Shown here: positions 1 to 64,000 of the stretch, piece by piece
How positions within the stretch are numbered: the first letter of the stretch is position 1
Layout: every line of letters starts with the position of its first letter
NCBI GenBank assembly: GCA_029262275.1
Contig: JAJCZS010000007.1
Span: 184,785 to 248,784, forward strand
Source of the DNA: Deltaproteobacteria bacterium
Lineage (GTDB): Bacteria > Desulfobacterota_D > UBA1144 > Nemesobacterales > UBA2774
DNA: 64,000 nt
Reading direction: 5' to 3'
Notes under the pieces: model-generated
The model's input: the letters and a program-made list of their open reading frames with translations, nothing else
Database searches by the model: none
Told to the model about the DNA's origin: nothing
Made by a program: the position numbers and the translations under genes

Positions 1-1
1 A

Positions 2-550
2 GGAGAGCGCCTGGCTCTCAATTTACTTCAAAGAATGTCGGGCATAGCTACTGCTACATCAAGATATGTAGAGGCGCTTAAGGGCTATCATACAAAGATT
101 TTAGACACAAGGAAAACAGTGCCCGGACTTAGAATCTTAGATAAATATGCTGTATTGGCAGGAGGGGGGCAGAATCACAGATTTGGTCTCTATGATGCAG
201 TTCTAATTAAAGATAACCATATAAATTCTGCTGGCAGCATCAAAAATGCCGTAAGTTTGGTGCGTAGTAAGTATGGAGATAAATTTAAAATAGAAGTTGA
301 AACTTCAAGCCTGGATGAGGTCAAAGAGGCACTTGATTCAGGAGTTGATATTATTATGCTGGATAATATGACTACCTCTATGATGAAGGAAGCTGTTTTG
401 GTTGTAGACGGGCGAGCTCTTACAGAAGCATCTGGAGGCATTACTTTAGAAGGCCTCTCGGAGATCGCAGAGACTGGAGTTGATTATATATCTGTTGGTG
501 CTTTAACCCACTCTGTCCAAGCCCTGGACATATCCCTCTATATGGTATAA
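2..550 (+). CDS. nadC: Nicotinate-nucleotide pyrophosphorylase, C-terminal part (cut by window start)
   Basis: Quinolinate phosphoribosyltransferase converts quinolinate and PRPP to nicotinate mononucleotide, CO2 and pyrophosphate in de novo NAD synthesis. The frame is open from base 2, reading G-E-R-L-A-L-N-L-L-Q-R-M-S-G-I-A-T, which is the family signature for the start of the C-terminal barrel, so the first ATG at 35 is internal and the true start lies upstream. Downstream are the TRKT region (DTRKTVPGLR), the KDNHI motif, a long VEVE-like strand (KIEVETSS), the IMLDNM strand and the terminal GGI...GVDYISVGALTHS phosphate-binding segment, all expected for NadC. About 180 of roughly 280 residues are present. 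nadA follows after 49 bp, which supports a shared NAD-synthesis unit. Identification is firm; only completeness is unknown. Confidence 0.95.
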   Translation, partial: GERLALNLLQRMSGIATATSRYVEALKGYHTKILDTRKTVPGLRILDKYAVLAGGGQNHRFGLYDAVLIKDNHINSAGSIKNAVSLVRSKYGDKFKIEVETSSLDEVKEALDSGVDIIMLDNMTTSMMKEAVLVVDGRALTEASGGITLEGLSEIAETGVDYISVGALTHSVQALDISLYMV

Positions 551-599
551 TTACCCCCCTTAACTTATACGGATTAATGTATATATTAAGAGTAAGACG

Positions 600-1568
600 A
601 TGAATGATACAATGAAGCTTGAAGAAGAAATTAAGAGGCTAAAGAAAGAAAAAAACGCTGTGATTTTAGCCCATAATTATCAACTACCCGAAGTTCAAGA
701 CATAGCGGACTTCACAGGGGATTCTCTTGCCCTCTCACAGGAAGCTGCTGATACTGAGGCAGATATCATTGTTTTTTGCGGCGTCCATTTTATGGCAGAG
801 ACGGCGTCTATAATATCTCCTGATAAAAAGGTGCTTATCCCTGATGAGAAAGCCGGATGTTCACTAGCTGATACAATTAATGCTGAGCAATTAAAGAGTT
901 GGAAGAAAGAAAACCCGAACTCCGTAGTAGTCTCCTATGTTAATACAACTGCTGAAGTGAAAGCGCTTAGTGATTATTGCTGTACTTCTGCAAATGCAGT
1001 TCATATTGTGAACTCAATTCCTGAAGATAAAGAAATACTATTTCTTCCTGATATGTTTTTGGGTGCCTATGCTGCTAAGGTAACTGGCCGAAAAATAGAT
1101 ATATGGCCAGGAGAGTGCCACGTTCATGCTGGAATTAGAAAACAGGATCTAGATGATATGCAGCACACACATCCGGAGGCTGAAATGATAGTACATCCCG
1201 AGTGTGGATGCACTACTAATTTACTCTATCAAGCCGAGAATGGTGCTTCTACAAACGGCAATGGCAATGGAAATGGTCACATCAAGTTTCTCTCAACCGG
1301 AGGAATGCTTAAGCATGCTAAAGAGTCTCCATCTAAAGAATTTATTATAGCTACGGAAACGGGCATGTTGCACAGGCTTAGAAAAGATAACCCGGATAAA
1401 GTTTTTCATCCAGCAAGAGAGAGTGCTGTTTGTAAATATATGAAAATGATTACCCTTCCAAAGGTGTTACGATCTCTTGAAGAAGAGATTGTTGAGGTTA
1501 AAGTTCCATTAGATATTGCACTACAAGCCAAGAAATCGATTGACCGAATGCTAGAGATAACTAGCTAA
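600..1568 (+). CDS. nadA: Quinolinate synthase NadA
   Basis: Condenses iminoaspartate with dihydroxyacetone phosphate to quinolinate using a [4Fe-4S] cluster; the product feeds NadC encoded just upstream. The protein has 322 residues. The three cluster cysteines of the short NadA type are visible: C87 in DEKAGCSLAD, C173 in WPGECHVH, and C278 in ESAVCKYMK. The AHNYQLPEVQ, GDSLALS and CGVHFMAETA motifs of the triple-domain fold are present. An unusual Asn-Gly run (about residues 215-226, STNGNGNGNGNG) sits in a surface position before the IKFLSTGGM strand and looks like a simple-sequence expansion. The stop codon overlaps the stop of the convergent gamma-glutamyltranspeptidase gene by 4 bp, and no intrinsic terminator is visible there. 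Confidence 0.97.
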   Translation: MNDTMKLEEEIKRLKKEKNAVILAHNYQLPEVQDIADFTGDSLALSQEAADTEADIIVFCGVHFMAETASIISPDKKVLIPDEKAGCSLADTINAEQLKSWKKENPNSVVVSYVNTTAEVKALSDYCCTSANAVHIVNSIPEDKEILFLPDMFLGAYAAKVTGRKIDIWPGECHVHAGIRKQDLDDMQHTHPEAEMIVHPECGCTTNLLYQAENGASTNGNGNGNGHIKFLSTGGMLKHAKESPSKEFIIATETGMLHRLRKDNPDKVFHPARESAVCKYMKMITLPKVLRSLEEEIVEVKVPLDIALQAKKSIDRMLEITS

Positions 1569-3298
1569 TACCCTGCTGTTAAACCCCCAGGCCTTCTTGG
1601 GTCTGAAGCCCCGTACATATATTCCCCTTTTTTCATAATGCTCTCAGCGACGCCAATAGTTGAGCCTACTTCAACTCTATATCCCATGTCGGTTAGGATT
1701 TTTATCGTATCCCCACTTAATCCTCTCTCAACCATTAGTACATCAGGCAGCCATTGGTGGTGTACCCTTACGGCATTTGTAGCCTCAGCAATGTTCATAT
1801 CAAAATCAATAACATTAACTATTATCTGAAGCACAGTAGTGATGATTCTGCTTCCCCCAGGGCTTCCGGTAATTAGATAAGGTTTCCCATCTTTCATAAC
1901 AATAGTAGGGCTCATAGAGCTGAGCATTCTTTTCTCTGGCTCTATTGAATTAAGTTTGCCGCCTACAAGACCGTAGGCATTTGGTACACCAGGTTTTGCA
2001 GAGAAATCATCCATTTCGTTGTTGAGCAAGATGCCTGTTCCTGGAACAGTAATTTTTGACCCGTAACTAAAATTTAGAGTGTAGGTGTTGGAGACAGCGT
2101 TGCCATCGTTGTCAATTACAGAGAAATGGGTCGTGTTAGGTCCCTCTTCTATGTTCATATTCCCAGGTAATATCTCGGAGCTAGGTCTAGATTTTTCCAT
2201 CTTTATTAGGTCTTTTATTGATTTTGCATATTTCTCCGAGGTTAGCTCTGATACTGGAACTGGAGAGAAATCAGGATCTCCAAGGTGTTTGGAGCGGTCA
2301 GCATAGGCATATTTCATGCTCTCAGCTAAAATGTGTATTGTTTTTGCTGTGTTCTGTCCTAAAGACGAGAGAGGAAACAGCTCCAATATATTTAACATCT
2401 GTATTAGGTGAACACCACCAGAGCTTGGAGGTGGCATAGAATAAATATCGTATCCTCTATATTTCCCTTGAACTGGCTCGCGTAAGACAGCTTGGTACTT
2501 CTGCATATCTTCCTTTGTAATAAGTCCACCCTCTTGTTTCATGAAGGAATCAATTTTCATGGCAACTGCTCCTTCATAAAAAGCGTTTGGACCATTTTTA
2601 GAGATCTGTTGTAGGCTCCAAGCCAGATCTTTTTGGGTGAGTAATTCGCCTTCTTGATAAGGCTCTCCATTTTCTTTATAGAAGATTTCCATGCTGGATG
2701 CGGACTTTTGCATCTGCTTCTTTGCTCGAATAAGAGATTTACTAAGCTCCTGGTCTACGGGGAATCCTTTTTGTGCTAACTCTATTGCGGGTTGAAGTGC
2801 TCTTTGTAGGCTAATTGTGCCATATTTCTCAAGCGCCATAGTTAGCCCAGCTACTGTGCCTGGCACACCTGCTGAGAATATGCTGTTACGGGACTTTTGT
2901 TTATCCACATTTCCTGCCTTATCTAAAAACATATCCCGGGTTGCTTGTAGAGGAGATTTCTCTCTGTAGTCAATTGCTATAACTTCATTAGTGTCAGCAA
3001 GGTAAGCTACCATAAAACCACCCCCGCCCAAGTTCCCTGCTCTGGGGAAAGTGACAGCTAGGGTGAAGCCTATTGTTACAGCAGCATCAACCGCGTTGCC
3101 ACCTTCTTTTAATACTTGAAGTCCTGCCTCAGTTGCGTACTTATTCTCTGTAGCAACCATACCATTCGTTGCAACTACGGGGTGAAATCTGGCTTTTCTA
3201 CTGTATAGCGGATCTTCTTGTCCAAATACTTGGCTTGTGGATATGAGTATCAGTAGAAAGGGTAAACTGATCTTGGATAAAATCTTTGAGATAGACAT
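1565..3298 (-). CDS. ggt: Gamma-glutamyltranspeptidase precursor
   Basis: Periplasmic N-terminal nucleophile hydrolase that cleaves or transfers the gamma-glutamyl group of glutathione and related peptides. The ATG at 3298 gives a clean signal peptide (MSISKILSKI, then a Leu/Ile-rich core ending at VFG-QE). An ATG at 3316 and a TTG at 3334 are alternatives, but a TATAAT-like -10 (ATTATA on the plus strand, 3345-3350) would put the transcript start almost on the TTG, so a later start is favoured. In the 577-residue form the autocleavage site and catalytic Thr is T389 in PNTTHFSV, followed by DGNAVSNTYTLN. The oxyanion SPGGSRI motif lies near 479-485, and the NLGGGGFM and PPPSSGGVHL segments are also present. 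The gene is convergent with nadA and separated from rho by about 80 bp. The family assignment is firm; the in vivo substrate is not shown. Confidence 0.95.
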   Translation of the reverse strand: MSISKILSKISLPFLLILISTSQVFGQEDPLYSRKARFHPVVATNGMVATENKYATEAGLQVLKEGGNAVDAAVTIGFTLAVTFPRAGNLGGGGFMVAYLADTNEVIAIDYREKSPLQATRDMFLDKAGNVDKQKSRNSIFSAGVPGTVAGLTMALEKYGTISLQRALQPAIELAQKGFPVDQELSKSLIRAKKQMQKSASSMEIFYKENGEPYQEGELLTQKDLAWSLQQISKNGPNAFYEGAVAMKIDSFMKQEGGLITKEDMQKYQAVLREPVQGKYRGYDIYSMPPPSSGGVHLIQMLNILELFPLSSLGQNTAKTIHILAESMKYAYADRSKHLGDPDFSPVPVSELTSEKYAKSIKDLIKMEKSRPSSEILPGNMNIEEGPNTTHFSVIDNDGNAVSNTYTLNFSYGSKITVPGTGILLNNEMDDFSAKPGVPNAYGLVGGKLNSIEPEKRMLSSMSPTIVMKDGKPYLITGSPGGSRIITTVLQIIVNVIDFDMNIAEATNAVRVHHQWLPDVLMVERGLSGDTIKILTDMGYRVEVGSTIGVAESIMKKGEYMYGASDPRRPGGLTAGY

Positions 3299-3344
3299 TG
3301 GAAATAGGATATCCATCCAATCTATATCATGCAATCAATTTTGT

Positions 3345-3350
3345 ATTATA
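3345..3350 (-). promoter_or_regulatory. Possible -10 element of the ggt promoter
   Basis: The minus strand reads TATAAT here, about 45 bp before the preferred ggt start codon. No convincing -35 is seen at 16-18 bp upstream, so this is tentative. It matters because it argues against the most upstream TTG start of ggt. Confidence 0.3.
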
Positions 3351-3416
3351 TATAGATTACAAATGGGTAGGGTATGAATAAAACTGCATTGTTGCTAAGG
3401 AGAATTCTGGATTCAA

Positions 3417-4730
3417 TTAACCATTCATCATATTGAAAAATTCTTTATTGGTCTTGGTACCGCTCATTTTATCGAGCAAAAATTCCATAGCCTCAGTTGT
3501 ATTCATTGGGTTTAAGACTTTTCTTAGAAGCCAGACTTTGTTAAGAACTTCCTCAGTCATTAGAAGCTCTTCCTTTCTGGTTCCTGAGCGCTGAAGATCA
3601 ATCGCAGGAAATACCCTCTTATCTGCAAGTCTTCTATCGAGGTAGCATTCCATGTTTCCTGTTCCCTTAAATTCTTCAAAAATAACCTCGTCCATTCTGC
3701 TGCCTGTGTCGATTAGCGCTGTGGCTATGATCGTAAGACTTCCGCCTTCTTCGGTGTTTCTGGCTGCACCAAAAAACCTTTTTGGTCTCTGAAGTGCATT
3801 TGCCTCCATACCACCTGAAAGTACTCTGCCGCTCGAAGGGCTAACAGTGTTACTTGCGCGAGCAAGCCTTGTCAGACTATCGAGTAGAATTACAACGTCC
3901 TTACCGTGTTCTACAAGTCTCTTTGCTTTTTCAATTACCATATCCGAAACCTGAATATGACGTTGTGCAGGCTCATCGAAGGTCGAGCTTACAACTTCTC
4001 CATTAACAGAACGGTCCATGTCGGTTACTTCCTCAGGACGCTCATCGATAAGCAGTACAATTAGAACTACTTCTGGATTGTTTTGTGTAATAGCGTTTGC
4101 AATTCTTTGAAGTAAAATTGTTTTACCTGTTCTAGGTGGCGCAACAATTACGGCTCTCTGGCCTTTACCAATTGGGATAAACAGATCCATAACTCTGCTG
4201 CAAAATTCTTCAGGATCGTATTCTAGCATTATTTTTTCTTCTGGATGAAGCGGAACGCGGTTCTCAAATGCTACACGTTCTCTACATACTTCAGGTGAAT
4301 CAAAGTTTACTTCCTGTATTTTTAGTAGTGCCAGGTTTTTCTCGCCTTCTCTTGGCAGACGAACTTGCCCGCCAACCGTATCGCCAGTTCTGAGGTTGAA
4401 TGAACGTATCTGTGATTTAGATACATATATATCATCTGGACCTGGGAGATAGCTGTATTTAGGTGATCGTAGGAATCCGTAACCCTCTGAGAGTATCTCT
4501 AAAACTCCCTCTGCAAAAATTACGCCTTCTTTTTCGCTTTGGGTTTTAAGGATGGCAATAATGATGTCCTGCTTGGTCATACGGGAAGCTTCTTCAATAT
4601 CAAGGGCTCTCGCCATTTTCATAAGCTCCACGCTCTTAGTATCTCTTAGATCGTTTAGGTTAAGAAGTTGGGATTCTTCTGTATTTTCTTTTTCTTCGGG
4701 TTTTTCCCGCAATTTTGTTGCTCTAGCCAT
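3417..4730 (-). CDS. rho: Transcription termination factor Rho
   Basis: Hexameric RNA-dependent ATPase that ends transcription at untranslated C-rich RNA. The 437 residues show the N-terminal helix bundle ([17 protein letters not shown], about 25-62), the cold-shock-like RNA-binding domain (FAEGVLEIL...GFLRSP, about 72-140), Walker A APPRTGKT (197-204), Walker B with [17 protein letters not shown] (222-238), the Q-loop region ([15 protein letters not shown]) and the R-loop region ([15 protein letters not shown]). The N-terminus is compact with no long acidic or Asn/Gln-rich insert, and the length is close to the 419 residues of the E. coli protein. It has its own promoter (TTGACA at 4870-4875, minus strand) and a leader of about 110 nt, which leaves room for autoregulation by Rho; that role is inference. 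Confidence 0.98.
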
Positions 4731-4845
4731 ATGTGTTAAATTCCTTGACTGATGTATTTAGGATTTATTTCAAAAATCAAATTACGAAATTTATGGAAAT
4801 GAGTATCAGTTCTTTTGAGTTGTATGATAGTTAATAGCCAACAAT

Positions 4846-4875
4846 ATTATGTATCTCAAACAACTATTTTGTCAA
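4846..4875 (-). promoter_or_regulatory. Sigma70-type promoter for rho
   Basis: On the minus strand a perfect TTGACA (plus coordinates 4870-4875) is followed, after 18 bp, by CATAAT (4846-4851), a 5 of 6 match to the -10 consensus. Transcription would start near 4839, giving rho a leader of about 108 nt. The element faces away from the promoter proposed at 4911-4919 for the next gene. Confidence 0.5.
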
Positions 4876-4910
4876 GTAAGTTTTTTCAGGGAATAATTCA
4901 TGCCTCTTTG

Positions 4911-4919
4911 TGATATAAT
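4911..4919 (+). promoter_or_regulatory. Extended -10 promoter for the secreted protein gene
   Basis: TGATATAAT is a perfect -10 hexamer preceded by TG in the extended position. There is no good -35, as is usual for extended -10 promoters. Transcription would begin near 4926, about 70 bp before the ATG at 4997. The 4731-4996 gap thus appears to hold divergent promoters; no RNA gene was seen in it. Confidence 0.4.
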
Positions 4920-4996
4920 GATTTTCACTTATTTAGTTGCTGATATATATTATACATATTCTGATAATTTTTGAAAGTAAATATAAAGGAGATATT

Positions 4997-5959
4997 ATGA
5001 GATCTACAAAAAATCTATCCATTTTAGTCAGCTGTCTTATTCTTTTTGGTTTCCTGTCAGTTCAATCTATTCAATCTATTGCAAATGAAAAACCATCAAA
5101 TGATATTAATTCAACAAAACAAAGTTTGGACGGGAGGCAAGTTGCTATGTCCTCACCACCCCCACTTTATGAATTAGAGTTAACTTCCCTATCGGGGGAG
5201 ATTTATCTTAACCCAAAATATATTGGGAAAATAAATTCTATAAGGACATTGGACAGAAATCACCTTTTGGGAGAGAAGGTTAAAATTGAGGCGAGAACTT
5301 TAACAGACCGCTGGAGAAAATTAAGTATTCCTTCCTCTTCATCAGGAGCTTTTGGTTTGGTAGTATCAGGCAGAGAGGGAATAATAAAACTCACGTTGCC
5401 CCAAGCCCCTTCTCCTATGTCGGGTAGTGGAACCCTTAGGTCAATAAGTAACCTTTTTATAGAGTTTGGCTCTCTTCATGCAACTTTTACATTCCCCACA
5501 TTAAACATTCTAGAGCCCAGCAAGTTTGAAATAGGGATTTTAAACACAACCGATAATACTTTTATCAATGGAGATATTGTTGCTCTCAAGAATAACCAAG
5601 CTGCAGTTATATTTGAGAGATTGCCTTCATCCGTTGTTAATAAAGATGGAATGATTCGTATTAGTCTTAGGAAATCCGATGGAACATTCATAAATTCAGA
5701 TATACCTGCATGGGGCTACAATCTTGTAGTTTCTGAGACTGATACCGGTGTGTCTGCTCCAATTACAGCCGATGTTTTTGGACTTCCGGATGATAGTGAG
5801 ATTAAATTCAACTTTGTTTCATTGTCGGGGCAGATCATTAATCCCTCAACCAAGACACTCACAGTGGGTGAAATTAACAAAGGGGTAGAAATTTCGACCA
5901 TTACAACAAAGATAGAAGGCCCTCAGCCTATTACGGTTACTGTTACAAAATTGAAGTAG
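4997..5959 (+). CDS. Secreted protein of unknown function
   Basis: The family is not recognised. The start is fixed by AAAGGAG (4985-4991), 5 bp before this ATG; the in-frame upstream start at 4937 lacks such a site and would spoil the signal peptide. The 320-residue product begins MRSTKNLSIL with a hydrophobic core and a likely cleavage after SIA (near NEKPSND), so export is expected. The rest is rich in beta-prone, Ser/Thr/Asn/Pro stretches. Similar wording appears near the start and the end of the mature protein (LTSLSGEIYLNP about 55-66; FVSLSGQIINPS near the C-terminus), which may mark related beta-sandwich modules. There is no lipobox, no catalytic motif and no membrane segment after the signal. 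Function is unknown. Confidence 0.75.
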   Translation: MRSTKNLSILVSCLILFGFLSVQSIQSIANEKPSNDINSTKQSLDGRQVAMSSPPPLYELELTSLSGEIYLNPKYIGKINSIRTLDRNHLLGEKVKIEARTLTDRWRKLSIPSSSSGAFGLVVSGREGIIKLTLPQAPSPMSGSGTLRSISNLFIEFGSLHATFTFPTLNILEPSKFEIGILNTTDNTFINGDIVALKNNQAAVIFERLPSSVVNKDGMIRISLRKSDGTFINSDIPAWGYNLVVSETDTGVSAPITADVFGLPDDSEIKFNFVSLSGQIINPSTKTLTVGEINKGVEISTITTKIEGPQPITVTVTKLK

Positions 5960-6064
5960 GTAACGCATTCTAATCTCTTGCTAATTTTTGGTTGATGTTA
6001 TAAAATTCTAGTACAATAATACTTTTGTTGTAAATCCGATATTTTTCTAAGAGGTGAAAGAGAT

Positions 6065-6814
6065 ATGTCAGGACATTCTAAATGGGCTAATATTAAACAC
6101 AAAAAAGCTGCTGTTGATGCGAAGCGTGGCAAAGTATTTACAAAGCTTATTCGTGAGCTTACAGTTGCAGCTAAGCATGGAGGGGAAGATGTGGAGTCTA
6201 ACCCGAGGCTTAGAACGGCAATAAGCACAGCTAAGAACGCAAATATGCCTAATGATACTATTGAGCGTGCTATCAAGCGTGGTACCCAGGAAGTAGGCGG
6301 CGATGATTTTCACGAACTCCTATATGAAGGTTATGGTCCAGGAGGCAGCGCAGTACTTGTACAAACTCTTACTGATAATAAAAACCGCACAGTAGCAGAT
6401 GTAAGAAGAATCTTTACCAAGCATGGTGGCAACCTGGGTGAGAACGGTTGTGTGGCCTGGATGTTTCATATGAAGGGTCGAATTGGTTTTGAGAAAGCAA
6501 ATGTAGATGAAGATCAGATTTTTGAAATTGCACTTGAAGCAGGTGCAGACGATGTAACGACTGAAGATAACGAGCTCGTAGTAGTTACTCCTCCGGAATC
6601 GTTTGAAGAAGTTAAAAGCGCGCTAGAGACAGCAAGCATAAGTCATGACTCGGCTGTTATTACAATGATTCCCGAAACTAGTGTTAAGATTGACGGAAAG
6701 GAAGCCGAGCATATGCTAAGGCTTATGGAAGCGCTTGAAGACAGTGACGATGTCCAAAATGTGTACTCAAACTTTGATATCCCTGAAGAGCTTATAGAAA
6801 GCATGGCACAATAA
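6065..6814 (+). CDS. yebC: YebC/PmpR family protein
   Basis: A 249-residue cytoplasmic protein starting [20 protein letters not shown], the invariant opening of the YebC family. Known roles in the family are DNA-binding regulation and, more recently described, help for ribosomes stalled at proline motifs. It also shows [39 protein letters not shown] and YEGYGPGG, all family hallmarks. A ribosome binding site (GAGGTGAAAG) ends shortly before the ATG. It heads a yebC-ruvC-ruvA-ruvB run with a 4-bp gap to ruvC, a gene order found in many bacteria. Which of the two family roles applies cannot be read from the sequence. Confidence 0.96.
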
Positions 6815-6818
6815 TAAT

Positions 6819-7364
6819 ATGAGAGTAATTGGAATAGATCCCGGCTCCAAGGTTTGTGGGTACGGGGTTCTTGAAGTCCAAAACGGTGAAGTTACTCACA
6901 TACAAAGTGGGTGTATTATTCCAAAGCCCTCTTTGCCCCTTAATCAAAGATTAAAGGTTATCTATGACGGCATCTCAAAGGTCATAGACCTGCATTCTCC
7001 GGATGTAATGTCGATTGAAGACGTATTCTTTGCCAAAAACGCTAAGAGTGCAATAAAGCTCGGTCAAGCAAGAGGTGTTGCTATTCTTGCCGGTTCCAAT
7101 GCCGAGATATCCATTTATGAATATGCTCCTACTAGAGTGAAGCTTGCTCTTACAGGTAGGGGAAGGGCTAATAAAGCAGAGGTGCAGAGTATGCTTACAA
7201 TGTTGTTAGGTGTAGATGAATGGCAAACACAAGATGCATCTGATGCAGTAGCGATAGCTTTTTGTCATATAAATATTTCACAAATAGAGAAAAAATTAGG
7301 CAAAGAGTTTATTCAGCCCAGAAGAAAAAGGAGGCGTTTTACAATAGATGATCTCCCTTCTTAG
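6819..7364 (+). CDS. ruvC: Holliday junction resolvase RuvC
   Basis: Endonuclease that cuts Holliday junctions symmetrically during recombinational repair, guided by RuvAB. The four acidic catalytic residues of the RNase H-like fold are visible: D7 (IGIDPG), E67 (MSIEDVFF), D139 and D142 (QDASDAVAIAFCH). The 181-residue length is typical. A basic tail (PRRKRRRF) near the C-terminus could contact DNA. Its 3' end overlaps the start of ruvA by 17 bp, which implies translational coupling within the operon. Confidence 0.97.
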   Translation: MRVIGIDPGSKVCGYGVLEVQNGEVTHIQSGCIIPKPSLPLNQRLKVIYDGISKVIDLHSPDVMSIEDVFFAKNAKSAIKLGQARGVAILAGSNAEISIYEYAPTRVKLALTGRGRANKAEVQSMLTMLLGVDEWQTQDASDAVAIAFCHINISQIEKKLGKEFIQPRRKRRRFTIDDLPS

Positions 7365-7935
7365 AGGAAAGATAGCTCTAAAATCACTTGGTAAAGTGGT
7401 GGTTGATGTAAATGGAGTGGGTTATGGTGTTACTGTTCCACTATCCACCTATTACAGGCTTCCTGAAAGTGATATTGAAGTTATATTAGAAATACATACT
7501 CAAATGAAAGATAGCGGTATTGAGCTATTTGGCTTTCTCACTCAAGATGAGAAAGAGATTTTTACTATTTTAATTGGAGTCACAGGTGTAGGGCCTAAGG
7601 TCGCAACAAACATACTCTCAAACATCTCACCCGCGGAGTTTGCAACTGCAATCACTTCAGGGGATCTTGCTAAAAGAAAGATATCTGGAATCGGTCCTAA
7701 AATGGCATCGAGACTGACAACAGAGCTAAAAGATAAAGTTAAAACGTTCCAACCCTCATCGGAAATTCAGAGCAAGTCGGGTATTGTAGAAGATGTGATA
7801 TCGGCCTTAATGAATCTGGGTTATAAAAGACCCGAGATTGATGAGCGAATATCTGAGCTTGAGGAGATTACATCTAACGAAAGTAATCTCGAGGTGGCAT
7901 TGAGGGAGTCACTTAAAGTAATGAGAAAGGGGTAG
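7348..7935 (+). CDS. ruvA: Holliday junction DNA helicase subunit RuvA
   Basis: RuvA binds four-way junctions as a tetramer and loads the RuvB motor. The protein starts MISLLRGKIALKSLGKVVVD, the OB-fold opening of the family, and contains the VNGVGYGVTVP strand, two helix-hairpin-helix motifs (GVTGVGPKVATNIL and KISGIGPKMASRL), and a C-terminal RuvB-binding domain (ALMNLGYKRPEI) of the UBA-like type. It has 195 residues, usual for the family. AAAGGAGG at 7327-7334, inside ruvC, lies 13 bp before the ATG; the long spacing is probably offset by coupling to ruvC translation. Confidence 0.96.
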   Translation: MISLLRGKIALKSLGKVVVDVNGVGYGVTVPLSTYYRLPESDIEVILEIHTQMKDSGIELFGFLTQDEKEIFTILIGVTGVGPKVATNILSNISPAEFATAITSGDLAKRKISGIGPKMASRLTTELKDKVKTFQPSSEIQSKSGIVEDVISALMNLGYKRPEIDERISELEEITSNESNLEVALRESLKVMRKG

Positions 7936-7953
7936 TCACCCTCTTGGGATAAA

Positions 7954-8979
7954 ATGATGGAAGAGCGCATAGTAACTAGCACAAATCAAGAAGAAGATAC
8001 GCTATTTGATATAAACCTAAGACCCGAGCGTCTATCCGAATACCTTGGCCAAAGTAAGGTCAAAGAAAAAGTCTCTATCTTCATTGAAGCTGCAAAACGA
8101 AGAAAGGAGGCTCTGGATCATGTACTTCTCTATGGTCCTCCTGGATTGGGAAAAACAACACTTGCCCATATAGTAGCCAATGAGCTCGGGGTTAAAATCT
8201 ATTCCACTTCAGGACCCGTTATTGAACGTGTAGGCGATCTTGCCTCTATTCTTACGAATTTAAACGACAGAGACGTTTTATTTATAGATGAAATTCACAG
8301 GCTAAACCGCATTGTCGAAGAATATCTGTACTCCGCAATGGAAGACTACAAAATAGACATCATGATAGGCGAGGGGCCCACAGCAAAATCTATGAAAGTA
8401 AGTGTTAATCACTTCACTCTTATTGGTGCCACTACGAGAACTGGTCTATTGACCTCACCTCTTCGCTCAAGGTTTGGAGTGGATTTAAGACTGGACTACT
8501 ACACCTCTGAAGAGATTAACGGAATCTTAAACAGATCATCTAAAATTTTGGGAGTGGAATTAACAAAAGAAGGAGCATCTGAGCTAGCTAGGCGAGCAAG
8601 AGGTACTCCCAGGATTGCCAATAGGATATTAAAAAGAGTAAGAGATTATGCTGAGGTTAAGGCTGACGGTGCAATAGATCTGGACGTGGCAGGGTCTGCA
8701 CTAGAGATGCTTGAGGTTGACTCCATGGGCCTTGATGGGCTAGACCGTGCAATACTTGAGGCAATCATAATAAAGTTCAATGGTGGACCTGTAGGGATCG
8801 ATACTATAGCCTCCGCTGTTAGTGAGGAGAGGGATACGATTGAAGATGTTTATGAGCCTTTTTTAGTAAGAGAAGGTCTTCTAATGAAAACACCCCGCGG
8901 AAGAGCTGCTACACCTCTTGCCTATGAGCATCTGAAAATAGAGCTTCCGAAAGCCCAAAAAGGGCTATTTAACTCCTAG
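7954..8979 (+). CDS. ruvB: Holliday junction branch-migration ATPase RuvB
   Basis: AAA+ motor that pumps DNA through the RuvA-bound junction. Walker A GPPGLGKT is at 61-68, Walker [11 protein letters not shown] near 107-116, sensor 1 GATTRTG and the arginine finger SPLRSRFG follow, and the C-terminal winged-helix domain carries the [12 protein letters not shown] motif. The 341-residue length is typical. Two ATGs are adjacent (7954 and 7957). Translation ends 2 bp before the stop of the convergent small secreted gene, with no visible terminator between them. Confidence 0.97.
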
Positions 8980-8981
8980 AG

Positions 8982-9425
8982 TTATTTCTGCACAGAAATT
9001 TCCCTTATAAATTCATCCCAGTGAGACTCAGTAATAGCATCAATCTCTTTCCTTGGTGCTTTATAACCACCCTCTCCAGGAAATAGCGAGTCATAAACTT
9101 CGTCCCTAAGTGCAAGCCATCTATCAACTGCCTCGTAGTTCCTAAATACAACTACTGTTTTATAGGTCCAGTGGGGTTTAAGAGTGTGAAGTCTTTGAGA
9201 GTAGAGCTTATACTCTCCAACAATAACCCCCCTGTCTTCCATCTCGCTCCAAAAAGGGAGCAACTTGTCTCTATAGATCTGGAGAAATTTCTCTGTATTC
9301 TCAGGCTTAACCACATAGAAACTTTCCTCGATTACATGTTTGTATCTATCTTCCTGAGAATGTGCGGCAGTAATACTTGAAAATAGAATTGCTATTACAA
9401 TCACTGATTTAATAAATTTTTGCAT
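8982..9425 (-). CDS. Small periplasmic protein of unknown function
   Basis: The product has 147 residues with a clear signal peptide (MQKFIKSVIV, hydrophobic core, cleavage likely after AHS before QEDRYKH). A strong ribosome binding site (GGAGGT on the minus strand, plus 9431-9436) precedes the ATG. The mature part is rich in aromatic and charged residues (ESFYVVKPENTEKFLQIYRDKLLPFW, YKTVVVFRNYEAVDRWLALRDEVY). That alternation of strand and helix resembles dimeric alpha-beta barrel proteins, but I do not assign a family. It is convergent with ruvB. Confidence 0.75.
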   Translation of the reverse strand: MQKFIKSVIVIAILFSSITAAHSQEDRYKHVIEESFYVVKPENTEKFLQIYRDKLLPFWSEMEDRGVIVGEYKLYSQRLHTLKPHWTYKTVVVFRNYEAVDRWLALRDEVYDSLFPGEGGYKAPRKEIDAITESHWDEFIREISVQK

Positions 9426-9511
9426 AGTTTACCTCCAAAACATATCTTAGCATCTGTACTTTTTATATCAAAATATAATTCAGTGAAACTTTTTTCTATT
9501 TAATACATCTA

Positions 9512-9540
9512 AGACCTAGATAGGTCTGTCTATATTGACA
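9512..9540. promoter_or_regulatory. Two operator-like dyads at the -35 region
   Basis: A perfect 7-bp inverted repeat with a 2-bp spacer (AGACCTA-GA-TAGGTCT, 9512-9527) is followed directly by TGTC-TATATT-GACA (9527-9540), whose right half forms part of the -35 hexamer. The placement suggests regulator binding sites for the IPTL-CTERM gene downstream. No matching regulator gene is recognised nearby. Confidence 0.45.
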
Positions 9541-9562
9541 TATATCTATTGATTGTAATAAT
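9535..9562 (+). promoter_or_regulatory. Sigma70-type promoter of the IPTL-CTERM gene
   Basis: Perfect TTGACA at 9535-9540, a 16-bp spacer, then AATAAT at 9557-9562 (5 of 6 match to TATAAT). The start point would be near 9569, about 55 bp upstream of the ATG at 9625. It is among the best promoter matches in the window and lies between dyads on both sides. Confidence 0.6.
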
Positions 9563-9590
9563 CTATCAACCTGCTGTCTGGTTGGTAGAT
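9561..9590 (+). promoter_or_regulatory. 11-bp stem-loop or dyad overlapping the start point
   Basis: ATCTATCAACC (9561-9571) pairs with GGTTGGTAGAT (9580-9590) over 11 positions with one G-T pair and an 8-nt loop. Because the predicted transcript start falls inside the left arm, this is more likely a DNA operator than a complete RNA hairpin, unless transcription begins further upstream. Confidence 0.45.
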
Positions 9591-9624
9591 AACTAGACAG
9601 TTCTTAAAAAGGAGGAGGGAAACC

Positions 9625-10935
9625 ATGAGATATCTCTTAGGGATGTTTTTTCTAATTATATTTTCTTTTAGTTATGCGCCTTTCACAAACGCTACACAAT
9701 GTATGCCAACCTGCAGTACGGTAGACGGCAGGCTTCTAGCAATTGCCGGTACGGATCTCAGCACTATAGTTGGGGCAGAGATTGTTATAAACCTTGTCTC
9801 TAGGGGAGAAAACCTAGAGTTTGGTATTTTTGACGGCGAAGCGGGAGAGAATTGGGATATAGCAACACTAGTTGACAAGTTACATTTACAATACGAACTC
9901 CATGCGGATCCTGCTGGGGATTCGTCAGGATTAGCAGGATCTGTGATTGCCACATGGACCAGTGACGGCAGTGGCGGGCTTAATGCTGGCGTGCCAATGA
10001 ATAATAACGACTGGTCAGATTTTACTTTCCCAAACGTTCCCCAAGCACTGGCACCTAATGGGGATTTCGTCTACACCTTGCGTATAACCCCTATAGACAT
10101 GGGTATGCTGGGTACTGTAGAAAACAATTTCAAAGTAAGAGCTACAGATGAGTTGTACATTCCTGCTATGTTCCCGGTTTCTTTTATCGTCCCCTTCGGA
10201 GGTCAAGAGGGCACGTTTTTCGAAGAAGATATTTTGATTCTTTATCCCAACGCAACAATAGATGGTATGTCCATATGCGGTCTTCCTCCAGGTGAAGTAT
10301 GTGACTTAAATGACCCATCATGTTGTCTATTTGAAACAACATATGACGGTATGTGGAGCTTCACGATGCAGGTTCCTGCAGGGGAAACAGCGCTCGATAT
10401 TTGGGATGGTGACTTAGACTATGGGGATTTCGCGGAAACTGTTTTTGATACAGATGATCCTAATACACCGGGTGATCCTTTCTTGCCTGCATGGTCAATT
10501 GGAACTGATGTCGTATTTCAAACTGCCAGACCAGCTGATCCACATGATAATAACGGCAGTGCCAGTGAGTTTGTCTTCGTTAGAGATCCAAGCATACAAT
10601 ATTTTGTTATCGATCCTCTAGGCAATTCATACCAAAACTTTAATCCATCTGGAGACAGAGAGTGGGAGCTTTTTAGGTTGGATACCACAACTGATAACCC
10701 GGCTATCGCTGAATATCAGGTGGCCAGCATACCAGAGGGAAGATGGGAAGTGAAATTAGTAGGAGTTGACATGTCAAACTTGAATTCGATCTTGCTTCCG
10801 TTTGATCTTCGTGGTGAGGAAATACTCGATCCAGAACCCGTACCAACACTAAGTGAATGGGGACTTATAGCAATGGCTGCTATTTTAGGGATCATAGGAT
10901 TTATGGTTATCCGCAGAAGAGAAGTCACTGCTTAA
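9625..10935 (+). CDS. IPTL-CTERM sorting-domain protein
   Basis: A 436-residue exported protein with an N-terminal signal peptide (MRYLLGMFFL, cleavage probably near NATQC) and a C-terminal sorting tail. The tail is VPTLSEWG (406-413), a hydrophobic helix (about 414-429), then a basic RRR cluster. This is the IPTL-CTERM signal, a relative of PEP-CTERM signals thought to direct processing and surface display through an exosortase-like or rhombosortase-like route. The body is acidic, rich in Asp, Asn, Pro and Gly, with several cysteine pairs (CMPTC, CDLNDPSCC) and a beta-sandwich look; no enzyme motif is seen. A strong ribosome binding site (AAGGAGGAGGG) precedes the ATG. It forms a single-gene unit between its own promoter and an intrinsic terminator. 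The cognate sorting enzyme is not in this window. Confidence 0.85.
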   Translation: MRYLLGMFFLIIFSFSYAPFTNATQCMPTCSTVDGRLLAIAGTDLSTIVGAEIVINLVSRGENLEFGIFDGEAGENWDIATLVDKLHLQYELHADPAGDSSGLAGSVIATWTSDGSGGLNAGVPMNNNDWSDFTFPNVPQALAPNGDFVYTLRITPIDMGMLGTVENNFKVRATDELYIPAMFPVSFIVPFGGQEGTFFEEDILILYPNATIDGMSICGLPPGEVCDLNDPSCCLFETTYDGMWSFTMQVPAGETALDIWDGDLDYGDFAETVFDTDDPNTPGDPFLPAWSIGTDVVFQTARPADPHDNNGSASEFVFVRDPSIQYFVIDPLGNSYQNFNPSGDREWELFRLDTTTDNPAIAEYQVASIPEGRWEVKLVGVDMSNLNSILLPFDLRGEEILDPEPVPTLSEWGLIAMAAILGIIGFMVIRRREVTA

Positions 10936-10968
10936 AATCTAAAAATCATTTAATTTAAAAACTTTAAG

Positions 10969-11009
10969 AGGGAGCTTAGGAGATTATATCTCTTATAGCT
11001 CCCTTTTTT
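10969..11009 (+). terminator. Rho-independent terminator after the IPTL-CTERM gene
   Basis: AGGGAGCT (10969-10976) pairs with AGCTCCCT (10997-11004), and the inner TAGGAGAT/ATCTCTTA continues the stem with one bulge and one wobble pair. Six T residues follow. From here to tolQ (11010-11189) I see no gene: the 61-codon open frame there has no ribosome binding site and reads like random sequence. Confidence 0.9.
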
Positions 11010-11189
11010 GTATAAAAGTGCCAAAAATCCAGTTTCTAAATGTATTAAGACTAAATATAATATTGCTTTTGATCTATATGTATGGAAAACTTTACATCAA
11101 TCCTTAGATGTAACCCTTAATTATATGAAATCAGATAAATTATCTTCAATTCTAATCCGAAATCTAACTTATCAACAGGTTAAAATAAA

Positions 11190-11951
11190 ATGACAAATTG
11201 GCTATATTTTGTAATGCAGGTTCCAGCCTCAGGCGCTGAGCAAATTAGTATTTTAGGTCTAGTTACCCAGGCAGGACCGGTAGTAAAAGCGGTGCTTCTG
11301 ATTTTGTTGTTAATGTCTGTTATTTCCTGGGCAATTATTTTCTCAAAATACTTTGTGTTGAAAAAAGCCACAAGAAGCTCAGAGAAGTTCTTGGAGCTAT
11401 ACGGTGCAAGCGGTAATTTCGGCAATCTATATACCTCCACTAAACATATGGGAGGCCCCATAGCCGAGGTGTTTAGGGCCGGATACACGGAGATACTAAA
11501 AATCAGAAAGTCCAGATCGGGCAGCACAGCTCAAAGTGCTGAGTCCAGCTCTGGTGCTGAATTAATTGATACTGAGCTTGGCGTTGTGGAGCTTGTAGAG
11601 AGGGCGCTTAAAAGAACTATGGCTCAAGAGATATCCAAGCTTGAGAGCTCATTAAATTTTCTTGCAACCACCGGAAGTGCAGCTCCTTTCATTGGCCTAT
11701 TTGGAACAGTTTGGGGAATCATGACTTCATTCATCGGTCTTGCCGGGAGCCAGGGAGTTCCCACGCTTCAAGCAGTTGCCCCAGGTATTGCTGAAGCCCT
11801 CGTTGCTACAGCAGTGGGTTTGGCCGCAGCCATACCAGCTGTTATTGGATATAACTATGCACTTAGCAGGGTTAAGAAGATCGATGTGGATATGGAAAAT
11901 TTTTCATCTGAATTTCTAAATATCGTAGACAGATATGTGAAGAAGGTCTAG
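11190..11951 (+). CDS. tolQ: TolQ/ExbB/MotA-family proton channel subunit
   Basis: Inner membrane subunit that, with TolR, uses the proton gradient to power TolA across the periplasm. The 253 residues show three membrane segments: one near the N-terminus ([25 protein letters not shown]), and two in the C-terminal half ([21 protein letters not shown] and [22 protein letters not shown]), with the conserved [20 protein letters not shown] channel region. A Ser/Ala/Gly-rich stretch ([18 protein letters not shown], about 109-126) in the cytoplasmic loop is longer than usual. The site before ATG 11190 is weak (ACAGG); ATG 11214 is an alternative. tolR follows at 10 bp. ExbB cannot be excluded, but the order and partner fit Tol. 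Confidence 0.9.
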
Positions 11952-11961
11952 AGAATAAAAA

Positions 11962-12399
11962 ATGGGTATGCAGACAAATAATGGCGGCGGACGCTCAGTC
12001 ATGTCTGAGATCAACGTTACTCCCTTTGTGGATGTAATGCTCGTACTACTAGTAATCTTTATGGTTACAACTCCCATACTATATCAAGGGGTAGATGTCA
12101 CACTTCCCAAAACAGATTCTCAAGTAATCCCTTCTTTAGACCGTGAAAAGAAAGTTGTTGTGACACTAAATTCTGAAGGCCAAATCTTTATAGAAAAAGA
12201 GGAGTTTACTCTCTCTGAGTTACGTCTGGAAATTAGAAGTATCATGTCCGAGCAGGGCAAAGAGGTAAGGGAAGAAGATGTGTTTTTAAGGGCAGACACT
12301 ACTGTTCCTTACGGAACGGTTGTTGAAGTCATGTCTGAGATTAGAAATGCCGGAGTAACCAAATTAGGTTTAATAACTGAGCCTGTTCCGAAAAGATAG
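11962..12399 (+). CDS. tolR: TolR/ExbD-family protein
   Basis: Single-span inner membrane protein that forms the ion pathway with TolQ and binds peptidoglycan in the periplasm. The sequence begins with a short cytoplasmic tail ([31 protein letters not shown]), where the membrane Asp essential for proton use (VDVML) is clear. The periplasmic domain ends [21 protein letters not shown], typical for TolR/ExbD. It has 145 residues, normal length. It is cotranscribed with tolQ (10-bp gap) and the TolA/TonB-like gene (18-bp gap). Confidence 0.93.
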
Positions 12400-12417
12400 C
12401 AGAGGCACAAGGGTAAA

Positions 12418-13464
12418 ATGAAACCACCTAAAAAAGATTCTTCAAGTCGCTTGGGTATGTTTTTTTCTATAGCCCTTCATGTCGGCCTCATCTTGCTTAT
12501 TCTCTATTGGGGGTTCAGCGGATCTTCTGAATACAGCAGTAACCCTGGCCCTATACAAGTATCTCTCTCCGGTTTGGATACAGGTGGAGCAAGTTCAAAA
12601 AAACCTGCACCTCCCAAGAAGCAAGTAAAGCCCAAACCACCAGAACCTGAGAAAGTAGAAGAGAAAGAAGAGGTTGTGGAGGAGAAGGTAGAGCCTACTG
12701 CCCCTCCCGAAAAAAAAGAAGTAGTAAAAGAGCCTGAAAAGAAAGACGCAATACCTCTTAAAACTAAGAAAGAAGAAGTTGCAAAAGTAGATCCTACACC
12801 AAAGCCAAAACCAAAAGCTACTCCTAAACCTAAGCCAAAAGCGACTCCTAAACCAACACCTAAGGCCACAGCTAAGCCTAAAGCCACACCTAAGCCGACA
12901 CCTAAAGCTACAAAGAAACCGGCTAAAAAGAAGGATTTTGATAAGGAAAAGGAACGTATTCTAAAAGATATTCAAAGACAAAAAGTGTTGGACGAGCTTA
13001 AGAAGGATAAACCGGATGCTGAGGAGCCCGAAGACGACTTAGATAATGTAATAGAAGAAGAGATGGGACAAGAGCAGAGGCTTGCAATGGCTGATAATGA
13101 AAAAATCGGAGGCGAGCCGGGTTCAGAAGGAAGTGATTCTAGGACCACAAGCGGTGGCTCTTCAATAAGCCCACTAATTATTCAAACTTATAGCAATCAG
13201 GTTCACCGTAAAATAAACCGCAACTTTACAATTCCTCCTGGTGTTCCTACAGACGGTAGTCTTTCTACATCTGTGCTTTTTAAGGTAGACGGCGGCGGTA
13301 ATGTTAATAATGTTAGAATTACAAAGTCTTCTGGCAACGCTGTGTTTGACAATTACTGCAAACAGGCAATTGTTAGATCAGCGCCGCTTCCAGCACCACC
13401 ATCTGAACTTGCTAAGGAAGCCAAGACCAGTGGAGTAGAGTTAACATTTAGAAACGATCCTTAG
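12418..13464 (+). CDS. TolA/TonB-like energy transducer with Pro/Lys-rich spacer
   Basis: Third member of the Tol-type motor: an inner membrane anchor (about 14-33), a long extended periplasmic spacer, and a TonB/TolA C-terminal domain (about 255-348, with LSTSVLFKVDGGGNVNNVRITKSSG). In classical TolA the spacer is an alanine-rich helix; here residues 61-172 are Pro/Lys/Glu-rich with repeated K-A-T-P-K-P units, as in TonB, followed by a charged helix (KEKERILKDIQRQKVLDELKKDK). The protein therefore mixes TonB-like architecture with a Tol-type operon. There is no tolB or pal next to it; the gene after it encodes a histidine phosphatase. TolA is the likelier function by context, but TonB remains possible, so no symbol is given. 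Confidence 0.85.
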   Translation: MKPPKKDSSSRLGMFFSIALHVGLILLILYWGFSGSSEYSSNPGPIQVSLSGLDTGGASSKKPAPPKKQVKPKPPEPEKVEEKEEVVEEKVEPTAPPEKKEVVKEPEKKDAIPLKTKKEEVAKVDPTPKPKPKATPKPKPKATPKPTPKATAKPKATPKPTPKATKKPAKKKDFDKEKERILKDIQRQKVLDELKKDKPDAEEPEDDLDNVIEEEMGQEQRLAMADNEKIGGEPGSEGSDSRTTSGGSSISPLIIQTYSNQVHRKINRNFTIPPGVPTDGSLSTSVLFKVDGGGNVNNVRITKSSGNAVFDNYCKQAIVRSAPLPAPPSELAKEAKTSGVELTFRNDP

Positions 13465-13491
13465 AGTTTTAAGCTTACGTCTGGACAAAAA

Positions 13492-14127
13492 ATGAACCTC
13501 ATTCTCATACGACATGGAGAGACAGACTGGAACAGATCCGGCAGATGCCAAGGTGTGGCCGATATTGTCTTAAACGACAATGGAAAGAGGCAGGCTAGAG
13601 AGCTTGCCGAGTCTCTTAAGGATCATAAGATAACGGCTATTTATTCAAGTCACCTTAAAAGAGCACTTGAGACTGCAAAACATATAGCCGGGCATCATAA
13701 TCTTGATGTGCGTGTTGAGCCAGGGCTTCATGAAATGAACCAGGGGGATCTTGAGGGCCTAACTTTCCCAGATATAAGAGACCGCTATGCCGAGGTGCTT
13801 AAAAAGTGGAGAGAGAGCCCAGAGACGCTTAGACTTCCAAATGGAGAGTCATTGGTTGAAGTTCAAAATAGAGCATGGAGCGTGTTCGAGAAGGTTCACG
13901 AGACTCATTTAGGCGAGACAGTTGTCGCTGTTAGCCACAATCTGACTATTATCACCTTGCTCTGTAAGATTACCGGTGTAGGCCTTAAAGGATTTAGAGA
14001 TTTTAATGTTCAGGCTACATCTAAGAACGTAATAATTTCAGAAGATGGAACACTTAGGATAGAGATACTAAACGATACTTCTCATCTCTCTCCTATGGAG
14101 TCTGTGCCTGATTTTGAATCTCAGTGA
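13492..14127 (+). CDS. Histidine phosphatase (phosphoglycerate mutase-like) family protein
   Basis: Begins MNLILIRHGETDWN, with the catalytic phospho-accepting His at H8 in the RHG motif, and keeps the second His region (VVAVSHNLTI). ELAESLKDHKITAIYSSHLKRALETA and the EMNQGDLEGL segment with its acid/base Glu are typical. At 211 residues it fits the short cofactor-independent phosphatase branch, which includes phosphoglycerate mutase-like enzymes and alpha-ribazole phosphatase (CobC). No cobalamin genes are nearby, so substrate is open. It lies between the Tol genes and argS on the same strand with a 27-bp upstream gap. Confidence 0.88.
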   Translation: MNLILIRHGETDWNRSGRCQGVADIVLNDNGKRQARELAESLKDHKITAIYSSHLKRALETAKHIAGHHNLDVRVEPGLHEMNQGDLEGLTFPDIRDRYAEVLKKWRESPETLRLPNGESLVEVQNRAWSVFEKVHETHLGETVVAVSHNLTIITLLCKITGVGLKGFRDFNVQATSKNVIISEDGTLRIEILNDTSHLSPMESVPDFESQ

Positions 14128-14212
14128 TAACTACTTGAGTTGCGAATTTGTAGAAAATCAGTCCAGTGGCTGTTGTAAGATGAATATTTATCTGGTGTAA
14201 TTCCATACCAAT

Positions 14213-15892
14213 ATGAAAGACGACATTCAAAAAGTAGTCTCGCAGGCAGTAGAAAGTATAGGGAAGAATCTAGATCTTCAAGATCTATCCGTTAATGTAG
14301 AAGTTGGGATGCCCAAAAAGAAGGAGTTTGGGGATTTTTCCGTAAATACTGCAATGGTAATTGCAAACAAGATAGGCAAAAAACCTCGTGAAGTTGCCGA
14401 GCTTATCATTGAGAACCTTCCCAAAGAGAAAGATGATCTATTTAATAAGATAGAGATTGCTGGGGCCGGGTTTATCAATTTCTATGTAAAAGAAGAAGCG
14501 ATTGTTAATAAACTTGCGGAGATTGAGAGCAAAGGGGCAGATTATGGTAGAGGTAACATGGGGCAGGGAGAGAAAGTTCTCGTAGAATTTGTTAGCGCCA
14601 ACCCCACTGGCTTTCTCCACATGGGGCATTCCCGAAATGCTGTTGTTGGGGACACCTTGGGCAGAATACTCGATGCATCAGGATACGATACAGTTAAGGA
14701 GTTTTATATAAACGACGCTGGAAGGCAGATGAACCTTCTTGGAGAGTCCATCTTTATAAGATATAAAGAACTCTTTGGAGATAAGCAAGAGCTGCCTGAA
14801 GACGGATATAAGGGTGAATATGTAGCCGATATAGCCTCACAAATTAAATCTGAGAAGGGAGACTCACTTCTTAAGGATTATTCCAAAGAAGAATCTACTG
14901 AGTACTGTAAGGAATATGGAAAAGGTATTCTTCTTGAAGAGATAAAGAAGGATTTAGCTGATATAAATGTTCATTTTGATGAGTGGTATAGTGAGAAATA
15001 TAATATTCACAGCTCTAATAATGGCTCTGATGGCAGCAAATTAGATCAAATAAAAGAACTTCTAAATTCCAAAGGTGTTCTTGAAGAAAGAGAAGGAGCC
15101 CTATGGTTTAAGGCTACAGAGTTTGGCGATACGCAGGACTGGGTCCTTATAAAAAGCGACGGCAGCCCTACATATTTCTTAGCCGACATAGCCTATCATT
15201 TTGATAAGTATGAGCGTGGGTTTGAGAGTGTTGTTAATGTCTGGGGATCAGATCACCATGGGCACGTATCTAGGCTAAAGGCTGCACTAAGGTCGCTTGG
15301 ACTAGATGAATCACGTTTCAATGTGGTACTAATTCAGTTCGTAAGACTTATGAGGGAAGGTAAAGAGGTTGCAATGTCAAAACGGGCGGGCAGTTATGTG
15401 ACAATGAGGGATGTGGTAGAAGAAGTTGGCTCAGATGTTATGCGCTTTTTCCTTTTAATGCGCAGCTCAGAGAGTCATCTGGATTTTGATCTAGATCTAG
15501 CCAAAAAGGAATCAAGTGAAAACCCGGTTTATTACATTCAATATGCTTATGCCAGAATAGGCAGTATTTTCAGAAAAGCGCAAGAAGAGGGCGTAGTCCA
15601 ATCTAACGAAAACTTAGCTCTTTTAAGGGCGCCTGAAGAGATCGATCTTGTTAAAAAGCTTTTACTTTTTCCAGAGGTTGTAGAGGATAGTGCCAAGTCT
15701 CTGGCTCCTCATAAAGTCGCATACTATCTTCAGGAGTTGGCAGCACAGTTCCATGTGTATTATAATAAATGCAGAGTGGTGGATGATGATAAACAGATGA
15801 GCGCAGCGAGACTCTATCTAATTCAATGCGCACAAACCGTACTCGGCAATGGCCTTAATCTGTTAGGAGTCTCGGCTCCGGAGAGAATGTAA
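14213..15892 (+). CDS. argS: Arginyl-tRNA synthetase
   Basis: Class I aminoacyl-tRNA synthetase charging tRNA-Arg. The N-terminal Arg-tRNA binding domain precedes VEFVSANPTGFLHMGHSRNAVVGD, with the HIGH-type motif HMGH near residue 135. The second signature appears as AMSKRAG near 387-393, a degenerate KMSKS motif normal for many ArgRS. The anticodon-binding domain closes the protein (YYLQELAAQFHVYYNKCRV...ARLYLIQCAQTVLGNGLNLLGVSAPERM). The 559 residues are a normal length. The SPOR-domain gene starts one base after the stop codon, so the two are likely cotranscribed. Confidence 0.97.
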   Translation: MKDDIQKVVSQAVESIGKNLDLQDLSVNVEVGMPKKKEFGDFSVNTAMVIANKIGKKPREVAELIIENLPKEKDDLFNKIEIAGAGFINFYVKEEAIVNKLAEIESKGADYGRGNMGQGEKVLVEFVSANPTGFLHMGHSRNAVVGDTLGRILDASGYDTVKEFYINDAGRQMNLLGESIFIRYKELFGDKQELPEDGYKGEYVADIASQIKSEKGDSLLKDYSKEESTEYCKEYGKGILLEEIKKDLADINVHFDEWYSEKYNIHSSNNGSDGSKLDQIKELLNSKGVLEEREGALWFKATEFGDTQDWVLIKSDGSPTYFLADIAYHFDKYERGFESVVNVWGSDHHGHVSRLKAALRSLGLDESRFNVVLIQFVRLMREGKEVAMSKRAGSYVTMRDVVEEVGSDVMRFFLLMRSSESHLDFDLDLAKKESSENPVYYIQYAYARIGSIFRKAQEEGVVQSNENLALLRAPEEIDLVKKLLLFPEVVEDSAKSLAPHKVAYYLQELAAQFHVYYNKCRVVDDDKQMSAARLYLIQCAQTVLGNGLNLLGVSAPERM

Positions 15893-15893
15893 A

Positions 15894-16655
15894 ATGAGCA
15901 ATAATAATCCTAGTCCAAAAAACAGCAAGATAGTTCCTCTCTTTTTAGCATTTGCAATACTTTTTATCGTTGTTTTTACCTTGGGAATTATAATAGGTAG
16001 GGGATTAGGTGGTTCAGACACTCCTACAATCGAGACAACCTATGAAATTGGTACACCAGATGAGGAACCAGATATAGAAGTGGTTGAGGAAGTCTTGGTT
16101 GAAGATACAGAAAAAGATGAAGTAGAACCACCAGCCGCCAAAATAACACCTGAAGATATTGGTACAGAGAAAGAGAAAACTGCCAAAGAAAAGAATGATG
16201 ACGAGAGTATTAAAGCAGAGGATCAGGTAGACGGAACTTATCACATTGAAACCCGTTCCAAAGCCCCTAAGGTTGTCGAGAAAACAGATAAACCTAAGTC
16301 AGGTTCAACCGAAGATGTCATTAAGGAAATTAAAGAGGATAGTCTTAAGAAAGCTCCACCTAAAGAAAAGCCTTCAGTTGCTAAAACCACTATGCCCAAG
16401 ACTGATCCCGGAGGTCAGTACACTGTTCAACTAGGGGCGTTTCAAAATCAAACTCAGGCAAATAGTCTCATGAACTCACTAAAGTCTAAGGGCTACCCGG
16501 CTTTTGTTAAGCAATACGAGACTCCTGATAAGAAGCTCTGGTACAGAGTAAGAGTTGGTACCTTTTCTACAAAGCAACAAGCAGCTAATTATGGGGATAA
16601 ATTAAAAAAGCAGCAGCCACAAGTTAAGTCAGTATTTATCACTACAAACAATTAA
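15894..16655 (+). CDS. SPOR-domain inner membrane protein
   Basis: Bitopic membrane protein with a short cytoplasmic tail, one membrane helix (about 15-36, PLFLAFAILFIVVFTLGIII), an acidic and lysine-rich periplasmic linker (about 45-170), and a C-terminal SPOR domain (about 175-253, GGQYTVQLGAFQNQTQANSL...WYRVRVGTFSTKQQAANYG). SPOR domains bind denuded glycan strands of peptidoglycan at division sites, so septal localisation is expected. The layout resembles DedD or FtsN, without enough detail to name one. Its start is one base from the argS stop, a placement often seen for DedD-like SPOR proteins after argS in deltaproteobacteria-like genomes. Confidence 0.9.
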   Translation: MSNNNPSPKNSKIVPLFLAFAILFIVVFTLGIIIGRGLGGSDTPTIETTYEIGTPDEEPDIEVVEEVLVEDTEKDEVEPPAAKITPEDIGTEKEKTAKEKNDDESIKAEDQVDGTYHIETRSKAPKVVEKTDKPKSGSTEDVIKEIKEDSLKKAPPKEKPSVAKTTMPKTDPGGQYTVQLGAFQNQTQANSLMNSLKSKGYPAFVKQYETPDKKLWYRVRVGTFSTKQQAANYGDKLKKQQPQVKSVFITTNN

Positions 16656-16749
16656 TAGAACTTAAGGTCTCTTGCCTGCTTAGTTTAAAGCGGATATTGT
16701 TATCCCATAAATTAGCCTTAATTGTATAGATATTTTAAGAACTCTAATT

Positions 16750-17493
16750 ATGACTCAACCCGAAGAAATAACACAAAGGTCCAAAAATAAAGAAGGACCA
16801 CAAGCATCCAAACTTCTAGGTAGCGGGATTAAAACCTGGTGGTTGCTTTTGATGCTGCCAATCGAAGACTATCTTCTAAAGATAAAGGTTCATCCGAACA
16901 TTCTCACAATCTCTACACTTGTAGTTGGGGTATTGACCGGTCTTGCTTATCATTACGGGCTCATTTTTGTAGGGGGTATTCTTGTTCTTGGAGGGTCCAC
17001 GTTTGATATTTTTGATGGCCGTGTAGCCAGAGCCCTAGGTATAAATAGTGAAAGTGGGGCGTTTTTTGATTCAAGTTTAGATAGAGTTTCTGAAGCATTT
17101 ATATACGTAGGTTTATTAAGCCTCTTTCAGGGCACCATCTTTATGTACGTAGTCTTTTTTATCCTCGTCTCTACAACAATGGTTAGCTACACAAGAGCAA
17201 GAGCTGAGGGGTTAGGAGTAAAATGTGAAGTAGGCATTATGCAGAGGACAGAAAGGGTTGTTTACCTGGGAGTTCTCTCTGTTTTTAACTTTTTCGGAAA
17301 TCTGATTGCTAACGCTTTTGGTTACGGCTCTGACAACTATTTACTTAAACTCGCTTTAATCCTTATACTAGTCTTTTCTTCATACACAGCCATTCAGAGA
17401 ATGGTTCATGTTATGGGCACTTTAAAGAAAAGAGAGGGGCTTGAAGGTTCAGAATCAGACGTCGAAGCCCAGTCTCAAAAAACTGAGTCCTAA
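16750..17493 (+). CDS. CDP-alcohol phosphatidyltransferase family protein
   Basis: Integral membrane enzyme that transfers a phosphatidyl group from CDP-diacylglycerol to an alcohol. The full catalytic signature is present: D86-x2-D89-G90-x2-A93-R94-x8-G103-x3-D107-x3-D111 (FDIFDGRVARAL...GAFFDSSLD). Several membrane helices follow (FMYVVFFILVSTTMVSY, YLGVLSVFNFFGNLI, LALILILVFSSY). At 247 residues it could be phosphatidylglycerophosphate synthase, phosphatidylserine synthase or an inositol-phosphate type; the sequence alone does not decide. The gap before it (16656-16749) and after it (17494-17650) contain no gene. Confidence 0.9.
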   Translation: MTQPEEITQRSKNKEGPQASKLLGSGIKTWWLLLMLPIEDYLLKIKVHPNILTISTLVVGVLTGLAYHYGLIFVGGILVLGGSTFDIFDGRVARALGINSESGAFFDSSLDRVSEAFIYVGLLSLFQGTIFMYVVFFILVSTTMVSYTRARAEGLGVKCEVGIMQRTERVVYLGVLSVFNFFGNLIANAFGYGSDNYLLKLALILILVFSSYTAIQRMVHVMGTLKKREGLEGSESDVEAQSQKTES

Positions 17494-17538
17494 TAGCAAA
17501 TACCCAAATTTTCCCCATTATTTGATAGTTTCTAATTT

Positions 17539-17563
17539 CTTAGGTATAAATTCATAGCCTAAG
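17539..17563. repeat. Short inverted repeat upstream of carB
   Basis: CTTAGG (17539-17544) and CCTAAG (17558-17563) form a 6-bp dyad with a 13-bp spacer in the 157-bp gap before carB. There is no T-run, so it is not an intrinsic terminator. It may be a regulator site or chance. Confidence 0.2.
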
Positions 17564-17650
17564 TGGTACAAATCCTACATACTAGGCTACATTTTTAGTT
17601 ATCTAAGTGATTTATATAACTTATTTTCTCGATAAGAGGGTTCAACAAAT

Positions 17651-20600
17651 ATGCCCAAACGTACTGATATAGAAACTATTCTACTGCTAGGATCGGGTCC
17701 AATTGTAATAGGCCAAGCCTGTGAGTTTGACTATTCCGGCACCCAGGCTTGCAAAGCTCTAAAAGAAGAAGGCTACAAGGTTGTTCTCGTAAACAGCAAT
17801 CCTGCAACGATTATGACTGACCCCACTTTTGCCGACCGTACATATATAGAGCCGCTTCATCCCGACATCGTCGAGAAGATAATAGAAAAAGAGCGCCCAC
17901 AGGCTCTACTGCCTACCTTAGGCGGTCAAACAGCTCTTAATTTAGCTGTTGAACTCTCTGAATCAGGGGTATTGGAGAAGTACAACGTTGAATTAATTGG
18001 GGCTAAGTTGCCTGCAATACAAAAAGCTGAGAATCGCGAGTTATTCAAGAAAGCCATGATCGATATCGGACTTGAGGTACCTAAAAGCGGTATCGCTCAT
18101 ACAATGGATGAAGCCTGGAAGATTGTCGATGAAATCGGCTACCCGGCAATAATAAGACCCTCCTTCACATTAGGAGGAGCTGGCGGAAGCATTGCATATA
18201 ACAAAGAAGAATATGAGGAATTTGTAAAGTCCGGGCTAGATTTAAGCCCGTCCACTGAAATACTTGTCGAGCAGTCGGTTCTCGGATGGAAAGAATACGA
18301 GCTTGAAGTAATGCGAGACACAGCTGATAACGTAGTAATTATTTGTTCCATAGAAAATTTTGATCCTATGGGGGTTCACACAGGAGATTCCATTACGGTT
18401 GCCCCCTCACAAACCCTCACTGATAAAGAATATCAAAGGATGCGTGACGCATCGATTGAAATAATCAGAGAAATAGGCGTTGAAACAGGTGGGTCAAACA
18501 TACAGTTTGGTCTAAATCCTGAAGACGGTACTATGGTTATTATAGAGATGAACCCCAGGGTTTCTAGGAGCTCAGCATTGGCTTCAAAAGCTACCGGGTT
18601 CCCGATTGCTAAGATTGCAGCCAAGCTAGCTGTAGGTTATACATTGGATGAGATACCGAACGATATAACCAAGTACACGCCAGCTTCATTTGAACCTACA
18701 ATTGACTATGTCGTAACCAAAATTCCTAGGTTTACTTTTGAAAAATTCCCGCAAACAGAGCCGCTTCTCACTACACAGATGAAATCAGTGGGAGAAGTAA
18801 TGGCAATTGGAAGGACGTTTAAAGAGTCCTTGCAAAAGGCCCTTCGCTCACTCGAGGTAGATTCTTGGGGATTCGAACCAGTCTCAGATGATATTGATCT
18901 AATAAGTGAGAAGCTGCAGACGCCAAATCCGGAGAGACTTTGGTATCTTGCAGATGCTTTTAGGGCAGGGATGGATATAGAGGAAATATACAACCTCACA
19001 TACATAGACAGATGGTTTTTACAAAACTTAAAACAGATACTCGATCTAGAAAATAAACTCAGAGAAACTAATGATCAGATTGACCTTGATTTACTTAAGC
19101 TTGCTAAAGAATACGGTTTCTCTGATAAGAGAATTGGGGAGCTTGTCGGAAAACCCGAGGATGAGATCAGGGGCATGAGGCTTAAAAACAAAATGAAGCC
19201 CGTCTACAAGATGGTGGATACGTGTGCTGCAGAGTTTGAGGCCTACACTCCATATCTCTATTCGACTTATGAACAAGAGGATGAGGCTCTACCTACTGAC
19301 AAGAAAAAAGTCGTAATTTTGGGCGGAGGACCTAATAGAATTGGTCAAGGTATTGAGTTTGATTATTGTTGTGTCCATGCAGCATATTCTTTAAATGAAG
19401 AAGGCTTTGAGTCAATAATGGTCAACTGCAACCCAGAGACGGTAAGTACCGATTATGACACATCGGATAGGCTCTATTTCGAACCTCTTACATTAGAAGA
19501 TACCTTAGCGATAATAGATAGAGAAAAGCCCTGGGGAGTAATTGTCCATTACGGTGGGCAGACCCCGCTTAAACTTGCTATCCCGCTTGAGCAGCAGGGC
19601 GTTAAAATAATAGGAACATCCCCTGATAGCATAGATCTTGCTGAGGATAGAGAGAGATTTAGAGAATTGGTTCAAAAGCTTGGGCTTAAGCAGCCAGAGA
19701 GCGGAATTGCTAGGAGCCAAGAAGAAGCACTTCAAATAGCCCAGGATATTGGATATCCCATAGTAGTAAGACCTTCCTATGTTCTTGGTGGAAGGGCCAT
19801 GGAAATAGTATATAAAGAAGAATCACTAAGAAGATATATGACTGAAGCAGTCAGGGTATCTCCCAATCATCCAATTCTTATAGATAAATTCCTTAAAGAT
19901 GCAAAGGAAGTAGATGTAGATGCCATATCTGACGGCAAGACTGTAGTTGTTGGAGGCGTTTTAGAACATATAGAAGAGGCCGGTGTTCACTCGGGAGACA
20001 GTGCTATGGTGCTCCCACCTTATTCGATTGAGAGACTGGTTATTGAAGAAATTAAACGTCAGACCAAAGAGCTTGCTCTGGCTCTTAAGGTTAAGGGTTT
20101 AGTAAATATTCAGTTTGCTGTTAAAGACTGGGAAGTCTACATAATTGAAGTTAACCCCAGGGCAAGCCGTACAATTCCTTTTGTTAGTAAAGCAATTGGA
20201 GTCCCTCTTGCAAAAATGGGCACTAAAGTCATGATAGGAAAGACGCTAGATGAACTCGGTTTTACGGAAGAAATAGTTCCCAAGCATATTTGTGTGAAGG
20301 AATCAGTATTTCCATTCGTAAAATTTCAAGGCGTAGATACTATTCTCGGACCTGAGATGAAGTCCACAGGTGAGGTTATGGGGATTGATAGTGAAATAAG
20401 AAGGGCGTTTGCAAAATCTCAAATTGCTGCCGGGAACGACTTACCTCTTTCTGGAACAGCTTTTATAAGTGTAAAAGATGACGATAAACCTCAGGCTTAC
20501 TTAATTGCTAAGAAACTAGCGGAGCTAGGTTTTAAAATAATGGCTACCAAGGGTACAGCAGCTTACTTTGAGGCCTCTGGGTTAAACTGTATATTTGTGA

Positions 20601-20842
20601 AAAAAGTGAGTGAAGGCAGACCCCATGTTGTGGATCATATTAAAAACGGCGAAGTTCAACTTGTAATAAATACCACTTTTGGGGAAAATGAGGTTGCTCA
20701 GTCTTACTCGATCAGAAGAACATCAATTGTTCACAGGGTTCCTTATTTCACAACAATTGCTGCATCAGTTGCTGCTGTTGGAGCAATTGAGGTTATGATA
20801 AAAGAAGGACTCGATGTAAAGGCTATTCAGGACTACTATTGA
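17651..20842 (+). CDS. carB: Carbamoyl-phosphate synthase large subunit
   Basis: Makes carbamoyl phosphate from ammonia (delivered by the CarA glutaminase), bicarbonate and two ATP, for pyrimidine and arginine synthesis. The two homologous ATP-grasp halves are clear: the first begins [19 protein letters not shown] with FTLGGAGGS and [23 protein letters not shown], and the second begins [19 protein letters not shown] with [11 protein letters not shown] and [16 protein letters not shown]. The last roughly 130 residues form the MGS-type allosteric domain ([11 protein letters not shown]...LINTTF-like segment). The 1063 residues match the family. carA is not adjacent: upstream lies a phosphatidyltransferase gene, downstream greA. 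A ribosome binding site (AGAGGG) precedes the ATG. Confidence 0.98.
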
Positions 20843-20911
20843 TGTTGTATACTTTTAAGTCTCTAGATAGTTTAGAGTAATGCTTGTATTAAATAATTGG
20901 AGGTATGTATC

Positions 20912-21388
20912 GTGTCAGTTGAAAGAGTGCCTATGACACCAAATGGGCATAAGAAGCTTACAGAAGAGCTTCACCGTTTAAAAACTGTTGAAAGACAAGA
21001 TGTAATAAAAGCAATAGAGTATGCAAGATCGCTAGGAGATCTTTCAGAGAACGCCGAATATGAGACTGCAAAGCAGAGGCAATCTTTTGTTGAAGGTCGA
21101 ATCCAAGAACTTGATAGCAAGTTGAGCAGGGCCGAGGTGATTGATCCTGCTACATTGAAAAATAAAGACAGAGTTACTTTTGGGCTTCATGTGAAACTTG
21201 AAGATCAAGAGACTGGAGACACTGTAAGCTATCAACTTGTAGGTCCAGATGAGTCTGAGCCTGAGAACGGTATGATTTCGATTACCTCACCAATTGGACG
21301 CGCTCTAATTGGGAAACAGGTTGATGATGACGTTGTTGTACAGGCCCCTGGTGGCGTTAGGGAATTTGTTATTTTAGATATATCGTAG
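20912..21388 (+). CDS. greA: Transcription elongation factor GreA
   Basis: Rescues backtracked RNA polymerase by stimulating transcript cleavage through the secondary channel. A GTG start at 20912 is chosen because GGAGGT (20899-20904) lies 7 bp upstream; the in-frame TTG at 20897 overlaps that site. The product is 158 residues, exactly the usual size. The N-terminal coiled coil (MTPNGHKKLTEELHRLKTVERQDVIKAIEYAR) and the acidic tip LGDLSENAEYETAKQ with the catalytic D/E pair are intact, and the C-terminal FKBP-like domain ends ISITSPIGRALIGK. carB precedes it by about 70 bp. Confidence 0.97.
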   Translation: MSVERVPMTPNGHKKLTEELHRLKTVERQDVIKAIEYARSLGDLSENAEYETAKQRQSFVEGRIQELDSKLSRAEVIDPATLKNKDRVTFGLHVKLEDQETGDTVSYQLVGPDESEPENGMISITSPIGRALIGKQVDDDVVVQAPGGVREFVILDIS

Positions 21389-21468
21389 AACAAACTTTAA
21401 AGAGGCTTTATGAACTGTATTAAGTATGCTATTTTATACTACTCGTAAGTATGGAGGCTTAAATCTAA

Positions 21469-21993
21469 ATGAAAAAGAATTTAATACTGTCCCTTTTAGT
21501 CCCAATTGCTTTTTTTGCTTTTGTTTTCTCAGGATGTGGAGAAATTAAAACCACATCTTATTTTACTCCAACAAAAACCAAGCTCAGAGATTTTCAAGCT
21601 ATTCAATTTGAGACCTTAGAGACTGAAATTGAGGATTTTCCTAAAGAAGCTTTATCAAAAGTGCCTGCTGAATCCGCAGCGCTTTTAGATACTAAGGATA
21701 AATTTAAGGAAGTAAGTAACTCTGAGATAACAAATTTTCCAGCCTCAGAAACTGTTATTGTTCTGGGCGAGGTTGCTGAGTTTAGACCAAGCTCCGATAT
21801 TAGCTATGAAGGCGGTGGTATTAAATTTGGAGAAGTTTCAATCACAATCAAATTAGCCCTTTTGGATAAAGCCACTGGAAACGAGATAGCTACAGGGGAG
21901 ATTAACGGATTTAGCTCCATGGGTTTTATGGCAAAAGATATATACAAAAGTATGGCTAAAGAGATTGTGACATATATTTTAGAAATTTACTAA
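21469..21993 (+). CDS. Lipoprotein, possibly DUF4410-like
   Basis: The start MKKNLILSLL leads into a hydrophobic core and the lipobox VFSGC with lipidation at C23, so the mature protein should be anchored to the membrane facing the periplasm. The body has 174 residues in total and alternates strands with helices (TVIVLGEVAEFRPSS, GGIKFGEVSITIKLALLDKATGNEIATGEINGF), ending in an amphipathic helix (KDIYKSMAKEIVTYILE). That pattern resembles DUF4410-type lipoproteins. No catalytic residues are recognisable. The TPR protein gene follows by 51 bp on the same strand. Confidence 0.75.
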   Translation: MKKNLILSLLVPIAFFAFVFSGCGEIKTTSYFTPTKTKLRDFQAIQFETLETEIEDFPKEALSKVPAESAALLDTKDKFKEVSNSEITNFPASETVIVLGEVAEFRPSSDISYEGGGIKFGEVSITIKLALLDKATGNEIATGEINGFSSMGFMAKDIYKSMAKEIVTYILEIY

Positions 21994-22044
21994 GATATAA
22001 GTTAGCCTATATTATCAAATCGTATTCTCAGGTAGGAGGAATAT

Positions 22045-23031
22045 ATGAAAAGATTATTAACAGTTTTAACCATTGCAATCTTCACTCTAGGGCTTCTAAG
22101 CACAGATACACTTGCCCAAGGGCAGGCAGCTGAAGATTATAAAAAAGGTAGAGAAGCATTTCTAAGTTTTACTCCAGAGGGATTTAAAAACGCAATTTCA
22201 TATTACAACAAAGCAATTGCCGCTGATCCTAAGTATGCTCCGGCATATGCAGGGCTTGGAGAGCTATACTCTTTCCAGGGTTACTATAGATATGTTGTGA
22301 AGGATGATTATGAAAAATATTATATTAATTCATATGAGAACATGAAAAAAGCTCTTAGCATCAATCCTAATCTCCAGCCTGTACAGTTGGCTTTGGCCTA
22401 TACATATCTACATCTAAGTGATGAGAAGAGTGCGATTAGAACAGCAAAAGGTGTTCTTTCAAAGGATCCTAATAACGCCGAGGCTCTCTATATTCTATGG
22501 GCAGCCGAAGGACGAAACCCAAACAATCCAAATATTAAGAAAGCTTTAGAGATTAATCCAAATCTCGTTCCAGCTCTTATAGGTCTTGGAACAGCATATT
22601 ACCAAAAGAGACGCTTTGCTCAAGCTGATAACTATTATAGGAGAGCTGAGAAAATAGCGCCTTCTCCAGAGCTACACAATTTTCTTGGAAATGCACTTAC
22701 TTATCAGGGAAATTACACAGGGGCCATAGGACAGTTCCAGAGTGCACTGAGTATGGATCCTAATTATGCGGCTGCTTACATGAACATGGGAATTACGTAT
22801 TACTATATGGGTAATATAAATGAAGCCATAGCAGCTGAACAAAAAGCCATATCTCTCAATCCTAACAGACCCGATGCTTATTATTTTATGGCTCAGAGTT
22901 ATGATAAAGCAAAAAATCGTGCTCAGGCTATAAGCTACTATAAGCAGTTTTTGCAAATCACTCTTGGCCAGGACGAATATTCAATATACGTTAAAAAGGC
23001 TAACGAAAGACTTGCCGTTCTTTCAAGATAG
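22045..23031 (+). CDS. Secreted tetratricopeptide-repeat protein
   Basis: A 328-residue protein with a signal peptide (MKRLLTVLTI...DTLAQG) and about seven TPR units through the mature chain. The repeats show the usual A-Y-x2-L-G pattern and the IDPN/LNPN turn wording (AIAADPKYAPAYAGLGELY, ALSINPNLQPVQLALAYTY, ALEINPNLVPALIGLGTAYY, ALSMDPNYAAAYMNMGITYY, AISLNPNRPDAYYFMAQSYD). TPR proteins of this type scaffold other proteins in the periplasm. GGTAGGAGG upstream gives a good ribosome binding site. The partner is unknown; the preceding lipoprotein is a candidate by position only. Confidence 0.88.
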   Translation: MKRLLTVLTIAIFTLGLLSTDTLAQGQAAEDYKKGREAFLSFTPEGFKNAISYYNKAIAADPKYAPAYAGLGELYSFQGYYRYVVKDDYEKYYINSYENMKKALSINPNLQPVQLALAYTYLHLSDEKSAIRTAKGVLSKDPNNAEALYILWAAEGRNPNNPNIKKALEINPNLVPALIGLGTAYYQKRRFAQADNYYRRAEKIAPSPELHNFLGNALTYQGNYTGAIGQFQSALSMDPNYAAAYMNMGITYYYMGNINEAIAAEQKAISLNPNRPDAYYFMAQSYDKAKNRAQAISYYKQFLQITLGQDEYSIYVKKANERLAVLSR

Positions 23032-23072
23032 TTTATGAAATAGACTATATAGCTTTTTGAGATGGGGCATTT

Positions 23073-23408
23073 ATGCAAAAAGAGGTTGTGCAATCTGATT
23101 TAATTGACTTATCTTTCGCTATGGAGTCAAGCGCAAGTCTCTGGAATATTATCTTCGAGGGGTTTGATCAAGAGGTTGTACTTGTCTCGAAATTTGCCGG
23201 CCGTGAACCGGAGGCCATTAACACACTTTATAGATTTGGCTTTTTGATATGTGAAAGATACAAAGACTGCAAGGTAGAGCCTAGGGATTGGGGAATCGAA
23301 ATAAGAAAATCATTGCCTGAAAATGACTTCAATTTGGTTAGCGAATGGACTGATCTTATGGAAAGTGTTCGTGAAGAGATAGCAACATTCATGCCAAGCT
23401 CGCAATAA
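23073..23408 (+). CDS. Small cytoplasmic protein of unknown function
   Basis: The family is not recognised. The 111 residues have no signal peptide and no membrane segment, and are mostly helical and acidic, with two cysteines (ICERYKDCKVEP). A GGGG element shortly before the ATG may serve for initiation. The frame, length and position in a same-strand series after the TPR gene (41-bp gap) support a real gene. Its stop is 15 bp from the end of the convergent birA gene. Confidence 0.55.
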   Translation: MQKEVVQSDLIDLSFAMESSASLWNIIFEGFDQEVVLVSKFAGREPEAINTLYRFGFLICERYKDCKVEPRDWGIEIRKSLPENDFNLVSEWTDLMESVREEIATFMPSSQ

Positions 23409-23423
23409 AATGTGCTCTATATG

Positions 23424-24224
23424 TTAAATAACCTGAACATCCCCTGCAATTACCTTCTTTGTTTCTCCATTATCTGTTTCAACTAACAAATAACCTTTTT
23501 CATCAACTCCAACCGCACTTCCTTCAAACTGCTCATTCTCATTGATAGTAACACTCACTCGCTTATTTAAATCTCCCCATCTGTTTGTCCACTCAGTCAA
23601 AATAGCAGATCTACCTTTGCTTATAAATATTTGATACCAGTTTTCCAAATGAAGAAGCAAGTCTGCCGCAAACTTTGCTCTCTCTACATCATTGCCAAGG
23701 TTTTCTTTGATAGAGGTTGCAATTCTACCTACGTTTCCCATCTCCAAATTAATCTCATCCCTGGTCATATTGATGTTCACGCCAATTCCTACAACAATAA
23801 AATCGACCATCTCTCTTCTGGGGCGCATTTCTGTAAGCACTCCTGCTACCTTCTTCCCTTGAATCACTATATCATTAGGCCATTTAATGTTTGCGTTCTC
23901 TATTCCTAACCTCTGAATTACCTCTACAAGAGCTACAGACGCGATAAGAGTGAACAGGGGAGCGTCAGTGGCGACAATTTCAGGTTTAAATAGTATTGAT
24001 ATATAAAGATTTGTTCCTGCAGGAGATATCCAGCTGCGCTCTAGTCTGCCTCTTCCACCAGTTTGTCTATCCGCTATTACCACAGTGCCTTCCGATGCCC
24101 CTTTCTCGCCAAGCTCAAGGAGAGTGGTATTGGTTGATTCTAGTTCATCTTGATAGTGGATTACTTTTCCAATGGACTTGGCTCTTAGTAAGCCGTTTAG
24201 TTTTCTTATCATAGAAGATGTCAT
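23424..24224 (-). CDS. birA: Biotin--[acetyl-CoA-carboxylase] ligase
   Basis: Attaches biotin to carrier proteins through biotinyl-AMP. The nucleotide-binding motif GGRGRLERSW, the DELESTNTTLLE opening, KWPNDIV, KVAGVLTE and the IGVGININ-like VVGIGVNINM segment are all present. The C-terminal SH3-like domain (EQFEGSAVGVDEKGYLLVETDNG) completes the enzyme. There is no N-terminal helix-turn-helix domain, so this is the monofunctional type that does not regulate biotin genes. The start is uncertain: ATG 24224, ATG 24212 and a TTG at 24284 are in frame and none has a good ribosome binding site. The gene is convergent with the small gene to its left. Confidence 0.92.
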   Translation of the reverse strand: MTSSMIRKLNGLLRAKSIGKVIHYQDELESTNTTLLELGEKGASEGTVVIADRQTGGRGRLERSWISPAGTNLYISILFKPEIVATDAPLFTLIASVALVEVIQRLGIENANIKWPNDIVIQGKKVAGVLTEMRPRREMVDFIVVGIGVNINMTRDEINLEMGNVGRIATSIKENLGNDVERAKFAADLLLHLENWYQIFISKGRSAILTEWTNRWGDLNKRVSVTINENEQFEGSAVGVDEKGYLLVETDNGETKKVIAGDVQVI

Positions 24225-24354
24225 AGTTGTTTTTGTTTGGTTAGTTATATGTTTTATTCTGACACCCCGAATGAAATAATTCAACTGGAAAATGAATAAA
24301 TCACACTTATACTACTACACTTAGATTAAATACGTATTTGGAGAGAGTCATATT

Positions 24355-24759
24355 ATGTCTAGAGTTTTAATATTATCTTTTCTTGTTGTTTGTTTTATAC
24401 CGCTTGCCAGTAGCTTTGGCGATGAGCCGAAGAATTCTATAGATTCTTATGAGTTCACAGAGGTTACGATTACAGAGCTAGTATCTGACCCGAACCAACA
24501 TAATGGTCAGCGTGTAGAGCTTGAAGGGTTTGTGGATAAAGTTGAATATACAAAGTCCAGTAAAGGAGAGCCCTTTACCCTTTTTAGATTAAATGACGGT
24601 ACTGATAATGAAGTCAGAGTTTATTATGAAGATGAACATCTCTCTCTCTCTAAGGGCGATAAAGTGAAGATTCAGGGAAGATATAAGAAGCAAAAAAAGT
24701 ACCTTCTCTATAAAATAAAAAATGTAATCAAAGCTAGAACAGTCGAGAAATTATCTTAA
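24355..24759 (+). CDS. Periplasmic OB-fold protein
   Basis: A 134-residue protein with a signal peptide (MSRVLILSFL, cleavage near SFG-DEP) and a small beta-barrel: VTITELVSDPNQHNGQRVELEGFVDKVEY, then FTLFRLNDGTDNEVRVYYEDEHLSLSKGDKVKIQGRY. The order of strands, the NGQRVxLEGFV opening and the GDKVKIQGRY strand match the OB-fold found in many small periplasmic proteins. The ligand is unknown. GGAGAG precedes the ATG. It lies 84 bp upstream of the YdbH-like giant on the same strand; cotranscription is possible. Confidence 0.75.
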   Translation: MSRVLILSFLVVCFIPLASSFGDEPKNSIDSYEFTEVTITELVSDPNQHNGQRVELEGFVDKVEYTKSSKGEPFTLFRLNDGTDNEVRVYYEDEHLSLSKGDKVKIQGRYKKQKKYLLYKIKNVIKARTVEKLS

Positions 24760-24843
24760 AATGGATATTAAATCCTTAATGTTTGCCAGGTTTGTGAAAA
24801 TTTTTCTTTAAAAAAGCTTAAATAACAATATAATATCTTTTGT

Positions 24844-27800
24844 ATGACCCTCCTCGGTAATGGATTCAGAAGAATCCTATTATTACTAATCATAGCTATA
24901 TGCATAATTCTAATAGCTCTAAATATTATTTTGAATATTAAGCTCAGGGCTGATATTCCAAATCTTATAGAACAATTCTCAAAAGAAACGCCCTATGATA
25001 TTGAAGTAGGCAAAATAAATTTAGATGCCTTGTTTAGAATGCAGTTTGATAAGGTATCAATAACTGATCCTTCGCTTGAACAAAAGGATGTACTAGATGT
25101 AAGGAAAATAACGGTCAGCCCTAATATTCTATCTTCTATCTTTGGCCAGAGAATTGTATTGGGGGAAATTGTTCTGCACGAGCCTCAAGTTCAATCCAAC
25201 AGTGAAAATATAAATAATCTTAGGGACTTTATCGAATCCATAACCAAAGATCGAGAAGATACTCAAAACCAACTAGTTGAGTTTAGAACTATTAAGATTG
25301 TTAATGCAGATTTCCAAGTGACACCTGATTTTCTAGTGTCTATTCCAAACTTGTCTTTGCAACTCTCCAATAGAAATCCAGAAGAAGGACAGGAAATAAA
25401 TTTTGCAGGAATTATAGATTTACTTCAAAAGCAAATTGTTCTAGATGGAAGAGTTATAGTTTCTTCAGAGCAAACCACTGGCAAGCTTAATATTAATGTA
25501 GAGAGAATTTCTTCTCCTTCAGTATTTAGCAACTCTGAACAATTAAAGGCAGCAGCTCAAATCAACTTTGTCGTCTCAGAGCTAATAACTCTAAGTGGAG
25601 ATTTCAAAGTTGATGCGGATAAAGGCATATTTTCTGAAAAATCTCTTGCGGAAGCAAAATTCAATTTAGATTATGACTCAGCCTCAGATACTGCAAATGT
25701 AAAATCTCTTGATTTCAGTATGCCTGACCTTATTCGGGGTTCTGTTTCAGGGCAGATAAACAAGGTTACAAAAGAAACAGTATTCAATCTTACCGGCAAA
25801 ACCGAGCCCTTAAATATTGGAGACCTCATGGTTCAGATTTTTGGGGATGATAGAGGGCTTCTCTCAGGTGATCTAACTACAAAGAATATAAAAATTACAG
25901 GTGCAAGAGCAAGTGATAATATTCGACTATCGGGTGATGTTACTCTTGCCGGATTTAACTTCAACTCTGAAGAAGAAGGTAATCCAAGTGTATCTTCGGT
26001 TAACTGTAATTTGAAAGTTAAACAGAATCTGGGTGCTACAAACAATTTCTCTCTTTCATCAAATGGATCTTGTAGGGCAGAGAAATTCCTCTGGGCTAGA
26101 ACGGGACAGGTAGACAAGATAAAAGCTCAAGTGAATCTGAGCTCTAAAGATAGATGGTCAGATAATAAGATTACGTTATCAAATATAAACAGCACCTATA
26201 TGGACGGTTTTGCCACTGGAACACTAAATTTTATGCTCTCAGAGGGTTTCGGAGGGGGTATTACAACTATAAGTGGTGACATCAGGGGTAGCAACTTAAA
26301 TCTAGAGAAAACCCCCAGAACGATTATCCCTGCCAATATTGCGGGAAATGCTCAGTCTGCAAATGCAAATTTTCAAGGCGGTTCAAGTAACTATAAAGCC
26401 GATATCTCACTCGCAGTTACAGACTTTGTTCTTAAATCCAACCAAAATAGGGAGTTTAGGGTTTCAAAGCTTCAAGCTAACCAAGCGGTAGATTTTGAAT
26501 ATAAATCACCAACCAAAGAAGGTGATTCAAATAATGACGAAATCCTAATTAAAGGAGGGGGTGTTAGTTATGAGAGGCTCTCTTTTGAGGAATACAATAT
26601 CAATAGTGGAACTGTGAAAAGTTTCGAGTTCTTATTAGAGCTAGGCAATAACAAGTGGGGTCTTGATATGTCCTCTCAGGGCTCAGGGTTCAGCATTGCC
26701 GGCCATGATGTATCGCTTGAGAGGTTTGATGAAAGCCTGAGTATTCAAAACAGTGGAAGGGAAGGGTTTGAAGGCAGTGTTAGCGGCACGAGGGGGAGAT
26801 ATAAAAGTATAGATTTCCCTTCACTTTCTTGGGATTATAAATTTGTAGGCGACAGGATAATTGTCTCCAACGTCAGTACACATATCAGCACTATTGGTGA
26901 GTTCAAAACAGATGAACTCTTTGTTAATGTTGGCTCTGGTATCGGCGGCTACCCATATAATGTCAATTTTAAAGATGCGACTTTTGCAGGATTTGAAGAG
27001 AAATTAAACTCCCAGGGTGTGAATGGAGAGTTTGTTATCAACAGGCCGGGTACCACTAATCTGGATTGGCATGGCAATGTTAATATCGAAAAAACTACTA
27101 TTGTCTCAGCGGTTATAGACAACATTTCCAATAAAGTTGTCCCATCTCCAGGTGGTATTAAGCTTGAAAACCTAAAAGGCAAATTTCTAGGGGGCGATAT
27201 AACTGGTAGTGTGGATATTGATACTACAAAAACCCCATCAGGGATCGAGGTAGGTCTTAAACTTCTTAATGCCTCAATTAATTCGGCTGCTACAATTATT
27301 AAATTAAATCAATCTGATCTAAATTTTTCAGGAACTCTACCCAACGGCTCACTTCCAGAGGGGCAAAGCAAATTAGAGCTTAAAAATATTGTTTTAGAAA
27401 ATAAAGAAGTTAGCACGAAACTCAATGCAAGCATAAATGCTCGTACTGTTGCTGAAACCTTATACCTCGACCAAGGGTTTATAAAGGATATCAACAATAA
27501 AACGATAAACTTTTCAGGACAGATGACTAATTCTCTTAACGAAAATAGAACTTTGGAACTTAAATTCCCTGAGGTTCCCATTGCAGAAGCTCTAGGCATG
27601 CTCTCTCCTCTAGTTCCTCCAGATTTCAGAGGGTTTAAGACCAGTGGTTATGCAGAGATGGATCTAATCTTTCACAATCTATTTTATCCCCAAAGCAGAT
27701 GGGGCGGAAAAGTGAGCATTAGAGACAGTTCTTTCGCAGGAGAGTACGGGGGAGCGCTTTTAACTGTCGATGATATAGATGGAACGATAACAATAAAAGA

Positions 27801-28557
27801 TAAAGTTAGCTCGGATAATCCTCTGACTGCTTATATGGGTGAACACTTAAAGTTATCAAAAAGTATTTTTAAGAAATTCCTAAAGTCTTTCAATGAATCT
27901 AAACTACAGGAAGAAGAGCTTGATTTTCTTAGTATCAAAAAGATTGAATACGGAATTCTAAAATTTGAAAATGTAGAATGTGCACTTGAGGTAGACAGGC
28001 AAAAGATTAACCTAAGGAGGCTGTTATCTAAATTATATAGAGGCAGTTTCTATGGCGCTGGCCTTATAGAGTTTAATCAGGATCAGAGCACTTATAATTT
28101 TTCCCTTTTATTCGATAAGATAAGTTTGGAGAGTATCTCCGAGAGAGTCTCCCCAGGTCAGGAATATATTACTGGCAGAGTAAATGGTCTTGCTTGGTTA
28201 TCTGCAGAAGGTGTAGAACTAGATACAGTAAATGGTCCGTTTAAGTTCTGGTCCAAGAGATCAAGCAAAGAACAGCGGAGAATAGGTGGAGCCCTTTTAG
28301 CTAAAATGGGTGCTAGAGAGAGATTAATTCTGGGCTCCAGCCGCAGCTATGATAACGGTAACATTTCAGGTTATATTAATGATGGTTTAATTACGTTTAG
28401 AGAGTTTGAAATTTCAAATAGTATATTAGGCATCAGGAACTTGACGATACAAGCGGATGCTGTAAGAAATTCAATAAGTATTTCTCAATTAGTATCAACT
28501 GTAAGGGAATTATCAAGGCGTTCAGAAAGTGGCATGCCTATGATCGAAACAAATTAA
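24844..28557 (+). CDS. AsmA-superfamily protein, YdbH-like inter-membrane bridge
   Basis: A 1237-residue protein with one N-terminal membrane helix (about 9-32, RRILLLLIIAICIILIALN) followed by a very long periplasmic run of beta strands, as in the AsmA-like bridge proteins that carry phospholipids between the membranes. The C-terminal region (about 1090-1225, ITGRVNGLAWLSAEGVELDTVNGPFKFW, GGALLAKMGARERLILGS, GLITFREFEISNSILGIRNL) resembles the C-terminal domain of YdbH. The key support is context: the next gene, 13 bp away, encodes a DUF1318 lipoprotein, and in E. coli ydbH is followed by ynbE and ydbL (DUF1318). A separate TamB-like gene lies at 56 kb. The AsmA-type fold is confident; the YdbH subtype is probable. 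Confidence 0.78.
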   Translation: MTLLGNGFRRILLLLIIAICIILIALNIILNIKLRADIPNLIEQFSKETPYDIEVGKINLDALFRMQFDKVSITDPSLEQKDVLDVRKITVSPNILSSIFGQRIVLGEIVLHEPQVQSNSENINNLRDFIESITKDREDTQNQLVEFRTIKIVNADFQVTPDFLVSIPNLSLQLSNRNPEEGQEINFAGIIDLLQKQIVLDGRVIVSSEQTTGKLNINVERISSPSVFSNSEQLKAAAQINFVVSELITLSGDFKVDADKGIFSEKSLAEAKFNLDYDSASDTANVKSLDFSMPDLIRGSVSGQINKVTKETVFNLTGKTEPLNIGDLMVQIFGDDRGLLSGDLTTKNIKITGARASDNIRLSGDVTLAGFNFNSEEEGNPSVSSVNCNLKVKQNLGATNNFSLSSNGSCRAEKFLWARTGQVDKIKAQVNLSSKDRWSDNKITLSNINSTYMDGFATGTLNFMLSEGFGGGITTISGDIRGSNLNLEKTPRTIIPANIAGNAQSANANFQGGSSNYKADISLAVTDFVLKSNQNREFRVSKLQANQAVDFEYKSPTKEGDSNNDEILIKGGGVSYERLSFEEYNINSGTVKSFEFLLELGNNKWGLDMSSQGSGFSIAGHDVSLERFDESLSIQNSGREGFEGSVSGTRGRYKSIDFPSLSWDYKFVGDRIIVSNVSTHISTIGEFKTDELFVNVGSGIGGYPYNVNFKDATFAGFEEKLNSQGVNGEFVINRPGTTNLDWHGNVNIEKTTIVSAVIDNISNKVVPSPGGIKLENLKGKFLGGDITGSVDIDTTKTPSGIEVGLKLLNASINSAATIIKLNQSDLNFSGTLPNGSLPEGQSKLELKNIVLENKEVSTKLNASINARTVAETLYLDQGFIKDINNKTINFSGQMTNSLNENRTLELKFPEVPIAEALGMLSPLVPPDFRGFKTSGYAEMDLIFHNLFYPQSRWGGKVSIRDSSFAGEYGGALLTVDDIDGTITIKDKVSSDNPLTAYMGEHLKLSKSIFKKFLKSFNESKLQEEELDFLSIKKIEYGILKFENVECALEVDRQKINLRRLLSKLYRGSFYGAGLIEFNQDQSTYNFSLLFDKISLESISERVSPGQEYITGRVNGLAWLSAEGVELDTVNGPFKFWSKRSSKEQRRIGGALLAKMGARERLILGSSRSYDNGNISGYINDGLITFREFEISNSILGIRNLTIQADAVRNSISISQLVSTVRELSRRSESGMPMIETN

Positions 28558-28570
28558 GAGAGGTGAAATT

Positions 28571-29224
28571 ATGGAGAAATTAGCAATAAATATTATGAAG
28601 CCGTTAATGCTATTTGTATGTTTTTTAATCGTATCCTGTGCGACTATAACCGTAAATGTCTATTTCCCTGCTGAAGAGGTTAGGGATGCATATTCTAGTT
28701 TGGAAGAAGAATTCTTGGAGCAAGACGATGAGGATGGATCTGGCGCTGATGGAGCTTCAGAGGCTGTAAGCCCTACTCCAAAGCCTCAAAGCCGCAATGT
28801 ATATCCAGATGAGCCTACTTTGTCTGAGACAAAAGTGGTTGTAATTAAAAGGGAAATATCCCTCGATTTTGCCAACTACGCCTGGGCCCAGGGAAATATC
28901 TCGCAGCAAATAGATCAGAAATTAAGAGCCATGCCTGACGTGATAAATGCCTATAGGGCGAGAGCAAAACGCCAGGACGTAATCGACCAGATGCTCTCAC
29001 AGAGAAAAGTTGCAGAAGGAAGCCAGGGGCTTTTGGTCAAGAAGTCTTCTCTTACTTCTGCACAGACAAGCGCGTTTAATGCTGAGAATGCTGACAGAAG
29101 AATAATCATTCAAGGTATGGCAAGAGCTATTGTTGAGATAAACAATCTTGCTCCTACTCCTGAGAATATAAACAAAGTGCTTCCTGAAGCAGCTCGTCAA
29201 TTTGCCAGCGTTAGAAGAAATTAG
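28571..29224 (+). CDS. DUF1318 lipoprotein (YnbE-like plus YdbL-like)
   Basis: Signal peptide with lipobox VSC and lipidation at C23, then a short beta strand ATITVNVYFPAEEV directly after the cysteine. A disordered acidic and proline-containing linker (about 42-80) leads to a helical C-terminal domain (about 95-217) whose content (NISQQIDQKLRAMPDVINAYRARAKRQD, GLLVKKSS, NADRRIIIQGMARAIVEIN) is typical of DUF1318/YdbL. In E. coli the lipoprotein YnbE and the soluble YdbL are separate; here one chain seems to hold both. GAGGTGAAATT before the ATG gives a good ribosome binding site, and a strong terminator follows. It is expected to act at the outer membrane with the YdbH-like protein encoded upstream. 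Confidence 0.8.
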   Translation: MEKLAINIMKPLMLFVCFLIVSCATITVNVYFPAEEVRDAYSSLEEEFLEQDDEDGSGADGASEAVSPTPKPQSRNVYPDEPTLSETKVVVIKREISLDFANYAWAQGNISQQIDQKLRAMPDVINAYRARAKRQDVIDQMLSQRKVAEGSQGLLVKKSSLTSAQTSAFNAENADRRIIIQGMARAIVEINNLAPTPENINKVLPEAARQFASVRRN

Positions 29225-29265
29225 TAGTAAAGATATAGAATCAAATACACCATAAAATAATATAA

Positions 29266-29301
29266 AGGCGTCCTTAGTATTAAGCTAGGGACGCCTTTTT
29301 T
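29266..29301 (+). terminator. Rho-independent terminator after the YdbH/DUF1318 operon
   Basis: AGGCGTCCTTAG (29266-29277) pairs with CTAGGGACGCCT (29285-29296) over 12 positions with one wobble pair and a 7-nt loop, followed by a run of T. It ends the operon cleanly. From 29302 to 29516 there is no gene. Confidence 0.92.
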
Positions 29302-29376
29302 CATTCTAATAGTACAGAAACGGTTGTTTATATATTGTCAGGAATCAAAAATCCAACCATAACCTATATCCCATTA

Positions 29377-29406
29377 TTGACTTTATAGTATAAGACTTTG
29401 TAATAT
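29377..29406 (+). promoter_or_regulatory. Possible promoter for the beta-barrel gene
   Basis: TTGACT (29377-29382) and TAATAT (29401-29406) are separated by 18 bp. The -35 matches 5 of 6 and the -10 matches 4 of 6. It would give a leader of roughly 100 nt before the ATG at 29517. Confidence 0.3.
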
Positions 29407-29516
29407 AGAGATCTATAATTACTATGGTAGTAGGTGCTGGTTTCTTAATTCTTTAGCAAAAGATACGCGATATGTTTACTCAATAAATTACAGAATTGAG
29501 ACAGAGGAGTTTTAAT

Positions 29517-30545
29517 ATGATGCATTATAAGAACTTGTTTGATTTTAAGATTGTCTCGACCATGTACAGACTACGCTTGTTGTTGATCCCGATTTTTATT
29601 TTGCTTATACCTATTTCCACTAACTATGCATATGGAGAAGGGTATCCCCAAAATGAAACCTACTTTAGTGAGAACTTTAATCATCTAACATACGATACAA
29701 ATGAGGAGCAATTGTATGCTCAAGCCAGTGAAGAAGTGATAGTTGAAACACAGAGTCTCGATCCTTCTCCAAACTACAAAACGGGATATTATGGAACTAA
29801 GGATTGGCAGGCTTTTGTAGCAGTTTACCTATGGGTTGTGGGAATGAATGGAGATCTAGGAGTAGGTAACACAACTGCCGATGTTGACGTGAGCTTCGGA
29901 GATATTTGGGAAAACTTTGATGTTGGTGGTCAAGCACATATAGAGTTCTGGTGGAAAAAGTGGATTTTCTTTGTCGATCCATTATTTATGAAGCTATCAA
30001 GCAAGGGGAGCCAAACTAGGGTGATTGGAACTATAAAGTCCGATGCCGAGGTGAAAATGTTTTTAATGGATTTGGCCATTGGATATAGAGTAGCGGAGAT
30101 TGCTCTTAGTGCTAATACAAAATCAAATAATTTTAAGATGTGGCCTGCACTGGCTATAGATGTTTATGGTGGTGGTCGAATACTAAATGTGCAGAATACT
30201 ATAGATCTGACATTGGATACACCAATAGGACAACCTAAAAAGAGACTTAGTGTTGATGAAACATGGTTTGATTTTATAGTTGGAACTAGGTTTATGTTTG
30301 ATTTCACGGAGAGGCTGCTCTTGAGTATCAAAAGTGATATTGGAGGGTTTGGACTTGGATTCTCATCTGACATCGACTGGAGTTTTGCTGCCAACTTAGG
30401 TTATACACTTCCCTGGTGGGGCGTTACTCCTTATGTAGGATACAGAGTGCTCTACATAGATTACGAAGATGGAAGCGGCAGCAACAGATTTGTGTATGAT
30501 ATATGGCACACTGGACCACAAATCGGAGTAGGTGTAAGATTTTAA
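29517..30545 (+). CDS. Outer membrane beta-barrel protein
   Basis: ATG 29517 is preceded by AGAGGAG (29503-29509) at 7 bp, which decides against the upstream TTG at 29496. The 342-residue product has an N-terminal export signal (core LLLIPIFILLIPIS, cleavage near AYG) and an Asn/Glu-rich linker. It then carries alternating strands rich in aromatic girdle residues (WQAFVAVYLWVVGMNG, HIEFWWKKWIFFVDPLFM, WFDFIVGTRFMF, YTLPWWGVTPYVGYRVLYIDY). It ends GVGVRF, with the terminal Phe used as the signal for outer membrane insertion. It resembles 8-12 stranded barrel proteins of unknown substrate. No specific function can be named. Confidence 0.82.
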   Translation: MMHYKNLFDFKIVSTMYRLRLLLIPIFILLIPISTNYAYGEGYPQNETYFSENFNHLTYDTNEEQLYAQASEEVIVETQSLDPSPNYKTGYYGTKDWQAFVAVYLWVVGMNGDLGVGNTTADVDVSFGDIWENFDVGGQAHIEFWWKKWIFFVDPLFMKLSSKGSQTRVIGTIKSDAEVKMFLMDLAIGYRVAEIALSANTKSNNFKMWPALAIDVYGGGRILNVQNTIDLTLDTPIGQPKKRLSVDETWFDFIVGTRFMFDFTERLLLSIKSDIGGFGLGFSSDIDWSFAANLGYTLPWWGVTPYVGYRVLYIDYEDGSGSNRFVYDIWHTGPQIGVGVRF

Positions 30546-30634
30546 TTCAATAGTTTTAGCATGAGATGCTACTCCTTCTTATTTCGTGGTATTGCTAATA
30601 TAGTAAGTTGCCTAAGATATGGGGTAAGAATCAT

Positions 30635-30718
30635 ATGTTAAGGTTTAATCTAATACTTGTACTATTTTTGATCACCTTTATTCAAGCAAATACAAATGCA
30701 AAACAGCTTTTTTGTTAA
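30635..30718 (+). other. 27-codon open frame resembling a signal peptide, possible gene remnant
   Basis: In the 30546-30753 gap a short frame reads MLRFNLILVL...QANTNAKQLFC and then stops. It has the basic start, hydrophobic core and A-x-A-like end of an exported protein, but almost nothing after it. It could be a small exported peptide or the surviving start of a decayed gene. GGGG lies about 12 bp before the ATG. Otherwise the gap holds no feature. Confidence 0.25.
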
Positions 30719-30753
30719 TATAAATGATTGGTATAAATTTCTAACATGGGAAT

Positions 30754-31833
30754 ATGGTTATGACTTCATTCAGACAAACTCTTCTTACAGCTCTCCTGAT
30801 CAGTTTCTTGATAACCTCTTTTAGTTTTGCCCAAGATTCTGAAGAATCTACTTACAACTTTGATTGCTCAATACCGATAGAAGCACAAAATTTGAAGCCT
30901 GGAGGAGAAGGGGAAAAAGTACCTATAAAAATTGGTTTTTTCGTAATAGACATTAAAGAAATTGATGATTTAGAGCAAACTTATACTGCAGATGTATGGT
31001 TTAATGAAACCTGGAACGATCCTCGCCTATCTGAGAGAGCTCTTGGTAAATCTTTGGAAAAATGTATATACAAAGATTATGAAATATGGACTCCTACGAT
31101 AGCAGTTATAAATCGAAATGGAGGAGATCAGCTACTAGATAAAATTGCTAGAGTCGATCCTGATGGCAATGTAAATATTAAACAACGCTATGTTGGTGAA
31201 ATCACGTCAGATCTAGATTTTTCAAATTTTCCTTTTGACGATCAGGTGCTGCATTTTATTCTTGCTGCTGTGGGGCCGGATGCTCAGGATATAGTTTTTG
31301 AATTGGATAAGGATACAACCGGGCAGAGGGATAAATTTTCAGCAGAGGGTTGGACCATAAACCTAGTTGATGGTGTTACTAACACAGAGCGTATAAAAAC
31401 TTGGGGAGAGAGCCCTATATATAATCTACACCGAATAGATTTTAGACTCGAAGCACAGCGCGACAAGGCGTATTATGTTTGGAAAGTTATTGCCCCGCTT
31501 TGTCTTATAGTTCTTATGGCATGGGCGGTATTCTGGATTGATCCTAAACATCTTGGTCCTCAGGTTGGTCTTTCTACAGCCACGGTTTTTACATTGATAG
31601 CTTATAGATTTGCAATTGGTTTTAACCTTCCTAAGGTCTCTTATTTTACTCGAATGGATAATTTTGTACTGTTATCAACGATCTTGGTATTTATAGCTTT
31701 GGGTACAGCTATTGCTACCAGTAAAATATCATCTGACGGTGAAAACAAGCTAGCTAAATTAATAGAGAAATATATGAGAGTAATCTATTTATTAGCATTT
31801 TTAGCTATCATAGTATTTACGTTATTGCTATAA
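30754..31833 (+). CDS. Pentameric ligand-gated ion channel (Cys-loop receptor superfamily)
   Basis: A 359-residue bacterial relative of GLIC and ELIC. After a signal peptide (about 1-26) comes an extracellular beta-sandwich domain with TADVWFNETWNDPRL (about 78-92), the W-x-P motif (IWTPTIAVIN, 111-120) and the loop LDFSNFPFDDQVLHF (154-168), which matches the conserved FPFD signature. As in other prokaryotic members the Cys pair of the eponymous loop is absent. Four membrane helices follow: M1 241-262, M2 267-289, M3 301-323 and M4 340-359; M2 ends in NLPK, as in GLIC. The cytoplasmic M3-M4 loop is short, as usual in bacteria. ATG 30760 is an alternative start. The ligand is unknown. A potassium channel gene follows two genes downstream. 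Confidence 0.95.
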   Translation: MVMTSFRQTLLTALLISFLITSFSFAQDSEESTYNFDCSIPIEAQNLKPGGEGEKVPIKIGFFVIDIKEIDDLEQTYTADVWFNETWNDPRLSERALGKSLEKCIYKDYEIWTPTIAVINRNGGDQLLDKIARVDPDGNVNIKQRYVGEITSDLDFSNFPFDDQVLHFILAAVGPDAQDIVFELDKDTTGQRDKFSAEGWTINLVDGVTNTERIKTWGESPIYNLHRIDFRLEAQRDKAYYVWKVIAPLCLIVLMAWAVFWIDPKHLGPQVGLSTATVFTLIAYRFAIGFNLPKVSYFTRMDNFVLLSTILVFIALGTAIATSKISSDGENKLAKLIEKYMRVIYLLAFLAIIVFTLLL

Positions 31834-31889
31834 TGTTTATAGGTAGGTTATATCTTAGACTGAAAGCATTTTTATAAGAGGGGTAAATT

Positions 31890-32723
31890 ATGCGTAATAA
31901 TCTAATTCTTAGCTGTTTTATATTTGTTCTGTCTCTTGTTATGTCCAGTTGTGACGGCGGAGGCAACAATGGAGATATTGTGCTTGAAGGCATTATTTCA
32001 AACCCTTCCCAGTTTAGTGAGATAACTGCAATAATTTTAGAAGGTAATAGAAGTTTGGGTAGTACTAAAGTAAACTCCGAGGGCAATTTTATAATAAGCT
32101 TTCGCTCTAACACCGGAGTTGTTACATTAAGATTTGAATCAGCAACGTTTAATGCGGAAAGACCTAATATCCCAGTAGTCAACCAGAGTACAACAAACCT
32201 AGATATTACTCTTCAACTAAACCCAACCTTAATCATAATTGACCGTTGGCGAGTCTTTCAAGACCCAATCTCTCTCTCAGGTACGCAAGCTATAAATTAC
32301 AATGAGCGCCAGGCTGAATTTAATATGGACGGGGATGGAGGCAACTGTATGTTTGCAGGTACTGATAGCTTAATAACCTATATTGTTAAGAGTATTAGTA
32401 TCACTAATTGCAGAGAAGGTGTAAGAGCCCAGGGTTCAGCTTCCATTTTTCTGAATGCAGATGAAAGTATTCAAATCTCTAGTAATAGAGATGCGATTTT
32501 AACTATCGATGATGGATTTGTCGAAGTGGGACAAACTGCAAATCCTGTTAACAATACAATTATTATTCAATCCAATAACCAGTTTGGAATAAATGCCGCT
32601 GGGAATGCAATAGTGGATATAAATCCGCAAAACAGTTGTTCTATAAGCGGTAGTAGAGCAGCCGTCAATGTAAACGGCAATGCTTCTGTAAATACGTCTA
32701 GCTGTACGCTTTCTGACGGTTGA
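31890..32723 (+). CDS. Lipoprotein with beta-helix-like C-terminal half
   Basis: A 277-residue lipoprotein: MRNNLILSCF, core, and lipobox MSSC with lipidation at C21, then a glycine-rich spacer. Residues about 30-115 form a carboxypeptidase-regulatory-like beta sandwich pattern (LEGIISNPSQFSEITAIILEGNRSLGSTKVNSEGNFIISF). The C-terminal half is a series of short strands with repeated Asn/Ile/Ala rungs (IFLNADESIQISSNRDAILTIDDGF, NQFGINAAGNAIVDINPQNS, AAVNVNGNASVNTSS), as in right-handed parallel beta helices. No active site is recognised. It sits between the ligand-gated channel (56 bp) and the potassium channel (26 bp) on the same strand. Confidence 0.75.
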   Translation: MRNNLILSCFIFVLSLVMSSCDGGGNNGDIVLEGIISNPSQFSEITAIILEGNRSLGSTKVNSEGNFIISFRSNTGVVTLRFESATFNAERPNIPVVNQSTTNLDITLQLNPTLIIIDRWRVFQDPISLSGTQAINYNERQAEFNMDGDGGNCMFAGTDSLITYIVKSISITNCREGVRAQGSASIFLNADESIQISSNRDAILTIDDGFVEVGQTANPVNNTIIIQSNNQFGINAAGNAIVDINPQNSCSISGSRAAVNVNGNASVNTSSCTLSDG

Positions 32724-32749
32724 TTCATTTTAAAATAGAGGATTAACAT

Positions 32750-33439
32750 ATGCTTGAAACTGAAAAACCTGGAATCATTTCACTAGTATTGGGTTCAACT
32801 AAATACAAGATGTTTAATTTTATGGTCTCCATTATTATGCTACTTGTGCTCTCATCAGTATTGGAGGGGCATGAGTATGGTTTCCTTGTGCTCAACATTA
32901 CAAGCTCAATAGTTTTTGTTTTAGGAATATATGCAGCGGGTAGGAACAAAAGAAATGTTATTCTGTTGATAATCTTAGGTCTTCCTTGGTTCCTTTCAGA
33001 ATGGATTTTCACACGTTCTTCGGAGACTATTTTTGCAAGCATTCTATTTTTTCTTTTTATTTCGGGAACTCTTTTTGCTCATATATTGCATACTAAAAAA
33101 GTCTCTGCTGACACTCTATATGCAGCAGTGTGCACATTCTTACTATTAGGTTTGTTGTGGGCCTCCATCTACAACTATCTTGAGTATATTTCACCTGGAA
33201 TAATCTTTATTAAAAATAACTCAGATGTTGTAACCACTCTGACCTCTAACGAATATATCTACTATAGTTATACCACTTTGACTACCCTTGGTTATGGGGA
33301 TATCACCTCGCTTACATCTATAGGGAGAATGATATCTGTTTTGGAAGCCATAGCAGGACAGCTTTTTCTAGCATTTTTGGTGGCGCGTTTAGTGGCTATA
33401 TACACCGCAAATGCTATGAGAGGCAATACCGGATCATAA
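32750..33439 (+). CDS. Six-helix potassium channel protein
   Basis: A 229-residue integral membrane protein with about six hydrophobic helices and a canonical potassium selectivity filter TLGYGD (179-184) in the pore loop SYTTLTTLGYGDIT, between the last two helices (about 121-141 and 193-216). The fourth helix lacks the regular Arg/Lys ladder of voltage sensors, so voltage gating is doubtful. There is no cytoplasmic RCK or nucleotide-binding domain; the C-terminus ends about a dozen residues after the last helix. Potassium flux across the inner membrane is the expected role. It is downstream of the ligand-gated channel and the lipoprotein on the same strand, with its 3' end overlapping the convergent VTT-domain gene by 6 bp. 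Confidence 0.9.
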   Translation: MLETEKPGIISLVLGSTKYKMFNFMVSIIMLLVLSSVLEGHEYGFLVLNITSSIVFVLGIYAAGRNKRNVILLIILGLPWFLSEWIFTRSSETIFASILFFLFISGTLFAHILHTKKVSADTLYAAVCTFLLLGLLWASIYNYLEYISPGIIFIKNNSDVVTTLTSNEYIYYSYTTLTTLGYGDITSLTSIGRMISVLEAIAGQLFLAFLVARLVAIYTANAMRGNTGS

Positions 33440-34036
33440 GCTAATATTGAGATAAGATTGAATCAAGTCGTATCCGTAAAATAGATAGGTGAACTTTATA
33501 GAAAAAGATATAAACGTTATAGGAGCAAATAGAATAATCGGGAAGCGTTTCATCCCGCAAGCTGCATACATGATATCAAAAGGTATTGGTGAAGCTGCCC
33601 CTACAAATAAAATCAGGCTTATTAGTCTTTTTGAACGGCCCTCTGTCCATGGATGATTCTCAATATTTGGAAAGTTCTTCTTAATAAATCTGGATTTCCC
33701 AAAATATCTGGCAATAAAATAAGTTATAACAGAGCCGCTCATAGAACCTAAACCCATAACGATTATTAGCCTTATAGGTTCAAACCCCAGCATTGCTCCC
33801 AAAACAGCATATATCCAAACTGGCAACGCAAGAGGTGTACTGCTAATAGTTGTGATTAGATACAGGATTAGATCGATGCTATCCTGCCCGTACCTAATTA
33901 ATAAGTCGTGTCCCAATCTAATAATTTCTTCTCGGAATAATAAAGGAACTACAATACTTGTTATTATTACAACCCCTGCGAATGCAAAGGTTAAATTAAC
34001 AAACTTGGAAAAGTAGCTTAATTTCTTTGAGGCCAT
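33434..34036 (-). CDS. VTT-domain (DedA/TVP38) membrane protein
   Basis: A 200-residue inner membrane protein of the DedA/TVP38/TMEM64 superfamily. Characteristic is the re-entrant region LPVWIYAVLGAMLGF followed by GLGSMSGSVITYFIARYFGKSRF, and later FVGAASPIPFDIMYAACGMKRFPI. These families are linked to lipid carrier or phospholipid scrambling and recycling across membranes. Five or so hydrophobic segments are visible. The exact substrate is unknown. It is divergent from the isocitrate dehydrogenase gene with 159 bp between. Confidence 0.82.
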   Translation of the reverse strand: MASKKLSYFSKFVNLTFAFAGVVIITSIVVPLLFREEIIRLGHDLLIRYGQDSIDLILYLITTISSTPLALPVWIYAVLGAMLGFEPIRLIIVMGLGSMSGSVITYFIARYFGKSRFIKKNFPNIENHPWTEGRSKRLISLILFVGAASPIPFDIMYAACGMKRFPIILFAPITFISFSIKFTYLFYGYDLIQSYLNISL

Positions 34037-34075
34037 TTATTGATTATATACACCAGTGTTTTTGTTAGAGTAAAA

Positions 34076-34101
34076 TTAACTAATTGTGAGGCAATAGTTA
34101 A
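34076..34101. promoter_or_regulatory. Strong hairpin or operator dyad upstream of isocitrate dehydrogenase
   Basis: TTAACTA(A)TTG pairs with CAATAGTTAA across a 5-nt loop (TGAGG), with one unpaired A. A second dyad, GTAAAA-ATACGG-TTTTAC, lies at 34111-34128. Both fall between divergent genes and have no T-run, so regulator binding sites are likelier than a terminator. Confidence 0.35.
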
Positions 34102-34195
34102 GTTCCTATTGTAAAAATACGGTTTTACGCCAGTTCTCTCAAGGAATTCATCATTCAGACTTGATTAATAAGCCTGTTCTGGTTGAATATCAACT

Positions 34196-35215
34196 ATGAG
34201 CAAACGTAAAGTGGTACTTATCCCAGGGGATGGAATTGGTCCTAATATTACAACAGCAGTTAAGAAGGTCGTGGCCGCCTCTGGTGCTGAGATAGATTGG
34301 GTTGAGCGTAAAGCGGGTCTTGCGGCTCTTGAAGAAGGCCCCGATGTTCTACCTGAGAGCACAATTGAGTCTATCAAAGAGCATAGGGTCGCCTTAAAAG
34401 GTCCATGCACTACTCCTATTGGGGAAGGGTTTACTTCTGTAAACGTACAACTTCGGAAGGAGTTAGACCTTTATTCTGCTATAAGGCCTGTTAGAAACCT
34501 AAAGGGAGTTGAAACTCGTTTTACAGATGTCGATTTAGTAATCATACGAGAGAATACAGAGGGTTTATATAGCGGAGTTGAAAATACAGTAAGCCCTGGT
34601 GTTGTGATGAGTATGAAGGTTGCAACGGAGAAAGCGTGCACGCGTATAGCAGAGAAAGCTTTTAAATACGCTAGGATGAGAGGTAGGAAGAAAGTCACAG
34701 TATTTCATAAAGCTAATATTATGAAATTGACAGATGGTCTTTTTATCAGGAAATCCAGAGAGGTTAGTGAGAAATACTCTGATATTGAGTATGAAGAAAT
34801 AATTGTAGATGCAGGATGTATGAAGCTAGTTCAAAACCCCACTCAATTTGATGTTTTGCTTCTTGAAAATCTTTACGGTGATTTGATGAGCGATCTCTGC
34901 GCAGGACTAGTTGGCGGGCTGGGGGTTGTTCCGGGCTCTAATATAGGTGATAACAGGGCTGTATTTGAAGCTGTTCACGGATCGGCTCCTGATATTGCAG
35001 GTAAAAACATTGCCAACCCTTTGGCACTCTTGATGTCGTGTGTGATGATGCTTAACTACCTTGCAGATAACGAAGGGGAAAAGCATTATACAGAGTGTGC
35101 CACTAGTATTAAAAATGCTTACAGTAAAGCAGTGGAGCAGGGAGCGACGACTCGCGATTTGGGAGGGGATTTAGGTACTCAGGAATTTGCGGATGCTATT
35201 ATTGAAAGGTTTTGA
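34196..35215 (+). CDS. Isocitrate dehydrogenase, probably NAD-dependent
   Basis: Beta-decarboxylating dehydrogenase of the isocitrate/isopropylmalate family, 339 residues. The substrate loop SVNVQLRKELDLYSAIRPVRN carries the STNxxLRK-like motif of isocitrate enzymes, and VFHKANIMKLTDGLF and the metal-binding stretch ending in DLMSDLCAGLVGG are present. The cofactor region reads HGSAPDIAGKNIANP: the D-I pair after AP is typical of NAD rather than NADP use, where K and Y are expected. The short length also fits the NAD type related to mitochondrial IDH3. Homoisocitrate or tartrate dehydrogenase activity is less likely. It feeds the TCA cycle; sucD lies 5 kb further on. Confidence 0.88.
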   Translation: MSKRKVVLIPGDGIGPNITTAVKKVVAASGAEIDWVERKAGLAALEEGPDVLPESTIESIKEHRVALKGPCTTPIGEGFTSVNVQLRKELDLYSAIRPVRNLKGVETRFTDVDLVIIRENTEGLYSGVENTVSPGVVMSMKVATEKACTRIAEKAFKYARMRGRKKVTVFHKANIMKLTDGLFIRKSREVSEKYSDIEYEEIIVDAGCMKLVQNPTQFDVLLLENLYGDLMSDLCAGLVGGLGVVPGSNIGDNRAVFEAVHGSAPDIAGKNIANPLALLMSCVMMLNYLADNEGEKHYTECATSIKNAYSKAVEQGATTRDLGGDLGTQEFADAIIERF

Positions 35216-35224
35216 TTTTATTTC

Positions 35225-36178
35225 TTAGGTATTAAGGTTGTTCTGCATTACTCTTAGAAAATTTCCACTCATAATTTTAGAAACCCGATCTTCTGAATAG
35301 CCTTTATCAAGGAAATACTGAGCTATCTTTGGAAGATCAGCTATAGTCTTTAAGCCCTCGGGAAAGTCCTCGATCCTTGCCCCATCCATATCACTCCCAA
35401 TTCCCACGTTGTCTTCACCACATAGATTAATCATATAGTCGGCATGAGCGAACACTTCTTCAAGTGTAGGAGTTTCGTCTCCAATCTTAAGAAAATAGTT
35501 GTACAGGACTATGCCAATTACACCGCCCCTGTCAGAGATTGCCTTTAGCTGCTCATCTCTTAAGTTCCTAGAATGGTCTGTCAGAGCTCTTGCATTTGAG
35601 TGAGTGGCTATGGGGATGAGATCGGTAAGTTCAATCGCTTCCCAGAAACACTTCTCATTAAGATGAGATAGATCAAGAGTTATGCCAAGCTCATTCATTC
35701 TTTTAATTAACCTAACTCCATCCTCTGACAATCCATCTTCTGAGTCGCTACCTGATGCATATTGGTTCTTATTGTTCCATGCTGGTCCTATTATTCTGAT
35801 TCCTCTCCTATGGAATTCATACAAATCTTCCACCTTTTCTATAGGATCGGCTCCTTCCATGAGGGTTAAGAATCCTATCTTAGAATCTTGTCCAAACCGG
35901 GAGAGATCTTGGACATTTTTAATTTGATATACGTCATTGCTAAAGAGCTCATAAATTTCATCGTATTTATCAAGCTGCTCTAGTGCAGATTGCACTGTTT
36001 TATCCGGTTTGTGCTTTGGGTGTATGAATACGGTATTGAACACCATCCTAACATTGCCTTCTTTAAGTCCAGGGAGTGTAATCATGCAGGGGGTGCTTGG
36101 GTTTACAAAATCCCTTTTAAAGTAATTTAAGTGAAATGCTATATCTTCATGAGCATCTATGATTAGGAAGTTTTTCAT
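35225..36178 (-). CDS. M19 membrane dipeptidase family protein
   Basis: Zinc-dependent dipeptidase of the renal dipeptidase type, which cleaves dipeptides including those with D-residues at the C-terminal side. The metal-binding residues are visible: H10 and D12 in DAHEDI, the Glu of LMEGADPI, and the two His segments THSNARALTDHSRNLRDEQ, preceded by DLSHLNE. The closing NVGIGSDMDG barrel strand is present. It has 317 residues and no signal peptide, so it is probably cytoplasmic despite the family name. It is the last of a three-gene minus-strand operon (4-bp gap to the MEMO-like gene). Confidence 0.92.
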   Translation of the reverse strand: MKNFLIIDAHEDIAFHLNYFKRDFVNPSTPCMITLPGLKEGNVRMVFNTVFIHPKHKPDKTVQSALEQLDKYDEIYELFSNDVYQIKNVQDLSRFGQDSKIGFLTLMEGADPIEKVEDLYEFHRRGIRIIGPAWNNKNQYASGSDSEDGLSEDGVRLIKRMNELGITLDLSHLNEKCFWEAIELTDLIPIATHSNARALTDHSRNLRDEQLKAISDRGGVIGIVLYNYFLKIGDETPTLEEVFAHADYMINLCGEDNVGIGSDMDGARIEDFPEGLKTIADLPKIAQYFLDKGYSEDRVSKIMSGNFLRVMQNNLNT

Positions 36179-36182
36179 ATGA

Positions 36183-37412
36183 TTAAGAATAAAAAGCTAG
36201 ACTCGCAAAACTTACCACAGAGCCAGTGTCAGACTCTAGGGCCTGATCATATCCCAATAACTTGGCATTATCTGCCTCAATTGTCCTGAGTGTGGCATAG
36301 ATTGACGAAAGACCGCAAATTTTCCTCCAGTCCTTTTCTTCTTCAACGGATCTGTAAAAACCCTCAGCGTCTAATTTCTCACTGAACTCTAAACTTCTGA
36401 TATCCCTTTCCTTTATTCTACTAAGCATAAGGTCATTTACTTCTTCTTTGTCCCCAAATTTAGGCCCCACATGAGCCATATCCACTCCAGCTATGATAAA
36501 CGCTTTATCACCTAATTCTCCTAATATTTTAGAAAAAGATTCGAGAAAGTGTGACACTTTCTTGTCTTCTCTGGGTGATTTTCCTTCCTGTACCAAACTA
36601 AAAAATGAGTTACATAATATGGGTAATATTTTGTATTCTTTTTTTTCTCTCAGCACGTATTGTAAGAATGCAACCTGAAATTCTATTGAGTGCTCAGTCC
36701 TGTGAGCTATTTCCCCTTCAAATAAATCCCAATCGCACTCCTCGATCACTTTGTCTATAAGCTCATTATCAGTTTCAGATATCCCAAGTGGTGTTTCAAA
36801 ATTCTTCCGGGTTAAAATAAAGGGATTATCAACTTGTGCATAATGGGAGGTACCAAAAATAATATATGTATCCGCCTCACAAGTTTCATCGAGTTCTCGG
36901 TAAGCCTTCGCATATAGGTGACTGCCTCTGGTGAAATCAATATGTGGTGAAATTAACCCTCTGAGTTTTCCCGGTGATTTCTTGTACGGCTCTTTATGAT
37001 CAGCTTCTTTGAAAAATTTTTCAAACCATCCGTTTAATTCATTGGCCTCAAGAGGATATGAAAGTCCTGCTTGGCTTGATGGTCTTATAGCTGATGAATT
37101 AAAGTCCTCAACTATTTTGTCTTTATGTTCTTTAAACTTTTTACTGTCTAAGAAAAGTGCATCATCTAACTGTTCTATTAAATGCTTCAACTCCTCCTCT
37201 GGGACTCTTTCGCCAGATTTCTCTTCACAAGTTGCTTGTATGTCCTCTATTGAATTTGTGCCGTCGAATAAGCTGATTATAAAAATTGTCTCTCTTGATA
37301 GCAGCATGACTTTATCGCTCACACTGTTAGGGTCTCTCAAGCAGATAAGCCTCTCTCCCTCGTGCTCGACAGGGAATGCTTCTAGTGGATTTAGTTTAGG
37401 ATATTCCATCAT
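36183..37412 (-). CDS. MEMO-family protein with extra N-terminal domain
   Basis: The C-terminal two thirds (about 130-409) match the MEMO family (AmmeMemoRadiSam system protein B): GLISPHIDFTRGSHLYAKAYRELDE, YIIFGTSHYAQ, HRTEHSIEFQVAFLQYVL, AGVDMAHVGPKFG and a closing GSVVSFASLAFY. The metal-site histidines in PHIDF, TEHSIEFQ and MAHVGP are present, consistent with the dioxygenase-like fold. The first ~100 residues form a separate domain (VMLLSRETIFIISLFDGTNSIEDIQATC...LKHLIEQLDDALFLDS) that reads like a PqqD-like or winged-helix peptide-chaperone module. The radical SAM and AMMECR1 partners are not adjacent. It sits 6 bp from hydantoinase B and 4 bp from the dipeptidase, so the three are likely cotranscribed. 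Substrate unknown. Confidence 0.85.
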   Translation of the reverse strand: MMEYPKLNPLEAFPVEHEGERLICLRDPNSVSDKVMLLSRETIFIISLFDGTNSIEDIQATCEEKSGERVPEEELKHLIEQLDDALFLDSKKFKEHKDKIVEDFNSSAIRPSSQAGLSYPLEANELNGWFEKFFKEADHKEPYKKSPGKLRGLISPHIDFTRGSHLYAKAYRELDETCEADTYIIFGTSHYAQVDNPFILTRKNFETPLGISETDNELIDKVIEECDWDLFEGEIAHRTEHSIEFQVAFLQYVLREKKEYKILPILCNSFFSLVQEGKSPREDKKVSHFLESFSKILGELGDKAFIIAGVDMAHVGPKFGDKEEVNDLMLSRIKERDIRSLEFSEKLDAEGFYRSVEEEKDWRKICGLSSIYATLRTIEADNAKLLGYDQALESDTGSVVSFASLAFYS

Positions 37413-37418
37413 TTGAGT

Positions 37419-38981
37419 CTATTTGGGTTTGCCCCACCCACCTCCTGCAGGGGTTTCAATTCTTATACTATCTCCGTTTTTAACTTCAAAGCTTGCTTTG
37501 GGTTCAATCTGAGTTGCTTTATTACGTCTGATAAGAGTGTTCTTGCCTCTCTTTCCCGGTTTTCCTCCTTCAATACCATAGGGAGCAAATTTTCTTCTCT
37601 CCGTTATCATTGACACCGTTGCCTCAGATAAAAATTTGTACTCTCTAATTATAGAATCTCCTCCCTTAGACTTACCTCTTCCTCCACTGTTCTTTCTTAT
37701 CGAATAAGAATTTAACATAACTGGAAGCTCTCTCTCAAGCGATTCCACGGGGGTATTAAGTGTATTTGTCATATGTGTTTGTACTGCACTTACGCCGTCT
37801 AATCCAAAACGTGCTCCCATGCCCCCTGCTATGGTCTCGTAGTAAGCGAAGTTTTTGCCCGTTCTGGGATTTACTCCGCCAAAGGTGAAATTGCTCATAG
37901 AACCGGCGCTTGCAGCGGGGACCTTTTTAGGCACAGCTTTGGACAATGCGCCGAACACCACATCCACAACCCGCTGAGAGGTCTCTACATTTCCACCAAC
38001 TACCGCAGCTGGATACTTTGCATTCAAAATAGAGTCGTCACCCACAATTATTTCTACCACTCTAAGAGGGCCCGAGTTAAGGGGCATCGATGAAGGTGCT
38101 AAGCACTGAAACACATAAATAACAGCAGCAGTTGTGACGCTGTATGGAGCGTTCAGATTGCCCTTTACCTGTCTTGAACTGCCACTTAGATCAACTCTTG
38201 CACTTCGGCCCTTGATTGTAACTTTTACTTTTATTGGAATTTTCTTCGTTCCTACTCCGTCATTATCTAAATAATCCTCGAACTCATAATTGCCGTCTGG
38301 GATTTGCTTTATGACTTCTTTCATAATCTTCTGGCTATAGTCCAAAAGCTCATTCCCTGCCTGCTTTAGTTTTTTAAGTGAATATTTCTTAATAGTCTCT
38401 CTAAGTCTTCTCTCTCCTAATTCAATAGCACCCACCTGAGCGTTAAAGTCTCCCTCTCTTTCCTCAGGATCTCTTGTCGATTTTAGGATTTCATTAAAAA
38501 GATTTTTGTTGAGTACTCCTTTTCTGTAGAGTTTCGATGGAGGGATAAGTACGCCCTCTTGATCAATGGAGGTGGAGAGAGGCATGGAGCCAGGGGTAAG
38601 TCCTCCTATATCTGCGTGATGGGCACGTGATGCTACAAAAAATTCCAGTTTCTTATTGTAGAAAACGGGCATAATGCAGGTAATGTCTGGAAGGTGTGTT
38701 CCTCCCCTGAAAGGATCATTTAGAATTAAAATATCACCTTCATTTATCTCCGGCATATCTAGTACTGCTCTTACAGCAAAGCTCATCGATGCCAAATGTA
38801 TGGGGATGTGAGCAGCCTGGGCTATCATATCTCCGTTTGATTGGAATATGGCGCATGAGAGGTCTCTTCTTTCTTTTATATTAGGAGAAAATCCTGCTCT
38901 TATAAGAACCATGCCCATTTCTTCTGCGATTGAGCTTAGAGTATTCTGATAAATTTCTAATTCAAATGGGGTGAGAGACAT
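37419..38981 (-). CDS. Hydantoinase B / oxoprolinase beta-type subunit
   Basis: A 520-residue member of the HyuB family, which hydrolyses hydantoins or 5-oxoproline with the ATP-using HyuA subunit. Signature segments are the opening MSLTPFELEIYQNTLSSIAEEMG, IKERRDLSCAIF, GDMIAQAAHIPIHLASM, GDILILNDPFRGGTHLPDIT, ASRAHHADIGGLTPGSMP and the C-terminal PAGGGWGKPK. No HyuA gene is next to it, which is unusual because HyuA is normally adjacent or fused. The gene heads the minus-strand operon with the MEMO-like and dipeptidase genes, suggesting use in peptide or cyclic amide breakdown. 5-oxoprolinase, hydantoinase or acetophenone carboxylase-type activities cannot be separated here. Confidence 0.9.
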   Translation of the reverse strand: MSLTPFELEIYQNTLSSIAEEMGMVLIRAGFSPNIKERRDLSCAIFQSNGDMIAQAAHIPIHLASMSFAVRAVLDMPEINEGDILILNDPFRGGTHLPDITCIMPVFYNKKLEFFVASRAHHADIGGLTPGSMPLSTSIDQEGVLIPPSKLYRKGVLNKNLFNEILKSTRDPEEREGDFNAQVGAIELGERRLRETIKKYSLKKLKQAGNELLDYSQKIMKEVIKQIPDGNYEFEDYLDNDGVGTKKIPIKVKVTIKGRSARVDLSGSSRQVKGNLNAPYSVTTAAVIYVFQCLAPSSMPLNSGPLRVVEIIVGDDSILNAKYPAAVVGGNVETSQRVVDVVFGALSKAVPKKVPAASAGSMSNFTFGGVNPRTGKNFAYYETIAGGMGARFGLDGVSAVQTHMTNTLNTPVESLERELPVMLNSYSIRKNSGGRGKSKGGDSIIREYKFLSEATVSMITERRKFAPYGIEGGKPGKRGKNTLIRRNKATQIEPKASFEVKNGDSIRIETPAGGGWGKPK

Positions 38982-39026
38982 TTTTCTGGTTTAGCCTTGA
39001 TCCTGATGATATATAGTGTTGATCAA

Positions 39027-39497
39027 TTACTCTGAAGTGCTTGAAGGCGGAACTTTGATTTGACTATAGTTCCAGTACTTACACTGCTCGGAATTGTAAT
39101 ATTTTATAAGTGAGTTTGGCACGAAATCTTTTATAGGGCTCCCTGGAATAATATGATTTCCGTTTTCGCATCTTTGAACAAGTTGTAGGTAAGGAATTGT
39201 GGCCTTATCTCCCTTGTTGTATTTGCCTTTTATATTCTCAGTTACTTTTACTGTTGCAGTACATTTAGCCAGGAGCTCAGGAACAAAGTCGCTATTTCCC
39301 TCTTTTGCAGTGCATTCCTTGGATTCGTAAGGCTCCCCGCATTCAATTTTTGTTACCGTTCCTTCAATGGCAAAGTCAGAGCTTTCTAAGAGCTGCTCCT
39401 GACTGCACGGTGCAGGAAGAGCCAGACACACACCAGGTATTATAGTGCTGATAAGTAAAACAAGTGATATTATTAGTTTATTTTTCATAGTTTTCAT
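39027..39497 (-). CDS. Small secreted cysteine-rich protein
   Basis: The 156-residue product has a signal peptide (MKTMKNKLIISLVLLISTIIPG, cleavage near LA-LPAPC) and about six cysteines in the mature part (PCSQ, ECGEPYESKEC, AKCTAT, QRCENG, EQCKYW), enough for three disulfide bonds. The strands AIEGTVTKIEC and KCTATVKVTENIKGKYNKGDKATIPY resemble a small netrin- or TIMP-like OB fold, in which metal or protease inhibition is possible, but this is weak. It is divergent from the epimerase gene. Confidence 0.65.
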   Translation of the reverse strand: MKTMKNKLIISLVLLISTIIPGVCLALPAPCSQEQLLESSDFAIEGTVTKIECGEPYESKECTAKEGNSDFVPELLAKCTATVKVTENIKGKYNKGDKATIPYLQLVQRCENGNHIIPGSPIKDFVPNSLIKYYNSEQCKYWNYSQIKVPPSSTSE

Positions 39498-39573
39498 ACT
39501 AATGTTATTTTATTCTTTGTCAAATTCTGACTCAGATTGGGTATAGTGATAGCAAAATGGAGCGAATAATTAT

Positions 39574-40524
39574 ATGAAGGTATTGGTTACGGGAGTTTCA
39601 GGGTTTATTGGTTCAAGCCTTTCTGAAAGACTTTTAGGGGAAGGTTTTCAAGTAGTGGGCGTAGACTCATTCTTTGATTACTATCCAAGAAAGATTAAAG
39701 AGAGGAATCTGGAGAATTTATTAAATAAGTCCGACTTCGAGTTTGTTGAAGCTGATATATTGGAGACCGGCTGGGATAAAATTATAGGTGATGTGGCTGG
39801 AGTTTTCCATCAAGCGGCTGTAGCCGGCGTGAGGGCCAGTTGGGGTCAGAAATTTGATGACTATGTGCAAAACAATATCCTCGCAACACAAACTCTGTTA
39901 GAGGCATGTAAGAATAGGGACATACAAAAATTCGTTTACGCTTCTTCTTCATCAGTTTATGGAGATACCCGTGAGCTTCCAATTACTGAGGGCTCTCCAA
40001 CTAATCCTGTTTCCCCTTACGGTGTAACAAAACTGGCAGCTGAGCACTTGGCTTCCCTATATTTTAAAGGCTACGGGGTTCCTACCGTTTCGCTTAGGTA
40101 CTTCACTGTATACGGCCCAAGGCAGCGGCCTGATATGGCCTTTCATAAATTTATTACAGCTGTAATGAAGGGGGAGCAAATAGATGTTTACGGCACAGGT
40201 GAGCAGACTAGGGATTTTACATATATAGATGATGTTGTTCAGGCCAATATTTCAGCATTTAATAATGGAAAGCCAGGTGAAGTCTACAATATTGGAGGCG
40301 GTGGGAGAATAAAGCTAATTGATGTCATACACATTATAGAAGAGATTGTGGGGAAGGAGGCTAACTTGGTTTATACTGAGCCTCAAAGAGGTGATGCAAA
40401 GCATACTTTTTCCGACTTTAGTAAAGCAAACACGGATTTTGGATATGATCCGCAAGTAGACGTTAGAGCCGGACTTGAAAAACATTACAAGTGGCTAAAA
40501 GAGAATATCAGTATTTATAAATAA
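39574..40524 (+). CDS. NAD-dependent sugar-nucleotide epimerase
   Basis: Extended short-chain dehydrogenase of 316 residues. The NAD-binding GxxGxxG is at 7-13 (GVSGFIG), D31 should hold the NAD ribose, and the catalytic triad is visible in ASSSSVYG (Ser125-127), Y149 and K153 (SPYGVTK). RYFTVYGPRQRPDMAFHKFI and GTGEQTRDFTYIDDVVQA are typical of UDP-glucuronate 4-epimerase and UDP-glucose 4-epimerase branches. It probably supplies sugars for surface polysaccharide. There is no other polysaccharide gene next to it. It is convergent with sucD, a single base apart. Confidence 0.9.
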   Translation: MKVLVTGVSGFIGSSLSERLLGEGFQVVGVDSFFDYYPRKIKERNLENLLNKSDFEFVEADILETGWDKIIGDVAGVFHQAAVAGVRASWGQKFDDYVQNNILATQTLLEACKNRDIQKFVYASSSSVYGDTRELPITEGSPTNPVSPYGVTKLAAEHLASLYFKGYGVPTVSLRYFTVYGPRQRPDMAFHKFITAVMKGEQIDVYGTGEQTRDFTYIDDVVQANISAFNNGKPGEVYNIGGGGRIKLIDVIHIIEEIVGKEANLVYTEPQRGDAKHTFSDFSKANTDFGYDPQVDVRAGLEKHYKWLKENISIYK

Positions 40525-40525
40525 G

Positions 40526-41395
40526 TTATGAGATTGCTTCTTTAAGTGTCTCGCCCATCTCAGCAGGACTTGGGCAAACTCTAACACCAGCGTCCTCAAG
40601 CGCTGCAACTTTATCCGCGGCACTTCCTGAGCTACCAGAAATGATAGCACCAGCATGCCCCATCCTTTTTCCTTTAGGAGCAGTAGAGCCTGCAATAAAA
40701 GCTACAACCGGTTTATCAACATTTTCTTTGATATATGCAGCAGCTTCTTCCTCAGCGCTTCCGCCAATCTCACCAATTAGGATTACAGCCTCAGTATCTT
40801 TATCTTTGTTAAATAGCTTTAGTACATCAATAAAAGTAGAGCCGATAATAGGATCCCCACCAATTCCAACTGAAGTTGATTGTCCTATTCCAAGCTCTGA
40901 TAATTGCCAAACCGCTTCATAAGTTAGAGTTCCGCTTCTTGAGATAATGCCAACATTTCCAGGTGTATGGATATATCCAGGCATAATCCCCACTTTTGCC
41001 TCACCAGGTGTCATGACTCCCGGGCAATTAGGTCCAATTAGTGTTACATCTTTTCCTTCCATGTATTTCTTTACTTTAACCATATCTAGAGTAGGAACTC
41101 CTTCAGTAATGCAGATAACAAGTTCTACACCAGCGTCTATGGCTTCAATCATAGAGTCCATGGCAAATGCTGCAGGCACAAATATTAGCGAAGTATTAGC
41201 CCCCGTGATTCTTCGGGCATCTTCAACTGTATCAAAAACAGGAAATCCATCTACATCTGTTCCGCCTTTTCCTGGTGTTACACCACCAACTACCTGAGTT
41301 CCATACTCACGACATTGGGTGGCATGAAACAAACCAGCGCTTCCAGTTATTCCCTGCACAATTACTTTGCTATCTTTGTTTACTAAAATGCTCAT
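40526..41395 (-). CDS. sucD: Succinyl-CoA synthetase alpha subunit
   Basis: Catalyses, with SucC, conversion of succinyl-CoA to succinate with substrate-level phosphorylation in the TCA cycle. CoA-binding [13 protein letters not shown] and [27 protein letters not shown], and the active-site histidine H247 in KRMGHAGAI are all intact. The 289 residues are the normal length. Unusually, sucC is not next to it: the upstream neighbour on the same strand is yicC, about 110 bp away. The beta subunit must be encoded elsewhere. Confidence 0.97.
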
Positions 41396-41503
41396 TCTTT
41401 AGGACTCCTATGTGTAACGTTTAATCTTAAAGGTTCTGTAAAACCGTGGAATCATAACACAGCGAGTTCTCGGTTTCAACTAATCGAGCTAGACAATATC
41501 TTT

Positions 41504-42373
41504 TTACTCTATATTCTGCACTTGCTCTCTTATTTTTTCCATCTCAGAGCGCAAGTCGATGATACAATGAGATATTGTCGCGTCTTTTGATTTCGCTGAT
41601 ATAGTTCCTGCCTCTCTGTTCATTTCCTGAAGCAAGAAATCAAGCTCTTTTCCAATTGAACCTTTCTTGCTGCTGGTTTCTCTAAATTTACTTATGTGTG
41701 CTTCTAACCTAACTAACTCCTCTGTAATATCGCTTCTTTCTGCCAAGAATGCGGTCTCTTGATATAGTCTTTCCTCATCGATCTTAGTGTCTTCAAGTAG
41801 CTTCTCTATTCTCTCTTTAAGTTTTAAGGATGTGTTCTTTATGAAATCTTTTCTCTTGGATTTAATAGTTTTGGTAAGTTTTTCTATCGTCTTTAGTCTT
41901 TGTTTTATATCCTTCTCAAGTTTCCTTCCCTCTGAAATACGTGCCTCATCTAATTTCTTAATTGCATCAAGCGCAGTTTTAATAATCTCAGAGACCTCTT
42001 TTTTAGTAAGACCCTGCTTTGTTTCACCAGAGAAGATCTCTCTTATCATTAGAAAATGCTCAAGCTTAGTCTCTTCTTTTATGCCAAGCTCTTTTTTTAA
42101 TTTGTCTATGTTGCTTTTAGTTTTTTTTGCTAGTTCCAAATTGAGAGAGAAGGAGTTGTTAGAGCCTGACTCCTGAGACAAGGTTACTCTTATCTTGCCG
42201 CGTAGAACTAAGTTCTTTGCAGCTTCTGAGAGCTGGTTCTCTATAGATGATATTGAGTCGGGCATCTGAAATTTCATGTCCAAGAATCTATGATTCTCAG
42301 ATCGGGTTTCGACGGTTAGCTTCCCGTGTTTAGTTTCAAGCTCGCTTTTTCCGTATCCTGTCATACTTTTCAT
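41504..42373 (-). CDS. yicC: YicC/YloC family endoribonuclease
   Basis: A 289-residue protein starting MKSMTGYGKSE, the invariant opening of the family. The end holds the DUF1732 domain (FLAERSDITEELVRLEAHISKF, GKELDFLLQEMNREAGTISAKS, IDLRSEMEKIREQVQNIE), where acidic residues bind metal. Family members cut RNA. The start overlaps the end of the DUF4416 gene by 4 bp, so these two are translationally coupled. The gmk and rpoZ genes that often follow yicC are missing; sucD is there instead. Confidence 0.95.
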   Translation of the reverse strand: MKSMTGYGKSELETKHGKLTVETRSENHRFLDMKFQMPDSISSIENQLSEAAKNLVLRGKIRVTLSQESGSNNSFSLNLELAKKTKSNIDKLKKELGIKEETKLEHFLMIREIFSGETKQGLTKKEVSEIIKTALDAIKKLDEARISEGRKLEKDIKQRLKTIEKLTKTIKSKRKDFIKNTSLKLKERIEKLLEDTKIDEERLYQETAFLAERSDITEELVRLEAHISKFRETSSKKGSIGKELDFLLQEMNREAGTISAKSKDATISHCIIDLRSEMEKIREQVQNIE

Positions 42374-42906
42374 TTGTTTGATTCCTCTGCCAGTTGGCGC
42401 ACATATTGTCTTCTAAGGGTCTTAAATAAATTTCTCATTTCTTTGTTTCCATAGTCAGGATAGGTCCAATCTAATTCTCTATACTCGTCCTTAATGTATA
42501 CAAGTGTTAAGTCCGCGTATACTCCCCCACCTAAATAGGGCCTGTGAGAATAGCCTTTCCCGGTAGCAAGAATCAAATGCTCCTGAGCTAAATAACCCGG
42601 GTCTATATTAATCGTCCTGCATTCTCCATATGAAAATACCTCTTCCAACTTATTTGTAAATGCCTTTATCTCTACAAGATGCTCTCTTCGTATTAGTGTC
42701 TCAAAAGTTATTAGCTTTCTAATTAGACCCTTACCCATCTCTTTTTGATAATAAGAACTATGGTCAAAAGGAATCTCTTTGGTATTAAAATCTATCCGGC
42801 CTAATTTTTCCTGAGCCTTGTTCATAAATTCCTCAAGAGGGGCTTCTGGATTATATATTAGACCCATAAAAAGTTTGACTAAGTTTGGTTCTTTCAACTG
42901 GCTCAT
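42370..42906 (-). CDS. DUF4416 family protein
   Basis: A 178-residue cytoplasmic protein with KLFMGLIYNPEAPLEEF, PFDHSSYYQKEMGKGLIRKLITFE, NIDPGYLAQEHLILATGKGYSHRPYLG and GVYADLTLVYIKDEYRELDWTYPDYG. These are the conserved blocks of DUF4416, a family of unknown function common in deltaproteobacteria-like lineages. The motifs suggest an alpha-beta fold with conserved His, Tyr and Asp that could form an active site. It overlaps yicC by 4 bp. Confidence 0.85.
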   Translation of the reverse strand: MSQLKEPNLVKLFMGLIYNPEAPLEEFMNKAQEKLGRIDFNTKEIPFDHSSYYQKEMGKGLIRKLITFETLIRREHLVEIKAFTNKLEEVFSYGECRTINIDPGYLAQEHLILATGKGYSHRPYLGGGVYADLTLVYIKDEYRELDWTYPDYGNKEMRNLFKTLRRQYVRQLAEESNK

Positions 42907-42987
42907 AATTTTGTCAGGTGTGACTACATAGTTAATACATAAAAATTATCTTGTATTCTACATCCAAACAATTATTCTATTCCACAT

Positions 42988-42993
42988 TATAAT
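42988..42993 (+). promoter_or_regulatory. Possible -10 element upstream of a lipoprotein gene
   Basis: TATAAT lies 20 bp before the ATG at 43013, in the gap between divergent genes. The best -35 at 17-bp spacing matches only about 3 of 6. AT-rich DNA makes chance matches common. Confidence 0.3.
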
Positions 42994-43012
42994 GTAACCA
43001 ATAGGAAATTAT

Positions 43013-43498
43013 ATGAAGCTTAGACATCTAAGGACTTTATTTGTATTAATTGTTGCGTTTAGCATATTTTCTTGTGCTGATAAGACAGTTGTAGACACTA
43101 ATCCGGAGAGGCAGACTTACGACCCTTCTCCCACGGTAGTGGTTGAAAGGTTTTTAAATGCACTAAAAGATGGAAATTTCAAGAAAGCCTATGATTACGC
43201 TTATGCTCCTAGTACAGATGAGGCTGGATATATAATCCAGATGAAAAGTATATTTGAAGACAATCAAGTTAGTATAAATAGTTTTAAAGTTTTAGGCACT
43301 CAAATTTATGAGTTTAGTTCAACTGTTGCTGTAGAACTCAACCAAACGCTTAAATCTCCTACAACAGGGCAGATGATTACTTTGAACCAAAGGAGTAGAT
43401 ACTCTCTTGGGTTGTTCGACAAAAAATGGAAAGTAACGGGTGGAAATTGCTACGAGAACTGCCTAGAAGAAGTACCAGAGATTGAGATTGCGGACTAA
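43013..43498 (+). CDS. NTF2-like lipoprotein
   Basis: Lipoprotein of 161 residues with lipobox IFSC and lipidation at C21. The mature part has the DUF4878/NTF2-like layout: a first helix VVVERFLNALKDGNFKKAYDYA, then strands NSFKVLGTQIYEFSSTVAVELNQTL, RSRYSLGLFDKKWKVTGG. A cysteine pair (NCYENC) near the end may form a disulfide. NTF2-like lipoproteins of this type have no agreed function. dapB begins 3 bp after its stop, so the two are likely cotranscribed. Confidence 0.75.
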   Translation: MKLRHLRTLFVLIVAFSIFSCADKTVVDTNPERQTYDPSPTVVVERFLNALKDGNFKKAYDYAYAPSTDEAGYIIQMKSIFEDNQVSINSFKVLGTQIYEFSSTVAVELNQTLKSPTTGQMITLNQRSRYSLGLFDKKWKVTGGNCYENCLEEVPEIEIAD

Positions 43499-43501
43499 TT
43501 T

Positions 43502-44302
43502 ATGATTAAAGTTTCTATAATGGGGGCCTCAGGCAGGATGGGTAGAAGTATCTTCCGCCTGCTACATCCCGAAAAAGACATTCAAATAGTTGGTGCCACT
43601 GAGATCGGAAATCACCCTGATATGGGTAAAGATGTTGGTCTTTTGGTAGGGGACGGAGAAATAGGGGTCCAACTTACAAGCGGAATTGAAGAATCTTCAA
43701 AGGACGCGGATGTGATTGTTGATTTCACAACACCTTCCTCAACTCTAAATAATGCCCGTTATGCATCAGCCAGTGGGAAAGCCATGGTTATAGGCACAAC
43801 TGGGTTTGATGATGATCAAAAAAATGAGCTCAATGAATTAGCTGCAAGCTTCCCGTGCGTATTTTCGCCTAATATGAGCATAGGTGTGAATGTTATGTTT
43901 GAAGCAACAAAGAAGTTGGCCGAAATATTGGGCGATGATTATGATGTTGAAATAATGGAGGCGCACCATAAACATAAGGTCGATGCTCCAAGCGGCACAG
44001 CTCTTAGGTTAGGTGAGGCTGCTGCGGAGGGACTCGCGCGCGATTTCAACTCGGTTGCCCGCTACGAGAGACATGGAGCCATAGGGGAGAGGGGAGAGAA
44101 AGAAATAGGTATGCAGACCATAAGAGCAGGAGACATTGTTGGTGAGCACACGGTTATGTTCTGCGGTGCGGGGGAAAGAATTGAGTTAACTCACCGTGCC
44201 ATGAGCCGTGATAATTTTGCAAAAGGAGTAGTGCGTGCTGTAATGTGGGTCTCTGGGAAGCCCTCCGGCATGTATACAATGAAGGAAGTGCTTGGAATTT
44301 AG
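43502..44302 (+). CDS. dapB: 4-hydroxy-tetrahydrodipicolinate reductase
   Basis: NAD(P)H-dependent reductase of the lysine/diaminopimelate pathway. GASGRMGR (8-15) binds the cofactor, DFTTPSSTL and GTTGF form the binding cleft, and EAHHKHKVDAPSGTAL (153-168) holds H155, H156 and K159, the substrate-binding and catalytic residues. The 266 residues are standard length. Other diaminopimelate-related genes are at 60-63 kb (aminotransferase and dapF-like), not here. Confidence 0.97.
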   Translation: MIKVSIMGASGRMGRSIFRLLHPEKDIQIVGATEIGNHPDMGKDVGLLVGDGEIGVQLTSGIEESSKDADVIVDFTTPSSTLNNARYASASGKAMVIGTTGFDDDQKNELNELAASFPCVFSPNMSIGVNVMFEATKKLAEILGDDYDVEIMEAHHKHKVDAPSGTALRLGEAAAEGLARDFNSVARYERHGAIGERGEKEIGMQTIRAGDIVGEHTVMFCGAGERIELTHRAMSRDNFAKGVVRAVMWVSGKPSGMYTMKEVLGI

Positions 44303-44352
44303 AAATAGATTAATTTGAACCATCCCCTTATATTCTTCCTTGACCATATAAT

Positions 44353-45459
44353 ATGTTTACATTTGAAATTCTAAAAAATGATGAATCCACCAAAGCAAGA
44401 CTGGGCAAAATGACCACTGCGCATGGTGAGGTAGAAACTCCGGCATTTATGCCTGTAGCAACTCATGCAACTGTTAAAAGCATGACCAGTCATGAAATAC
44501 AGGATATGGGATTTCAGATGCTAATCGCCAATGCATACCATCTGTATTTACGCCCTGGGCACAAAGTCATCGAAAGACAAGGCGGACTGCACAAGTTCAT
44601 GTCCTGGAACCATCCTATTACGACAGATAGTGGCGGGTATCAAGTTCTTAGTCTTTCCAAAACCAGAAAAATTAAAAGTGACGGAATTCTTTTTAGATCA
44701 CATTTAGATGGAAGTGAACATTTCTTTACACCCTCTAAGTGCATTGAGATACAGGAGTCTTTAGGGGTGGATATTATGATGTGTCTAGATGAATGTCCCC
44801 CGTATCCATCGACCAAGGAGTATATGGAGAAATCTATAGAACTAACCACGAGCTGGGCAAAGTTGTGCAAAGAATCAAAGACCCGAGCTGATAACGCTCT
44901 TTTCGGAATCGTTCAGGGTGGAGTTTTTAAGGAGCTTAGGGAAAAGTCAGCTACCCAACTTATGGAAATAGATTTTGACGGATATGCTCTTGGAGGTCTC
45001 GGAATAGGAGAAGAGTCAGAAAAGACTTACGAAATTACTGAGAGCACTCTAAACCTTTTACCTGCTGATAAGCCCAGGTATTTAATGGGACTAGGAAAGC
45101 CACATGATATTGTCACAGCGGTCTCTATGGGGGTCGATATGTTTGATTGTGTAATTCCGACTCGCAATGCCAGAAATGGTACTCTCTTTACAAGCGAGGG
45201 AAAACTGGTTATAAAAAATGCTCAATTTGCCGAAGATCAGAGGCCTATTGACGAGGGTTGTGAGTGTTATACTTGCAGGAATTTTTCACGAGCTTACTTA
45301 AGACACTTATATATAGCTAAGGAAACACTAGTTTTAAGGTTGCTTACTCTGCACAACCTGTATTATTATGCAGAGTTAATGAGAGAAATTCGCAGCAGCA
45401 TAAAGCGTGGCGATTTTCCAAATTATATATCTAGGGTACAATCCATTGGAGGAAAATGA
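44353..45459 (+). CDS. tgt: Queuine tRNA-ribosyltransferase
   Basis: Exchanges guanine 34 of His, Asn, Asp and Tyr tRNAs for preQ1. The catalytic region TTDSGGYQVLS holds D92, the second Asp region VDMFDCVIPTRNARNG is the nucleophile, and the zinc site CECYTCRNFSRAYLRHLY...RLLTLHN is complete (three Cys and a His). The 368 residues are the normal bacterial size. Its stop overlaps the yajC start by 4 bp, giving tgt-yajC-secD-secF, a gene order conserved across many bacteria. Confidence 0.97.
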   Translation: MFTFEILKNDESTKARLGKMTTAHGEVETPAFMPVATHATVKSMTSHEIQDMGFQMLIANAYHLYLRPGHKVIERQGGLHKFMSWNHPITTDSGGYQVLSLSKTRKIKSDGILFRSHLDGSEHFFTPSKCIEIQESLGVDIMMCLDECPPYPSTKEYMEKSIELTTSWAKLCKESKTRADNALFGIVQGGVFKELREKSATQLMEIDFDGYALGGLGIGEESEKTYEITESTLNLLPADKPRYLMGLGKPHDIVTAVSMGVDMFDCVIPTRNARNGTLFTSEGKLVIKNAQFAEDQRPIDEGCECYTCRNFSRAYLRHLYIAKETLVLRLLTLHNLYYYAELMREIRSSIKRGDFPNYISRVQSIGGK

Positions 45460-45845
45460 GAAAATTGAAAAATATAACAAAAATACTCTTAACTTTACCG
45501 GTAGTTTTACTACTAGCCGGTTGTCCAGCTACAGGTGGTGAAGGAGGGGGAAGTTCTCCTTTAGCTTTTCTACCTTTTGTTCTTATCTTTGTAATCTTTT
45601 ACTTTTTAATTCTACGACCACAACAAAAACAAGGTAAAGAAAGAAAACGTATGCTTAGTGAGCTCAAGCGTGGAGACGATGTTGTAACATCAGGCGGTAT
45701 TTACGGTAAGATTCTAAATGTTTCAGAAGATGATGTCATGACCCTTGAGATTGCAAAAGGAGTTAGCATTCAGATTACCCGTTCTGGTATAGCCGGTCTG
45801 CAGCCTTCTGCAGAGGCAAAATTTAAGGAGGATAAGTCTAAATAA
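45456..45845 (+). CDS. yajC: Preprotein translocase subunit YajC, with lipobox
   Basis: Small membrane protein associated with SecDF. The membrane helix (about 36-53, FLPFVLIFVIFYFLILRPQQKQ), the LRPQQK motif and the cytoplasmic domain (RMLSELKRGDDVVTSGGIYGKI) are canonical. Unusual is an extra N-terminal hydrophobic signal ending in LLAGC, a good lipobox with C23, followed by a Gly-rich spacer. If processed, the protein would be a lipoprotein with a second, true membrane span. Overlaps secD by one base (TAATG). Confidence 0.92.
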   Translation: MRKLKNITKILLTLPVVLLLAGCPATGGEGGGSSPLAFLPFVLIFVIFYFLILRPQQKQGKERKRMLSELKRGDDVVTSGGIYGKILNVSEDDVMTLEIAKGVSIQITRSGIAGLQPSAEAKFKEDKSK

Positions 45846-47443
45846 TGAGAGCTTCTAGAGGATGGATTGGCACAATCCTTGTAGTTACAGTTTTATCTTT
45901 AATTCTTTTGGCTCCCACATTTTTAGGTGATAGCACTCCTAGCTGGTGGGGCAAGCTTTTTCCGGACAGAGGTATCAGATTAGGGCTTGACCTTAAGGGC
46001 GGTATCTTTCTTCTAATTGGCGTAGACTCTGAAAAGGGTGTTGAGCACGAACTTGCCAGCATTAAGGATTTCATGAATGAAGAATTAAAAGACCAAAAAG
46101 TTTTAATAAAAGGCTCTAAAATAACCGATGACTCACTTGCGCTACAGTTTTTCACAAAAGCGGATTTAGACAAAGCTAGAGGGGTTGCTGAGACAAATTT
46201 CAGTGAGATATCTAATATTGAGGAAGATAATCTATCTCTAAACTTTGAATTAAAGGGTCTATATGTTGCGGATGTTGAAGAAAGAGCCATTGATCAAGTT
46301 AAACAAGTCATAGAAAATCGTGTATCAGAACTAGGTTTAGTTGAGCCTTCGATTCAAAAGGCTGGAGACAACCGAATATTGATTCAGGTTCCTGGTGCAT
46401 CAGAAAAAGACAGACAACGAATTATTGATATCATAAAGCGCTCAGCAGTATTGGAATTTAAAATAGTGAGCAATACAGGGGCGACTGAAGAAACAGTTTT
46501 AGCAGCTCTTGATGTAGCGACCCCTGAGGAACTTTCTCAGAATAATTTAACTCTTCATCCGGGAAATACGGGTGTTGAGAATGAAAGCTTCTTTGTAACA
46601 ACTCTTGATGCTCCAGTTACAGGAGAGTCTCTGTCAGGCGCCAGACTAATTTTTGATGAGTTAGGTAAGCCTGCAGTCAGTTTTACATTCAAAGGAGAAG
46701 GTGCCAGCAAGTTCGGCGTTCTCACTGAGGAGAACATAGGCCGGAGACTGGCTATAGTCTTAGATGGGACAATCAAATCAGCACCAACAATACAGGAGCG
46801 TATAACTTCTCAAGGAAGGATCACAGGGAACTTCACTCCAGAAGAGGCAAAGGACTTAGCTCTAGTTCTAAGATCCGGTGCTCTGCCCGTTCCAGTTGAG
46901 ATCGAGCAGGAAAGAACAGTAGGGCCTTCACTTGGAAAAGAATCTATAGATAAGGGAACAAGCTCAATGATTATAGGCGGTATTTTGGTCATAATCTTTA
47001 TGATATTTTTCTATAGGCTTCAGGGTGTAGTGGCCGATATTGCGCTTCTTTTAAACATGTTGTTCATTATGGCATTTCTATCGGCTTTTGGAGTAACTCT
47101 AACACTCCCCGGTATAGCAGGTCTGGTACTGACGCTTGGTATGGCGGTGGATGGAAACATAATAATATTTGAGAGAATAAAAGAAGAGCTTTCTACCGGG
47201 AAATCTCCCCTAGCCGCAATTGACGCGGGGTATGGAAGATCACTGTGGACAGTACTGGATGCAAATATAACGACCCTTATCACTGCACTTATACTGTTTT
47301 GGTTCGGTACGGGTCCAATAAAGGGATTTGCCGCAACGTTATCAATCGGAATTATTTCAACTGTGTTTAGTAACGTTGTTGTGGCAAGGGTTATAACGAA
47401 TCTAATATATAAAGATAAAAAGGTACCTTCCTTAAGCATTTGA
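45845..47443 (+). CDS. secD: Protein translocase subunit SecD
   Basis: Proton-driven pump component that completes export by the Sec channel. First membrane span (TILVVTVLSLILLAPTF) then RGIRLGLDLKGGIFLLIGV, the family opening. A large periplasmic domain includes VIENRVSELGLVEPSIQKAGDNRILIQVPG, and the C-terminal five-helix block holds RSGALPVPVEIEQERTVGPSLG, DIALLLNMLFIMAF and GMAVDGNIIIFERIKEE, with the functional Asp. The 532 residues are typical. Between the two signature parts a region about 195-235 is lengthened (NTGATEETVLAALDVATPEEL), as in many SecD. Confidence 0.97.
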   Translation: MRASRGWIGTILVVTVLSLILLAPTFLGDSTPSWWGKLFPDRGIRLGLDLKGGIFLLIGVDSEKGVEHELASIKDFMNEELKDQKVLIKGSKITDDSLALQFFTKADLDKARGVAETNFSEISNIEEDNLSLNFELKGLYVADVEERAIDQVKQVIENRVSELGLVEPSIQKAGDNRILIQVPGASEKDRQRIIDIIKRSAVLEFKIVSNTGATEETVLAALDVATPEELSQNNLTLHPGNTGVENESFFVTTLDAPVTGESLSGARLIFDELGKPAVSFTFKGEGASKFGVLTEENIGRRLAIVLDGTIKSAPTIQERITSQGRITGNFTPEEAKDLALVLRSGALPVPVEIEQERTVGPSLGKESIDKGTSSMIIGGILVIIFMIFFYRLQGVVADIALLLNMLFIMAFLSAFGVTLTLPGIAGLVLTLGMAVDGNIIIFERIKEELSTGKSPLAAIDAGYGRSLWTVLDANITTLITALILFWFGTGPIKGFAATLSIGIISTVFSNVVVARVITNLIYKDKKVPSLSI

Positions 47444-47468
47444 GGGATATCTAGGAGGATCTGGTAAT

Positions 47469-48383
47469 TTGGAATTCTTAAAATCTGGAACGACTATTGA
47501 TTTTGTATCAAAAATGAGAAAGGCGATATTCATTTCTATCGCTTTGTTGATCATTGCAATAGGATCTCTTATATACCATAAAGGTCCAAACTGGGGTGTA
47601 GAGTTTACTGGCGGCACAGAAATTCACATAAAATTAGCTAACGAAATAAGTATTGCTGATATTACAAAGGTTTTAGATACAACGGGTTACCCTCCAGAGG
47701 TAGTGCAACAGCTTGGTTTAACAGGAGACAAGGAATACCTAATCAGGTTTTCTCCTGAAACAGTTAAGTTTGACCAAATTCAGGGGTTTCAAACCGAGCT
47801 TGAGAAGATTATAGCCACCAATGAGTCCTTCAAAGGGGGCTCTATTCAAAGGGTAGACTACATTGGACCTAGAGTAGGCTCAGAGCTTATAAGCAAAGCA
47901 ATTATCTCTATACTTCTAGGCTGCATTGGAATTTTAATCTATGTCATGATCCGTTTTGAGTTTGCTTTTGCAATGGGAGCTGTTATAGCACTTGTCCATG
48001 ATACGATTATAACGCTTGGAGCAATCTCAATTATGGATAAAGAGTTTAATCTAGCCTTAGTTGCAGCACTGCTAACCGTAATCGGTTACTCCGTTAACGA
48101 TACCATCATAATATTCGATAGAATTAGAGAGAATATGAAAAAGAATAGCAAATTGGGTATTAGGGATGTTGTTAATCAAGGAGTTAGTCTGACTTTAAAG
48201 AGAACTATACTAACCAGTATTACCGTTTTCCTTGTACTTATTCCGCTATTTCTATTTGGCGGCTCTGTAATTCATGATTTCGCATTCACGCTCATAGTAG
48301 GTGCAATTATAGGTACCTATTCTTCAATATTCATAGCAAGCGCTTTTGTAGTTTATTGGAGACAGAGAAAAGGCACTTCATAA
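47469..48383 (+). CDS. secF: Protein translocase subunit SecF
   Basis: Partner of SecD. The gene starts with TTG, supported by AGGAGG (47453-47458) 10 bp upstream. The first helix, GVEFTGGTEIHIKL motif, VDYIGPRVGSELISKAI, IGYSVNDTIIIFDRIREN and the final helices (LTSITVFLVLIPLFLFGGSVIHDFAFTL) are all family hallmarks. The 304 residues fit. It is 25 bp from secD and cotranscribed with it. Confidence 0.97.
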   Translation: MEFLKSGTTIDFVSKMRKAIFISIALLIIAIGSLIYHKGPNWGVEFTGGTEIHIKLANEISIADITKVLDTTGYPPEVVQQLGLTGDKEYLIRFSPETVKFDQIQGFQTELEKIIATNESFKGGSIQRVDYIGPRVGSELISKAIISILLGCIGILIYVMIRFEFAFAMGAVIALVHDTIITLGAISIMDKEFNLALVAALLTVIGYSVNDTIIIFDRIRENMKKNSKLGIRDVVNQGVSLTLKRTILTSITVFLVLIPLFLFGGSVIHDFAFTLIVGAIIGTYSSIFIASAFVVYWRQRKGTS

Positions 48384-48423
48384 TATATTTGCTAAGGCAT
48401 CGTAGTTCGAGCCTAATCTTTAG

Positions 48424-48933
48424 ATGATAGACTATCTAGTATTTTCCCTATTTATGTTTGTAGCAGTTGCAGGGTTGATATCCCACGTGTTCGGGTTCCC
48501 GGGCAACTTTATTATTTTAGCAGATTCCATCTTGTTTGGCTGGTACGACGGATTTAAAGAAGTTACTATAAAGATTCTAATAGTCCTATTGGCTCTGGCA
48601 CTTCTTGGAGAGCTGGTGGAGTTTGTTCTCGGAATTTTAGGAGCGAAAAAATATAAATCTAGTAATAAGGCTATTGTAGGCTCTATTGTTTTTGGAATTA
48701 TAGGTGGTATTTTAGGTATTCCATTCTTCTTTGGAATAGGGGCTGTAATAGGCGCTTTCGTAGGTGCTTTCATAGGTGCTTTCCTTGTAGAGTTCTTATT
48801 GGAGAAGAACGTAGACAGGGCGGTGAAATCAGGTTGGGGAGCATTTGTTGGTAGACTCGGAGGCACATTTTTTAAAGGGGCAATAGGGATTGCCATGATT
48901 GTGATTGTAGCTGTTTCATATTTAGGGAACTAA
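48424..48933 (+). CDS. DUF456 family membrane protein
   Basis: A 169-residue hydrophobic protein. It contains the DUF456 blocks FGFPGNFIILADSILFGWYDGF, LALALLGELVEFVLGILGAKKYKSSN and the glycine-rich FGIIGGILGIPFFFGIGAVIGAFVGAFIGAFLVEFL with repeated G-A-F-x-G-A-F units. About five membrane segments are likely. Function is unknown for the family. It lies between secF (40 bp) and pheS (5 bp) on the same strand. Confidence 0.88.
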   Translation: MIDYLVFSLFMFVAVAGLISHVFGFPGNFIILADSILFGWYDGFKEVTIKILIVLLALALLGELVEFVLGILGAKKYKSSNKAIVGSIVFGIIGGILGIPFFFGIGAVIGAFVGAFIGAFLVEFLLEKNVDRAVKSGWGAFVGRLGGTFFKGAIGIAMIVIVAVSYLGN

Positions 48934-48938
48934 TAGAT

Positions 48939-49958
48939 ATGCAGGAAAAACTAGAAGAAGTTAAAAAGCAGGCCCAAGCAGAGTTGGGAGGGATTTCAGA
49001 TGAAGTCTCACTTCAGAATCTAAAAGCCAAGTTTCTTGGTAGAAAAGGTGTCATTACCGAAATATTAAAGGGAATGAAGGATGTTTCTCCAGAGGATCGC
49101 CCAAAGATGGGTCAGCTGATAAATGAAGTTAAAACAGGTCTTGAAAAACAGTTTGACGAAAAATCCGTTCAGTTAAAAGAAGAGAAAAAGAAAAAGTCTA
49201 TTGCTGAGGAAAAGTTAGATGTAACGCTTCCCGGAAGATCACTTCCTGTAGGTACAAAGCATCCCGTCTCTCAGGTTATGGAAGAGGTCATTTCCATATT
49301 TGAGAAAATGGGTTTTGAAGTAGCAGAAGGTCCTGAGATAGAGACCGACTACTACAATTTTGAAGCCCTCAATATTCCAAAAAACCATCCGGCTCGAGAT
49401 ATGCAGGACACTTTCTACATTTCTGATGACGTTGTGCTAAGAACTCATACTTCACCTGTTCAGATACGCGTTATGGAGAAGGAAGAGCCTCCTATAAAGA
49501 TTATAGCTCCCGGTAGAGTGTATAGATGTGACAGTGATGTCTCTCACACTCCGATGTTTCATCAGGTTGAGGGACTGCTTGTTGATAAGAACATAACTTT
49601 TGGAGATTTAAAGGGAGTGCTTACAGAGTTTCTAGGACTTATTTTTGGTGAAGGTATAGGCGTTAGATTCAGACCTAGCTTTTTTCCGTTCACTGAGCCC
49701 AGCGCCGAGGTCGACATAGAATGCGTAATTTGCGATGGGAAGGGCTGTAGGGTTTGTAAAGAGAGCGGATGGCTTGAGATCTTAGGTTGCGGAATGGTTG
49801 ACCCTGAGGTGTTTAAAAGCGTTAATTATGACCCAGAGATATACAGCGGTTTTGCTTTTGGTATGGGGATTGAAAGAATTACAATGCTTAAGTTCGGCAT
49901 AAACGATATAAGACTGTTTTTTGAAAATGACATAAGGTTTTTAAAACAGTTTATTTAA
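48939..49958 (+). CDS. pheS: Phenylalanyl-tRNA synthetase alpha subunit
   Basis: Class II synthetase subunit. The N-terminal coiled coil (about 1-90), motif 1 (GTKHPVSQVMEEVISIFEKMGFEVAEGPEIETDYYNF), NHPARDMQDTFY, motif 2 (RTHTSPVQIRVM, GRVYRCDSDVSHTPMFHQVEGL), FFPFTEPSAEVDI and motif 3 (GFAFGMGIERITML) are present. The zinc-like Cys cluster CVICDGKGCRVC is of the type seen in many PheS. 339 residues, normal. The usual partner pheT is not downstream: dcd comes next, so PheT must be encoded elsewhere. Confidence 0.97.
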   Translation: MQEKLEEVKKQAQAELGGISDEVSLQNLKAKFLGRKGVITEILKGMKDVSPEDRPKMGQLINEVKTGLEKQFDEKSVQLKEEKKKKSIAEEKLDVTLPGRSLPVGTKHPVSQVMEEVISIFEKMGFEVAEGPEIETDYYNFEALNIPKNHPARDMQDTFYISDDVVLRTHTSPVQIRVMEKEEPPIKIIAPGRVYRCDSDVSHTPMFHQVEGLLVDKNITFGDLKGVLTEFLGLIFGEGIGVRFRPSFFPFTEPSAEVDIECVICDGKGCRVCKESGWLEILGCGMVDPEVFKSVNYDPEIYSGFAFGMGIERITMLKFGINDIRLFFENDIRFLKQFI

Positions 49959-50047
49959 GCAGTCGTATATGTGGTGAATTGATTTAAATTCTCATGTATA
50001 TTAGTAGCCCATAATTCAAAGTTAATTTATAAAAAGGAGCATGGAAA

Positions 50048-50602
50048 ATGTCTGTAAGACCCGATCACTGGATTAAGAAAATGGCGTTAGAGCACAAAAT
50101 GATAGAGCCTTTTATTGATGAGCAGGTAAGAGAAGGCACTATCTCATACGGAGTGTCAGCGTATGGCTATGATATAAGGGTTAGCAGAGAATTTAAGGTT
50201 TTTACAAATGTACATAACTCAATTGTAGATCCTAAGAACTTCGACGATAACTCCTTTGTCGAAATTGAAGCGGACGAATGCATTATTCCTCCAAACTCCT
50301 TTGCACTTGCCAGAACAATAGAGTATTTCAGAATACCCAGAAGTGTGATTACTCTTTGCGTTGGAAAGTCCACATACGCAAGATGTGGAATCATAGTAAA
50401 CGTAACTCCGTTTGAGCCTGAGTGGGAAGGATATGTAACGCTTGAGATCTCAAACACTACCCCTCTTCCAGCAAAAATATATGCGAATGAGGGCATCGCG
50501 CAGGTTCTGTTTTTCGAGTCTGATGATATATGTGATACCTCTTATGCGGATAAAAAAGGAAAGTATCAGAAACAGGTAGGAATTACCTCTCCTAGACTCT
50601 GA
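50048..50602 (+). CDS. dcd: dCTP deaminase
   Basis: Forms dUTP from dCTP for thymidylate synthesis. It shows the trimeric dUTPase-like fold: [64 protein letters not shown] and [15 protein letters not shown]. The Glu in TPFEPEWEG (about 120-128) is the catalytic acid region. It has 184 residues, like monofunctional Dcd. AAGGAGC precedes the ATG. It is not the bifunctional dCTP deaminase/dUTPase of archaea as far as can be judged. Confidence 0.95.
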
Positions 50603-50721
50603 AAATATCCACTAAACTCTTATGGTTTTATAGCTGTATGTAACTTATATTATTAAATATTGTCCCTTTTCTGCAAATAGAGCTAATCCCCCTGATTTTA
50701 TTTCCCTTTAGGGCTTTTTCG

Positions 50722-50730
50722 TGTTATAAT
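50722..50730 (+). promoter_or_regulatory. Extended -10 promoter for gyrB
   Basis: TGTTATAAT combines a perfect -10 hexamer (50725-50730) with TG at the extended position. The -35 is weak. Transcription would start near 50737, about 40 bp before the gyrB TTG. The rest of the 50603-50778 gap holds nothing else recognised. Confidence 0.5.
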
Positions 50731-50772
50731 ATGACATCATTTTTTCCCGCCTATGAGTCAATACGGAGGTAA

Positions 50773-53247
<2,475 letters not shown>

Positions 53248-53305
53248 AGACCAATTATAAAATTCCCTTATTAGTTCCTGATTTGTTCCTAGTTGAGTAG
53301 TGGGT

Positions 53306-54373
53306 TTAAAATCCCAAAACACCGTAGTGTTGCATAACTAGGATAGCTATGCTGATGATAAGAAGGTTTACTATGGCCAGAGGGAAGAGTACTTTCCAAC
53401 CAAGGCTCATAACCTGGTCGTAACGAAATCTTGGAAGGGTGAATCTAACCCATATAAAGAAGAATAGAAACGCTAATACCTTGCCTACAAAAACTATTGG
53501 AGGCAGATACCAGTGTGTATCGATATCAACCCCAAACCAGCCGCCAAATGGAAGCGGATACCATCCTCCAAAAAATAGAGCCACAATAAGACAAGACATC
53601 ACTATCATGTGCGTGTACTCAGCCATGAAGAACATAGCGAACTTCATACTGCTATATTCCGTATGATATCCGGCTACGATCTCTGGTTCAGCCTCAGGCA
53701 TATCAAATGGAAGCCTGTTAGTCTCTGCAAAAACAGCTGCAAGAAAGACTATAAAGCCCAGTATTTGAGGAAATACGAACCAATATTGCTGCTGTGCCTC
53801 TATTATGTCTTCAAGCCTCATTGATCCAGTCCACATTATTATTCCGAGTATGGATATTCCCATAGCGAGCTCATAGCTCACCATCTGTGCAGCAGCCCTT
53901 AGGCCACCCAAAAATGAGTACTTACTATTTGATGCCCAGCCGCCCAATACAACCCCATAGACACCTAATGATCCTATTGCGAGTATGTAGAGGACACCTA
54001 CGTTGATATCAGCTATCTGTAGCTTGACGAATGTCGGTTCCTGAAGAAGGCCAAAAATGGTTGTCTCGAAACCTCTTCCTATTGGGACTACGGCAAGTGC
54101 AATCAGAGCCGTAACAAGAGAAAACGCGGGAGCTGCTATGTAGATGTACTTGTTAGCGTCCCTTGGGATTATATCTTCTTTAAATATAAACTTTACACCG
54201 TCAGCAAGAGGCTGTAGAAAGCCAAAAGGCCCCACACGGTTTGGACCTAACCTATCTTGAATAAATGCGCTTACACGCCTCTCAGCCAGCGTTAAATACG
54301 CAACAAGTGTTAGCACTACGAAAAAGACTAGTGCAATTTTTACAATTGTAATTCCTAGGTCAACCCAAATCAT
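53306..54373 (-). CDS. nuoH: NADH-quinone oxidoreductase subunit H
   Basis: Membrane subunit of respiratory complex I that forms part of the quinone chamber. Eight or so hydrophobic helices and the signature motifs AERRVSAFIQDRLGPNRVGPFGFLQPLADGVKFIFKED, GSLGVYGVVLGGWASNSKYSFLGGLRAAAQMVSYELAMG and AETNRLPFDMPEAEPEIVAGYHTEYSSMKFAMFFMAEY are complete, including the charged residues lining the quinone cavity. The 355 residues are normal. It follows nuoG on the minus strand. nuoI, expected next, is absent: gyrB meets it tail to tail. Confidence 0.97.
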   Translation of the reverse strand: MIWVDLGITIVKIALVFFVVLTLVAYLTLAERRVSAFIQDRLGPNRVGPFGFLQPLADGVKFIFKEDIIPRDANKYIYIAAPAFSLVTALIALAVVPIGRGFETTIFGLLQEPTFVKLQIADINVGVLYILAIGSLGVYGVVLGGWASNSKYSFLGGLRAAAQMVSYELAMGISILGIIMWTGSMRLEDIIEAQQQYWFVFPQILGFIVFLAAVFAETNRLPFDMPEAEPEIVAGYHTEYSSMKFAMFFMAEYTHMIVMSCLIVALFFGGWYPLPFGGWFGVDIDTHWYLPPIVFVGKVLAFLFFFIWVRFTLPRFRYDQVMSLGWKVLFPLAIVNLLIISIAILVMQHYGVLGF

Positions 54374-54400
54374 ATTATTTCTCTTTTAGATGATACATCT

Positions 54401-55999
54401 TTAATTTGTAGTACTTGCACCTAAAGTGCCAATGTTATCGTAATTTATTCCCTTATAAGCTGCTATGTTTGAAGCAATGTCCAACATAATCTCAGAAGGA
54501 TCGCTGTAATTAAAACTCTCTGCCTGCAGGCTTTGTCCAAGTAGAGTTAATATTTCCCAATCGGGTTTTGCTGTTCCAGGTGGGTCTATTACTTTTCTTA
54601 CTCTCTGTACTCTCCCTCGGTCATTTGTAAAAGTGCCTTCTCTTTCATAGGCACTCACACCTGGGAGTATTGCATGGGCGAATCGTACTGTTTCTGTGAG
54701 TTTATAGTCCTGTACAACTAATAGTTTGAGTTTGGATAATGCTTTTCTGAGACTTTCCTTATCTTCCTCTATTACAAGGTCAAATAAATCAAGCCCTGCA
54801 ACATAAAGAACATTGGTCCAGCCTTGCTGTATCGACTCTATTAATTCTAATACATTATTTGATCCGTAAGGGAATCCCATCTCCTTTACGCCAGAGCTGT
54901 TTGGATAGGGGTCAGTGCTTAATAAGCCAAAGCGTTTAGGTTCGTTTATGAGTCCAATATTACCAACGGCTTTGCTCGGGGTTTTTGTCTCGCTTAATTT
55001 CTTTAATAAAAAGAGTTCTTCGTTTGTAAGTGTTGCTGAAGCTAGAAATGCTATGGACTGCGAAAACCCTTCTTTAGCTTTGGCAATTTCTTGAGCAACA
55101 AAAGAGACCGCCTCGTCCCACTCTGTGCGCTTAAATCCTTCGCCCTCTCTCAAGATAGGATCTCTTAGACGTGTTCCTTCCTCTTGAATTTCTTTGAAGT
55201 CATACCGTCCCCTGTCGCAGATCCAGTGCTCATTCACGTCCATATTAGTTCTTGGTCTAACTCTTGAGACTTTTCCTTTCCTAGGGTCAACCCCAACAGT
55301 GATATTGCATCCGTTACTACATAGAGAACATACGGTATCTGTAAATTGCCAGTACCAGACCCTTTCTTCATGCAGAGTGTCTTTATTTAGTAGAGCTCCC
55401 ACAGGGCAAAGATCAGTTACATTTCCTGCAAGATCGTTGTCTAATTTCTTTCCAGGGAATACTACGATCTTCTTTCTAAATCCGCGCCCGTTATAACCAA
55501 GCTCACCAGTTTTAGTTACTTCATCGGTAAACCTAACACACCTGGTGCACATTATGCAGCGGTTTGGATCATAAATTATTTTATCGCTAAGATAATATTT
55601 CTTTCTGACTTTTTTCTCTTCAGGTCCCTCGAATCTGCTGTATCCTGGACCGTGCTCAACAGTTGTAAGCTGAAGTGGGCACTCCCCTCCCTTATCGCAG
55701 ATCGGGCAATCTAGAGGATGATTTATCAAGGTGAACTCGACAGTGGCTTTTCTAGCCTTCACAGCTCGCTCACTATTGGTTTTAACTATGAGTCCTTCTC
55801 TTACATAAGTGTTACAGGCTGGCATGACTTTAGGCACACCTTCAACCTCTACTAAGCACTGCCTGCATTGGGCTACTACACTTAGGGCGGGATGATAGCA
55901 AAAATGCGGTACATCTATACCTATACGGGACGCAGCCTCAATGATATTAAGGCCGTCTTCGACTTCAATTTCCTTTCCGTCAATTGTCAGTTTTGGCAT
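54401..55999 (-). CDS. nuoG: NADH-quinone oxidoreductase subunit G (short form)
   Basis: Iron-sulfur subunit of complex I. The N-terminal ferredoxin fold carries the 2Fe-2S cysteines C34, C45, C48 and C62 (HFCYHPALS, QCRQC, PACN); next are the Cys-rich segment HPLDCPICDKGGECPLQ, the 4Fe-4S motif CIMCTRCVRF with the later DLCPVGAL, and a further TVCSLCSNGCN cluster site. A molybdopterin-like domain follows. The protein ends at 532 residues, shorter than the 780-900 of many NuoG, so the C-terminal molybdopterin-like region is trimmed. It is the first gene of a nuoG-nuoH pair. Upstream (56000-56244) no gene is seen. Confidence 0.95.
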   Translation of the reverse strand: MPKLTIDGKEIEVEDGLNIIEAASRIGIDVPHFCYHPALSVVAQCRQCLVEVEGVPKVMPACNTYVREGLIVKTNSERAVKARKATVEFTLINHPLDCPICDKGGECPLQLTTVEHGPGYSRFEGPEEKKVRKKYYLSDKIIYDPNRCIMCTRCVRFTDEVTKTGELGYNGRGFRKKIVVFPGKKLDNDLAGNVTDLCPVGALLNKDTLHEERVWYWQFTDTVCSLCSNGCNITVGVDPRKGKVSRVRPRTNMDVNEHWICDRGRYDFKEIQEEGTRLRDPILREGEGFKRTEWDEAVSFVAQEIAKAKEGFSQSIAFLASATLTNEELFLLKKLSETKTPSKAVGNIGLINEPKRFGLLSTDPYPNSSGVKEMGFPYGSNNVLELIESIQQGWTNVLYVAGLDLFDLVIEEDKESLRKALSKLKLLVVQDYKLTETVRFAHAILPGVSAYEREGTFTNDRGRVQRVRKVIDPPGTAKPDWEILTLLGQSLQAESFNYSDPSEIMLDIASNIAAYKGINYDNIGTLGASTTN

Positions 56000-56106
56000 G
56001 GAGAATATCTAATAAATCTAAAGTTCCGAAAATAGTATCTGACCATTATTGTATTAGCAAGTAGGCCAATTTACTTGAGTTTACCCAATATCTAAAATTA
56101 TGCTCC

Positions 56107-56141
56107 AGGCTAGATATAAAATATCTTATTAAGCCTAGCCT
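56107..56141. repeat. Nested inverted repeats upstream of nuoG and tamB
   Basis: AGGCTA (56107-56112) pairs with TAGCCT (56136-56141), and inside it GATAT-AAA-ATATC (56113-56125) forms a second small hairpin. It lies in the 245-bp gap between the divergent nuoG and tamB genes. A regulator or promoter-associated structure is possible; no T-run follows. Confidence 0.3.
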
Positions 56142-56244
56142 AATTATCAAAATACCAAGCATTATAAGGCAGTTAAGCAAAGCCTTCAGGTGAAAATCAA
56201 AATGTTGTTTATACAAGCTTGTGTTATACTTGAAGAGGAACGAA

Positions 56245-59200
56245 ATGCGCTCAAAAGTACTTAAACCCATAGGAATATTCCTTTTAATAGTAGCTCTCTT
56301 GATAGCGATTATGTTTTTCGTAGTCCAATCAAGCATTTTTAAGCAATTTCTCAGGATTACAACCAACGCCGTAGTCAGCTCTCTTACCAATCAGGGCTTT
56401 ATTATAGGCAGTATAGAGGGGGATTTTCTACGAGGGATAATACTTAGGGATGTTTCCTTTGAAATTGAAGGTGAGCCCTTTATTGAATCAGATGAAATAT
56501 TTATCGATTACTCCCTCCCACTTCTGCTTGATAGCTCTATGCTATTTAGCAAAGTGATACCACTTGAAGAAGTGTCTATAACGGGGCTTCAGATTAACCT
56601 TGTTCAAAATGAAGACCGAACCTGGAATTTTGAAAAACTAGGTGCTTGGGAAGAACCACAAGAAAAGAAGGACTCGCCAAATTGGAACATCTTTATTCAG
56701 AACGCAATATTGTCTCAGGCTAAAATCAGAATAGATGACCGTTATAAGAAAGAAGTAATCGACCTAAAATCAGACAAAATAGACCTTACTATCAAGATGT
56801 TTAAGATTGATGAGAGGGTCGATATACAACTTAGGAAAAGTAACCTCGGGATTGTTTTTCAAGATACCGAAGATGATATTTTGTATCTAGACGACATCGT
56901 AGGCAGGGCGACTTATAAAAAAGGAAAGAAAAATGGGAAAGATGAATTTAATCTGAAGGATTTAAAATTTGTCTCAGGTGGTACCGATTTTGTACTTAAA
57001 GGGATCGCTAACAACTTACAACATCCTGAATTTACTATTCGAGCATCTGCTGTGAATATTGGCAAGGACGCGGGTATAGGCAAGATAAATTTGGAGCTAG
57101 AAGCGCAGGGTGATTATGAAAACTACCGGTACTTAAGAGCAAATGGAGAGCTTAAGCTCGTAAACTCAAACCTTAGAGGGGAGAAGCTGCAAGGGGGCAT
57201 ACAAGCTCTTAGTATTGATGGTTCCAACTTAGTTTTAAAAGGTGGAAAGATTAGCACTGATTTTGGCGACATATCGTTCTTTGGTGATTTAGATCTTAAA
57301 GAGATGCTGGCTGAAGGTGAGAATAACAAACTTGACATTAATGCCTCTATTAATTCCTTAAACGCATCTAGAGTTTTCCAAATGCTTGAGAAAAATGAGG
57401 CACTCGAGGAAAACCAAGAATTAGAAGAGCAAGTAAACTCAATCCTTGATGCCAGTCTAAATGCGGCATTAAACATAAATGGAAATTGGAGTAAGGATGA
57501 GCCATTTAACGCCAAGTTCGATATTAATGATCTTAGCTTAACCGGAAGTGATGTCGGAGAACTTAGGGTAAGCGGACCAGTAAATCTCACGGGTTCTTCT
57601 GTTGATTATGATTTAGACACAAATTTTATAAAAACAGATCTAGCATTTCTACTAAAGGACGATAATTTCAAAAGCAGTCTTAATTCAAAACTTAAACTAA
57701 AAGGTTCAATCCCACTTGAAGAAGATTCCGAAGAAGGACTCAAAGGCTCCATTTCAGGTGAAATTCTTCCTTCGACCCTCTCCGGAGTAGATATAAATGA
57801 AGGCAAGGTTCAAGCTGATTACGACCAGAGTTTTCTAGATATTAAATCCCTCTTGATTGATTCAGACTCTCTTACAGTTAAAGCCTCTGGCAGCCTAAGC
57901 AAGGGCGGGATTAAGTATAGTGCGAATATAAAGGACCTAGGTGTATTATCTAACTTTATAAAGGATTTCGATTTACAAGGCGCACTTAAAATAAGCGGTA
58001 GTTTAAAGGGCGATTTCTCGAGACCTAGGTTGATCCTAAACGCAAACGGCTCAGATATTACAGATGAATTAGGAGGTTTTTCTCTAAATAGTGTCCAGTT
58101 ATCTGTAGATAGTTTTATCAGCTACGAGGATCCTAGACTCCATATCAAAGGGAACATAAATGGAGCCGATATAAACGGTCAGAGAATTAAAACCGTTAGT
58201 TTTAAAGCTGATAGCAGCGGGGAGTTGATAAACGGCAGCTTAAATGTTTTGGGGCTTTCAAATACGAGATATAAGGTGGAATTCAGATTAACCGAATTAA
58301 ATGAGAACGAGACTAAAATAGAGATAAGTAAAATCAATCTGAATTTCCAGAATGAAGTTTTAAAAAACAAAACCCCCGTTCTCATCTCAGTCTTAAAAGA
58401 TAGAATCAACATAAGCTCTTTCAATCTTTATCATAAAGACAACTATATTATTGGAGCCGCTGATATAGGGTTTGATTATGGGCTTAGTGGCTCTTTAGAG
58501 TTAAAACAACTAAACTTGAGGGATGTCTCAGAGTTATTCAATTTATATTCTCCGCTAAAAGGCACAGTAACCGGCCAGATAAAGCTTGATACTTCTCTTA
58601 AATACCCGGATATCGAAGCAAACATGAGGGCAGACAATCTGGAGTTTATGAGTTTTACAAGTGACGAAGTCTTATTAGATCTTCTGGTTTCAAAAAACGG
58701 GATAAATTTCAACTTCGATGTAAACGACAAATCTAAAAAAATTCTTACTGCATCTGGAAAAGCGAATATAGACCTTAGTTCTCCCGATCTTGGGGAAAGC
58801 TACCGGAAGTCTACTATTGATGTCAGCGTCCACTCTGACGGTGTTGATATCAGCCCTATTGCAGCGTTTAACCCTGAGCTGCAAAAAATAGACGGCAAAT
58901 TAAAGATTGATATGAGTGCTTTTGGAACAGGCGAGAATCCAAATGTATCGGGCAAGATCGAGGTCGATGATATTAAGCTCGATCTTTATTCGCTTCGTAA
59001 TGAAGTAAAGATAAACCATGCCGTAATTGACCTAGAAGGGATTTATGCCATCCTGCAGCCGGTAATTATTGATAGTGGTGAGGGAAGGGGAGTGTTTGAC
59101 GGGAAAATTGATCTGCGCGATCTCTCCTATACTGCTAAAGGTACTTTGGATGGGCTTTTGATGAAATCAAACCCTGATGATGTGACTGCAAACCTTGATG

Positions 59201-60156
59201 GAGAAATAGATGTAAAGGGGCAGGGGTTCAAGGCCTTAATATCGGGCAATATTACAGCAAATAATGTTAAGGCAATTGTTCCTGAGAAACCTACTAAATA
59301 TATTGAAAATATTCAATTTGTTGACGATCGTGGAATACAACTAGACGAATTCATTTATACTGGTCAGGCTCCGGAGGATTATTTCATCGAATACATAGCT
59401 ATGGATCTTGATGTAGATATTCCGACGAATTCCTGGGTCAAGGGGAGTGGTGCAAATATTGAGGTTGAGGGCAAGCTTAAGGTTAAGAAAAATTATGGTG
59501 AGATGTATGTAATAAGCGGAAATATAGATGTAGTCAGGGGTGAGTACCATTTTATGGGCAAGCTATTTAATATTGAAGATGGTACGGTTAGTTTTAGAGG
59601 AAAAGAAGTTGTAAACCCATTTTTGGATGTAAGAGCTCTTTATGAAGTATCAAGTGTAACCATATACATCAACTTTTCTGGTACTGCAGAGCAACCTAAA
59701 ATTCAGCTCTCAAGTGATCCCCCGCTTGAGGAGAACGAAATTGTGTCTTACTTAGTTTTTGGTACTTCCTCAGAAAATCTTTCCTCTGATGATAGGGTAG
59801 CTTTTCAAGAGAAAGCTGGTGAGGTGCTGGGTACTATGGCTGTTGGAGAATTAAGAGAAATGCTTGGAGAAGAATTTGCTCTGGACGTAATTACCATTAA
59901 GGGTGGGCAAACTGGATTTAGAGATACTCACGTTGAAGTAGGAAAGTATATTACGAAGGATTTATATGTTGGCTATGAGCGTTTTTCCTACGAGAGGTTC
60001 TACTACGAGCGCTACTTCTTTAGCCCTGGGCTTCCCTCATCAACAGTGACTGCAAACAGAGCGGTCATCGAGTATAGACTCTTTGATTTTCTTACAGTTG
60101 AAAGCGAGATAGGGGAAGAGTCAGGGGCCGATCTCTTTTTTAATTTTGATTACTGA
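56245..60156 (+). CDS. tamB: TamB-like translocation and assembly module protein
   Basis: A 1303-residue inner membrane-anchored protein with one N-terminal helix (about 10-32, IFLLIVALLIAIMFFVV) and a long stack of beta strands forming a hydrophobic groove. This family moves phospholipid, or helps outer membrane protein assembly, across the periplasm. The C-terminal TamB domain is clear: NPFLDVRALYEVSSVTIYINFSGTAEQPKIQLSSDPPLEENEIVSYLVFGTSSENL, then the final strands. The ATG at 56245 has AAGAGGA (56233-56239) 5 bp upstream; an in-frame GTG at 56221 is possible. A short Tyr-Glu-Arg repeat (YERFSYERFYYERY) lies about 45 residues before the C-terminus. No tamA or BamA gene is adjacent. A second, YdbH-like bridge protein is encoded at 24.8 kb. 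Confidence 0.92.
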   Translation: MRSKVLKPIGIFLLIVALLIAIMFFVVQSSIFKQFLRITTNAVVSSLTNQGFIIGSIEGDFLRGIILRDVSFEIEGEPFIESDEIFIDYSLPLLLDSSMLFSKVIPLEEVSITGLQINLVQNEDRTWNFEKLGAWEEPQEKKDSPNWNIFIQNAILSQAKIRIDDRYKKEVIDLKSDKIDLTIKMFKIDERVDIQLRKSNLGIVFQDTEDDILYLDDIVGRATYKKGKKNGKDEFNLKDLKFVSGGTDFVLKGIANNLQHPEFTIRASAVNIGKDAGIGKINLELEAQGDYENYRYLRANGELKLVNSNLRGEKLQGGIQALSIDGSNLVLKGGKISTDFGDISFFGDLDLKEMLAEGENNKLDINASINSLNASRVFQMLEKNEALEENQELEEQVNSILDASLNAALNINGNWSKDEPFNAKFDINDLSLTGSDVGELRVSGPVNLTGSSVDYDLDTNFIKTDLAFLLKDDNFKSSLNSKLKLKGSIPLEEDSEEGLKGSISGEILPSTLSGVDINEGKVQADYDQSFLDIKSLLIDSDSLTVKASGSLSKGGIKYSANIKDLGVLSNFIKDFDLQGALKISGSLKGDFSRPRLILNANGSDITDELGGFSLNSVQLSVDSFISYEDPRLHIKGNINGADINGQRIKTVSFKADSSGELINGSLNVLGLSNTRYKVEFRLTELNENETKIEISKINLNFQNEVLKNKTPVLISVLKDRINISSFNLYHKDNYIIGAADIGFDYGLSGSLELKQLNLRDVSELFNLYSPLKGTVTGQIKLDTSLKYPDIEANMRADNLEFMSFTSDEVLLDLLVSKNGINFNFDVNDKSKKILTASGKANIDLSSPDLGESYRKSTIDVSVHSDGVDISPIAAFNPELQKIDGKLKIDMSAFGTGENPNVSGKIEVDDIKLDLYSLRNEVKINHAVIDLEGIYAILQPVIIDSGEGRGVFDGKIDLRDLSYTAKGTLDGLLMKSNPDDVTANLDGEIDVKGQGFKALISGNITANNVKAIVPEKPTKYIENIQFVDDRGIQLDEFIYTGQAPEDYFIEYIAMDLDVDIPTNSWVKGSGANIEVEGKLKVKKNYGEMYVISGNIDVVRGEYHFMGKLFNIEDGTVSFRGKEVVNPFLDVRALYEVSSVTIYINFSGTAEQPKIQLSSDPPLEENEIVSYLVFGTSSENLSSDDRVAFQEKAGEVLGTMAVGELREMLGEEFALDVITIKGGQTGFRDTHVEVGKYITKDLYVGYERFSYERFYYERYFFSPGLPSSTVTANRAVIEYRLFDFLTVESEIGEESGADLFFNFDY

Positions 60157-60171
60157 TTCCAAATAAATTTG

Positions 60172-61356
60172 CTACTTATTTAGAAACTTTCTAATCCCAC
60201 GTACAGCCTGCATGATACGCTTCTCATTTTCTACCAGAGCAAACCGTACTGAGCCCTCACCATAGTTTCCAAATCCAATACCTGGCGAGACTGCAACTTT
60301 GGCTTCTTCAATTAGCTTTTTTGAGAACTCAAGTGATCCCATGCTTTTGAACTCCTCAGGTATTTCTCCCCATACAAACATAGTCCCTTTGGGTTTGGGT
60401 ATATTCCATCCAGCCCTGCTGAGCCCCTCTACAAGCCTGTCTCTTCTTAGCTTATATAAGCTCCTGATTTCATCTACGCAGTCTTGAGGACCGTTTAGTG
60501 CCGCAATGCCAGCAACCTGAACAGGAGCAAATATTCCATAATCCATATAGCTCTTTATTCTTTTTAATGCTGATACTATCTTTGCGTTGCCAACCATAAA
60601 TCCTATTCGCCATCCCGGCATATTGTAGCTCTTAGAGAGAGAATAAAATTCGACCCCTACCTCTTTAGCCCCTGGGATTTGAAGAAAACTAGGAGCTTCG
60701 TATCCATCAAAACAAAGCTCTGCATAAGCAAGGTCGTGAACAACTATAAGCCCGGCTTCCTTAGCTAATTCATATATGTTTTTAAAGAAATCCAGATCAA
60801 CCGTTTCTGTAGTAGGGTTATTAGGGAAAGAAATCATAAGCACTTTAGGCTTTGGCCAAGCCTCTTCTACTGCTTTCCTTATTGATTCCAAGAGCTCTGA
60901 TCCACCAGAAAGTGGCACACTCTGTACGTCACCCCTGGAGATGATCACAGAATATATATGAATTGGGTATGCAGGGTTTGGCACTATCACCGTATCACCT
61001 GGTGAGAGTATGGATAACATAAGATGTGAGATGCCCTCTTTTGACCCTATGGTTACTACAGCCTCAGTTTCAGGATCAAGATCAACATCATATTTTCTCT
61101 TGTACCAGTCACAAACAGCCGCTCTTAATTTAGGAATCCCGGCAGAAGCAGAGTACCTATGTGCCCTAGGATCAGCAGCAGCCTCTATTAGTTTCTTTAC
61201 TATATGATCGGGAGTAGGCTGGTCAGGGTTTCCCATTCCCAGGTCGATAATATCCTCTCCTGCTGCGCGAGCTTTGGTTTTAAGCTCGTTCACTATGTTG
61301 AATACATATGGAGGCAGCCGTCTTATAAGTGAGAATTCTTCTGGTGATTGTGGCAT
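60172..61356 (-). CDS. alaC: AlaC-like pyridoxal-phosphate aminotransferase
   Basis: Fold-type I aminotransferase of 394 residues closely matching glutamate-pyruvate aminotransferase Ala[86 protein letters not shown] and [15 protein letters not shown] with the PLP lysine K242. R-motif residues in the C-terminus ([13 protein letters not shown]) bind the substrate carboxylate. It makes alanine from pyruvate with glutamate as donor. The nearby dapF-like gene raises an alternative of LL-diaminopimelate aminotransferase, but the sequence favours AlaC. It is convergent with tamB (15-bp gap). Confidence 0.9.
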
Positions 61357-61445
61357 TTAGTTTCCTTTTTGTTTAGGGATAATAATATTTAAATCCTTGA
61401 CAATCTCAAGGATAATAGGCCAAAATATTTCTTTGTATAAAAATT

Positions 61446-61844
61446 ATGGGGTCAATAAATATCAAATCTATTCTGTTAGTTCTAATTTTAAGTCTTTTCA
61501 TGCCGTTATCAAGCTTTTCGTCTGAGAATTATCCTCAGTACGGAAATGCTTCCTGGTACGGAGGGAAATTCCACGGTAGAACAACCGCAAGTGGAGAGCG
61601 CTTTAATAAGTATGAATTTACAGCTGCGCACAAAAAACTCCCATTTGGCACTATCCTTAGAGTTACTAACCTTAGAAACGGTAAAGATGTGTATGTTCGG
61701 ATAAATGACCGAGGACCTTTTATAAAAGGGCGCGTCCTTGATCTCTCTCTTGCTTCTGCAGAAGCACTACATTTTAATAGAAGAGGAGTTATCAGAGTAA
61801 AAATTGAGATTGTGTCTCTTCCTGTTGGTTCAACTTCAGGCTAA
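61446..61844 (+). CDS. RlpA-like lytic transglycosylase domain protein (short paralogue)
   Basis: Secreted 132-residue protein with a signal peptide ([18 protein letters not shown], cleavage near FSS) and one double-psi beta-barrel domain: [59 protein letters not shown]. The residues thought to be needed for cutting naked glycan strands, H62 and D88, are present. It has no SPOR domain and no lipobox, unlike the next gene. The two look like a tandem duplication (57 bp apart). Confidence 0.9.
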
Positions 61845-61901
61845 TCCTTTTAACTTGTGGTTCTTTGGAACATCAAGACACTGTGTTAAAATCCAAGAAA
61901 G

Positions 61902-62576
61902 ATGAAAGTCATAATACTCTTAATATTATTTATTCTTCCTATGGTTATTTCCTGTGGCAAAAAGGAAGTTGCTTCTTATCCTAGTCCTGAGCAAAAACCT
62001 CATCAGCCTGGATATACCATAGAGGGCTCCACTCAGATAGGGCTTGCCTCTTGGTATGGGATTGATGAGCACAACAACTATGCTGCAAGTGGGGAGCGAT
62101 TCAGTAAGCACGCATATACTGCAGCGCATAAAACTCTTCCTATGGGTACAGTGGTGAGGGTAACAAATTTAGAGAATGGAAGAGACGTAATCGTAAAGAT
62201 AAATGACAGGGGGCCTTTTGTGGGAGACCGCATAATTGATCTCTCCCATGCGCCTGCTCAGTCAATTGATATGATACAAAAAGGCGTGGTTAAGGTAAAA
62301 GTCGATGTGGTATCAACCCCATCTAGTAAGACTTCCAATCCATTTGAGCCTGAATATACTGTGCAGGTTGCCTCATATACCAATCAGTCTATTGCGAATA
62401 ACGCCAAAAGAAAATTAGACAATGACTTTAGCAACGTCAGAGTTGAATCTGTTAAGATTAAGGGAACTAACTACTATAGAGTCAGGGTAGGGCGTTACCC
62501 TAGTAAAAATGACGCCAGGAAAGCCGCATCTAAGCTCAGAAAAAGGGGCTACACGACAAGGGTCATTCTCGAATAG
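61902..62576 (+). CDS. rlpA: RlpA septal lytic transglycosylase lipoprotein
   Basis: Full-form RlpA: lipobox VISC with lipidation at C18, a short linker, the double-psi beta-barrel (LASWYGIDEHNNYAASGERFSKHAYTAAHKTLPMGT, KINDRGPFVGDRIIDLSHA) with catalytic H76 and D102, then a C-terminal SPOR domain (about 150-224, YTVQVASYTNQSIANNAKRKL...YYRVRVGRYPSKNDARKAASKLRKRGY) that targets denuded glycan at the septum. The outer membrane lipoprotein cleaves glycan strands without stem peptides. It is the second of two adjacent rlpA paralogues. dapF-like follows by 28 bp. Confidence 0.95.
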   Translation: MKVIILLILFILPMVISCGKKEVASYPSPEQKPHQPGYTIEGSTQIGLASWYGIDEHNNYAASGERFSKHAYTAAHKTLPMGTVVRVTNLENGRDVIVKINDRGPFVGDRIIDLSHAPAQSIDMIQKGVVKVKVDVVSTPSSKTSNPFEPEYTVQVASYTNQSIANNAKRKLDNDFSNVRVESVKIKGTNYYRVRVGRYPSKNDARKAASKLRKRGYTTRVILE

Positions 62577-62604
62577 AGAAATTACGTCTCAAGAGGAATT
62601 AATT

Positions 62605-63477
62605 ATGAATCAATTTGTTAAATCACACGGACTGGGCAACGATTATTTTGTTATGGATCAGTCTCAAATATCATTTGAACTGACCCCTGAGGTTATTGAG
62701 CTTCTTTGTCACAGAAACTACGGAGTGGGCTCAGATGGGATACTGCTTCTAGTTCCATCGGATAAAGCTGAATTTGGGCTAAGAATATTAAACCCAGATG
62801 GTAGTGAAGCTGAAAAAAGTGGAAACGGGCTCAGAATATTTGCAAAGTATCTTTTCGAACATGGCCATACGGATAAGGAAACCTTTAAGATTGACACCCT
62901 TGGAGGAATAGTTACTGCTGAGCTTGAAACAAGTGATGGTCTGGTTCCTTTTGTAACTGTTGAGATGGGGGACGCTATATTTCAGAGTAATCTAATCCCT
63001 GTCGCAGGTGAAGAGAGAGAAGTAGTTGGTGAGGAAATAAATGTTGATGGCGAGCCAATAAAAATTACTGCAGTGTCTGTAGGAAATCCCCACTGTGTGG
63101 TTTTTGTTGATGAACTAAATGAAGAATATGCAAGAATGCTTGGGCCTATGCTTGAGACGCATGAGCTTTTCCCTAATCGCATTAATGTTCAGTTTGCAAA
63201 ACCAATATCACGTAATAGGGTTGAGATCATGATCTGGGAGCGTGGTGCGGGATGGACACTTGCTTCAGGTAGCAGTTCTTGCGCTGTGGCTTCTGCATGT
63301 GTTAAAAATGGCTTTACCGATGGTGATGTGACGGTTTCCATGCCAGGAGGTGAGCTTGTAATAAATATTAGAGAGGATTGGTCTATTAAAATGAGAGGAG
63401 CTGTGGAAGAAGTAGCTGTTGGAAACCTAAGCCTAGACATACTTAAAAGAATAGATGTATTAAATGGCCAGTCTTAA
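62605..63477 (+). CDS. dapF: Diaminopimelate epimerase-like protein lacking both catalytic cysteines
   Basis: A 290-residue protein of the DapF/PhzF fold. The ATG at 62605 has AAGAGGAA (62591-62598) upstream; an upstream in-frame start at 62509 would overlap rlpA. Family motifs are complete except at the active site: KSHGLGNDYFVMDQ, HRNYGVGSDGILLL, NPDGSEAEKSGNGLRIFAKYL, AVSVGNPHCVVFVD, NRINVQFA and WERGAGWTLASGSSSCAVA. In DapF the two catalytic residues are Cys in MCGNG and in the ACGTG/ACGSG loop; here both are Ser (S72 and S221). Other Cys residues do not occupy these positions. It may be a different racemase or epimerase, or a Ser-based DapF. The symbol is by family resemblance only. An amidohydrolase gene follows after 2 bp. 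Confidence 0.75.
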   Translation: MNQFVKSHGLGNDYFVMDQSQISFELTPEVIELLCHRNYGVGSDGILLLVPSDKAEFGLRILNPDGSEAEKSGNGLRIFAKYLFEHGHTDKETFKIDTLGGIVTAELETSDGLVPFVTVEMGDAIFQSNLIPVAGEEREVVGEEINVDGEPIKITAVSVGNPHCVVFVDELNEEYARMLGPMLETHELFPNRINVQFAKPISRNRVEIMIWERGAGWTLASGSSSCAVASACVKNGFTDGDVTVSMPGGELVINIREDWSIKMRGAVEEVAVGNLSLDILKRIDVLNGQS

Positions 63478-63479
63478 CT

Positions 63480-64000
63480 ATGAAAAACTTATTACTATAT
63501 GCTGATACAATTCTGCCCATATCCTCTGAACCATTAAAAGATAGTGCCTTACTTATTAAAGACGGAACAATTCAAGATATAGGCCCATCCTCAAAGCTTA
63601 GAGAGAAGCATAAAGGTGCACAGGAGATAAACCTTGGGGACGGCGTATTGCTGCCAGGATTTATAAATGCACATACACACCTTGAGTTAGGCTGGATACA
63701 AAAAAGAATCGGCGGTTTCAAAGGTTTTACTCAGTGGCTGCAGCAAATAATTGGTGCAAAGAAAGAAGGGGTTTCTGATCTAGAAATAGAGGAATCTGTA
63801 TTAGATGGAATTAAAATGCAAATAGCCAGTGGTGTGACAACTGTAGGGGAAATTTCATCCTACGGTGGTTTGGATATACCTATCCTAAAAAAATCTGGTC
63901 TTAGAACAGTTCTCTTTAGAGAAGCAGTAGACAGCAAAGAGAGCACGATGGATTTTGATAACTTTGAGAAATTGAATTTGTATGAAGAGAGATTGTTTCC
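63480..64000 (+). CDS. Amidohydrolase, aminodeoxyfutalosine deaminase-like (cut by window end)
   Basis: Frame open from ATG 63480 to the window end, 173 residues visible. It opens with a small beta sandwich (LLLYADTILPIS, ALLIKDGTIQDIG) and then PGFINAHTHLELGW, where H65 and H67 form the metal-binding HxH motif. The short distance from that motif to GFKGFTQWLQQII and the GVTTVGEI strand resemble the MtaD/S-adenosylhomocysteine deaminase branch and, in particular, aminodeoxyfutalosine deaminases of the alternative menaquinone pathway. The C-terminal catalytic His and Asp are outside the window. It begins 2 bp after the dapF-like stop, so the two are likely cotranscribed. Confidence 0.8.
   Translation, partial: MKNLLLYADTILPISSEPLKDSALLIKDGTIQDIGPSSKLREKHKGAQEINLGDGVLLPGFINAHTHLELGWIQKRIGGFKGFTQWLQQIIGAKKEGVSDLEIEESVLDGIKMQIASGVTTVGEISSYGGLDIPILKKSGLRTVLFREAVDSKESTMDFDNFEKLNLYEERLF

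Follow-up and report, generated by a model that had tools for sequence, protein, structure and literature searches.

The window, i.e. the whole 64,000-nucleotide stretch of DNA that was analysed, originates from a Candidatus Dadabacteria MAG, a member of a little-studied phylum of uncultured bacteria from which 57 genomes were compared. The three minus-strand genes described in the initial annotation, separated by gaps of 6 and 4 bp, were borne out by the ORF coordinates and the Pfam matches, and the spacing makes cotranscription of the cluster plausible. The gamma-glutamyltranspeptidase (GGT) gene reported for the same window was likewise recovered. The features are as follows:

37419-38981, minus strand: HyuB, 520 aa (Hydantoinase_B PF02538, 694 bits), predicted to be the subunit that binds metal in an ATP-dependent cyclic-amide hydrolase
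36183-37412, minus strand: RRE-MEMO protein, 409 aa (Memo PF01875 on residues 113-405, 148 bits), with a PqqD/RRE-like N-terminal domain and a MEMO domain
37116-37412, minus strand: N-terminal domain of the RRE-MEMO protein, residues 1-99, modelled as an RRE/PqqD-type fold (strand-strand-strand-helix-helix-helix)
36186-37097, minus strand: MEMO domain with a class III extradiol dioxygenase-like fold (VIA Z 23.1 to MEMO1 7kq8)
35225-36178, minus strand: M19-family dipeptidase, 317 aa (Peptidase_M19 PF01244, 283 bits)
1565-3334, minus strand: GGT (PF01019, 603 bits), unlinked to the cluster and with a part in it only if the gamma-glutamyl cycle discussed below applies

In HyuB, residues D40, H96, D99 and H121 were invariant in the 16 sequences aligned (out of 26 available, window included), and they coincide with the CapB metal ligands D41, H99, D102 and H124. 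The protein had been described as lacking its HyuA partner. This holds for the cluster, which contains no hyuA; however, the proposed search elsewhere in the genome retrieved one copy, located 230 kb away on the same contig (G000:C7:453796-455754, 653 aa, 339 bits to PF01968). The genome encodes exactly one HyuB and one HyuA, leaving no other HyuB for this HyuA to pair with, and with the finding of this single HyuA the view of HyuB as an orphan was rejected. The HyuA sequence carries DTGGTFTD, DMGGT and GADPGP, matching the ATP motifs DxGGTxTD, DxGGT and GxxPGP as defined in a section of PMC8453981. Together with the four HyuB metal ligands, this motif-bearing partner places the pair in the ATP-dependent lactamase (HyuA/HyuB) family. 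The pair resembles known members (CapAB, HyuAB and 5-oxoprolinase) in both subunits, in the HyuB metal ligands and in the HyuA ATP motifs, but not in its gene arrangement: the genes are adjacent there, whereas here, wherever both are on one contig (five genomes), hyuA and hyuB are separated by 49-418 kb, and HyuB is linked or fused to M19.

Both genes were found in 37 of the 57 genomes, HyuB alone in 4, HyuA alone in 1 and neither in 15; because the genomes are related, the Fisher value for this co-occurrence is not independent evidence. The two were never neighbours in any of the 57. Among the HyuBs closest to these outside the phylum (46-54% identical), HyuA was directly adjoining in 9 of 10 loci, in a set drawn from 119 genomes of one other phylum, and the HyuA beside such HyuBs was also the most similar to that of Dadabacteria (r = 0.76, 25 loci). 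This parallel makes the split pair look like one former hyuAB operon.

Caprolactamase was rejected as the specific function. HyuB reached 277 bits against a CapB NCBIfam equivalog cut-off of 1000, and no Cys-Cys pair was found in the aligned region of Dadabacteria HyuB as a counterpart of C410-C411, the vicinal disulfide described in part of PMC8453981 as a feature of the CapB pocket. According to passages of PMC6061476, one half of the eukaryotic 5-oxoprolinase is equivalent to HyuA and the other to HyuB, and many genes annotated as oxoprolinase are proposed to be lactamase or cyclic dipeptide hydrolase genes; that many such genes are not oxoprolinases is argued in sections of both PMC6061476 and PMC8453981. 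The best solved relative was N-methylhydantoinase (PDB 7hk5 and six further entries; HyuA 453 bits, HyuB 298 bits), in which HyuA and HyuB, separate subunits here, are united in one chain of 1288 residues. At the fourth CapB ligand (H124; H121 in Dadabacteria HyuB) the aligned residue of N-methylhydantoinase is a glutamine.

The third gene of the cluster encodes an M19 domain by both score and ligands: H10, D12, E108, H172, H193 and D263 were invariant in the 17 M19 sequences aligned (out of 27 available, window included), in agreement with HxD, E, H, H, D, the metal-ligand set of the family. The whole domain and this set are thus conserved as in membrane/renal dipeptidase and GliJ; the best solved relatives were 3neh and 3lu2, both of the renal dipeptidase family, and DPEP1 and GliJ also matched. 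Unlike known M19 proteins it is linked or fused to HyuB, and it starts with MKNFLIIDAHEDIAF, with no leading hydrophobic segment discernible by eye.

The conserved partner of HyuB is this M19 dipeptidase. Of the 38 genomes with both genes, 36 have them in the same orientation and no more than 8 kb from each other; in the other two they are on separate contigs. The full order HyuB-MEMO-M19, with gaps <600 bp, was kept in 17 of the 57 genomes. Such conservation is far beyond chance. The initial annotation had named as grounds against it a complete and more strongly conserved hyuAB pair elsewhere, together with no conserved linkage of the three genes; no second complete pair was found, and the order sought in relatives is kept. 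Linkage of HyuB and M19 extends over families f1, f2, f4 and f7 and also genus g22 of f8, where the frames overlap by a few bases. In genus g17 the two form a single ORF in 13 of 13 genomes, with open frames of 846-907 aa in both searches; both whole domains were found by Pfam in one genome, and M19 is fused at the HyuB C-terminus through a linker of ~5 residues (junction read in 9 of the 13 ORFs). G002 and G004 were counted as not linked, with contig ends intervening: in G002 the MEMO match reaches a contig end, and in G004 MEMO lies 117 bp from one contig end and HyuB ~1 kb from another. Of the loci compared, L075 was set aside because it duplicates the region L050. M19 occurs without HyuB in 8 of the 57 genomes (G013 and seven of f8), adjoining sucD in L262, the one f8 locus examined, and HyuB occurs without M19 in three (G008, where the HyuB match ends at a contig end, G011 and G012). 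The neighbourhood was found in 0 of 1,138 matching plasmid records, in none of the genomes that carry 32 of the 64 RRE-MEMO loci from outside Dadabacteria, and in none of 119 genomes of one other phylum (E 1e-30; best 8 candidates in some genomes). In one of those 32 genomes, G077, M19 and a partial HyuB do occur, but 8.6 kb separates them and they are not adjacent. A literature search on HyuB with dipeptidase returned no title about such a fusion.

The MEMO gene is an optional member of the operon; it was absent in 20 of the 41 HyuB genomes, including all 13 with the HyuB-M19 fusion. Its product scored 119 bits to TIGR04336 (cut-off 26), thereby qualifying as the Memo-type component B of AmmeMemoRadiSam. 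A complete AmmeMemoRadiSam system was rejected, as the window's genome has no AMMECR1 and only 2 of the 57 genomes of the phylum have one. The MEMO domain matched MEMO1 (7kq8) with an rmsd of 3.1 over 265 aligned residues, and H157, H190, D311 and H314 were identical in 32 of 32 sequences and C366 in 30 of 32, in an alignment that took in 31 of the 64 non-Dadabacteria loci. The Memo fold and metal-ligand positions are common to Memo-like proteins, AmmeMemoRadiSam protein B and RRE-MEMO, the RRE/PqqD-like N-terminal domain being an addition in the last.

This added domain, noted initially, proved real: the Memo match covers residues 113-405, and the preceding segment modelled alone gave a pLDDT of 89.8. 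The predicted elements (E11-17, E20-26, E35-38, H40-46, H55-66, H72-84) follow the order of three strands and then three helices by which RRE domains are defined in a portion of PMC12710340. In VIA-align the top four rows were all RRE proteins (Z 9.4 to 7.5), among them lasso B1 (6jx3; Z 9.4, rmsd 2.8, 82 aligned) and PqqD (5sxy; Z 7.5, rmsd 2.7, 84 aligned). As the next rows, winged-helix parts of Rickettsia methyltransferases, score nearly alike (Z 7.5-7.2), the RRE assignment, drawn from the order of elements and from VIA-align, is fold-level evidence. A profile search of the domain against PDB sequences returned only weak unrelated matches (best E 0.044), and Foldseek alone gave no match at E <0.001. 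The domain fusion is already mentioned in print: AlphaFold-predicted RRE-Memo proteins of the same combination are termed unprecedented in RiPPs in the relevant part of PMC12710340, which gives neither operon context nor function for them; in the present case a protein of this kind is encoded between HyuB and M19. Full-length relatives occur in many phyla. Outside Dadabacteria, the flanks of the 64 loci contained no HyuA, HyuB or M19 of Dadabacteria type and no universally kept neighbour. Besides MEMO itself, the largest group of neighbours covered 45 loci, and those of its members that were listed are encoded on the strand opposite to MEMO, overlapping or flanking it; remaining groups reached ≤15 of 64 loci each, the first members listed being Rokubacteria.

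The neighbourhood and fusion of HyuB and M19 suggest that the ring of a cyclic amide is opened first and the resulting product is then split. Both partner genes are present, their metal and ATP motifs are intact, the linkage of HyuB to M19 is conserved and the two are fused in one genus. On these observations we tentatively propose, with a probability of roughly 45%, that HyuA and HyuB are separately encoded parts of an ATP-dependent cyclic-amide hydrolase and that its product feeds the M19 dipeptidase. HyuB would pair with the distant HyuA to hydrolyse a cyclic amide (lactam) at the expense of ATP, HyuA using ATP to activate the ring amide and the HyuB metal site opening the ring; the ring-opened product would be a dipeptide or dipeptide-like, and M19, beside or fused to HyuB, would cleave it into amino acids. 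Complex formation, the order of the two steps and the substrate are what we infer here, candidate substrates being cyclic dipeptides (diketopiperazines) or pyroglutamyl dipeptides. RRE-MEMO would be an optional operon addition with its own, probably peptide-directed, function. The linkage across families, the g17 fusion and the invariant metal ligands of both HyuB and M19 argue for this proposal. Against it stand the separability of HyuB and M19 and the confinement of their neighbourhood to Dadabacteria in the plasmids and the 32 and 119 genomes searched. The product of N-methylhydantoinase is N-carbamoylsarcosine, and that the best solved relative yields no dipeptide also counts against a dipeptide product. 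The literature searches brought up no diketopiperazine hydrolase of the HyuA/HyuB family with proven activity. A fuller version, with HyuA and HyuB-M19 as an ATP-dependent cyclic-dipeptide hydrolase with built-in dipeptidase (diketopiperazines to amino acids) and RRE-MEMO as a metal-dependent oxygenase recognising a peptide or protein via its RRE domain, is unlikely to hold in its entirety.

The initial suggestion of gamma-glutamyl or cyclic-peptide salvage survives as two competing readings, which sequence alone does not separate. The gamma-glutamyl (glutathione) cycle is the main rival, although a doubtful one: GGT would remove the gamma-glutamyl group, M19 would cleave Cys-Gly, as mammalian membrane dipeptidase does, and HyuAB would be the phylum's 5-oxoprolinase, converting 5-oxoproline to glutamate. 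The last role is suggested because none of the 57 genomes has PxpA (PF03746), a subunit of the usual bacterial 5-oxoprolinase that was detected in 5 of 14 control genomes. Glutathione synthetase (PF02955) was matched in 55 of the 57 genomes, 54 over cut-off, with GSH-S_N also present in the protein of the window's genome, and GGT occurs in 38, of which 36 have HyuB; this co-occurrence, however, partly follows phylogeny. The equivalence of HyuA and HyuB to one half each of eukaryotic 5-oxoprolinase (passages of PMC6061476) fits as well. Conversely, M19 and oxoprolinase would act on parallel branches, leaving the fusion unexplained, and no GGT was found in five of the HyuB genomes, among them G056, with its HyuB-M19 pair, and G012, whose assembly is a single contig. 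Moreover, neither PxpA nor HyuAB is present in most f8 genomes, so lack of a 5-oxoprolinase is tolerated.

It is improbable that the linkage of HyuB and M19 reflects only joint expression or an inherited gene order around sucD, with a neutral fusion in g17 and unrelated substrates: each gene does persist without the other in some lineages, and sucD, with no obvious link to either, is also kept close, but it is difficult to accommodate that the two are linked in 36 of 38 genomes from several families and that an in-frame fusion is fixed in 13 of 13 genomes of one genus. The earlier idea that MEMO replaces a missing HyuA step draws on its position between HyuB and M19 in the 17 genomes and can be dismissed, since HyuA is not missing and no step needs replacing, the MEMO fold is dioxygenase-like and not that of an ATPase, MEMO is lacking in 20 of 41 HyuB genomes and in every fusion genome, and the 64 outside loci lack the other genes.

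Annotation does not reveal the substrates of HyuA/HyuB proteins: sections of PMC6061476 and PMC8453981 argue that many annotated oxoprolinase genes are not. That HyuB has become fixed as a fusion with a dipeptidase is a testable hint of a dipeptide-like ring-opened product in the Dadabacteria HyuAB branch. The enzymes of the first step in cyclic dipeptide breakdown were called unclear in 2013 (part of PMC3852281); the two-step proposal, if true, would name enzymes for this breakdown, and if HyuA and HyuB-M19 hydrolyse cyclic dipeptides the activity would gain a defined gene set. If the pair is instead a 5-oxoprolinase and a Cys-Gly dipeptidase, it would show how the glutathione cycle is completed in a phylum that has no PxpA.

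The three genes HyuB, MEMO (409 aa) and M19 dipeptidase lie as consecutive minus-strand open reading frames, separated by stop-to-next-start gaps of 6 and 4 bp, in a host genome of 2.48 Mb in 47 contigs:

Main features of the window
38981-37419, minus strand, HyuB (Pfam Hydantoinase_B, 694 bits)
37412-36183, minus strand, MEMO protein (Pfam Memo, 148 bits, residues 113-405)
36178-35225, minus strand, M19 dipeptidase (Pfam Peptidase_M19, 283 bits)
1565-3334, gamma-glutamyltranspeptidase (GGT), 32 kb from the cluster

The genome's named relatives, met in the MEMO protein search, mostly bear the label Candidatus Dadabacteria and in some cases Thermodesulfobacteriota or Deltaproteobacteria, and the cluster was compared across 57 genomes of this small phylum. 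The cluster picked out in the initial annotation is real, and its conservation exceeds what could be known at that stage. HyuB and an M19 match are both present in 38 genomes, and are located on the same strand of the same contig in 36 of these, either directly adjacent, with the MEMO gene between, or with extra DNA between (genomes G006 and G040), the largest gap being 7,961 bp. In G002 and G004 they are found on different contigs, with contig ends close by. In G056, from genus g22 of the most distant family, f8, the two frames overlap by a few bases, and in all 13 genomes of genus g17 one continuous frame, 846-907 codons long, matches both HyuB and M19. Both domains were complete in the one fusion frame scanned by Pfam (669 and 268 bits), and the junction, read in nine of the 13, consists of GGGGWG, about five residues and then FFTIDAH or a close variant. 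As the fusion is seen in thirteen separate assemblies, an assembly artefact is unlikely. The kept neighbour of HyuB is thus the dipeptidase M19. Still, M19 occurs without HyuB in eight of the 57 genomes and HyuB without M19 in three, which counts against strict coupling.

Two further genes were observed around this locus. A Cys-containing protein of 156 aa (window 39027-39497), which judged by eye seems to carry a signal peptide and which has no Pfam match, is kept immediately upstream of HyuB in f1 genomes and was not found in the compared f2, f4 and f6 loci. The gene identified by eye as sucD, for succinyl-CoA synthetase alpha, stays close to the HyuB-M19 locus (window 40526-41395; L240:3699-4565, L242:7763-8596 and L262:5616-6482 in compared loci), and directly adjoins M19 in an f8 genome lacking HyuB.

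The description of HyuB as an orphan was not borne out, since the window's genome contains one HyuA match (PF01968, 339 bits) alongside its single HyuB match, 230,030 bp away on the same contig. Across the phylum HyuB was found in 41 and HyuA in 38 of 57 genomes (both in 37, HyuB only in 4, HyuA only in 1, neither in 15), and where one contig carries both, as in five genomes, they are 49, 230, 296, 392 and 418 kb apart. Outside the phylum, in a search of 119 genomes, HyuA directly adjoins HyuB in 9 of the 10 loci with the closest HyuBs. Over 25 loci, the more similar HyuB is to its counterpart in the window's genome, the more similar the adjacent HyuA is to its own (correlation of identities, r = 0.76). 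Most simply read, these data point to a former hyuAB operon that has since split in Dadabacteria.

Of the 41 Dadabacteria genomes with HyuB, 20, including all fusion genomes, lack the MEMO gene, which is thus optional in its place between HyuB and M19; with HyuA present, the suggestion that it replaces the HyuA step is not supported. Its C-terminal domain is MEMO1-like in the AlphaFold model (full-length pLDDT 77.9; Z 23.1 to 7kq8, rmsd 3.1, 265 aligned), and its N-terminal domain, modelled alone with pLDDT 89.8, arranges its strands and helices in the order seen in RREs. Structurally this domain comes closest to two leader-binding lasso proteins, 6jx3 (Z 9.4, rmsd 2.8 over 82 aligned residues) and 5v1v (Z 8.3, rmsd 3.2 over 83), and to PqqD 5sxy (Z 7.5, rmsd 2.7 over 84); because a shared winged-helix arrangement can suffice for Z below about 8, and methyltransferase winged helices score 7.2-7.5, the evidence for a predicted RRE-like domain is at the level of fold. 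RRE-Memo fusions are named, as unprecedented in RiPPs, in PMC12710340. Full-length relatives including the N-terminal part occur in Rokubacteria, Planctomycetota, Spirochaetes, Omnitrophota, Acidobacteria and others (alignment of 32 sequences). Among the best 80 of 388 confirmed stretches 16 were assigned to Dadabacteria by title and identity, and by tblastn none of the 64 other loci has a HyuA, HyuB or M19 of this kind in its flanks. The window's genome has no AMMECR1. In a Rokubacteria locus (L132:7003-9760) an M20-family peptidase precedes the RRE-MEMO gene by about 5 bp, and on the other side of the RRE-MEMO gene come an uncharacterised 175-aa frame, for which Pfam gives no match, and a TPP enzyme; neighbours like these were found again in up to 15 loci.

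There looks to be no sign of degeneration in the HyuA, HyuB and M19 sequences. M19 retains HxD, E, H, H and D, the metal-ligand set of its family, and all three ATP-site motifs are present in HyuA. Likewise, D40, H96, D99 and H121 of HyuB, which align with the four CapB metal ligands given in PMC8453981, are invariant in 16 sequences. Among solved structures, N-methylhydantoinase is the best relative of HyuA as well as of HyuB, with caprolactamase behind. Dipeptides, as the family name indicates, are M19 substrates. The reaction of HyuA/HyuB enzymes is described, in PMC8453981 and PMC6061476, as ATP-consuming opening of cyclic amides. A fixed fusion that joins the ring-opening subunit to a dipeptidase is consistent with two consecutive steps, in which HyuA/HyuB would convert a cyclic or pyroglutamyl dipeptide into a linear dipeptide and M19 would release the amino acids.

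Alternatively, the same parts may serve a gamma-glutamyl cycle. This is favoured by the absence of PxpA (PF03746), a subunit of the usual bacterial 5-oxoprolinase, from all 57 Dadabacteria genomes, by glutathione synthetase matches in 55 of them and by GGT in 38. Genomes of family f8, about 1 Mb in size, mostly lack HyuAB too, and thus apparently have no known 5-oxoprolinase. A RimK-like ATP-grasp ligase (by eye) was also observed beside a small ORF (loci L256:4374-5779 and L257:4078-5440); this locus, present in two copies in the window's genome, turned up among the weaker hits to the glutathione synthetase family.

The protein families involved are all already known. What is new is the split HyuA/HyuB pair, the linkage of HyuB to M19 and the HyuB-M19 fusion.
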